DNA from: Geobacteraceae bacterium
GTDB taxonomy: Bacteria; Desulfobacterota; Desulfuromonadia; Geobacterales; Pseudopelobacteraceae
Reading direction: 5' to 3'
NCBI GenBank assembly: GCA_025355325.1
Contig: JANXZX010000109.1
Span: 1 to 36,468, forward strand
DNA: 36,468 nucleotides
The notes under the pieces were generated by a model. That model saw only the letters and a list, made by a program, of their open reading frames with translations. It was not told the origin of the DNA and did not search any database. Made by a program: the position numbers and the translations under genes. Positions 1 to 36,468 of this stretch are shown here, one piece after another. Each line of letters opens with the position of its first letter. Positions within the stretch are counted from its first letter, which is position 1.

Positions 1-294
1 TGCTCCGGCAAAACTGCTGAACAGCATGCTTCCAAGCATACCCCCGGCGAGTCCTCCAGCCATGCTTCTCATAAAACCGCCACCTTGCTGCTGGGGCTGG
101 CTTGGTTCAACCTGCTGACGTGGCTGGCTGGGCTGGGATGAAGGGCTGGCGGATCGGGAATAACTGCGCGAGCCGCTGCTGCCTGATGAGCGGCTTCCTC
201 CGGCCCTGGCGTGAGCGTTTAATTCCAGGACAGTGATGCTCAGGAACAAGACGGCCACCATAACGGTAACTGCTTTAACAACAAGTACTCTCAT
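1..294 (-). CDS. Tim44-like domain protein, N-terminal part (runs off window)
   Basis: Only the first 98 codons are in the window; the gene continues past base 1. The start at 294 has a strong ribosome site (GGAGGAA) just upstream. Visible are a hydrophobic export signal (about residues 5-25), then AHARAGG, a Ser/Arg-rich stretch, a Pro/Gln-rich linker, and a Gly-rich hydrophobic segment beginning GGGFMRSMAGG. This order (signal, SR-rich linker, glycine-rich membrane segment) is typical of bacterial proteins carrying a C-terminal Tim44-like domain, usually inner-membrane anchored and of unclear function. The Tim44 domain itself would lie outside the window, so the family call is inference from the N-terminus. 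Its start overlaps the end of the upstream RHH gene by 20 bases, which suggests co-transcription and translational coupling. Confidence 0.6.
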   Translation of the reverse strand, partial: MRVLVVKAVTVMVAVLFLSITVLELNAHARAGGSRSSGSSGSRSYSRSASPSSQPSQPRQQVEPSQPQQQGGGFMRSMAGGLAGGMLGSMLFSSFAGA

Positions 295-544
295 AGTTTC
301 CTCCGCGAGATGTTTTAGATTGAAAATCCTGACTGAGTTTGCGCTGTTTTGATCTCCACAGATCAATTGCCTCTCTCATGATATCGGAGATGCTTTTGGA
401 TGTGGTTTTGGTCAGCTTCTCCAGTGCCTTTTTCTCCTCATCACTTATGCGCAACGAAATGACATTCTGGACATGTTCCGATTCTTTTCTTTTCTGCCCG
501 GATGATTTTGCTTCCCTGTAAAAGGTCGTTCGTGGAAATGACAT
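275..544 (-). CDS. Ribbon-helix-helix (CopG/Arc-type) small regulator
   Basis: 89 residues. The start at 544 (MSFPRTTF) was chosen over an in-frame start at 625 because AAGGAGAG lies right before it. The core (VISLRISDEEKKALEKL, then KSISDIMREAIDLW) has the beta-strand, helix, turn, helix layout of RHH DNA-binding proteins, with alternating residues in the strand that would contact DNA and a C-terminal basic tail. A paralogue with the same core is encoded at 8411-8596. The gene overlaps the Tim44-like gene and lies downstream of a manganese riboswitch and a broken gene, so read-through from that promoter could express it. RHH proteins of this size are often antitoxins or autorepressors, but no toxin gene is adjacent. 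Targets cannot be told from the sequence. Confidence 0.75.
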   Translation of the reverse strand: MSFPRTTFYREAKSSGQKRKESEHVQNVISLRISDEEKKALEKLTKTTSKSISDIMREAIDLWRSKQRKLSQDFQSKTSRGGNYESTCC

Positions 545-596
545 GATTCTCTCCTTTTTGTTGTCGGGGAATGTTGCCCCGTGGTTAAGTTGCTCA

Positions 597-822
597 GTCA
601 GAGCTATTGGCCAGCAGCAATTCAAATTCTACGATTCGTTCCTCCATGGGTGGATGAGTGAAGGGAGCGACATCAGGCCGCCGCCGGTCAACAGGTTGAC
701 TATAAACTGTGGCTGAACGGGCGTCCGCCATTGGCATTGCCCAGAGAAAAGTGATGAGAGTTGTGTGTTCGGTGGAAGATCTTGCAGGAAAACAAGAAAG
801 TGGCATTAAGTGCGGTGTTCAT
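597..822 (-). pseudogene. Remnant of an htpX-like M48 peptidase gene (internal deletion plus frameshifts)
   Basis: The minus strand starts ATGAACACC...ACTTTCTTG at 822, matching the start of the intact htpX at 12928 apart from a three-base insertion and a few changes. From about 740 down to 600 it matches the htpX 3' end: PMADARSA (compare PMNANAATA), then in another frame [15 protein letters not shown] (compare [15 protein letters not shown]), then back in the first frame FTHPPMEERI (compare [10 protein letters not shown]). Alignment with intact htpX gives a 5-base and a later 1-base deletion, which together restore frame. The catalytic HEXXH region and most of the protein are absent, so no active peptidase can be made. 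The first ten codons could alternatively derive from another membrane protein; the 3' match is the stronger one. A manganese riboswitch stands directly upstream. Confidence 0.7.
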
Positions 823-857
823 TATTATTACCCCCGACGATTTTTCTTCGCCGGGGT

Positions 858-907
858 AAAAAAAAGACCTTTACCCACGGCGTAATACGCTTTGGATAAA
901 GGTCTTG
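858..907 (-). terminator. Riboswitch-controlled intrinsic terminator
   Basis: On the minus strand AAGACCTTTATCC pairs with GGGTAAAGGTCTT across a short loop, followed by a run of eight T. The left arm reuses the CCTTTA that closes P1 of the manganese riboswitch just upstream, so P1 and this hairpin cannot form together. This predicts termination without Mn2+ and read-through with it. Confidence 0.85.
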
Positions 908-998
908 CTTGCGATTAAATCGTTCCCGGTCCGAGTCTTTCGACTGTGCTGACGAACACGGGATCAACCATGTCTCCGGTTGATAGCTACTCCCCTCT
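892..998 (-). ncRNA. yybP-ykoY manganese riboswitch
   Basis: Read on the minus strand, the element opens with AGGGGAGTAGC and closes with GCAAGACCTTTA, the two hallmark conserved segments of the Mn2+-sensing yybP-ykoY aptamer. TAGAGG at the 5' side pairs with CCTTTA at the 3' side to make P1. A P2 hairpin (ATCAACC/GGTTGAT) follows GTAGC, and an internal AGTC-GAAA-GACT stem is visible. The expression platform is the overlapping terminator at 858-907. Such riboswitches usually turn on manganese exporters; here the gene directly downstream is a broken htpX-like remnant, followed by the RHH and Tim44-like genes. Confidence 0.88.
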
Positions 999-1007
999 AC
1001 TAGGCTG

Positions 1008-1036
1008 AATGTAATTGCTCCATTGGAAGAAGTCAA
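1008..1036 (-). promoter_or_regulatory. Sigma-70 type promoter of the riboswitch transcript
   Basis: TTGACT (1036-1031) and TACATT (1013-1008) on the minus strand are separated by 17 bases. Transcription would begin near 1001, just before the aptamer. The arrangement is close to consensus and correctly placed. Confidence 0.6.
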
Positions 1037-1310
1037 GGGGTATCAAAATTTATATTAAAACGTAATTCTTCTCCAATTCAATCAGACCTTTAATGGTTCC
1101 CATGTGTGGTAACACCTAAATGACTTGCTGTAACTGAAGGCATAAACCTACTCTCAGGCCCCCACACGAGAGGGTCAACACATGAGAGTGGAGTGTTTTT
1201 AAAATGGATTTCCAATACTCCGCCAGGGAGGTGTTCTGCCTAAACGGGGACAACGGCAGCCTGTCGAAACATTACTGAACTTCTAACCCTGAAAGGACGG
1301 TATAATATTT
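1037..1310. other. Intergenic stretch without a supported gene
   Basis: This space lies between the histidine kinase stop and the riboswitch promoter. It holds an imperfect stem downstream of the kinase (CCCTGAAA near 1287 against TTTCTAGGG near 1310, without a T-run) and a loose hairpin with arms ACTCTCA and TGAGAGT (about 1151-1190). Neither is a convincing terminator. No coding region with a good start site was seen. Confidence 0.4.
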
Positions 1311-4300
1311 CTAGGGCGTGCCCTCAAAAACATTCCTCAGTGCTTCCCGTAACAGTTTAAAGTTGTATGGCTTGCCTACTAAACCAGCTATATCTTTTCG
1401 AGATATACGGGAGGTAATATCAGCATCACCAAAACCGCTGGAAATAATTATTGGAAGTGCCAGGTTACGTTGTTTCAGTTCACGGAATAGAGCATAACCA
1501 TCCATAATAGGCATGCCCATGTCTGTAAGCACTAAACATATTTCATTGGTGTTCATTTGATACTGTTCAAGTGCTTCTTTGCCATTCCTGGATTCAATAA
1601 CACGGAACCCCAATTCCTCTAACATAGCTTTCGCGACCTGAAGTATCTGCTCTTCATCTTCAACCAGCAAAATTGTGCCACTTCCATGCCATGTATCTTT
1701 TTTGCCCGTTAACTTCGCTGCTTCTTCCGGATTTGAACCGCTAATTTGTATAGGCAGGTAAACTTTAAAAGTTGTTCCTTTGCCCGGTTTGCTTGAGAGT
1801 TGTAACGCCCCACCTTGAGATGTGATGATGCCAAGAACTGCTGACAACCCCAGACCACGTCCCGTAAATTTGGTGGTGTAGAAAGGTTCAAAGATTCGAT
1901 TGTACGTTTCGTCGCTCATGCCACAGCCATTGTCAGTGACTTCCAGACAGGCATACCAACCTGTAGGGATAATCTTGCCGAGATAATCTTTTTCCGACTG
2001 TCCCGCTATGATTGATATCTTTGAAAGCGTGACTAAGACTTCGCCCTGAGCATCGCCGATTGCTTCTGCTCCATTGATGATTAGATTCATGGCTACCTGC
2101 CTGATTTGGCTGGCATCGGCTTTGATTGCAGGAATATCGGTAGCAATAGAAGGTGTTATCACCACATTCTGTTTGATGGTCGATTTCAGCATTTTTACCA
2201 TCTCTTCAACCAGTTCTCCGATGTTTACCTGTGCCTGAATAAATTGTGCCTTGCCGGCGTATGCCAGCATTTGGCGGCACAACTCGGCGGCACGGGAAAC
2301 TGCTTTTTCAATCTCAGGAATGTGGTCAGGTGCCTTATCGTAATCCATTTCCGTCAACGAACAATGCCCCATTATGATAGCCAGGATGTTGTTAAAGTCG
2401 TGAGCAATACCGCCAGCTAATACGCCAAGGCTCTCCAGTCGCTGGGTCTGCTGGAGTTGATTTTCCAGAATCTGATGTTCCTCTTCGGCTCGTTTTTTGT
2501 CAGTTATATCTTGTGACGTTCCGTATAGAACCATTTCCCCGGGTTCATTGCCGGCTTCGCAGAGTAGTGATTCAAGCAGCCAGCATACCTCTCCCGATTT
2601 AGAGATGATTCTGAATTCATTTTTACTTGTGTTTCCAGGGACAAGACTGAGCAACATGTCACCAATTCGTTGTTTGTCATCCGGATGTACTAAAGACAGC
2701 CAGCATCCATTTGCAAAAATTTCGTCCTGAGAATAGCCGGTAATTTTCTCTACGGCACCACCAACCCACTTAATCCGGTAAGGTTCACCGGAACTTCGCT
2801 GGCATCGGTGCACGAAATCGGAGGTAAGCTGTGAGAACTTGCGATAACGTTCTTCACTCTCAAGCAGAGCCAATTCCGATAGTTTGCTTTCAGTTACGTC
2901 AATCCAGAACCCGATAATTTCTGAGGGGTTACCTATTTCGTTGAATAGCAGTTGATTCTCATCATACATCCAACAGTAAGTACCATCCTGACGGAGGAAC
3001 CTATATTCATGGGAGTGACGGCCATGCGTTTTAAGTACAGTCAACTCTTTGAAGACTCGTTCCGAATCATCTGGATGGATATGGCGAGCCCAGAAGGATG
3101 CATCCGATGTAAAGTCACTCGCCTGATAGCCAGTTAGTTGTTGCACGTTTCCAGAGACAAAGGTTGCACCGTAATCTCCACTATAGTCACAAGTGTAAAT
3201 AACTGCCGGCGTGCTGGTGAGAAGGAAATCAAGTCGCTGTTGCCTCTTTTTAAGTTCTTCCTCCACCAATTTGCGGTCGGTAATGTCGTAACTGAGGACC
3301 GTAATTGAAACGACCTGTCCGTAGTCATCAAAAACTGGATTAAAATGTACCTGTATCCAGCGTTTTCCGGAAACCATGTTAAAGGTCATTTCGTAGGATG
3401 CAGGTTTCCCAGACCTCACTTCTTCAATATATGGCAATGCGAATTGATAGTTTTCTTCGCTCAGGACATCCTTTACATGACTTCCAACTATTTTATTCCG
3501 AGGTATTCCGAATGATTTTACATATTCATCATTTACGTACTGGTATTTCAACGTTTTAGCTTCGACAAGAGATACGAACCCAGGAACATTGGAAGCAAGG
3601 CTTGAGAAATTAGCATTACTTTCCTTAAGAGCCATTTCTGCCCGTTTACGCTCAGTGATTACTTCGGTGTAAATAATAATCCCGCCAATGGTCCCATCAG
3701 CTTCAAACCAGGGGCGGCACTCCCAGCGAGTCCAGTCTATTGAACCGTCTTCTCGTTCATACGAGTCTTCCTTTTCACTGATCACTTCTCCTGCAAGCAC
3801 CCGTTTATGTACATCCCGCCATTTCTGGGGCAGGTCGGGAAACACATCATAGTGATGTTTACCAATAATATCCGAATCTTTTACTTTATAATCATCAATA
3901 TACCTTTGGCTCACGTAGAGATACCGCATGTCCTTATCATGGACAGCGAGTGCGCTTTGGTTATAACGAATGATATAGCTCATCAACTCATGAGAATGTT
4001 TCAAATCGATTTCAGCCAGTTTACGTTCTGTGATGTCAGTTACTATACCCACATAACCGATAATCTCATTAGATTCTGAACTGAGGGGGGAAGCAACACC
4101 ACTGACCCAGTTCACTTTTCCGGATTGGGACAAAAACCGGTATTCCAAAGCAAAATCCCTATTTGTTCGGACAGATTCATTCCACGTTACATAAATATTT
4201 TCACGGTCTTCCGGATGAAGTGCCCTAGACCACCCTGTCCCCATTGCTTCATCGTTACTAAGCCCTGTCAACTCGCACCATTTCTTATTCACATAGATGC

Positions 4301-5630
4301 AATTACCAGCTGTATCGGTCTGATAAATGCCTACGGGGGAGCATTCGGCAAGTGATCGAAACAGTTCTTCACTTTTGCGGAGTGCTTCAACCGTTTGCTT
4401 GCGGCTGGTAATGTCGCTATGAACAGAAAGGAAGACCTTTCCGTATTCTATCGAATCAAATGCAGACACACTTGCGTAGCACCAAATATGAGTGCCATCT
4501 TTCTTGATATTTTCAACTTCACCATGCCATTCGCCGGACTTTGATAAGACCGACATTATGGTTTTTTTAGTCTCTACAGGTGTTTTTTGATTTGGAGCGT
4601 TAATTGCCGAGATATCTTTGCCAATAATTTCGCCTGGTTCATAGCCAAACATCTGTTCAAATTTTGAATTGGCAAACACAATAATGCCACTATCTGCCCG
4701 GACGAGATTTACCCCTTCCGATATATTTTTCATTATCTCGCTAAGGTAACGATTCGATTCTTCAAACTGTTTATGTTCAACGACACCAAAAGCCAAATCA
4801 GCCAACAGAGTAACAAGTTCTACGTCTCGCTGGTCATAATCAGTTGGTTTATTGCCTATGCCCAGAATAGCGACGATATTGCCTTTGCGGAAAACCGGCA
4901 CCACGAGTTCGCGGACAACTTCGGCGTGTCCATCCGGCATCCCCTTGCGATGTGCCAGAGAAGCATAGTCATTGTGGATCACAGGACGGCGTTCTCGAAC
5001 ACAATCAGCCCAGACACCAGCCTGGAAGATATGATAATGATTCCCTGTCCCTTCGGCTTTACAAAATTGGGACACCGTCCTGGTTGACCAGGAATGCAGA
5101 GACAGCATTTGCTGATCGGAATCCAGAAAATGGTAAAAGCCGATGCAACTTCCAGTCAGATTTTCTGCTTCATCAAGTGTTTCCCGCAACAGTTCATCCA
5201 TTGTATGGGTTAAGGAATATTCCATCAGTCGTAATCGAGCGTCTATAATTCTTCGAGTGCGTTTCTGTTCAGAAATGTCTCTGTTGAAGGAAATAAATGT
5301 GCCACCATTTGAAGCCGAATAGTTGGCGGAAACTTCAATATCTATTCCGGAGCCGTTTTTATGTCTGTGTTGAGTTTCAAATCGTAAAGAACCTTTCTGG
5401 ATGACCTCAGCTATGCGTTTAGATACATCTTCGGTGTTTTCGGTCACATCGACCTGAGAGATGTGCAAATCGACAAGTTCCTCTTGAGAGTACCCCATCA
5501 TCCTACAATAGCTGTCATTTACATCCAGAATACGACCGTTCATATCGACTACCAGAACACCATCCACAGTGTTGGCAATCAACGTTCGGAACTCATCGGA
5601 ATGTGTCTTTATCCAATGCCCATTAACCAT
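1311..5630 (-). CDS. Seven-PAS, one-GAF hybrid sensor histidine kinase
   Basis: 1439 residues. The start at 5630 (MVNGHWIK) is preferred over 5696 because GAGGATAATT precedes it. Domains in order: PAS (about 12-125), GAF (140-285), then PAS at 293-412, 420-537, 546-662, 671-785, 797-913 and 925-1044, most ending in a DIT/DVT linker motif. Next are a dimerisation helix with the phospho-accepting His in HDFNN (H1077), a HATPase domain (N box NLIINGAEAI near 1182, G1 DNGCGM, G2 GRGLGLS) and a C-terminal receiver (acidic pair near 1324, phospho-Asp D1370 in LTDMGMP, Lys K1420). No membrane span is seen, so it is probably a cytoplasmic, multi-input sensor. Phosphate would pass from H1077 to D1370 and perhaps to an unlinked partner. 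Ligands cannot be told. It is divergent from the hydrogenase-like sigma-54 regulator with a 232-base gap. Confidence 0.93.
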   Translation of the reverse strand: MVNGHWIKTHSDEFRTLIANTVDGVLVVDMNGRILDVNDSYCRMMGYSQEELVDLHISQVDVTENTEDVSKRIAEVIQKGSLRFETQHRHKNGSGIDIEVSANYSASNGGTFISFNRDISEQKRTRRIIDARLRLMEYSLTHTMDELLRETLDEAENLTGSCIGFYHFLDSDQQMLSLHSWSTRTVSQFCKAEGTGNHYHIFQAGVWADCVRERRPVIHNDYASLAHRKGMPDGHAEVVRELVVPVFRKGNIVAILGIGNKPTDYDQRDVELVTLLADLAFGVVEHKQFEESNRYLSEIMKNISEGVNLVRADSGIIVFANSKFEQMFGYEPGEIIGKDISAINAPNQKTPVETKKTIMSVLSKSGEWHGEVENIKKDGTHIWCYASVSAFDSIEYGKVFLSVHSDITSRKQTVEALRKSEELFRSLAECSPVGIYQTDTAGNCIYVNKKWCELTGLSNDEAMGTGWSRALHPEDRENIYVTWNESVRTNRDFALEYRFLSQSGKVNWVSGVASPLSSESNEIIGYVGIVTDITERKLAEIDLKHSHELMSYIIRYNQSALAVHDKDMRYLYVSQRYIDDYKVKDSDIIGKHHYDVFPDLPQKWRDVHKRVLAGEVISEKEDSYEREDGSIDWTRWECRPWFEADGTIGGIIIYTEVITERKRAEMALKESNANFSSLASNVPGFVSLVEAKTLKYQYVNDEYVKSFGIPRNKIVGSHVKDVLSEENYQFALPYIEEVRSGKPASYEMTFNMVSGKRWIQVHFNPVFDDYGQVVSITVLSYDITDRKLVEEELKKRQQRLDFLLTSTPAVIYTCDYSGDYGATFVSGNVQQLTGYQASDFTSDASFWARHIHPDDSERVFKELTVLKTHGRHSHEYRFLRQDGTYCWMYDENQLLFNEIGNPSEIIGFWIDVTESKLSELALLESEERYRKFSQLTSDFVHRCQRSSGEPYRIKWVGGAVEKITGYSQDEIFANGCWLSLVHPDDKQRIGDMLLSLVPGNTSKNEFRIISKSGEVCWLLESLLCEAGNEPGEMVLYGTSQDITDKKRAEEEHQILENQLQQTQRLESLGVLAGGIAHDFNNILAIIMGHCSLTEMDYDKAPDHIPEIEKAVSRAAELCRQMLAYAGKAQFIQAQVNIGELVEEMVKMLKSTIKQNVVITPSIATDIPAIKADASQIRQVAMNLIINGAEAIGDAQGEVLVTLSKISIIAGQSEKDYLGKIIPTGWYACLEVTDNGCGMSDETYNRIFEPFYTTKFTGRGLGLSAVLGIITSQGGALQLSSKPGKGTTFKVYLPIQISGSNPEEAAKLTGKKDTWHGSGTILLVEDEEQILQVAKAMLEELGFRVIESRNGKEALEQYQMNTNEICLVLTDMGMPIMDGYALFRELKQRNLALPIIISSGFGDADITSRISRKDIAGLVGKPYNFKLLREALRNVFEGTP

Positions 5631-5790
5631 AATTATCCTCGAATACATGAAAACTACGAATTTTGATAAATGTATCATATCAAGCTGATTTATCAAGTTT
5701 TACACTCGATTTTGTCACGATTTTAACAGTCGAAAACAAACGAGTCAGTGGTTATAAATTTCATATCAGAAAATGGAACATTTAGAGTTG

Positions 5791-5808
5791 TGTGCCAAAT
5801 ATTGCACA
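5791..5808. promoter_or_regulatory. Palindromic operator upstream of the sigma-54 regulator
   Basis: The 18-bp site TGTGCCA-AATA-TTGCACA lies 54 bases before the regulator start. It has the same half-sites and spacing as the perfect palindrome at 8221-8238, differing in one base of the right half. Likely use is binding of the regulator to its own promoter region; this is inference from position and repetition. Confidence 0.5.
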
Positions 5809-5862
5809 TATAATAAATATCGTGTATTCTTACCTAAATTCATAATTGTAAACTGAGCTTTT

Positions 5863-8151
5863 ATGGAACCTATCGTCACATATAAAGAGCGTTGCCGCCG
5901 CTGCTACTCCTGTGTGCGCAGCTGCCCGGTCAAGGCCATCAAGGTTGATGAGGGGTATGCACAGACCATGCATGATCGCTGTATCGGCTGCGGCAACTGC
6001 CTGAGCTGCCCTCAGCATGCCAAGGTAGTGGTTGATCGCATGGTGAGGACACAGGAAATGCTGGCGTCCGGCGCTCCTGTTGTTGCAGTCCTCGGCTGCT
6101 CGTTTCCGGCATTTTTTCATGAACTTCGCCCCGGCCAATTGGTAGCTGCTTTAAAAAGCCTCGGCTTCAGTGAAGTTCATGAGGGGGCGTACGGGGCGCG
6201 CATGATCGCCGACAGTTACCGCGAAGCGCTCCGCTCCTCTGAACAAACGCTTATTTCATCGCATTGTCCGGCAGTGGTTGACCTTATTGAACGGCATTAT
6301 CCGTCGCTGGTTCCCAATATTATACCGATTGTTTCTCCGATGATTGCTATTGGGCGCTTTATTAAAAGCATACTCGGTGAAGAGACCAAGGTGGTGTATG
6401 TCAGTACCTGCATTGCCGCCAAATTCGAAATCAAGGGTGAGGATACCGGCGCGATTGATGTTGTTCTTACTTATCAGGAGATCGATAAACTCTTCAAGAA
6501 CCGGGGAATCACTCCGTCCAGCCTGACTGAAATGCCATTCGACGGAGTTGACCCTGGTGACGGTCGCCTTTTTTCACTTACCGGCGGCTCGCTCAAAGTT
6601 TTTGATATTCACACTGATTTTCAGGACAATGAGACGATTTGCGCCGAAGGTGAGGCTCACACTATCGGAATTATTCGAGATCTGGCTTCCGGACGGATTT
6701 CGCCTGCTTTCGTAGACCTCCGATTCTGTGACGGTGGCTGCGTTGATGGTCCGACCCGTGATAAAGAGCTGCATTACTTTTTTAAGCGCAAACTGATTGT
6801 CTGCCACAACAGCGCTAAACCGCTCTATGACACTTCTGTCCACTACCGTTCAGCCTCAGTTATGCCCGATCTTGCCCGCTCTTATTCAAACAAGTCGGTG
6901 AGACTGCCGACTCCGGGCAAAGACGACGTCAAACGCATTCTTCATTCGACAAACAAATTTACCCAGGGTGACGAGCTGAACTGTCGTGCCTGCGGTTACG
7001 CCACGTGCCGGGAGCACGCGGTAGCCGTCTTTCAGGGACTTGCCGACATAGAAATGTGCCTTCCACGCAACCTACAGATGATTGAGGAAGAACGCGGACA
7101 TTTGATGCAAAAGTATGAGTTGGCGCAGCGTGAGCTGGACCGGCAAGCAGGTGATGACCTGATTGTCGGCAGTGACCCCGGCATCAGAGAGGTTATGGAG
7201 CTGATTCACAAGGTGGCTCCAACACCCATAACCGTGCTGATCAGAGGTGAAACTGGCACCGGCAAGGAATTGACCGCCCGGGCCATCCACCGCCAAAGCC
7301 AGCGCAACGATAAACCGCTCATGACCGTGAACTGTACGACGCTCACCGATTCTCTCCTTGAAAGTGAGCTGTTCGGCCACAAAAAGGGCTCTTTTACCGG
7401 CGCGATTGCCGACAAAAAGGGGCTGTTTGAGGCAGCCAACGGCGGAACAATTTTTCTGGATGAAATTGGTGACATTACCCCCAAGCTGCAAGCCGAACTG
7501 CTGCGGATACTGGATCTGGGCGAGGTGCGCCCCGTAGGTGGCGTTACTGCCAAAAAGGTGGATGTGCGCCTGATAGCGGCCACCAATAAGGATCTTGAGC
7601 AGGGTGTGCGAGAGGGGTGGTTTCGGGAGGATTTATATTATCGCCTGAATGTTTTCTTTATAGAACTTCCGCCATTGAGGGACCGGGCCGAATCCGTGCC
7701 GGAACTGGCCCGTCATTTTCTTGAAAAGGCCCGCAAGAAACTTAATAAAAATATTGCCGGCATCGAAGACCGGGCTGTTAAGGCCATGCAGCACTATCCT
7801 TGGCCGGGAAACATCCGCGAAATGCAAAATGTTATTGAGCGCTCGGCCGTTCTTGTTAAAGACGGAACTATCCGTTTGGAAAATCTGCCCACTATTTTTA
7901 CCGATACTTACGAATCGTGCCTCGATATTAATGTCAATCGCCGCCGGGTTTCATTCAAAGCGGAGCGCGAACTGCAGGTAGTTCGTACCGAAAAAAATAT
8001 GATCATGCGCTATCTTGACGAAACTGACGGAAACGTTGCAAAAGCGGCCCGCCTGGCAAATCTTCCCCGCCGAACACTTTATCGACTGCTTGAAAAGCAT
8101 GGCATAGAAGTTATCCGGCACTCAAAATCATTCTCAAACTTGCCCTCCTGA
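5863..8151 (+). CDS. Sigma-54 activator with [FeFe]-hydrogenase-like sensor domain
   Basis: 762 residues. A ferredoxin-like N-terminus has Cys 11, 14, 17, 21 and 40, 43, 46, 49 (second set one residue tighter than usual). Residues about 70-330 align with the H-cluster domain of [FeFe]-hydrogenases: SSHCPA (C135), VSTCIAAK (C183), LTGG (239-242) and FCDGGC (C289, C293), so all four ligands of the cubane part are kept, while the usual first Cys of TSCCP is His134. Residues 374-399 carry a C-x2-C-x4-C-x16-C Fe-S motif. The AAA+ domain has Walker A GETGTGKE (462-469), the sigma-54 contact loop GSFTGA (509-514) and Walker B FLDE; a Fis-type helix-turn-helix (KAARLANLPRRTLYRLL) ends the protein. 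The likely role is redox or H2-linked sensing that activates sigma-54 promoters. The ribosome site before 5863 is weak. Confidence 0.9.
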   Translation: MEPIVTYKERCRRCYSCVRSCPVKAIKVDEGYAQTMHDRCIGCGNCLSCPQHAKVVVDRMVRTQEMLASGAPVVAVLGCSFPAFFHELRPGQLVAALKSLGFSEVHEGAYGARMIADSYREALRSSEQTLISSHCPAVVDLIERHYPSLVPNIIPIVSPMIAIGRFIKSILGEETKVVYVSTCIAAKFEIKGEDTGAIDVVLTYQEIDKLFKNRGITPSSLTEMPFDGVDPGDGRLFSLTGGSLKVFDIHTDFQDNETICAEGEAHTIGIIRDLASGRISPAFVDLRFCDGGCVDGPTRDKELHYFFKRKLIVCHNSAKPLYDTSVHYRSASVMPDLARSYSNKSVRLPTPGKDDVKRILHSTNKFTQGDELNCRACGYATCREHAVAVFQGLADIEMCLPRNLQMIEEERGHLMQKYELAQRELDRQAGDDLIVGSDPGIREVMELIHKVAPTPITVLIRGETGTGKELTARAIHRQSQRNDKPLMTVNCTTLTDSLLESELFGHKKGSFTGAIADKKGLFEAANGGTIFLDEIGDITPKLQAELLRILDLGEVRPVGGVTAKKVDVRLIAATNKDLEQGVREGWFREDLYYRLNVFFIELPPLRDRAESVPELARHFLEKARKKLNKNIAGIEDRAVKAMQHYPWPGNIREMQNVIERSAVLVKDGTIRLENLPTIFTDTYESCLDINVNRRRVSFKAERELQVVRTEKNMIMRYLDETDGNVAKAARLANLPRRTLYRLLEKHGIEVIRHSKSFSNLPS

Positions 8152-8215
8152 CGTTTCAGAAATCTTTATAATCACAAACGTATGCCTTGTTTCATAATAG
8201 TGTATACTTTTGGCC

Positions 8216-8243
8216 ATACATGTGCCAGCCATGGCACATGTAT
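8216..8243. promoter_or_regulatory. Perfect palindrome, probable upstream activator sequence
   Basis: Two 12-bp arms, ATACATGTGCCA and TGGCACATGTAT, are separated by four bases (GCCA). The centre lies about 107 bp upstream of the -12 element of the sigma-54 promoter at 8323-8338, a normal distance for an enhancer site. The core TGTGCCA-N4-TGGCACA recurs before the neighbouring activator gene. No T-run follows, so a terminator role for that gene is less likely. Confidence 0.6.
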
Positions 8244-8322
8244 TATTTGTATGATAAAAAAGTTAATTAAAGTCCTATTGCAACATACTGATATCTAACG
8301 TTATATTTATAATTTTTCCACT

Positions 8323-8338
8323 TGGCACGATATTGGCT
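8323..8338 (+). promoter_or_regulatory. Sigma-54 promoter of the second RHH gene
   Basis: TGGCACGATATTGGCT matches the sigma-54 consensus TGGCACG-N4-TTGCW at 11 of its 12 fixed positions, including the -24 GG and -12 GC at the correct spacing. Transcription would start near 8349, about 60 bases before the RHH start at 8411. The gene for a sigma-54 activator lies immediately upstream. Confidence 0.75.
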
Positions 8339-8410
8339 AGTAGACAGGATAACATCGATCGTTATGCGAACTCGAAGTAAACCATAAATAGGAAAAAGGA
8401 GGATTACACC

Positions 8411-8596
8411 ATGGGAAGAATGAGAGAAAATCCACGCTACAATGTAATATCAATGAGGGTAAGTGACGAGGAGCGTGATCATCTGGAAAACCTGATGAAA
8501 ACCACTCACAAGAGTGTTTCTGACATCATGCGCGAGGCTATGGAATATTTTTCTGCTCACTACGAGAAGAACGATATCAACAGAAAAGCGGCGTAA
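8411..8596 (+). CDS. Ribbon-helix-helix small regulator under sigma-54 control
   Basis: 61 residues, preceded by AGGAGG eight bases from the start. The core VISMRVSDEERDHLENLM followed by KSVSDIMREAMEYF is an RHH fold with the same core as the protein at 275-544 (shared SDEE, KTT-KS-SDIMREA). Members bind DNA as dimers through the N-terminal strand. It is monocistronic: a sigma-54 promoter stands upstream and a long hairpin at 8607-8656 follows. Its position suggests it is the direct output of the hydrogenase-like sigma-54 activator, which would make a two-step regulatory relay. No toxin partner is adjacent, so an antitoxin role is not supported. Confidence 0.8.
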   Translation: MGRMRENPRYNVISMRVSDEERDHLENLMKTTHKSVSDIMREAMEYFSAHYEKNDINRKAA

Positions 8597-8606
8597 CCAA
8601 CGTTTA

Positions 8607-8656
8607 CCTGAACGCAACAAGGCGGGAAGAAATCTTCCCGCCTTGTTGCGTTCAGG
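8607..8656. terminator. 24-bp perfect inverted repeat between convergent genes
   Basis: The left arm 8607-8630 and right arm 8633-8656 are perfectly complementary, with a two-base loop. It sits between the RHH gene and the convergent RNase G gene and can serve both strands. Neither side has a clear T-run, so it is not a textbook intrinsic terminator; it may act as a 3' stabiliser or a bidirectional terminator of another kind. Confidence 0.6.
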
Positions 8657-8680
8657 GCATTGTAAACTTTCCGGGTTATC

Positions 8681-10207
8681 TCAGTTTATCGTAATTTCAA
8701 ACTGTTCCTGATGGAAACCGGGCTTGGCCCGAACCGTGATTCTTTTTTTGAATTTCTTTTCCAGCTCCTCAAGTCCGCGCCGCTCCTCATCATACAGCAG
8801 ATCGGCAACCTGCGGATGAACCGTCACTGTTGCCTTGGTGCCGCGGATATCAAGCATTTCCCGCCGCAATTCGCGGAATATTTCATGACAGACGGTAGTT
8901 TTTGACTTGATGTAGCCCCGCCCTTCGCAGTAACTGCACGGTTCGCACATCATGCGGCTGATATTTTCCCGGACCCGCTTTCTAGTCATCTCAACGAGCC
9001 CGAGTTCGGAGATTTTCAGAATATTGGTCTTCGACTTGTCCGCCTTCAGCGCCTCTTCCAGCGCTCCGTAGACCTTTTCGCGATTAACCTCTTTCTCCAT
9101 GTCAATGAAGTCAATGATGATGATACCGCCAATGTTGCGCAGCCGGAGCTGGTACGCGATTTCTTTGACCGCCTCAAGATTGGTCTTCAGAATCGTATCT
9201 TCGAGATTATGTTTTCCGACAAACCGGCCGGTGTTGACATCAACGGCGCTCAAGGCTTCAGTCTGCTCGATGATGATATAACCGCCCGACTTGAGCCAGA
9301 CCTTTCTCCCGAGTGCCCGGCTAATCTCAACTTCCAGACCGTAATGATCGAAAATCGGCTCTTCTTCGTCATAGAGCTCGATAGAATATTTCATCTTTGA
9401 CGCAAAGGTCGAAATAAAATTCACGATGCGGTCGTAATCGGTCTGCGAATCAACGACTATTTTATCGACCTGCTCGGTAACGATATCCCGAACCACTTTT
9501 TGAACAACATCCAGATCCGAATGAAGCAATGACGGCACACCGGCCTTTTCCTGCCGCTTGGAGATTTCCTCCCACAGAGTCGTCAAATACTGCATGTCGG
9601 CAATCAGGTCATCTTCACTCTTGCCTTCCGAAACGGTCCGCACAATGTAACCCGAACCAGGTTTTTTGAGTCGCTCTACAATCTCACGCAGACGCTCGCG
9701 CTCTTCCTCATCTTCAATCCGCCGTGAAATACCGATATGGTCAACTGTCGGCATGTAAACCAGATGCCGACCCGGCAGCGAAATGTGAGAGGTGATGCGG
9801 GCTCCCTTTGTACCGAGCGGTTCTTTTGATATCTGCACCAGCAGCTCCTGCCCCTCCTGCAGAAGGTCCTCAATCGGGTGAAGCGGGCGAAATTCGGGGC
9901 GGTCACCATTATCCGGGTCCGCCACCGGCTCATCATATTTTTTACTTCCTGCATACAGCAGCGATTCATATTCCTCGATGGCGTCAAAGACATCGGCAAC
10001 ATAGAGAAACGCCGCCTTCTCAAGGCCTATATCGACAAAAGCAGCCTGCATTCCGGGCAGGACGCGAATAACCCGTCCCTTGTAAATATTGCCCACAATC
10101 CCCTTTTCACGACTGCGCTCGATATACAGCTCGGCAATAGTACCGTTCTCTATCAGCGCAATGCGGGTTTCGTGGGAAGCAGCATTAATGACTAATTCAG
10201 CTCCCAT
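8681..10207 (-). CDS. rng: Ribonuclease G (RNase E/G family)
   Basis: 508 residues, slightly longer than the E. coli enzyme. It cleaves single-stranded RNA endonucleolytically in rRNA 5' processing and mRNA decay. The S1-like RNA-binding domain (about 36-140) contains an acidic insertion near 85-110. Metal-binding Asp residues are present in SAVDVNTG (D323) and IIIDFIDM (D366). The zinc-link motif CEPCSYC (421-427) is present for dimer or tetramer assembly. The long C-terminal degradosome scaffold of RNase E is missing, so RNase G is the better name. GGAGAAG precedes the start. It follows the radical SAM gene by 46 bases on the same strand and probably shares its transcript. Confidence 0.95.
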   Translation of the reverse strand: MGAELVINAASHETRIALIENGTIAELYIERSREKGIVGNIYKGRVIRVLPGMQAAFVDIGLEKAAFLYVADVFDAIEEYESLLYAGSKKYDEPVADPDNGDRPEFRPLHPIEDLLQEGQELLVQISKEPLGTKGARITSHISLPGRHLVYMPTVDHIGISRRIEDEEERERLREIVERLKKPGSGYIVRTVSEGKSEDDLIADMQYLTTLWEEISKRQEKAGVPSLLHSDLDVVQKVVRDIVTEQVDKIVVDSQTDYDRIVNFISTFASKMKYSIELYDEEEPIFDHYGLEVEISRALGRKVWLKSGGYIIIEQTEALSAVDVNTGRFVGKHNLEDTILKTNLEAVKEIAYQLRLRNIGGIIIIDFIDMEKEVNREKVYGALEEALKADKSKTNILKISELGLVEMTRKRVRENISRMMCEPCSYCEGRGYIKSKTTVCHEIFRELRREMLDIRGTKATVTVHPQVADLLYDEERRGLEELEKKFKKRITVRAKPGFHQEQFEITIN

Positions 10208-10253
10208 GGTGGTCTTCTCCGTTTATATGAAATTAAAAATCGTACGTAACTGA

Positions 10254-12725
<2,472 letters not shown>

Positions 12726-12844
12726 CAATAAAATTCAGTTCTTGTGCGAGATTTAGATGGTCGTGAAATATAGCAAATTGACTGCGTCTATGCAAGGGAA
12801 ATAGCCGATTTAACGGCATTTATCGCCGAGAGCACCTCTCGCCC

Positions 12845-12873
12845 TTGCACTTTTTACTCGTGATGCTTATCAT
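12845..12873 (+). promoter_or_regulatory. Candidate promoter of htpX-rsmB-rpe
   Basis: TTGCAC (12845-12850) and TATCAT (12868-12873) are 17 bases apart, 55 bases before the htpX start. It looks like a sigma-70 promoter; a clear heat-shock consensus was not seen. Confidence 0.45.
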
Positions 12874-12927
12874 GGAAGTCAGAAAGCTTGTGTCAGACCG
12901 TCTATTAATCGTCACAAGGGGATACTA

Positions 12928-13782
12928 ATGAACACACTTAAAACAACTTTCTTGATGGCATTATTAACAGTGCTTCTTGTGCTCATTGGAGGCGCAATTG
13001 GTGGCAGGGGGGGGATGACGACCGCCTTTCTGCTCGCCGGGGGGATGAATTTTTTCTCCTACTGGTTCTCTGACAAGATTGTGCTGAAAATGTACGGTGC
13101 CCAGCCTGTTGAAGAGCAGGACAATCCGCGTTTCTACGGTATTGTCAGACTATTGGCTGGGCGTGCCGGCCTGCCGATGCCGAAAGTCTACGTTATTCAG
13201 GATGACAGCCCGAATGCCTTTGCCACCGGGCGCAACCCGGACCATGCCGCCGTCGCCGCCACCACCGGGATCATGAGACTCCTTACTGACGAGGAACTGG
13301 CGGGCGTCATGGCCCATGAACTGGGTCATGTCAAGAATCGTGACATCCTTATCTCGACACTGGCAGCCACGTTCGCCGGAGCAATCACGTATCTGGCCCA
13401 TATGGCTCAGTGGGGGGCAATGTTCGGCGGCGGGCGCAGCGATGATGACGAGGGAGGCGGCATATTCGGCATGCTCTTTATGGCGATTCTGGCACCTATC
13501 GCCGCCATGCTGGTGCAAATGGCCATCTCCCGCTCGCGGGAATTCGGCGCAGATGCCGCCGGAGCTCAGATCAGCGGCAATCCTCTTTCTCTGGCCAGGG
13601 CACTGCAAAAACTGGAGCTGGGAAGCCAGCAGATCCCGATGAACGCTAACGCCGCTACTGCACACATGTTCATCGTCAACCCGCTGACCGGCGGCGGATT
13701 GATGTCACTCTTTTCCACTCACCCACCCATTCCGGAACGTGTCCACCGACTGGAAGATATATCGAGGACACATGATTATTAG
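12928..13782 (+). CDS. htpX: Membrane zinc metallopeptidase HtpX (M48B)
   Basis: 284 residues, the usual length. HtpX degrades damaged inner-membrane proteins with its active site facing the cytoplasm. Two N-terminal membrane spans (about 5-25 and 30-50) are followed by the zinc motif HELGH (H130, E131, H134), further hydrophobic segments between about 150 and 215, [11 protein letters not shown] with the third zinc ligand Glu, and the conserved end [26 protein letters not shown] lies before the start. It is first in an operon with rsmB, whose start overlaps its last 11 bases. A decayed relative is found at 597-822. Confidence 0.96.
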
Positions 13783-15145
13783 ACGCGCCGCGAAAGGCAT
13801 CTCCTCAGCAAATCCCCGTCAAGCCGCCTGCGAAACATTGTTGCGCATCCGGAAGGAAGGCGGTTTTGCCGACCGCTTGATTGACAGTGAACTTTCCAAC
13901 GGCATATTACAGGGACCGGATCGAGGCCTGTACGCTGAACTGGTGTATGGCGTGCTGCGCCGCCAGGGGACGCTGGATCATATCCTACAGCAGCTTCTTG
14001 AAAAACCGATGATCGAGCTTGATCCGCAAGCGCTTATTATTTTGCGGATCGGCCTGTATCAGCTGACCAACCTTGACCGTATTCCCGAATCAGCCGCCGT
14101 CAATGAATCGGTCAACCTGGCAAAACTGATCACACCCGGCACCAGCGGGCTGATCAATGCCGTTCTGAGGAACTACCTGCGCCGCCGAGAGACAATCAGC
14201 TTTCCTGATATGAACACCAATCCGGCTGCCGCGATTGCAGCCCGGCATTCGCAGCCGGAATGGCTGGTCGAACAGTGGATTGAACAACTTGGTGCAGCCG
14301 AGGCACAGCAACTTGCGGAAGCCTCCTCACAACAGCCCCTGCTGACTCTACGGGTCAACACACTCCGCTCCAGCCGGGATGAATTACTCCAGGAATTTGA
14401 AAAACAGGGGGTCGAAGCGGCACCCTGCCGTTTTTCAACGGATGGCATTTCACTTACGGGGCGTCATACGATCAGCACCCTTCCCGGATTTGAGGCAGGT
14501 CTGTTTGCGGTACAGGATGAAGCCTCACAGCTGGCCGGACGACTGCTGGGCGCCGAGCCGGGTGAACGCATTTGGGATGCCTGCAGTGCTCCGGGCGGAA
14601 AAAGCTGCCACATCGCCGGACAGATGGATGATCAGGGTGAATTGATTGCTACCGACATCTCCCGTTCAAAATTGACGCTCGTGCAGGATAACGCCCGCAG
14701 ACTCGGAATCAGCTGCCTTTCTACGGCGGTTGCCGACCTGCATCAACCAGAAACATTTCCCGATGGCAGCTTTGACCGCATTCTGCTGGATGCACCCTGC
14801 TCCGGACTCGGCGTTATTCGCCGGAATCCTGAGACAAAGTGGCGCCTCTTTTCCGGTGATGTTACCCGCCTTGCCGCCGTCCAGAAGACGCTTTTGAAGA
14901 ATGCCGCCACCAGGTTGAAACCGGGTGGGACGCTGCTCTATTCGACCTGCTCAACTTCGGAAGCAGAAAATGAACTGGTGGTGGAGGATTTTCTTTTGCA
15001 CCACCCCGGCTTCGTGCTAGAAAACCTGAACGATCTTTTCCCTGACTGGAATGACCTGATTGCCTTTTACGGCATGTTCAGAGTCTGGCCGCATCGTCAT
15101 GGTATGGATGGTTTTTTTGCCGCACGAATAAAACGATTGCCATAG
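13772..15145 (+). CDS. rsmB: 16S rRNA (cytosine-5)-methyltransferase RsmB
   Basis: 457 residues. It methylates C967 of 16S rRNA using S-adenosylmethionine. The start at 13772 (MIIRRAAKG) was chosen over a GTG at 13739 because GAGG lies just before it and the family begins near here. The N-terminal NusB-like helical domain covers about 15-150. The Rossmann domain has the SAM motif [10 protein letters not shown], motif [10 protein letters not shown] (C343, helps release product) and motif VI STCSTSE (C393, the nucleophile). It overlaps htpX by 11 bases and is followed by rpe after 21 bases, so the three are probably translated from one message. Confidence 0.95.
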
Positions 15146-15166
15146 AACTGAATCAGGGAGTGCCAC

Positions 15167-15832
15167 ATGAAAAAAATTGCCCCATCAATCCTGTCTGCCG
15201 ACTTTTCGCGCCTCGGTGATGAAATCAGAGCCGTCGAAGCTGCCGGTGCCGATTACATTCACATCGATGTCATGGACGGTCATTTCGTACCGAACATCAC
15301 CATCGGGCCTCTGATTGTCGAATCCGCCCGTAAAGTGACCGCCCTGACTCTGGACGTGCATCTGATGATCGAGAATCCCGACCGGTACATCCCCGATTTT
15401 GCCGCAGCAGGCGCTGATATCATTGTCGTCCATGCCGAAGCGACCAGCCATCTGCATCGCAGCATCCAGCTGATAAAGTCCCTCGGGAAAAAAGCGGGCG
15501 TTTCGCTCAACCCGGCCACTCCGCTGAATGTTCTCGACTACGTCATGGACGATCTGGATCTGGTGCTGCTGATGACGGTGAACCCCGGATTTGGCGGCCA
15601 GAGCTTCATTGACGCCTGCCTGCCGAAGATCCATTCCCTGCGGGCGATGCTTGACCGCCGCGGCTCCGAGGCTGAGCTGGAAGTTGACGGGGGAGTAAAA
15701 CCATCAAACATTGCCCGGATTTCTCATGCAGGCGCCAACGTATTTGTTGCCGGCAGCGCTGTTTTCGGAGTGCCTGATTACTCCGCCACTATTTCGGAAA
15801 TGAAGCGACTGGCGCAGGAGCCGCTTCTGTAA
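15167..15832 (+). CDS. rpe: Ribulose-phosphate 3-epimerase
   Basis: 221 residues, full length. It interconverts ribulose 5-phosphate and xylulose 5-phosphate in the pentose phosphate pathway. Visible signatures of the TIM-barrel family: [17 protein letters not shown] at the N-terminus, [12 protein letters not shown] with metal-binding His and Asp, [18 protein letters not shown], and [11 protein letters not shown] with the second catalytic Asp. AGGGAG precedes the start. It closes the htpX-rsmB-rpe operon. Confidence 0.97.
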
Positions 15833-15872
15833 TTTTTATTCGACATACCCGCATAAATTACTGCTTTATTAA

Positions 15873-15901
15873 TTGAGTTTGGAGACAAGTTGGGCTACAC
15901 T
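15873..15901 (+). promoter_or_regulatory. Candidate promoter of the diguanylate cyclase gene
   Basis: TTGAGT (15873-15878) and TACACT (15896-15901) with a 17-base spacer. The expected start of transcription (about 15907-15909) practically coincides with the ATG at 15910, and no ribosome site is present, so the message may be leaderless. Confidence 0.5.
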
Positions 15902-15909
15902 CCCTCGCT

Positions 15910-16854
15910 ATGCTTACCAGTGTACTGATCATAGACGATTCCGTTGCCGTTCGGGAGCAGATTATCCGGACTCTTGAGTCGTATTCGCTCTTCAATCGCT
16001 ATTTTGAAGCGGAAGATGGACTTGAAGGGTTCAAAAAACTTCTTGCGTCTCCCGTAGACGTTATTTTGTGCGATTTGGAGATGCCGCGCATCGATGGTTT
16101 CAAATTTTTGACCATGCTTAAAGCGCGGCCTGACCTGCAAAACATTCCAGTCATAATTTTGACCGGCTTGAACGACCGGGAACGCAAAATAAAGGGGCTT
16201 GAACTTGGTGCCAATGATTATATCACCAAGCCGTTTGACAACGAAGAGATGGTCGCCCGGGTCAGGGTTCATCTCAAACTTAAAAAACTGCAGGACGAAC
16301 TGAAACGATCAAATGAGTTGCTGCTTGAACTTTCCAACACCGATCACCTGACCGGACTTTTCAACCGCCGCTACATGATGGAAGCACTCGACAAAGAGGT
16401 GCACCGCAGCGTTCGCAAAGGCAGTCCTCTGTCGCTCATCGTACTGGACATTGACCATTTCAAACGGGTAAACGACGAATTCGGCCACCTGCAAGGTGAC
16501 GCGGTGCTTCAGATGGTGGCGATGCATCTTCAAAAAGAACTACGCAGTTATGATTATGCCGCACGATACGGCGGCGAAGAATTTGTCGCCATTCTGCCGG
16601 ATTCTTCTTTAAAAGAAGCCGTTTTTGTGGCCAACCGAATACGTCTCGCGATTCAAAGCACCAAATTCAGCGGACCTCCCTCGGAGCTTTGCCTTACCGC
16701 AAGCCTTGGAGTTGCCGGCTTTTCTCTGGAACCTCCTCTTACTGTCGACAGCTTTATAAAACTGGCGGATGATGCTTTGTACCGGGCTAAAGCCAATGGC
16801 AGAAACCGGGTTGAGTTTCATAACCCGGAAAGTGCCGAAAATCCTCTCGCTTGA
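15910..16854 (+). CDS. Response regulator diguanylate cyclase (REC-GGDEF)
   Basis: 314 residues. The receiver domain (about 1-120) has the acidic pair in LIIDDS, phospho-acceptor D55 in LCDLEMP and the Lys of ITKPFDN. After a coiled linker (about 125-150, KKLQDELKRSNELLLELS) comes a GGDEF domain with the active motif GGEEF (221-225) and the product-inhibition site RSYD (212-215) five residues before it. It should make cyclic di-GMP in response to phosphorylation, as PleD- and WspR-type proteins do, and be feedback-inhibited. Its kinase is not adjacent, though the hybrid kinase earlier in the window is one possible class of partner. No Shine-Dalgarno sequence precedes the start. Next gene is 105 bases downstream past a hairpin. 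Confidence 0.95.
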   Translation: MLTSVLIIDDSVAVREQIIRTLESYSLFNRYFEAEDGLEGFKKLLASPVDVILCDLEMPRIDGFKFLTMLKARPDLQNIPVIILTGLNDRERKIKGLELGANDYITKPFDNEEMVARVRVHLKLKKLQDELKRSNELLLELSNTDHLTGLFNRRYMMEALDKEVHRSVRKGSPLSLIVLDIDHFKRVNDEFGHLQGDAVLQMVAMHLQKELRSYDYAARYGGEEFVAILPDSSLKEAVFVANRIRLAIQSTKFSGPPSELCLTASLGVAGFSLEPPLTVDSFIKLADDALYRAKANGRNRVEFHNPESAENPLA

Positions 16855-16884
16855 TCCAGTCGTTGCTGTTTCGCACCCTATAGC

Positions 16885-16929
16885 CGCCACCTGCCATCAG
16901 TCCGTTTATCGCGCTGATGGCAGGTGGCG
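16885..16929. terminator. Long GC-rich hairpin after the diguanylate cyclase gene
   Basis: Sixteen-base arms (CGCCACCTGCCATCAG and its complement) enclose a 13-base loop. No T-run follows on either strand, so termination is uncertain; it may instead protect the 3' end or reduce read-through into the next gene. Confidence 0.55.
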
Positions 16930-16959
16930 CTTGTATATCCATACCAAAAGGACTTCCGC

Positions 16960-18405
16960 ATGAACATATTTTTAAGGATAATTGTTGCTGGCATATTAGT
17001 ACTATGGGGCGGCCACTCTGCGTTTGCCGATCCGCTCGGCAAAATTGACGCCCCACCGCTCTCTGAACGCTGGTTCGGCATTTACGTCAATAGTGAACGG
17101 GTCGGATTTTACCGTCAAAAAACCGACAAAACTGAGGACGGCTACAGAATGGAAGGAAACGGCAGTGTCCGGATGAAAGTAATGACCTTTTCCAAGGAAG
17201 CGTCCATGCGTGAAACGTATCTGGTTTCCAAAAGCCTGACGCTCCGTTCCTTTGATGTTGATCAAACCATCAACGGTTCATCATCACATGTCAGCGGCAA
17301 GGTCAGCGGTAACATCATCCATATAAAAACTGAAGTAAACGGAAAAATCACTGATAAAACGCTGAAAATAAAGGGCGAGGTATATCCTGGCCCGGCCCTC
17401 AACATATATCCGCTCATGCGTACAATTGCTGTGGGATCATCTCATAAAATCCAGATGTTCGATCCGGAAGAGCTTAAAATAAAAGAGGTTCAGATCACCG
17501 TACTTGGTGAAGAAAAAACTACAGACGGCCTCCCTGCGATCAAACTCCGTAACAATCTGTACCCCTTTGTAAATAACGATATATGGGTTGATAGGCAGGG
17601 AAATACGCTTGAAGAATCTGTCCGTGACGGCCTGGTGACAACAAAGGCAGAACCGCCAAAAACACTCGGGACTTTCATCAGTGATTGGGCCCTTGCAAAA
17701 AAGGACCTGATTTATGATTTCAGCCTGGTCCGCGTGCAGCCGCCGATCAAAGATGCAAAAAAGTTGACCGGCCTGTCGGTTGAGATCAGCGAATGGAATG
17801 ACGCAGTACCTCTGCTGCAAGGCGGGGGACAGCAGGTGGAAAAACGGAACAATGGCCGTGTTACCTTTAAAACCGGTTCTCTTGTCCCGAAATCTTCCGA
17901 ATTTGCATCACTGAAACCGGCTGAATCATACTTGAAACCAGCCGACAAAATCGAGTCCGACGCGCCGGAAATCGTAGCAATGGCAAAAGTTCTTGCTTCG
18001 GGGGTCAGTAACCAGGAGGAACAGGCCAAGGCTATTGCCTCATGGACGGCGGAATGGCTGAATGACACAATTGAAGACGGCGGCAGCGCTGCTGAGAGCT
18101 TTAAATCAAAAATCGGCAACTGCCAGACACACGCCCGTCTCTATACTGCGGTGGCACGGGCTGCCGGTATTCCGACCCGCTTTGTTTCCGGACTGGTACA
18201 TCAGGAAGGTAAAGGGTTTCTCTATCACAGCTGGGCCGAAAGCTTCCTGGGTGACCGCTGGGTTTCTGTAGATCCGACATACAATCAGCTTCCGGCAGAT
18301 CCCACACACCTGAAGCTGCTTGAAGGGCATCTTCCCGAAGATATGGCGCCGATTATTGCCATAATAGGCCGGATAAAAATAACCGTTTTGGAAACCGCGT
18401 ATTAA
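16960..18405 (+). CDS. Exported transglutaminase-like superfamily protein
   Basis: 481 residues from the ATG at 16960, which has AAGGA upstream and starts a clean signal peptide (MNIFLRIIVAGILVLWGG, cleavage near AFA-DP). An upstream in-frame start at 16924 would bury this signal and is rejected. The N-terminal about 230 residues are a beta-rich region with no recognised domain. The C-terminal part is a transglutaminase-like (papain-fold) domain with the catalytic triad C388 (GNCQTHA), H423 (YHSWAE) and D438 (SVDPTYN). Members act as periplasmic peptidases or amide-forming enzymes; the substrate here is unknown. It stands alone between a c-di-GMP enzyme and a CheX-like gene. Confidence 0.85.
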   Translation: MNIFLRIIVAGILVLWGGHSAFADPLGKIDAPPLSERWFGIYVNSERVGFYRQKTDKTEDGYRMEGNGSVRMKVMTFSKEASMRETYLVSKSLTLRSFDVDQTINGSSSHVSGKVSGNIIHIKTEVNGKITDKTLKIKGEVYPGPALNIYPLMRTIAVGSSHKIQMFDPEELKIKEVQITVLGEEKTTDGLPAIKLRNNLYPFVNNDIWVDRQGNTLEESVRDGLVTTKAEPPKTLGTFISDWALAKKDLIYDFSLVRVQPPIKDAKKLTGLSVEISEWNDAVPLLQGGGQQVEKRNNGRVTFKTGSLVPKSSEFASLKPAESYLKPADKIESDAPEIVAMAKVLASGVSNQEEQAKAIASWTAEWLNDTIEDGGSAAESFKSKIGNCQTHARLYTAVARAAGIPTRFVSGLVHQEGKGFLYHSWAESFLGDRWVSVDPTYNQLPADPTHLKLLEGHLPEDMAPIIAIIGRIKITVLETAY

Positions 18406-18434
18406 CAAACCCCACGGTGCATTAAAGGAAGTCC

Positions 18435-18462
18435 TTGACCTCCTGAAAAAGTGCTGTAATAT
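18435..18462 (+). promoter_or_regulatory. Candidate promoter upstream of the CheX-like gene
   Basis: TTGACC (18435-18440) and TAATAT (18457-18462) with a 16-base spacer, giving a leader of about 110 bases before 18581. Reasonable match, no further support. Confidence 0.4.
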
Positions 18463-18580
18463 CAGTAGAAGCCACTGCCAATAACAGTTATTGATAATTA
18501 TGGACATTGACCGGTAGTTTTTTATACATGAGCGAAACAGCTTTGCCAGTTAATTTCAATTATGCACCGGGGGGTAGAGC

Positions 18581-19084
18581 ATGCCGATGAAGCCCGAAAC
18601 ACTTGCCGCAATCAATATGACCGAAGAGCAGTTGATCAAAGGCCTCATCAAGGACGTCCAGGATGTTTTTATAAACATGGTAGGCGTTGAGGACTTGATG
18701 CATCTGCCGATTCAGATTGATATGACGACCCATTTTAAAGAATGCCTCACTGCTATGGTCGGTCTGGCAGGCACATATAACGGTCTCGTGAGTGTCCATG
18801 TCCCTTGGCAACTGGCCATTTCATTCACCTCTTTGATGCTGGGTATGGAAGTCACTGAAATTGATGATGACGTTAATGATGCCATGGGCGAAATCGCCAA
18901 CATGGTTGCCGGCTCTTTCAAGCAGCATCTTTCCAAAGGGGGATCGGATATTCAGCTTTCAACCCCTTCGGTGGTCAATGGCTCGGATTATTTCGTCTCT
19001 TCCGGGCATGCCCTTGAAAACATTACCCTTAAATTCGCCTCCGACGAGGAATGGTTTATGGTAGCTATCTCGATCGAAGAATAA
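18581..19084 (+). CDS. CheX-like chemotaxis phosphatase
   Basis: 167 residues. The CheC/CheX/FliY family removes phosphate from CheY. The helix with E104-x-x-N107 (MGEIANMVAG) is the CheX signature; the second such helix typical of CheC is not evident, which favours CheX. The N-terminal half holds DVQDVFINMVG, a related but degenerate helix. GGGGGGTAG lies before the start. It has its own promoter and terminator and no chemotaxis neighbours, so the CheY-type partner (possibly a receiver in another pathway) cannot be named. Confidence 0.8.
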   Translation: MPMKPETLAAINMTEEQLIKGLIKDVQDVFINMVGVEDLMHLPIQIDMTTHFKECLTAMVGLAGTYNGLVSVHVPWQLAISFTSLMLGMEVTEIDDDVNDAMGEIANMVAGSFKQHLSKGGSDIQLSTPSVVNGSDYFVSSGHALENITLKFASDEEWFMVAISIEE

Positions 19085-19121
19085 CGCCTACCTGCTTTGA
19101 TTCTCACAGAGTCAATCAACA

Positions 19122-19160
19122 TAATCGCCCTTCGGTAATGCAACCGAAGGGCGATTTTAT
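19122..19160 (+). terminator. Intrinsic terminator after the CheX-like gene
   Basis: AATCGCCCTTCGGT pairs with ACCGAAGGGCGATT across six bases and is followed by TTTT ATT. The A-rich left flank would allow it to work from the other strand too. Confidence 0.85.
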
Positions 19161-19171
19161 TATGATTATTG

Positions 19172-19482
19172 CTCAGGCCGTTTCTCACCTCATGTTCCAT
19201 CGCTCCTGGTATGCCGCCACCAACTCCCGTAATGCCTTCTTCATGCCGCGTTTCCAAGGTCCCACCGCTACCAGTCGCATATTTTCCGGAGCGAAGAGTG
19301 CCAGGGCAGCGTCCTGGAGATCTGCTGCTTTGATCCGCCGCGCCTCGCTCTGATCCTCCTCAATGCTTCGAACAACCCCCATCAGTTCGCCCCAGCCGTA
19401 CCTTCCCCCCAGTGTTCATATTCAGAATCCCGGCTGAACTCAAGATCAAAGGCCAGGCAGCCGGTTTGTTATAGACACCGTT
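19172..19482 (-). pseudogene. Decayed duplicate of the 3' end of the M16 peptidase gene
   Basis: This segment repeats 21183-21616 closely: the last 65 codons (from MGVVRSIEEDQ to the stop at 19185) differ at only a few residues from the intact gene. Further upstream on its strand it has a two-base insertion near 19410, a 126-base deletion ending at AAGATCAAAG (19442-19451), and a one-base loss near 19467, after which similarity stops. No start region or zinc motif is present, so it is not functional. It marks the far edge of an inserted block. Confidence 0.9.
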
Positions 19483-19524
19483 GGTAAACTAGTTAAACTA
19501 TTTTTATCCTACTTGTATCAATTG

Positions 19525-19551
19525 TTGACATAATCATCGATTATGTATAGA
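19525..19551 (+). promoter_or_regulatory. Candidate promoter with internal palindrome
   Basis: TTGACA (19525-19530) with TATAGA (19546-19551), spacer 15, or TAGACT two bases later, spacer 17. The spacer overlaps the inverted repeat CATAATC-ATC-GATTATG (19529-19545), placed where a repressor would block polymerase. About 200 bases of AT-rich leader lie between it and the lipoprotein gene. Confidence 0.45.
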
Positions 19552-19756
19552 CTGCCCACGATTGATTTTGAATTTATTTAATGAATATAAGAAAATCATT
19601 AGTTTATATTTTTGCGCTTCTTTCAAGGCTGGATTTTCTAGCCGCTATCATCTGCGTACCATGGGCCAATGAATGCAATAGTAGAATTTACTGCTTTGTT
19701 TTAGATCCCTTAATGTTTTTAGGGTAAAAAATCCATCCACAATACAAGGAGACCAC

Positions 19757-20275
19757 ATGAAAAAGTTTTTTTTCACAATCATTCTATTTTCCCTCGCAGC
19801 CACTATGACTGCTTGCAGTTCATCAGGTGGGCTGGTAATTAAACAGTCTTTAAGTGAGCCCATTGATGCAACCAAAACCATTTCCATTGACATAAAATCA
19901 GTTCAAGGTAAAGAGTCAGAAGAGGATATGGTGAAAATGGTTAATGCCCTTAAGGAAAAAGTTGGCCCAGCCATTGTTGCACAAGGAGATTTTTTAAATG
20001 CTGTAATGGCTCCAAACAAAGGCGACTACAACCTGCTGGTTACTGTTAAAAATGCTAGAATTGTTTCTACTGCAGCACGTATTGCCTTCGGAGTTATGGC
20101 TGGTCCAAGCTCACTTGAAGCCGAGGTATTATTAGTCAATCCTGTCACGAATAAACAATTGTTAGCATTCGATGTTGAAGGATCTACTGCCGCCCATCCA
20201 CTGTCGTCGGAAGTTGGGTATGAAAACGCGGTCAAAGAGGCGGCAAATAACGTTGCAAAGGCTCTTAAAAAATAA
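19757..20275 (+). CDS. Small lipoprotein, DUF4410-like
   Basis: 172 residues. A lipoprotein signal is clear: MKKFFFTIILFSLAATMTAC with the lipidated Cys at position 20 followed by SSSGG. The rest (about 150 residues) alternates strand and helix and includes a repeated pattern of small residues near MAGPSSLEAEVLLVNP. The layout resembles DUF4410 lipoproteins, whose function is unknown; this family call is tentative. AAGGAG precedes the start and an intrinsic terminator follows, so it is a single-gene unit. Base composition is AT-rich like the mqsRA genes next to it and unlike the flanking core genes, which supports arrival by transfer. Confidence 0.7.
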   Translation: MKKFFFTIILFSLAATMTACSSSGGLVIKQSLSEPIDATKTISIDIKSVQGKESEEDMVKMVNALKEKVGPAIVAQGDFLNAVMAPNKGDYNLLVTVKNARIVSTAARIAFGVMAGPSSLEAEVLLVNPVTNKQLLAFDVEGSTAAHPLSSEVGYENAVKEAANNVAKALKK

Positions 20276-20303
20276 ACTTTCACCTCTAACAGCTTAAATT
20301 GAT

Positions 20304-20335
20304 AAAGGTCATGCCTCTTTAGGTATGACCTTTTT
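20304..20335 (+). terminator. Intrinsic terminator after the lipoprotein gene
   Basis: AAAGGTCATGCC and GGTATGACCTTT pair (one G-U) across a six-base loop, followed by a T-run. Confidence 0.85.
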
Positions 20336-20394
20336 AAACTTCCCTGTCAAAGATGAACAATGGAAAATTATCTCAAGCCTCATGAAACAACAGA

Positions 20395-20423
20395 TTGACT
20401 AATTACCCTGAAAGGGTTATTTT
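20395..20423 (+). promoter_or_regulatory. mqsRA promoter with embedded operator
   Basis: TTGACT (20395-20400) and TATTTT (20418-20423) are 17 bases apart. The spacer holds the palindrome ACCCT-GAA-AGGGT (20405-20417), resembling the AACCT-N3-AGGTT sites bound by the MqsA antitoxin in E. coli. Predicted start of transcription falls at about 20429, the mqsR start codon. Confidence 0.65.
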
Positions 20424-20428
20424 AGATT

Positions 20429-20728
20429 ATGGAAAAACGGCGACCACACTACGACCTTAAAGTAATCCTTGCTCAGATGATGTGTATTGAGAATATGAAT
20501 CTGACTACGACTGCTCAGCAGGGAATCAGGGTCGCCGGAATGACGCGAAATGAAGCACTTGAGGTGATAAATAAACTCTCAGCCACTAATTTTTATAAGA
20601 GCATGACAACACACCAGAGTCATCGGGTTTGGCAGGATGTGTATCATGCAAAATGGCGAGAAAAAATGCTCTATGTGAAGTTTCAACAAGCAGGCGAGTA
20701 TTTCGTAGTATCTTTCAAGGAGTTATAA
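20429..20728 (+). CDS. mqsR: MqsR-type mRNA interferase toxin
   Basis: 99 residues, the family's normal size. MqsR cuts mRNA mainly at GCU sites and stops growth when free of antitoxin. The start MEKRRPHYDL and the core FYKSMTTHQSHRVWQDVYHAKW, then VSFKEL at the end, closely follow E. coli MqsR (MEKRTPH..., FYKSMTT...WQDVY..., VSFKEK). Residues thought to act in catalysis in the family (Lys of the YKSMT segment, Tyr of QDVY, Arg/Lys region) are present. There is no Shine-Dalgarno sequence, and the promoter -10 box ends six bases before the ATG, so the message seems leaderless. mqsA follows after two bases, toxin before antitoxin as is usual for this system. Confidence 0.92.
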   Translation: MEKRRPHYDLKVILAQMMCIENMNLTTTAQQGIRVAGMTRNEALEVINKLSATNFYKSMTTHQSHRVWQDVYHAKWREKMLYVKFQQAGEYFVVSFKEL

Positions 20729-20730
20729 CC

Positions 20731-21147
20731 ATGAAATCAAAATGGAATAATAAACAATGCCCACTATGTTTAGAGGGCACACTGCATGAAGGAAGCCGGA
20801 CAAAAGCCTTGGAATATAGAGGTCATAAATACGAATCCACGATACATGGAGCTTTCTGCGATCATTGCCATGATGGTTTTCCCGTTTATGATGAACGCGA
20901 GGAGGTAGAGTGGGAAACATTCCGCGATAAGGTAGACGCAGAAGAAGTTGCAGAACTCGCCAGGATCAGGAAGAAGCTGAAACTCACCCAAAAGGAAGCA
21001 GCATTAATTACAGGCGGAGGACACAACGCTTTCTCACGGTATGAGCGAGGAGAGGCAAAGCCAATCCAGGCTGTACTTAATTTATTCAGGCTACTTGACC
21101 ATCATCCGGATCTCTTGAATGAGTTGAGAAATATAAGGACAGTTTAA
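20731..21147 (+). CDS. mqsA: MqsA-type antitoxin and autorepressor
   Basis: 138 residues. The start at 20731 has AAGGAG overlapping the mqsR stop; an earlier in-frame ATG at 20629 lies inside mqsR and is rejected. The N-terminal zinc domain carries CPLC (10-13) and CDHC, matching the four zinc ligands of MqsA, and binds the toxin. The C-terminal XRE-like helix-turn-helix (LTQKEAALITGGGHNAFSRYERG) matches the DNA-reading helix of E. coli MqsA almost residue for residue, ending LLDHHPDLLNELR. It should bind the palindrome at 20405-20417 and repress both genes. Confidence 0.93.
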   Translation: MKSKWNNKQCPLCLEGTLHEGSRTKALEYRGHKYESTIHGAFCDHCHDGFPVYDEREEVEWETFRDKVDAEEVAELARIRKKLKLTQKEAALITGGGHNAFSRYERGEAKPIQAVLNLFRLLDHHPDLLNELRNIRTV

Positions 21148-21195
21148 ACATATTCACTGTTTTGAACGACCTTTTTGAAAAACTCAGGCCGTTTC

Positions 21196-22494
21196 TCACC
21201 TCACGTTCCATCGCTCCTGATATGCCGCCACCAACTCCCGTAATGCCTTCTTCATGCCGCGCTTCCAAGGTCCGACGGCTACCAGTCGCATATTTTCCGG
21301 AGTAAAGAGTGCCCGGGCAGCGTCCTGAAGATCTGCTGTTTTGATCCGCCGCGCCTCACTCTGATCCTCCTCAATGCTTCGGACAACCCCCATCAGTTCG
21401 CCCCAGCCGTACCTTCCCCCCAGTTCATATGCAGAATCCCGGCTGAACTCAAGATCAAAGATATAAGAATTGCGAACACGCTCCAGCTCTTCGTCAGGAA
21501 CCGGTGTCGAAGTGATGCGGAATAGTTCTTCAAGCGCCGCTTCCACCGCAGGGATAAGTGTGTCAGGTGCCGTTGAAAGATCAAAGGCCAGGCAGCCGGT
21601 TTCGTCATAGGCACCGATAGCGCCATCTACGGAATAAATAATGCCCAGCTCTTCGCGCAAGCGCAAATGGAGGCGGGAACTGCCGCCACCGGCAAGGATC
21701 CGGCGCAAAAAGCGCAGTGCCATAAACCGGTCATCATCGCGGGCAAAACCGAGGAACGCCAACTGCAGACTCATCTGGCTGTCGGAATCCTGCACACAGC
21801 GGAGCTGAGGTGAAAATTGCCGCTGGGTCACGAGCGACACGCTCGGTACAGGCTTGTTCAGCCACTGGCCGAAAGAGTCCTGCGCAGCGGCAACAACAGC
21901 ATCTTTGGTCACCGGACCAGATACTACTAATACCGCATTTGACGGTACATAGTAGGTTCCCAAATGCTTTTCCAGATCACTCTTTTCTATGGCATCGATA
22001 CTTTGCAGCGTGCCGACGGTCGGCATCCCCAGCGGGTGGCGGGGCCAGAGCAGACGGCTGACGATGGTATCAGGATTGATTTCATGCCCCTGTTCGTTCA
22101 GATCCTCCCTGGCTTCCTCGGCAATGATCCGCTTTTCAATATCGATCCCGGCCAGAAGAGGCTTCATCAGCATGGAAACCAGAATTTCCATGCCCTTTTT
22201 GATGCAGTCAGGATGCACTCGCGAGTAATAGTAGGTGGATTCGGCATCGGTCGCGGCATTCGGTGCGCCGCCGATAATTTCAAAAGCCGATTCTATTGCC
22301 AGTGACGAAGGGAAATCGGCCGTCCCCCGAAACAGGATATGCTCAAGGAAATGGGAAAGCCCTTCCCGGCCGGGCGGGTCGTTACGACCGCCGACTTTGA
22401 GGTATATCGCCAACTCGGCAGAGTGCAGATGCGGCATTTCGACACAAACGACCCGCAAACCGTTTGTGAGGGTATGGAGAAAGGGGCGGATCAT
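21196..22494 (-). CDS. M16 family zinc peptidase (processing-peptidase-like)
   Basis: 432 residues. The inverted zinc motif HFLEH (H48, E51, H52) is complete, with the distal Glu expected in the RIIAEEAREDLNE segment near 120. The C-terminal M16 domain has the R/Y-containing segment FGRYGWGELMGVV-like near 370. No signal peptide, so it is cytoplasmic; this class resembles bacterial YmxG/PqqL-type small M16 proteins. Its ATG overlaps the HIT gene stop by four bases (ATGA), so translation is coupled. It is the last gene of the MacAB-like operon. A truncated second copy of its 3' end is found at 19172-19482, beyond an inserted toxin-antitoxin block. Confidence 0.92.
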   Translation of the reverse strand: MIRPFLHTLTNGLRVVCVEMPHLHSAELAIYLKVGGRNDPPGREGLSHFLEHILFRGTADFPSSLAIESAFEIIGGAPNAATDAESTYYYSRVHPDCIKKGMEILVSMLMKPLLAGIDIEKRIIAEEAREDLNEQGHEINPDTIVSRLLWPRHPLGMPTVGTLQSIDAIEKSDLEKHLGTYYVPSNAVLVVSGPVTKDAVVAAAQDSFGQWLNKPVPSVSLVTQRQFSPQLRCVQDSDSQMSLQLAFLGFARDDDRFMALRFLRRILAGGGSSRLHLRLREELGIIYSVDGAIGAYDETGCLAFDLSTAPDTLIPAVEAALEELFRITSTPVPDEELERVRNSYIFDLEFSRDSAYELGGRYGWGELMGVVRSIEEDQSEARRIKTADLQDAARALFTPENMRLVAVGPWKRGMKKALRELVAAYQERWNVR

Positions 22495-22904
22495 GTAAGG
22501 GCACTCCTGATATTTTCTATGCGGTTATGATATTCCTCCGACGACAGAAACAGCTCCTCATGAGGCTCTGCCCAGATCGGACGCGGCCAGAGCGGCTCGG
22601 AAGCAAAGCGCGGCACGATGTGCCAGTGAATATGCGGCACCATATTCCCCAACAGTTCATAATTGATTTTGGCAGGGGTAAATGTGGTGTAGAGCGCCTG
22701 AGCCACCAGAGAAACCTCCTCCATCAACGCAGTGCGCACTTCCCGGTCAAGATGGAACAGTTCAGTGGCATGATGCTTGGTGAACAGCAGCGTATAACCA
22801 GGAAAGTACTGGTCCCGATTGAGGATCACGTAGGAGTTAGGCAGTTCGATGATGCGCAGATCGGAATCGGCATCCCAGCGGCGGCACATCGGGCAATCGG
22901 ACAT
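22491..22904 (-). CDS. HIT family hydrolase
   Basis: 137 residues. The histidine triad HIHWHIV near 93-99 is the nucleotide-binding and catalytic motif; HIT proteins hydrolyse nucleoside phosphates such as diadenosine polyphosphates or AMP-lysine. An N-terminal CPMC, with a conserved GYTLLFTKHH segment, is typical of the FHIT-like bacterial group. A GAGGT ribosome site lies in the end of the permease gene, which stops two bases before this start. The link to efflux genes is operon membership only. Confidence 0.9.
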   Translation of the reverse strand: MSDCPMCRRWDADSDLRIIELPNSYVILNRDQYFPGYTLLFTKHHATELFHLDREVRTALMEEVSLVAQALYTTFTPAKINYELLGNMVPHIHWHIVPRFASEPLWPRPIWAEPHEELFLSSEEYHNRIENIRSALT

Positions 22905-22906
22905 GG

Positions 22907-24133
22907 TTATTCATACCTCAGAGCGTCAATAGGATTGAGACCGGCGGCTTTTTTGGCGGGATAAAAACCGAAGAAAATTCCGACCGCTCCTGAAAATACA
23001 AACGCGATTACAATGGATTGAGGTGAAATCAGGGTCGGCCAGTCAAGCATGCGCGATACGGCGGTAGCCCCGCCAGCCCCGAGACCAATACCGATCAAAC
23101 CTCCCAGCATGGTAAGCAGTACCGCTTCGGTCATGAACTGCCACAGGATATCATTCTTTTTAGCTCCAATCGCCATCCTGATGCCAATTTCGCGGGTGCG
23201 CTCGGTGACGGAAACCAGCATGATGTTCATGATGCCGATCCCCCCTACGATCAGCGAGATCGAAGCTACCGCGCCAAGCAGCAGTGACATGGCCTTGGAG
23301 GACTGCTCGGCCACGGCAAGAATTTCGGACAGATTGCGCGTCGTAAAATCCGCTTCCTTGCCGCCGGTAATACGATGGCGCTGGTTAAGGAGTGACTGAA
23401 TCTCACTTTCCGCTTTGTTAATCACCTCTTCACTTTTTGCTTTGACCATGATGGCGCCAACGATCCCCGTACGCTGGGATCGCACCAGATTTCGCTGGGC
23501 GGTACGGAGAGGCACAAAGACTGCGTCGTCCTGATCCTGCCCCTGCGGCGACTGTCCTTTGCGTTCCAGCACCCCGATAACGGTAAACGGGATTTTTTTG
23601 ATTCGAACTATGCTCCCGACCGGATCGGCAGCTCCGAAAAGATTTTCAGCCACCGTCTGCCCCAGCAGGCAGACTTTAATAGCGCCATCCTCATCCTGCT
23701 GGTTGAAAGAGCGCCCCGCAACTACCGGCCATTCGCGAATTTCAAACAACTCCGGTGCTCCTCCCATAATTACGGTGGACCAGTTCATGTTGCCGTTAAC
23801 TACCTGCCCCGAACTCCGTACCGTACCCGCTGCGTACGCCACTGAAGGGCAATCGGTCATGATCGCTTTGACATCATCACTCGACAATGTCTGAGCTCCT
23901 CCGGAACCGGTGCGAAGTCCGCCACTGGTGGTGGAGCCGGGGAGGACAAGAATGATATTGCTGCCGATACTGGCGATCTGCTGCGATATGACATAGCTGG
24001 CCCCCGATCCGACCGCCATCATGGCGATTACGGCGGCAATGCCGATGATAATGCCGAGCATGGTCAGAAACGAGCGCATCTTGTTGGTGCGTAGGGCCCG
24101 GAGAGCTATTTTGAGCGTTTGTAGAAAATCCAT
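22907..24133 (-). CDS. MacB-like ABC transporter permease (FtsX domain)
   Basis: 408 residues. N-terminal membrane span (about 20-45, SFLTMLGIIIGIAAVIAMMAVGSG), a large periplasmic MacB-type domain (about 46-280), then three spans ending with the ELxxP-like PAKKAAGLNPIDALRYE terminus seen in MacB and related permeases. ATPase is encoded separately, unlike classic E. coli MacB, which fuses both. With the adaptor and ATPase upstream it should form a tripartite exporter across the envelope for drugs, peptides or lipids. Starts three bases after the ATPase stop with no strong ribosome site, suggesting coupled translation. Confidence 0.93.
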   Translation of the reverse strand: MDFLQTLKIALRALRTNKMRSFLTMLGIIIGIAAVIAMMAVGSGASYVISQQIASIGSNIILVLPGSTTSGGLRTGSGGAQTLSSDDVKAIMTDCPSVAYAAGTVRSSGQVVNGNMNWSTVIMGGAPELFEIREWPVVAGRSFNQQDEDGAIKVCLLGQTVAENLFGAADPVGSIVRIKKIPFTVIGVLERKGQSPQGQDQDDAVFVPLRTAQRNLVRSQRTGIVGAIMVKAKSEEVINKAESEIQSLLNQRHRITGGKEADFTTRNLSEILAVAEQSSKAMSLLLGAVASISLIVGGIGIMNIMLVSVTERTREIGIRMAIGAKKNDILWQFMTEAVLLTMLGGLIGIGLGAGGATAVSRMLDWPTLISPQSIVIAFVFSGAVGIFFGFYPAKKAAGLNPIDALRYE

Positions 24134-24136
24134 AGA

Positions 24137-24832
24137 TTAAGACGTCCGCTTGGTCTGACTATCTGAAATGATGCTGCCGTCTTTGAAGGTAATCTGCCGC
24201 CCGGCATAGGCCGCTACATCATGCTCATGGGTTACCATAATGATTGTAATTCCCTGCCGGTTCAAGGCGGTGAACAGCCCCATGATCTCATTGCTGGTGC
24301 TGCTGTCCAGATTGCCGGTCGGTTCATCCGCCAGAATCACCGCAGGGTTGTTGACCAGGGCGCGGGCAATGGCTACCCGCTGCTGCTGACCGCCTGACAA
24401 TTGGCTGGGATGATTGTTCTCTTTGCCGGAGAGGCCGACCTGTTCCATGGCACTCAGGGCTTTTTGGCGGCGCTCTTTGCTGTGCAGACCGGCGTACACC
24501 AGCGGCAGTTCGACATTTTCTACCGCCGGGGTGCGTGCCAGCAGATTGAATCCCTGAAAAACGAAGCCGAGTTTTTTGTTGCGGATATCGGCAAGCTGGT
24601 TGGGTGTCATTCCCCCCACATCGAGGCCATCGAGCAGATAGCTGCCGGCGGTGGGGAGATCAAGGCAGCCAAGGATGTTCATGCAGGTTGATTTGCCGCT
24701 GCCGGAAGCGCCCATTATGGCTACAAACTCCCCGGCATCAACACTGAAGGAGATTCCTTTAAGAGCCTCGAACTGCTGGTCACCCATGCTGAAAACCCGA
24801 CGGATACCGGTTAAGGAAATTACGCTGCTCAT
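24137..24832 (-). CDS. ABC transporter ATPase of MacB/LolD type
   Basis: 231 residues. Complete motor: Walker A GASGSGKS (about 40-47), Q-loop FVFQGFNLL, signature LSGGQQQR, Walker [13 protein letters not shown], and switch His in VTHEHD. The [13 protein letters not shown] start and TGNLD are characteristic of the MacB/LolD branch. It begins directly after the adaptor stop (TAA then ATG), with the permease next; the three proteins would work together as an exporter. Confidence 0.95.
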
Positions 24833-26101
24833 TTAGAAACGCGGCCCCATTGGTGATCCGCCTGTTCCCGATTTTTTCTTCGTGTCTCCGCCGGTCTGCT
24901 CGATAATCACTTCGTCACCTTCCTTAAGCCCGCCTTCGATCATCTCTATGCTGTTGTTGTTGGCAATTCCGGTTTTCACCGGCATCGCCACCGGCTTGCC
25001 CTCCTTAAGCAGATACACCTGCTGGCTCCTCTCCTTGCCTTTACCAGGCACACCGCCTTTACCCCCGCCGTTTGGCTTGCCTGCACCAGCCGGACGTTGG
25101 GCAGCTGCCCCGGAACTGTCAGCTTTAGGCTTTTCTTTGGCATCGCCCTCTTTTGTTTTTGGCTTGAATCGCAGGGCCGCCGGTGGCAATTTGAGCACGT
25201 CATCCTTTATCGCAACTTCAACCGAAACGTTGGCCGTCATACCCGGCATCAGTTTCAGATCGCTGTTATCAACATTGACAACAACAACATAAGTAACAAC
25301 ATTTTGCGTGATGATCGGGGCGCTGCGAATCTGGATAACCTTGCCGCGAAACGTCTGCTCCGGGTAGGAATCAACCGTAAAACTGGTTTTCTGGTTGAGC
25401 TTGATGCGACTGATATCCGCCTCGTCAACACTCACTTCAATCTGCATCTTGGTCAGATCCTGAGCGATGGTAAAGAGGGTCGGAGTAGAAAATGAGGCGG
25501 CGACGGTCTGGCCGACGTCGATCGCACGGGAAATGACGACGCCGTCTACCGGCGAGCGGATTATGGAATAGCGCAGATTGGTTTTGGCTTGCATCAGTGC
25601 GCCGCGGGTCTGGGCAACGCTCCCTTCGGCGGCTTTAACTGAAGCCTTGGCTGATTGGAGTGCCGTTTCACCGGCGTCAAAGTCTCCCTGTGAGATAATG
25701 CCGTCGGCAAGCAGCTTTTTATTGCGATTGAAGGTCCTCTCGGCATCGGTAAGAACCGTTTTCGCCTTCAGAAGGTTGGCCTCTGCACTGAGATAATTGC
25801 CTTGTGACTGCTCTACCGAAGCATTGAACAGTGAAGGGTCAATCTCGGCGATGGCCTGCCCTTTTTTTACCCTGGAATTGTAGTCAACATACAACTTCTG
25901 AATCGTGCCCGACACTTGCGTACCGACCTGAACCGTGGTTACTGCGGAAAGGTTTCCGGTGGCGGCAACGGTCGAAACGATGGTGCCGCGTTCAATTTTA
26001 GCGGCCTTGTAGCTGATCTCGGGAGCGCGTTTATAAAAGAAATAGCCGGCAATACCGGCTATGAGAACAATGACGGACAGGATGATAAGGTATTTTTTCA
26101 T
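24833..26101 (-). CDS. MacA-like periplasmic adaptor (membrane fusion protein)
   Basis: 422 residues. One N-terminal membrane anchor (about 3-23), barrel-sandwich halves around VQVGTQVSGTIQKLYVDYNSRVKKGQ and IIRSPVDGVVISR, and a coiled-coil hairpin (about 95-165) typical of RND/MacA adaptors. Unusual is a Lys/Gly/Pro/Ala-rich low-complexity insertion near 300-350 (KEGDAKEKPKADSS onward) within the beta-barrel/membrane-proximal region, and a similar short tail GGDTKKKSG. AGAGAAG precedes the start. First gene of the five-gene operon. No outer-membrane channel gene is next to it, so TolC must be supplied from elsewhere. Confidence 0.93.
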   Translation of the reverse strand: MKKYLIILSVIVLIAGIAGYFFYKRAPEISYKAAKIERGTIVSTVAATGNLSAVTTVQVGTQVSGTIQKLYVDYNSRVKKGQAIAEIDPSLFNASVEQSQGNYLSAEANLLKAKTVLTDAERTFNRNKKLLADGIISQGDFDAGETALQSAKASVKAAEGSVAQTRGALMQAKTNLRYSIIRSPVDGVVISRAIDVGQTVAASFSTPTLFTIAQDLTKMQIEVSVDEADISRIKLNQKTSFTVDSYPEQTFRGKVIQIRSAPIITQNVVTYVVVVNVDNSDLKLMPGMTANVSVEVAIKDDVLKLPPAALRFKPKTKEGDAKEKPKADSSGAAAQRPAGAGKPNGGGKGGVPGKGKERSQQVYLLKEGKPVAMPVKTGIANNNSIEMIEGGLKEGDEVIIEQTGGDTKKKSGTGGSPMGPRF

Positions 26102-26137
26102 GTTCTTCTCTCGACGGAGTTGTTTGGACTGGGTATC

Positions 26138-26165
26138 TTATTAAGTGAATCATAGCAGATAACAA
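26138..26165 (-). promoter_or_regulatory. Possible second promoter directly before the macA-like gene
   Basis: TTGTTA (26165-26160) and TAATAA (26143-26138) on the minus strand with 16 bases between, downstream of the terminator at 26182-26214. A modest match; if used, the exporter operon would not depend on read-through of that terminator. Confidence 0.35.
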
Positions 26166-26181
26166 CCGATACGACAAAAAA

Positions 26182-26214
26182 AAAGGCCCCCTGTCGCATC
26201 GAACAGGGGGCTTT
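26182..26214 (-). terminator. Strong intrinsic terminator in the exporter operon leader
   Basis: On the minus strand AAGCCCCCTGT pairs with ACAGGGGGCC(TT) across eight bases, then a run of nine T. It stands 80 bases before the macA-like start and 33 bases after the small ORF at 26247-26309. It can act as an attenuator of the operon or as the end of a separate small gene. Confidence 0.85.
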
Positions 26215-26246
26215 CTTCTGAACGCCCGCGGCCGGTCGGCGGCGGG

Positions 26247-26309
26247 CTAACTAGGGCAACCCTCTTTGCAGTGGGAAACCGGACGAATCTTAAATCTTGC
26301 AGTCCACAT
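26247..26309 (-). CDS. 20-residue ORF in the exporter leader (leader peptide or small protein)
   Basis: The peptide begins MWTARFK and ends CKEGCPS, with two Cys in a C-x3-C pattern and a basic middle part. AAGGAGA lies nine bases before the ATG and a good promoter (26361-26388) is 45 bases upstream, so translation is plausible. A GC-rich stem (GCCCGC...GCGGGC, about 26223-26247) and the terminator at 26182-26214 follow. This promoter, short ORF, paired stems and terminator order is that of ribosome-sensing attenuators that control resistance and biosynthesis genes. It may instead be an independent small protein. I do not recognise its family. Confidence 0.55.
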   Translation of the reverse strand: MWTARFKIRPVSHCKEGCPS

Positions 26310-26360
26310 TGGCAGGGTCTCCTTTCGACATTATATTTAATTCCTAACAGGATAATTTTT

Positions 26361-26388
26361 ATCTTAATACTATTTCAAAACTTGTCAA
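26361..26388 (-). promoter_or_regulatory. Promoter of the exporter leader
   Basis: TTGACA (26388-26383), a perfect -35 box, and TAAGAT (26366-26361) on the minus strand with a 16-base spacer. Transcription would begin near 26354, ahead of the small ORF. Confidence 0.65.
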
Positions 26389-26450
26389 GCTAGAAATTGC
26401 AGGTGTCTGATTTCGATTGCAATATCTGTTGCAGATGGCAAAATGCAGAA

Positions 26451-27032
26451 ATGACGGAACAGACGCCTTTTGTGGAAATAGCCTGTCAACAGGTAATGGT
26501 TGAAGATTCTTCCGTGTTTTCGATTCAGTGGACCGACCTGCCGGTCGCAAGCGCCGGAGGGCTTTCTGCGCCTGTTCTGCTTGATCGATATCTTTACTAC
26601 CTGAGAAAATACACCCTGACGTTGATTCGTCCGGTAAAACTGGAGAGTGGCATTGAATTCCGCCTTATGACGTCTGATCTTTGTCTGATCCGCTTCCTGC
26701 CGCCGTCATACACGGAAGATTTTGTAACACTGAGAATCTGTGGCGGTTTTTTGGTACAGCCACATCAATGTGTGCGAGGCGAGTTTCATTTTGGCGTTGA
26801 GAGTTTCCCTGAACACGTACGGGTCTCGCTCCAACTCACTGATTTCTGCCCGTTGATTCTCGGCAGCCCGGCGCCGTCATGGACACGCTTCTGGCTCTAT
26901 CGTTTGACCCAGGCGGCAATTCATCGCCTGGTGACGGTACGTTTCCTGACTTCACTCTATCATGAACTGGTTGATTCTTCAGGCAGAGTGCGCATCGTAA
27001 ATGTCGCTGTACGAGCCGGAAGGGCCGTCTGA
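26451..27032 (+). CDS. Hypothetical protein, about 193 residues
   Basis: I do not recognise the family. The start at 26451 (MTEQTPFVE) is the first ATG in frame; a TTG at 26397 would overlap the divergent promoter. No strong ribosome site was seen. The protein is soluble-looking, with no signal or membrane span. It has alternating hydrophobic strands and a C-terminal segment rich in aromatic and basic residues (TRFWLYRLTQAAIHRLV). It lies between the divergent exporter operon and lon, 92 bases before the lon start, and may be co-transcribed with lon. Confidence 0.6.
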   Translation: MTEQTPFVEIACQQVMVEDSSVFSIQWTDLPVASAGGLSAPVLLDRYLYYLRKYTLTLIRPVKLESGIEFRLMTSDLCLIRFLPPSYTEDFVTLRICGGFLVQPHQCVRGEFHFGVESFPEHVRVSLQLTDFCPLILGSPAPSWTRFWLYRLTQAAIHRLVTVRFLTSLYHELVDSSGRVRIVNVAVRAGRAV

Positions 27033-27036
27033 TGCT

Positions 27037-27064
27037 TTGCTTGTGATCTGAACTATGTTACACT
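27037..27064 (+). promoter_or_regulatory. Possible lon promoter
   Basis: TTGCTT (27037-27042) and TACACT (27059-27064) with a 16-base spacer, 60 bases before the lon start. A moderate match. Confidence 0.35.
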
Positions 27065-27124
27065 GTGCCTCCACAGTTTCCATCCGGACATGCTGAGATA
27101 ATATACAAAAAGGAATGCCAGAAT

Positions 27125-29440
27125 ATGCCACACACTATTGTTGAAATACCTTCAAAATTGCCGCTATACACGCAAACAGAAGCGGTTGTGTTCCCATACA
27201 TGCTGCTTCCTCTGTACGTCAGCGAAAAGGATGTCGCTATTTTTCGCGAAGCGGACAACTATGAAAAATATGTGGTGCTCACCTTTGATCGCCCGGATGA
27301 TCCCACAAGCGGTGTTCACGGCGGCAGATGCGAAATCGGCACTCTCTGCAAAATCACCCAGATAAAAAGGATGGACGACGGGCGCTACAAGATCTCTCTG
27401 GAGGGGATTACCCGTGTGCGAATTCTGGACACCGAACCTGCCGGAACGATGACCATGGCTCATTGCGAAATTGTTCGCGAGTTTGTTGAAAAAGACCTCG
27501 TATCGGATGCGCTGGTTCAAAGCCTGAATGCGTTGTTAAAAATAGCCCTTTCACATGGAAAACCGCTGCCGGACGATGTCATGAAAATGATTGACTATAT
27601 CGACAACCCGGCGCGCCTGTCCGATCTGGTGGCACTGTATGTCAATCTGCCGATTACCGACCTCCAGGAATTGCTGGAAACCGTCGATCCGCTGGAACGC
27701 CTCAAGAAGGTCTATGTTCACCTTACCAACGAAGTGCAGCGCATGCAGATCAAAAACGAGGTTGCGGGAGAAGTGACCAAGCGGGTCGGTAAAAACCAGA
27801 AAGAATATATTCTGCGTGAGCAGATGAAACATATTCAGGAAGAATTGGGCGATGAGGATCCACGCACGGCCGACATGAACGAGCTGCGCCGGAAAATTGA
27901 GGAAGCCGGACTTCCCGAGGACATCAAAAAGATCGCCGACAAGGAGCTGAAACGCCTGGAACGAATCAATCAGGCCTCTCCGGAATACAATGTCGCACGG
28001 ACCTACCTTGATTATCTGGCCGGTATGCCGTGGAACATCAGCTCAACTGATAGTCTTGATATCGTGCGGGCCGAGGAAATTCTCAACGAAGATCATTACA
28101 ACCTGAAAAAAGTCAAAGAGCGCATTCTGGAATTTCTGGCGGTCCGCTCACTCAAGGGGAATATGAAGGGGCCGGTGCTCTGTTTTGTCGGTCCGCCGGG
28201 TGTCGGCAAAACCTCGCTGGGCAAGTCGATCGCCCGTTCTATGGGGCGTAAGTTTGTCCGCATCTCGCTGGGCGGCGTCAGGGACGAGGCCGAAATCCGC
28301 GGCCACCGTCGTACCTATATCGGCGCATTGCCGGGGCGCATCATAAAAGAGCTCTATCGCTGCGGCGTAAACAATCCGATCTTCATGCTGGATGAGATTG
28401 ACAAACTGGGCAACGACTTCCGTGGTGATCCGGCCAGCGCTCTTCTTGAAGTTCTTGATCCGGAACAGAATTTCAGCTTTAACGACCATTATCTCGACGT
28501 TCCGTTTGACCTCTCAAAGGTAATGTTCATCACGACCGCCAATCAGCTCGACCCGATACCCGGTCCGCTCAAGGATCGTATGGAGGTCATCCGTCTGGCC
28601 GGTTACAGCAGCCAGGAAAAGATGCAGATTGCCAAAAACTTCATTCTCCGGCGCGAACTGGAGGAAAACGGCCTTGCTGATCGAGAACTTGCCATCCGGG
28701 ACGAGGCGTTGGAAAAAGTTATCAGTGACTATACCCGTGAAGCCGGTGTGCGCGGCCTTCAGCGGACAATTGCCTCCATTTTCCGCAAGATCGCCAAAGA
28801 AATAACCCAGAACAAGACTACGCGAAGTGAAATTACCCCGGATATCGTTACTGAACTGCTCGGACCGAAAAAATTTCATAATGAAGTGGCCGCCGAGAAT
28901 GATCGCATAGGCGTTGTGACCGGACTGGCCTGGACGGAGACCGGCGGGGATATTCTCTTCGTCGAAGCCACCTCCATGCCGGGAAAAGCGGAACTGATCC
29001 TGACCGGCTCACTGGGTGATGTGATGAAGGAGTCAGCCCGGGCGGCTCTTTCCTACATAGAAGCGCATGCCGACGACTTCGGTATCCAGGCGGATTCGTT
29101 TGAAAACCGCACCATTCACATCCACGTCCCTTCCGGAGCCATCCCGAAAGACGGCCCTTCGGCAGGAGTCACCATGGTGACGGCGCTGGTTTCCCTCTTG
29201 ACCAGAAAACCGGCACGGCGCAGTGTTGCCATGACCGGAGAAATTACATTGACCGGACGCGTGTTGGCGATTGGCGGCCTGAAAGAAAAAGTGCTGGCGG
29301 CCCACCGGGCCGGTGTCGGCACCATCGTCATACCGGAACGCAACCGCGACGACCTGGAAGACATTCCGGATAATGTCCGGAGCGAGTTGCAGTTCATCTT
29401 TGTCAGCGAAGCGTCTGAAGCTCTGGCAGCGGCACTCTAG
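27125..29440 (+). CDS. lon: ATP-dependent protease Lon
   Basis: 771 residues. Lon degrades misfolded and regulatory proteins, including many antitoxins. The start at 27125 is preferred over 27065 because AAGGA precedes it at an acceptable distance and the Lon N-domain begins here (KLPLYTQTEAVVFPYMLLPLYV). Substrate-binding N-domain (about 10-200), AAA+ module with Walker A GPPGVGKTS (about 355-363) and Walker B FMLDEID, and a C-terminal protease with the Ser-Lys dyad S679 (DGPSAG) and K722 (GLKEK). The upstream gene may share its promoter; mlaE starts six bases after its stop. Lon could release the MqsR toxin in the same window by degrading MqsA, as it does in E. coli. Confidence 0.97.
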   Translation: MPHTIVEIPSKLPLYTQTEAVVFPYMLLPLYVSEKDVAIFREADNYEKYVVLTFDRPDDPTSGVHGGRCEIGTLCKITQIKRMDDGRYKISLEGITRVRILDTEPAGTMTMAHCEIVREFVEKDLVSDALVQSLNALLKIALSHGKPLPDDVMKMIDYIDNPARLSDLVALYVNLPITDLQELLETVDPLERLKKVYVHLTNEVQRMQIKNEVAGEVTKRVGKNQKEYILREQMKHIQEELGDEDPRTADMNELRRKIEEAGLPEDIKKIADKELKRLERINQASPEYNVARTYLDYLAGMPWNISSTDSLDIVRAEEILNEDHYNLKKVKERILEFLAVRSLKGNMKGPVLCFVGPPGVGKTSLGKSIARSMGRKFVRISLGGVRDEAEIRGHRRTYIGALPGRIIKELYRCGVNNPIFMLDEIDKLGNDFRGDPASALLEVLDPEQNFSFNDHYLDVPFDLSKVMFITTANQLDPIPGPLKDRMEVIRLAGYSSQEKMQIAKNFILRRELEENGLADRELAIRDEALEKVISDYTREAGVRGLQRTIASIFRKIAKEITQNKTTRSEITPDIVTELLGPKKFHNEVAAENDRIGVVTGLAWTETGGDILFVEATSMPGKAELILTGSLGDVMKESARAALSYIEAHADDFGIQADSFENRTIHIHVPSGAIPKDGPSAGVTMVTALVSLLTRKPARRSVAMTGEITLTGRVLAIGGLKEKVLAAHRAGVGTIVIPERNRDDLEDIPDNVRSELQFIFVSEASEALAAAL

Positions 29441-29446
29441 CCGAAT

Positions 29447-30220
29447 ATGAATCCTGCCGTTTTCGATAAAATCCTGCTTACTTTTTTCCACGAGCTGCAG
29501 AATTATTTCCTTCTGGCGGGAAGGGCCGTTATGCGGGCCTTCCACCGTCCCTTTTATTATCGCGAATTTGCTGTCCAGTTCGATAAGCTGGGATTCTCGT
29601 CTCTTTTCATCTGCATCCTGACCGGCCTTTTCTCCGGCATGGTCATGGCGCTCCAGTCACTGATCCAGCTCAAGCCGTTCGCGGCAACCAGCTATGTCGG
29701 CGGCATGGTGGCGGTAACCATGATCAAGGAACTGGGACCGGTGCTGGCCTCATTGATGGTCGCCGGTCGCGTAGGTTCGGCCATTACCGCCGAGCTGGGC
29801 ACGATGGTGGTAACAGAACAGGTCGATGCCATGCGGGTGGAAGGGACCGATATCATCAAGCGCCTGGTGGTACCGCGGCTGAAAGCCATGCTACTGGCAC
29901 TGCCGCTCCTGACCGTCGTAACAGACGCCATCTCCATTCTGGGCGGCTACATCATGTCCGCCGGTTACAGCATAAATCCGATCATGTATATCAGCGGCCT
30001 GCCCCAATTCATGGTGTTTCAGGATCTAATCGAGGGGATCGTAAAACCGGCGGTTTTTGGTGCCATAATCGCCATAACCGGTTGTTACGTAGGGCTCAAC
30101 ACCAAGGGGGGTGCCGAAGGAGTCGGTGCCGCCGCCAAACAGGCCGTGGTACTCTCGTCGGTGATGATCCTGATCAGTGACTTTTTTATTGCAAAGATCT
30201 TTGTCGTTTTCAGAGGGTAA
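29447..30220 (+). CDS. mlaE: MlaE-like phospholipid transporter permease
   Basis: 257 residues with five to six hydrophobic spans and the family signature around IKELGPVLASLMVAGRVGSAITAELGTMVVTEQVDAM. MlaE with MlaF and MlaD forms an inner-membrane complex that moves phospholipids between membranes to keep outer-membrane asymmetry. No strong ribosome site is present; it starts six bases after lon and may be translated by coupling. The ATPase gene follows after an inserted EVE gene. Confidence 0.93.
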   Translation: MNPAVFDKILLTFFHELQNYFLLAGRAVMRAFHRPFYYREFAVQFDKLGFSSLFICILTGLFSGMVMALQSLIQLKPFAATSYVGGMVAVTMIKELGPVLASLMVAGRVGSAITAELGTMVVTEQVDAMRVEGTDIIKRLVVPRLKAMLLALPLLTVVTDAISILGGYIMSAGYSINPIMYISGLPQFMVFQDLIEGIVKPAVFGAIIAITGCYVGLNTKGGAEGVGAAAKQAVVLSSVMILISDFFIAKIFVVFRG

Positions 30221-30221
30221 T

Positions 30222-30704
30222 ATGGCGTACTGGTTGTTTAAAACCGAGCCGGGCTGTTTTTCTTTCGACGACCTGAAGAAGCGCCCGCATATGACTGAAC
30301 CGTGGGACGGCGTGCGCAACTTTCAGGCGCGCAATTTCCTGCGGGACACCATCAAGAGTGGCGATCAGATACTGTTCTATCACAGCAACATAGCGGAGCC
30401 TGCGGTGGTCGGCCTGGCAGAAGTCGTGCGGGACGGCTATCCCGACACAACCGCACTGAACCCGAACGCCGAGCACTTTGATCCCAGGGCTTCTGCGACA
30501 AAGCCGATCTGGTACATGGTCGATGTGCGCTACGTCAAACCCCTTAGAAAAATTGTCACACTGGAGAACATCAAACACAATCCCCTGCTGGCCGATATGC
30601 CGCTGGTAAATCGCAGCCGCCTTTCGATTCAACCGGTCACGGCGACCGAGTGGCTCATTATCATGACCATGGCGGGAATGGATGAGAAGGTGACAGGCCA
30701 ATGA
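30222..30704 (+). CDS. EVE domain protein
   Basis: 160 residues; start at 30222 with AGAGGG in front. YWLFKTEP at the N-terminus, WDGVRNFQARNFLRD, the DQILFYHSN turn and the later DPRASATKPIWYMVDVRYV region are the core of the EVE (PUA-like) domain, known to recognise modified bases such as methylcytosine or its derivatives. It occupies nearly the whole protein, as in stand-alone bacterial EVE proteins. Placement between mlaE and mlaF, with start right after mlaE and a four-base overlap into mlaF, indicates the same transcript, although function appears unrelated to lipid transport. Confidence 0.93.
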   Translation: MAYWLFKTEPGCFSFDDLKKRPHMTEPWDGVRNFQARNFLRDTIKSGDQILFYHSNIAEPAVVGLAEVVRDGYPDTTALNPNAEHFDPRASATKPIWYMVDVRYVKPLRKIVTLENIKHNPLLADMPLVNRSRLSIQPVTATEWLIIMTMAGMDEKVTGQ

Positions 30705-31453
30705 CCACCAGTGACTCTATCCGTATGGAAAAATTATGCTATTCCGTGGGGGGACGCACTATTCTGGAGGATTTCGACTTTCATCTGGAACGTGGCGTCA
30801 ACCGGACGATTCTCGGAGTAAGCGGCGCCGGTAAGACGACTATTCTCAAGCTGTTGCTCGGCCTTCTTGAACCGGACTCCGGTTCGGTTTATATCGGAGA
30901 CCTCTGCATCACCGGACTGCCGGAATCCCGCTTTATGAATCAACGGAAACGGATTGCCATCGTGTTCCAGGGTGGTGCACTGTTCGATTCGATGACAGTC
31001 GGGGAGAATGTCGGGTATCGCCTCTTTGAGGAGGGGTGCCTTTCGCAGAACGAAATTTCGACGATAGTAAGTGAGAAGCTCAGTTTTGTCGGCGTAGAAG
31101 CGGCTCTTGACCTGTACCCGGCCGAACTGTCAGGCGGCATGAAAAAACGGGTCGCGATTGCCCGCGCACTGGCGGCAGATCCTGATTATATTTTCTTCGA
31201 CGAACCGACCACCGGCCTCGATCCGATCGGTGTCTACAACATCTGCAATCTGATGCTGCGTTTGCAGGCAGAGGGGAAGACGACATTGATGGTCACCCAT
31301 GATCTGGTCACCGCCTTTGCAACCTCCCAGCGCTTCACGTTCCTGCACCAGGCGAACATGCTGTTTGAAGGGACGGAAGAGGAGATGAAGGCCAGCAGTA
31401 CCCCTGAAGTACGCGAATTTTTGCAACCGACTGACCGGTCGCTGTTCATCTGA
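30701..31453 (+). CDS. mlaF: MlaF-like ABC ATPase
   Basis: 250 residues. Walker A GVSGAGKTT (about 39-47), Q-loop VFQGGALFDSMTV, signature LSGGMKKR, Walker B YIFFDEPTTGLDP and switch His in MVTHDL are all present; GGALFDSMTVGENV is a hallmark of the MlaF/MkL branch. It powers the MlaE permease. The ATG overlaps the EVE stop by four bases. The MCE protein gene follows after 44 bases. Confidence 0.95.
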   Translation: MTTSDSIRMEKLCYSVGGRTILEDFDFHLERGVNRTILGVSGAGKTTILKLLLGLLEPDSGSVYIGDLCITGLPESRFMNQRKRIAIVFQGGALFDSMTVGENVGYRLFEEGCLSQNEISTIVSEKLSFVGVEAALDLYPAELSGGMKKRVAIARALAADPDYIFFDEPTTGLDPIGVYNICNLMLRLQAEGKTTLMVTHDLVTAFATSQRFTFLHQANMLFEGTEEEMKASSTPEVREFLQPTDRSLFI

Positions 31454-31497
31454 TGCGAACTGTACCAAGGAAATAGACAAAAACAGGTGGAATCCAT

Positions 31498-32580
31498 ATG
31501 AAACGAAGTAACCAGATTGGGTGGGCTCAGGTGCGTGGCGGGGTTTTTATCCTTCTTGCTCTGATCTTCTTTGCCGGCGGCGTCCTGCTGATGGGACAGA
31601 AAACCAAGATGTTCGTCAATAAGGGGACTGTGCGGATCGTCATGAGTGATGTGGTCGGCCTGAAAGTCGGCGCACCGGTCTGGCTGGCGGGGGTAGACGT
31701 CGGCCTTGTTACCGATATTCTGTTTGCCGATCCCAAAAACAGTAACGAGGTCAGTATTGACATTGAAGTTGACACCGATGCTCTGAAAAAAATCGGCAGC
31801 GATTCAAAAATTTCCATCAAGACCCGGGGATTGATGGGTGAAAAATATGTAGATATCCTCCCGTCAAAACATTACTCCGACAAGCCGCCTACTGTGCTGC
31901 AAGGAACTTCGGTCGCCAAACTGGATGATGTCATTCAAAAGGCCGGCGACACGTTTGACAAGGTCAACGGTATCATCGGCAACATCGAACAGGGCAAAGG
32001 TACGTTGGGAAAACTGAACAAGGACGAGTCGCTTTATCAAAACATTGCCCGCCTCACCATTGAAATGAAGGAACTGGTAGTCACCATTAATCGAGGGGAG
32101 GGGACGCTGGGCAAACTGAACCGCGATCCGGAACCATACAACAAGCTGATCAGCATACTCAACCGGGCCGACCGCACGTTGCAGGATATTCAGGCATCCG
32201 AGGGGACGCTGAACAAATTGATCTACGATAAGACACTCTACACGAAGCTGACGGCTCTGGCTGACAAGAGTATCCAGGCCGCCGATGATGTCCGTGATCT
32301 GAATAAAAAAATAATGTCAAAAGAGGGATCAATCGGACTTCTGCTTAATGACCGCGAATTCTACGATAAAGGGATTTCGCTCCTGACCAGGGCTGAATCA
32401 TCGGTCAAGGCGATTGAAGACATCACCGCAAAAATAAAGACCAGTGACGGCACCGCCGGCAAGTTGGTGAATGATAAAGCCCTCTATGACAAAATGAATA
32501 AAATGGTTGATGATCTGGATGCCCTGGTGAAGGACTTCAAGCAGGATCCGAGGAAGTATATCAAGTTTTCGGTATTTTGA
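31498..32580 (+). CDS. mlaD: MlaD-like MCE family protein
   Basis: 360 residues, longer than E. coli MlaD (about 183). One membrane anchor (about 13-33), then the MCE domain (about 38-125: GTVRIVMSDVVGLKVGAPVWLAGVDVG, TRGLMGEKYVDILP). The remaining 230 residues are an alpha-helical tail with about five repeats of the pattern G-T-x-G-x-L-x-x-D-x-x-L-Y, as in long MCE proteins that form helical barrels or tunnels between membranes. AGGTGGA precedes the start. Last gene of the Mla set; substrate is presumably phospholipid. Confidence 0.92.
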   Translation: MKRSNQIGWAQVRGGVFILLALIFFAGGVLLMGQKTKMFVNKGTVRIVMSDVVGLKVGAPVWLAGVDVGLVTDILFADPKNSNEVSIDIEVDTDALKKIGSDSKISIKTRGLMGEKYVDILPSKHYSDKPPTVLQGTSVAKLDDVIQKAGDTFDKVNGIIGNIEQGKGTLGKLNKDESLYQNIARLTIEMKELVVTINRGEGTLGKLNRDPEPYNKLISILNRADRTLQDIQASEGTLNKLIYDKTLYTKLTALADKSIQAADDVRDLNKKIMSKEGSIGLLLNDREFYDKGISLLTRAESSVKAIEDITAKIKTSDGTAGKLVNDKALYDKMNKMVDDLDALVKDFKQDPRKYIKFSVF

Positions 32581-32582
32581 TT

Positions 32583-32744
32583 ATGGTGTGGAGTACAACA
32601 AATGGCAACCGCTGGAAATATGGCGTACCGTTCGAAGAGAAGATGAGTGTTTTGACCGCCAGGCTGGCGGAGCATTTTGCCAAAGGTGCTGAGTTAGAAA
32701 AGACTATACTGGAGAATCTCAAGGGGATTGGGTATGGGTTCTAA
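32583..32744 (+). pseudogene. C-terminal remnant of a type I restriction methylase (HsdM-like)
   Basis: An open 53-codon frame ends PFEEKMSVLTARLAEH... and ENLKGIGYGF, matching the typical C-terminus of N-6 adenine methylase subunits (helical PFEEKM, EL-x2-I-x2-NL-x2-LGYG end). The methylase domain and NPPF motif are absent upstream, where the frame abuts mlaD. The family call is from recollection of such tails; confidence is moderate. Its end overlaps the KilA-N gene start, the arrangement seen when KilA-N genes sit inside restriction loci. Confidence 0.55.
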
Positions 32745-33573
32745 AGAGCGTTCATCGGCTAAGATGCGAGTCCTGGATCGGGATGTCGCCTTTTACTCCC
32801 AAAAAGAGGAAGACTACATTTCCCTCACCGACATTGCCCGTTACAAAAACCAGGAACGTACAGATGACTTAGTACGTAATTGGCTGCGTAATCGCAATAC
32901 CCTTGAGTTCTTGGGGATTTGGGAGCATCTGAACAACCCCAATTTTAATCCCGTCGAATTCGACGGGATTAAAATGCAGGCCGGGCTCAACAGTTTCACT
33001 CTTACCCCCAAGCAATGGATTGAAAGCACCGGGGCTATCGGCCTGATTTCCAAGGCCGGGCGTTACGGTGGCACTTACGCCCACAAGGATATTGCTTTTG
33101 AATTTGCCTCGTGGATTTCGGTGGAATTCAAGCTTTACCTCATCAAAGAATTCCAGCGGCTGAAAGAGGAAGAACGTAAAACCCTCGGCTGGGACATCCG
33201 GCGCAATCTAACCAAAATCAATTACCGCATCCATACCGATGCCATCCAGACCCATCTGATACCGGCTGAACTAAGCACCAAACAGACCTCGTTGGTATAT
33301 GCCAGTGAGGCCGATGTGCTCAACCTCGCCCTGTTTGGCTTGACTGCGGCACAGTGGCGGGACGCTAACTCTGACAAAAAGGGGAACATGCGCGACTATG
33401 CCGATATCGCTCAACTTGTCTGCCTCTCCAATCTGGAAAATCTCAATGCTCTCTTTATCTCCGAAGGTTTATCGCAAAAAGAACGCCTCGAACGCCTCAA
33501 CAAGATTGCTATTCATCAGATGACGATTTTAATGGGTGATGCGCGGATGATGTTGTCGGGAGGGGCTGAGTGA
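32734..33573 (+). CDS. KilA-N domain protein
   Basis: 279 residues from the ATG at 32734; AAGGGG lies about nine bases upstream. The KilA-N DNA-binding domain is evident: YISLTDIARYKNQERTDDLVRNWLRNRNTLEFLGIWE, GLNSFTLTPKQWIESTGAIGLISKAGRYGGTYAHKDIAFEFASWIS. The C-terminal half is helical (EADVLNLALFGLTAAQWR, NALFISEGLSQKERLERLNKIA). KilA-N proteins occur in phages, plasmids and inside type I restriction loci; role is often unknown. Here it follows an HsdM-tail remnant by direct overlap, while no HsdS or HsdR gene is found, so it is probably what is left of a lost restriction system. Confidence 0.88.
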   Translation: MGSKERSSAKMRVLDRDVAFYSQKEEDYISLTDIARYKNQERTDDLVRNWLRNRNTLEFLGIWEHLNNPNFNPVEFDGIKMQAGLNSFTLTPKQWIESTGAIGLISKAGRYGGTYAHKDIAFEFASWISVEFKLYLIKEFQRLKEEERKTLGWDIRRNLTKINYRIHTDAIQTHLIPAELSTKQTSLVYASEADVLNLALFGLTAAQWRDANSDKKGNMRDYADIAQLVCLSNLENLNALFISEGLSQKERLERLNKIAIHQMTILMGDARMMLSGGAE

Positions 33574-33836
33574 GAGATTGCCCCGATACAGCTTTCCCGA
33601 TCCGGGATTCACTACTCCCCGAATTGCGAAACAAGCTGTTGCGCAATTGCCTGGCAGAAAATTCCAACCGCTTGTTGGACAAATTGTGCCACAGGCTGTG
33701 GCACAATTTCGAGACGGCATCTCGGAAATTACCATTTTCTCTCAGAAACGCTAAGCCATTAGCCTCTGCCTCCTTTATCCAAGCGGAATTGGCGCAGGCG
33801 GAGCTGTTAGCGGATTATTGGACGTGTGACATTTGA
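33574..33836 (+). other. Degenerate repeat region with two palindromes, possible gene remnant
   Basis: Two near-perfect 27-bp inverted repeats start exactly 60 bases apart: 33622-33648 (AATTGCG...CGCAATT) and 33682-33708 (AATTGTG...CACAATT, arms of 13 bp extended to 33681-33709). In one plus frame they encode IAKQAVAQLP and IVPQAVAQFR, a 20-residue tandem repeat, ending in a stop at 33752-33754. The wording resembles the QxVAQLPWG segment of YhcG/DUF1016 nucleases, so it may be a nuclease fragment. A second frame stays open over 33570-33836 from a GTG. Neither has a good start site, so I call no gene. Confidence 0.45.
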
Positions 33837-33870
33837 AAAATCTGGATCCCATGTAAAGGAGCAAAACTGC

Positions 33871-35355
33871 ATGAAAAGTTTCTGGTTGATTGCAACAACA
33901 TTTATTCTATTCAGCACCACCCTTCACGCCGCCACTCTGGAAGAAAAAGTTGTCGAACATACCATGAAAAACGGTATGAAACTTCTGATGGTTGAGCGCC
34001 ACACATCGCCGACGGTCTCAGCCTGGATTCGCTTCAGGGTCGGGAGCGTTGATGAACGAAGCGACGAGCGGGGAATCGCCCATCTTCTGGAACATATGCT
34101 TTTCAAGGGAACAACCACGCTCGGAACAAAAGATTACGCCGCCGAGAAACCGATTCTTGACAAGATTGAAGAGGTCGCCCAGACCTTGACGGCGGAGAAA
34201 GCCAAGCGTGACAAGGCAGATTCCGGGAAGATAGCCGCGTTGGAGAAACGGCTGACTGCTTTGGAAGCTGACGCCTCTAAATATGTCGTCAAGGATGAGT
34301 TTTTTGAACTGTATTCGAAAAATGGCGGCACCGGTTATAACGCTTTCACCAGTCGCGACGGCACCACCTACCTGATAAGTCTCCCCTCGAACAAGCTGGA
34401 GTTATGGGCGGCCATTGAATCTGACCGTTTGCAGAATGCGGTGCTGCGCGAGTTCTATACCGAGCGTTCGGTGGTTATGGAGGAGCGGCGCAGATCGTAT
34501 GATGCCGATCCGGAGAACAAGCTGTGGGAAACGTTTGTAGCCTCCAGTTTTCTGGCGCACCCGTATGGTCAGCCGACAATCGGCTGGATGTCCGACATTG
34601 AAAACCTGACCCGCACCAAGGCCGAACAGTTCTTTCACAATTACTACGCCCCCAATAATGCCGTCGTAGCCATAGTCGGTGATATTGACACCAAGGCAAC
34701 CATTAATCTGGTCGAGCGCTATTTCGGTGCGATCAAACCGGGCAAATCTCTGCCGCCGGTGACCACCGAAGAGCCCAAGCAGTCCGGTGAACGGCGTATC
34801 GAGATGATAGCGGAGTCCGAACCAACGGTGATAATGGGGTTCCACAAACCGGCCGTCGGCACACCCGATGATTATGTGTTCGACGTCATCAACATGATTT
34901 TGGGAAGCGGTCGCACCTCGCGTTTCTACAAGAAGCTGGTGATCGAAAAGCAGATCGTTACCGATATCGGAGCCTTTGACGCCCCCGGCAACCGTTTTCC
35001 GAACCTGTTCGTAGTCAGCGCCAATCCTCGTGCTCCCCATACGGTATCAGAGGTTGAAGATGCCATTAATGCCGAACTGGAGATTATGAAGACAACGCCG
35101 GTTACCGAGCGTGACCTACAGCAGATCCTCAATAAAATAGACTATGAAGAGGCCCGCCGGATGGGGACAAATGGCGGCCTGGCACGTAACCTCACCGAGT
35201 ACGAGGCAACAACCGGCAGCTGGCGCTATATGGTTGAACACCGGGGCAGAATTGCCAATGTTACCCCAGCCGAGATCATGCGGGTAGCTGCGACATACTT
35301 CACCCGTGAGAACCGGACTGTCGGCTTCATTACCAAAAAAGGAGGTGCCAAATGA
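33871..35355 (+). CDS. Exported M16 zinc peptidase, catalytic partner
   Basis: 494 residues. The start at 33871 has AAGGAG upstream and opens a signal peptide (MKSFWLIATTFILFSTTLHA). The zinc motif HLLEH (about residues 73-77) is intact, with the distal Glu expected in TERSVVMEERRRS. Between them is an inserted Lys/Glu/Ala-rich helical stretch (about 97-140) not seen in the shorter intracellular M16 gene at 21196. Two M16 domains are present. The following gene overlaps its stop by four bases and encodes the non-catalytic type, a common pairing in which both halves form the peptidase chamber in the periplasm. Confidence 0.94.
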   Translation: MKSFWLIATTFILFSTTLHAATLEEKVVEHTMKNGMKLLMVERHTSPTVSAWIRFRVGSVDERSDERGIAHLLEHMLFKGTTTLGTKDYAAEKPILDKIEEVAQTLTAEKAKRDKADSGKIAALEKRLTALEADASKYVVKDEFFELYSKNGGTGYNAFTSRDGTTYLISLPSNKLELWAAIESDRLQNAVLREFYTERSVVMEERRRSYDADPENKLWETFVASSFLAHPYGQPTIGWMSDIENLTRTKAEQFFHNYYAPNNAVVAIVGDIDTKATINLVERYFGAIKPGKSLPPVTTEEPKQSGERRIEMIAESEPTVIMGFHKPAVGTPDDYVFDVINMILGSGRTSRFYKKLVIEKQIVTDIGAFDAPGNRFPNLFVVSANPRAPHTVSEVEDAINAELEIMKTTPVTERDLQQILNKIDYEEARRMGTNGGLARNLTEYEATTGSWRYMVEHRGRIANVTPAEIMRVAATYFTRENRTVGFITKKGGAK

Positions 35356-36468
35356 GACGACTACTCCTTTCCTTCTGTTTTCTGATCACCTCTTTCACAA
35401 CCGTCTACTCTACAGATCTGCCGCCGGGAAATCCCCGAACCATGAAATTTCCTCCTTTGAATTTTGAGATTCCGGCAGCCGAACGAGTTGTTCTGGAGTG
35501 CGGAATGCCGGTGTATCTGCTGCGCGACACTGAGCTGCCAATCATCAACATAACCGCCATGATCAAAGTGGGTTCAGTATATGAGCCGGCAGCAAAATCG
35601 GGGCTGTCGGGTATGCTGGGCACCGTTATGCGCAGCGGCGGGGCGGGCGGCGTTGCTCCGGAAAAGATGGACGACGAACTTGAATTCATGGCATCGGCTG
35701 TTGAAAGCGGTCTCGGTGGCGATATGGGCACGGTTTCGTTAACGTCGCTCAGTAAAAATTTCAGCCGGACGCTGCAGATTTTCAGTGATGTTCTGCTGCG
35801 CCCTGACTTTAGTGAAAAACGGATTGAAATTGCCCGCAGACAGTCAATCGAAGGCTTGCGCAGACAGAATGACGATCCGAAAGAAATCGCCGGACGGGAG
35901 CTCAGCCGGGCCATATATGCCGGGCACCCCCTCGGCACCATTGCAACTTTTGAAACGATCAACTCCATAACCCGACAGGATCTGGTTGATTTTCATCGCC
36001 GGTTTTACCGCCTCGATAACATGATGCTTGCGGTCTCGGGCGACTTCGATCGCACCGTGCTTCTCAAGGAGTTGAATGCGGTTTTTAAAACCGGAACAAA
36101 GCGCGATAAACTGGTATTGCCGGAAATCCCCCAGCCGGAGCTGGTATTCAAAGGCGAACTGCTGTACGGGAAAAAAGATGTCAACCAAACCGTCATCCGT
36201 ATGGGACACCTGGGGTTAACCAAGGATTCACCTGATATCTACGCCGTGCGCCTTCTGGATTACATTCTGGGTGGGAGCTTCACGTCGCGACTGATGATGG
36301 AGGTTCGCACCAACCAGGGATTGGCCTACAATGTCGGCAGTCACTTTGATATCGGTCGCCGTTTTACCGGCAGTTTTGTCGCCGAGACCGAAACCAAGGC
36401 TGAATCCAGCGTTAAAGTGATTAATCTGATGAAAACCATTATCGCCGATCTTACAAAAGAACCGGTCA
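35352..36468 (+). CDS. Exported M16 protein lacking the zinc motif (cut by window end)
   Basis: The first 372 codons are in the window; the gene continues beyond. GGAGG lies just before the start, which overlaps the preceding stop (ATGA). A signal peptide is present (MRRLLLSFCFLITSFTTVYS). Where active M16 proteins have HxxEH it has GLSGMLGTVM, so the zinc ligands are missing. The rest follows the M16 fold (GHPLGTIATFETINSITRQDL, the LGGSFTSRLMMEVRTNQGLAYNVGS segment of the second domain with the conserved Arg and Tyr). It should be the non-catalytic subunit paired with the upstream peptidase. Confidence 0.92.
   Translation, partial: MRRLLLSFCFLITSFTTVYSTDLPPGNPRTMKFPPLNFEIPAAERVVLECGMPVYLLRDTELPIINITAMIKVGSVYEPAAKSGLSGMLGTVMRSGGAGGVAPEKMDDELEFMASAVESGLGGDMGTVSLTSLSKNFSRTLQIFSDVLLRPDFSEKRIEIARRQSIEGLRRQNDDPKEIAGRELSRAIYAGHPLGTIATFETINSITRQDLVDFHRRFYRLDNMMLAVSGDFDRTVLLKELNAVFKTGTKRDKLVLPEIPQPELVFKGELLYGKKDVNQTVIRMGHLGLTKDSPDIYAVRLLDYILGGSFTSRLMMEVRTNQGLAYNVGSHFDIGRRFTGSFVAETETKAESSVKVINLMKTIIADLTKEPV

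What the first reader, a model, noticed from the sequence alone, without database searches (positions are those of the whole stretch)
5863..8151. Sigma-54 activator using a hydrogenase H-cluster-like domain as sensor
The protein keeps all four Cys that hold the cubane of the H-cluster (C135, C183, C289, C293), two ferredoxin clusters and a further Fe-S motif, joined to a complete sigma-54 AAA+ and Fis-type DNA-binding module. The proton-relay Cys of active hydrogenases is His134. Sensory [FeFe]-hydrogenase-like proteins with PAS or kinase outputs are known (HydS types), but direct fusion to a sigma-54 activator would put H2 or redox sensing and transcription in one chain. Whether this layout has been described I cannot check.
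Basis: partly seen in the sequence, partly recalled or inferred. Interest (0 to 1): 0.8.

Follow-up and report, generated by a model that had tools for sequence, protein, structure and literature searches.

The report
Hydrogenase-derived redox sensor controlling hgtR
A gene switch found across Geobacter and its relatives reuses a hydrogenase-shaped iron-sulfur protein that seems to have lost its hydrogen-splitting centre, and it probably turns on the neighbouring repressor that slows central metabolism when cells live on hydrogen.

Summary
In detail: 5863-8151 encodes a 762-aa chain with two ferredoxin motifs, a hydrogenase-like domain with all four cubane cysteines, a Cx2Cx4Cx16C Fe-S motif, a sigma-54 AAA+ domain and a Fis-type HTH. 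The reading as an H-cluster sensor needs changing. The cubane cysteines are invariant in 105 of 105 fusions compared, but the diiron-pocket positions K358 and P354 (CpI numbering), kept in 31 of 31 other homologues, are lost in all 105. The genome has no HydG and no HydF above cut-off. Of 174 class genomes with a typical fusion, 2 have HydG; counting diverged and split copies, 9 of 183. It is most likely a cubane-only redox or Fe-S sensor. Its target is visible: a small ribbon-helix-helix-like gene follows in 107 of 117 fusion genomes of the order, behind a sigma-54 promoter and a palindrome TGTGCCA-N4-TGGCACA, of which the genome has one exact copy. That gene is very probably hgtR, the H2-induced repressor; a paper noted an unnamed enhancer-binding protein upstream of it. 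The protein is a strong candidate for the missing activator of hgtR. Its signal is inferred, not shown.

The parts
5863..8151 (+). Fusion gene, 762 aa: Fer4 x2 / hydrogenase-like domain / Cx2Cx4Cx16C Fe-S / helical linker / sigma-54 AAA+ / Fis-type HTH
5893..6009 (+). Two [4Fe-4S] ferredoxin motifs, C11 C14 C17 C21 and C40 C43 C46 C49
   Evidence: Pfam; Cys in 52 of 52 fusions for the first motif, 51 of 52 for the second (one row has X)
6079..6753 (+). Hydrogenase large-subunit-like domain, residues 73-297, with cubane ligands C135, C183, C289, C293
6262..6267 (+). H134-C135 (L1): His at the proton-relay Cys position, then cubane Cys
   Evidence: His in 104 of 105 fusions
6403..6429 (+). L2 motif S181-T-C183-I-A-A186-K-F-E189: C kept, the P354 and K358 positions replaced
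6721..6741 (+). L3 motif R287-F-C289-D-G-G-C293: cubane Cys kept, Arg where catalytic-type enzymes have Met
6982..7059 (+). C-terminal Fe-S motif C374-x2-C377-x4-C382-x16-C399, same spacing as printed for TamHydS
   Evidence: PMC8163306 passages
7162..7662 (+). Sigma-54 AAA+ domain (Walker A GETGTGKE, loop GSFTGA, Walker B FLDE)
7987..8097 (+). Fis-type DNA-binding HTH
5791..5808 (.). Palindrome TGTGCCA-AATA-TTGCACA (13/14), 72 nt before the start codon: likely autoregulatory site
8216..8243 (.). Likely enhancer (UAS): 12-nt perfect inverted repeat around TGTGCCA-GCCA-TGGCACA (8221-8238), the only exact match in the 4.17 Mb genome
8323..8338 (+). Sigma-54-type -24/-12 promoter TGGCACGATATTGGCT (11 of 12 consensus letters), 93 nt after the UAS centre
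8411..8596 (+). 61-aa ribbon-helix-helix-like protein, inferred orthologue of HgtR (GSU3364)
   Evidence: PMC2725144 and PMC7894505 passages

Best explanation
The protein is the dedicated sigma-54 enhancer-binding protein of the next gene, an hgtR-like repressor. Its input half is a sensory [FeFe]-hydrogenase (group C/D-like) module that has lost the diiron subcluster and works as an all-[4Fe-4S] device: two N-terminal clusters, the former H-cluster cubane, and the C-terminal Cx2Cx4Cx16C cluster next to a helical linker into the AAA+ ring. When low-potential electrons are plentiful, as with H2 fed in by [NiFe] hydrogenases, or when cluster state changes, the module is proposed to release the AAA+ domain. 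The protein bound at TGTGCCA-N4-TGGCACA then opens the sigma-54 promoter of hgtR, and HgtR represses TCA-cycle and energy genes. Shown here by computation: domains, ligand conservation, pocket loss, HydG absence, conserved gene order, palindrome and promoter. Taken from print: H2 induces hgtR; HgtR represses gltA and others. Inferred: that the RHH gene is hgtR, that this protein binds the palindrome, and the redox signal with its sign.
For: Cubane Cys in 105 of 105 fusion rows while the K358 and P354 positions are changed in 105 of 105, against K and P in 31 of 31 other homologues. Own genome: one PF02906 protein, no HydG, no HydF over cut-off. Class sample of 244: HydG over cut-off in 25, typical fusion in 174, both in 2. 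Gene order: hgtR-like gene directly downstream, same strand, in 107 of 117 fusion genomes of the order. In 77 fusion-hgtR gaps (near-identical ones removed) the palindrome scores >=11/14 in 76 (shuffles 23 of 1540); its distance to the promoter is 92-96 nt in 44 and 102-108 nt in 32, about one helical turn apart, with one outlier at 133. In four genomes where hgtR is on another contig or more than 10 kb away, a site of 11-14/14 and a promoter lie before hgtR in 4 of 4; downstream of the fusion there is no site >=11 in the 4 loci with enough DNA, one of which (L118) has no known hgtR. Palindrome before the fusion itself in 48 of 48 (shuffles 17 of 960). Own genome: the only exact site is 8221; of 15 site loci examined (22 places with up to 2 mismatches counted; reversed-pattern control 10) only this one has a promoter match >=11 in range. 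Paralogous fusions are divergent from a [NiFe]-hydrogenase small-subunit gene with palindrome and promoter in 3 of 4 loci fetched. Print: an EBP gene lies upstream of GSU3364, which has a predicted RpoN promoter (PMC2725144); H2 induces HgtR, GSU3364 (PMC7894505).
Against: No expression, binding or spectroscopic data. The RHH protein could not be compared with GSU3364 itself. HydG and the fusion family do meet: besides the 2 genomes above, six f15 genomes with HydG carry diverged homologues and G261 (7% contamination, HydG with a stop) a shortened copy, so inclusively 9 of 183 (p 1.4e-5 instead of 3e-12, neither corrected for phylogeny). In 11 hgtR loci from genomes without a fusion-type match the promoter (score >=9) is kept in 11 of 11 and a palindrome >=11/14 at 103-105 nt in 5 of 11, so another activator can serve hgtR. 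The Desulfuromonadales-type fusions have no hgtR next to them. In TamHydS the C-terminal cluster did not respond to H2 (PMC13104023), against that cluster as switch. Co(II) also raises hgtR (PMC7726332). One proteome study did not detect HgtR (PMC7894505). HydE was not searched.
Confidence: 0.6

Rival explanations
1. True H2 sensor: the domain carries a complete H-cluster, binds H2 and signals directly to the AAA+ ring.
For: Fold, all four cubane ligands and the group C/D-like module are present; hgtR is H2-induced in print; TamHydS and TmHydS take up an H-cluster although C299, M353 and M497 are changed (PMC8163306, PMC10055695 passages). HydG is present in 9 of 183 class genomes with some member of the fusion family.
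Against: No HydG and no HydF over cut-off in this genome; K358 and P354 positions changed in 105 of 105 fusions though 31 of 31 other homologues keep them. The six f15 homologues, all from HydG-bearing genomes, have lost both positions too.
Confidence: 0.09
2. Fe-S integrity or metal/stress sensor: cluster loss, oxidation or metal replacement, not electron donor supply, switches the protein; H2 induction of hgtR is indirect.
For: Four cluster sites in one regulator; Co(II), but not Fe(II), raises hgtR in G. sulfurreducens (PMC7726332 passages).
Against: The paralogue beside a [NiFe] hydrogenase and the H2 induction of hgtR point to electron donor state. A plain Fe-S switch would not obviously need the conserved hydrogenase fold (argument, not data).
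Confidence: 0.25
3. Partner-gated sensor: the hydrogenase-like module docks ferredoxin or another redox protein and reports binding rather than its own redox state.
For: Two N-terminal ferredoxin motifs are conserved, and H106, E107 and H145 are invariant in 36 of 36 rows; whether they lie on the surface was not checked.
Against: No partner gene is consistently linked; neighbours are hgtR, a ptsP-like gene or a [NiFe] hydrogenase depending on clade.
Confidence: 0.06

Closest known systems
Group D / group C sensory [FeFe]-hydrogenases (TamHydS, TmHydS)
   Same: Same module order: two N-terminal [4Fe-4S] motifs, H-domain with four cubane Cys, C-terminal Cx2Cx4Cx16C cluster; C299 replaced (PMC8163306, PMC13104023 passages). 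Their sequences were not aligned here.
   Different: K358 and P354 positions (and mostly A-P) are lost, HydG is absent from the genome, and the output is a sigma-54 AAA+ activator instead of a PAS domain (group C) or none (group D).
Histidine kinases with the same Fe_hyd module (L185-L194, from MAGs labelled Cyanobacteria, Armatimonadetes, Marinimicrobia, Phycisphaerales and others)
   Same: Fer4, Fe_hyd_lg_C and FeS module 36-42% identical to ours; 9 of 10 shown as HisKA/HATPase kinases by Pfam, L187 is cut by the locus end; next to the fusion group in the tree.
   Different: Kinase output; they keep K358, P354 and the A-P motif in 10 of 10.
NtrC/NifA/NorR-type sigma-54 enhancer-binding proteins
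   Same: AAA+ with Walker motifs and GxFTGA loop, Fis-type HTH, a palindromic site about 100 nt upstream of a -24/-12 promoter.
   Different: No receiver, GAF or PAS input in Pfam; the input is a hydrogenase-derived Fe-S module.
HgtR (GSU3364) and the unnamed EBP upstream of it in G. sulfurreducens
   Same: Same arrangement: EBP gene, RpoN promoter, regulator gene (PMC2725144).
   Different: The passages seen do not say what that EBP senses or that it has a hydrogenase domain; GSU3363 occurs in no held paper.

Membership tests
Sensory [FeFe]-hydrogenase (group C/D) | Hydrogenase large-subunit fold with four cubane Cys | tested here: met
Sensory [FeFe]-hydrogenase (group C/D) | Two N-terminal [4Fe-4S] motifs and C-terminal Cx2Cx4Cx16C | tested here: met
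   spacing in PMC8163306
Sensory [FeFe]-hydrogenase (group C/D) | Residues that hold the diiron subcluster (K358, P354, A-P; roles recalled; PMC10055695 passages say H-bonding residues are conserved in sensory types) | tested here: not met
   0 of 105 fusions keep K358 or P354; 31 of 31 other homologues keep both
Sensory [FeFe]-hydrogenase (group C/D) | Maturases HydE, HydF, HydG in the genome | tested here: not met
   HydG absent, HydF none over cut-off; HydE not searched
Sensory [FeFe]-hydrogenase (group C/D) | H-cluster seen by FTIR/EPR, H2 turnover | not testable with these tools
   needs purified protein
Sigma-54 enhancer-binding protein | AAA+ sigma-54 domain with Walker A/B and GxFTGA loop, plus HTH | tested here: met
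   motifs read
Sigma-54 enhancer-binding protein | Enhancer site and -24/-12 promoter at a target | tested here: met
   (sequence only, no binding data)
HgtR (downstream gene) | Same position: regulator gene with RpoN promoter downstream of an EBP gene | tested here: met
   against PMC2725144
HgtR (downstream gene) | Sequence orthology to GSU3364 | not tested
   no G. sulfurreducens record was among the 80 loci returned
HgtR (downstream gene) | RHH DNA-binding fold (fold of HgtR recalled) | tested here: inconclusive
   RHH_1 20.1 bits against cut-off 20.5

The most novel reading that the evidence does not exclude
A whole bacterial class (Desulfuromonadia) has turned a hydrogen-sensing hydrogenase into an H-cluster-free iron-sulfur relay wired straight to sigma-54. 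It is the missing sensor that tells Geobacter whether electrons come from H2 or acetate, acting on hgtR in Geobacterales, on a ptsP-like gene in at least part of Desulfuromonadales, and on a [NiFe] hydrogenase through a paralogue.
Probability: 0.45. Interest if true: 0.85.

Novelty: new variant of a known kind. Interest (0 to 1): 0.74.

Why it matters
In print HgtR lowers citrate synthase and energy genes and is induced by H2, but the passages I could read do not say what switches hgtR on. This gives a candidate protein, its likely DNA site and a testable chemistry. It also shows a hydrogenase fold kept across a class apparently for its cubane alone, a natural control for what the diiron site adds in sensory hydrogenases.

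Tried and rejected
Direct H2 sensing through an intact H-cluster was judged unlikely because of pocket loss and missing maturases. A lone chimaera or assembly error was rejected because fusion-type matches occur in 117 of 141 genomes of the order. A further target in the own genome was sought: 22 places with up to 2 mismatches were counted (reversed-pattern control 10), 15 site loci were examined; only 8221 had a promoter match >=11/12 within 40-200 nt, and L108 had a 9/12 match at 193 nt inside an ORF; the places without a fetched locus were not examined. The one-mismatch site at 10468 lies inside a radical-SAM/DUF2344 gene with no promoter in range and is probably chance. An EBP with the same HTH was looked for in 26 genomes, most of them without fusion; apart from fusion copies only weak HTH matches came up (best 47% over 43 aa), so what drives hgtR there is open.

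Mended on re-check: the label 'PAS-type' for L080-L083 and L087 was dropped, since Pfam finds no output domain at E<=0.001 in L080; all six f15 homologues come from HydG-bearing genomes; the HydG/fusion count is now also given with diverged and split copies, and for that I lowered confidence from 0.62 to 0.60.

Rows dropped or special: the G046 copy (L028/L044) has an open frame of only 426 aa and was left out of the motif counts; exact duplicates were removed before and gaps sharing the last 150 nt and first 60 nt around the hgtR start; L053 is a shortened copy and scores lowest on the palindrome (10/14); L094 holds an X and was left out of the tool alignments. In one search genomes G016, G137 and G139 count as without fusion although split or contig-end pieces exist. 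The count of 174 of 244 was made by hand. The distance of about 125 nt at the [NiFe] genes was worked out by hand from offsets. Shuffles are first-order Markov, not exact dinucleotide shuffles.
Full report
What is there. The ORF at 5863-8151 is real and complete. Its domain order is Fer4 x2, Fe_hyd_lg_C (73-297), FeS PF04060 (372-401), Sigma54_activat (434-600), HTH_8 (709-745). Residues 1-425 are modelled with high confidence (mean pLDDT 91.3), and the 50 Foldseek matches shown are [FeFe]-hydrogenases or their HydA subunits (best E 7.2e-22, TMq 0.61-0.69).

How common it is. In the order, 131 of 141 genomes hold a PF02906 match; in 117 it is of the fusion type by score and frame length, and 13 of 141 have a catalytic-type match at E<=1.2e-92. 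In the class, a profile of the N-terminal module matches 193 of 244 genomes at E<=1e-40, 174 of them at E<=1e-160 (hand count). The window's own genome has this one PF02906 protein only. A maximum-likelihood tree of 81 rows puts the 55 sigma-54 fusion rows, six from family f15 included, in one group (support 100/99), next to a group of the kinase-type rows and the L080- and L223-type rows (97/86); rooting is by midpoint. One origin from a module with another output is therefore likely.

The H-cluster question. I compared 105 fusion rows with 31 other homologues: 10 out-of-class rows (9 shown by Pfam as histidine kinases, L187 cut), 5 of the L080 type (L080 has no output domain at E<=0.001), 3 of the L084 type (MCP signalling domain in L084) and 13 catalytic-type. 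Cubane ligands C135, C183, C289 and C293 are kept in 105 of 105 and 31 of 31. The position of CpI K358 is Lys in 31 of 31 others but Ala, Gly, Ser or Cys in 105 of 105 fusions; P354 is Pro in 31 of 31 but Ser, Thr, Ala or Gly in 105 of 105; position 79 (the Pro of the A-P motif) is Pro in 31 of 31 but Cys, Ser, Gly or Thr in 105 of 105. H134 stands at the proton-relay position in 104 of 105, and R287 at the M497 position in 105 of 105. CpI numbering was assigned by aligned motif; the roles of K358, P354 and A-P are recalled, while PMC10055695 (passages) says the residues that hold the [2Fe] cofactor by H-bonds are conserved in sensory types.

Maturases. There is no HydG and no HydF above cut-off (11 weak GTPase-like matches) in a 99.84% complete genome; HydE was not searched. 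The [2Fe] part needs HydE, HydF and HydG (PMC6212873, start of abstract in listing). In the class sample HydG is over cut-off in 25 of 244 genomes, and 2 of these (G120, G056) are among the 174 with a typical fusion (Fisher p 3e-12). Against this reading: six f15 genomes with HydG hold diverged fusion homologues and G261 holds HydG with a stop and a shortened fusion copy; counted inclusively 9 of 183 fusion-family genomes have HydG (p 1.4e-5). Neither test is corrected for phylogeny. In the order, 3 of 14 HydG genomes have the fusion. The six f15 homologues keep the Pro of A-P in 6 of 6 but have lost K358 and P354 in 6 of 6, so the pocket loss is older than the loss of HydG or independent of it. 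The simplest reading is that this domain holds a cubane but no diiron site.

The target. Directly downstream (8411-8596) is a 61-aa ribbon-helix-helix-like protein (RHH_1 just under cut-off). It follows the fusion on the same strand in 107 of 117 genomes; of the ten others seven have the two genes on different contigs, one (G115) lies just inside the lower distance limit, and two (G106, G121) lie 12-14 kb apart. Between the genes lie a perfect 12-nt inverted repeat (8216-8243) and a sigma-54-type promoter (8323-8338). In 77 fusion-hgtR gaps the best match to TGTGCCANNNNTGGCACA scores >=11 of 14 in 76 (23 of 1540 shuffles do), and its distance to the promoter is 92-96 nt in 44 and 102-108 nt in 32, about one helical turn apart. 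In the own genome the only exact site is this one, and the two one-mismatch sites are 5791-5808 and 10468-10485, both in this window. The same palindrome lies before the fusion gene at >=11 in 48 of 48 Geobacterales loci, 5 of 5 paralogue rows (two rows are one genome) and 18 of 19 Desulfuromonadales-type loci. In L208, L209, L210 and L212, where hgtR is away from the fusion, a site (11, 13, 12, 14 of 14) and a promoter lie before hgtR. As a counter-control, 11 hgtR loci from genomes without a fusion-type match keep the promoter in 11 of 11 and a site >=11 in 5 of 11.

Other clades as tests. The Desulfuromonadales-type fusions have no hgtR next to them. A site >=11 follows the fusion in 19 of 19 loci examined, with a promoter match >=10 in 17 of 19. 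A ptsP-like gene is visible downstream in 9 of 20 loci (one checked by Pfam); in the others I saw other or no clear genes. Second copies fetched from four Geobacterales genomes form their own branch; in three of the four the divergent neighbour is a [NiFe]-hydrogenase small subunit (Pfam on one) with a sigma-54-type promoter and a 12/14 palindrome about 125 nt upstream of it; in the fourth (L090) no such ORF was called. The own genome has [NiFe]-hydrogenase large-subunit matches (10, 9 over cut-off).

Link to known biology. Seen as passages: an EBP gene lies upstream of GSU3364, which has a predicted RpoN promoter (PMC2725144); H2 induces HgtR (GSU3364), which lowers citrate synthase, though HgtR was not detected in that proteome (PMC7894505); HgtR lowers gltA, atpG and nuoA and is raised by Co(II) (PMC7726332). 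The primary paper (Ueki and Lovley 2010) is not held; I know it only through these papers and recall. Ten searches of the held library were run. In the listings and passages I saw there was no description of this layout or of what the EBP senses; the Pelobacter carbinolicus, G. bemidjiensis and six-genome Geobacter papers, searched by terms, do not mention it in the passages shown. Most subscription papers are outside this library.

Mechanism. Shown by sequence: four Fe-S sites coupled to a sigma-54 activator, one clear target promoter, a self-site, a changed diiron pocket and no HydG. Inferred: electrons enter by the ferredoxin domains, pass the old cubane, and alter the C-terminal cluster and the helical linker (residues 400-424 are one helix in the model), which frees the AAA+ ring. 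In TamHydS the C-terminal cluster does not change redox state with H2 (PMC13104023, abstract and passages), so the switch may lie at the cubane or in conformation instead. The alternative that the clusters report damage or metal stress is kept open, since Co(II) raises hgtR.

Noticed in passing
L215-L220 (family f15 genomes): Homologues of the fusion; the two read in full (L215, L216) lack the GxFTGA loop needed to touch sigma-54, and a G[AS]F[TS]G search found none in all six; 5 of 6 keep a TGTGGCA-N4-TGGCACA site upstream. Perhaps turned into plain repressors.
   Followed up: partly
L091, L092, L093, L162: Paralogous fusion divergent from a [NiFe]-hydrogenase small-subunit gene with its own palindrome and sigma-54-type promoter.
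   Followed up: partly
L163-L184: In Desulfuromonadales-type loci the fusion often precedes a ptsP-like (EI-Ntr) gene with a sigma-54-type promoter instead of hgtR (9 of 20 loci).
   Followed up: partly
L195-L205: hgtR with sigma-54-type promoter but no fusion-type match in the genome; 5 of 11 keep the palindrome. The activator there is unknown.
   Followed up: partly
window 10468-10485: One-mismatch copy of the palindrome inside the radical-SAM/DUF2344 gene; probably chance.
   Followed up: partly
window 20429-21147: MqsA antitoxin-family gene (Pfam) preceded by an overlapping 99-aa ORF that looks like MqsR: an apparent toxin-antitoxin pair (MqsR not tested).
   Followed up: no
window 1311-5696 (-): Large PAS/GAF hybrid histidine kinase with receiver domain, divergent from the fusion gene.
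   Followed up: no
window 8411-8593 and elsewhere in G000: The own genome has 8 matches to the hgtR-like RHH protein at E<=0.001, so there may be a small family of such regulators.
   Followed up: no
L174: A fusion with about 51% identity in a MAG labelled Chloroflexi; probably a binning or naming error.
   Followed up: no
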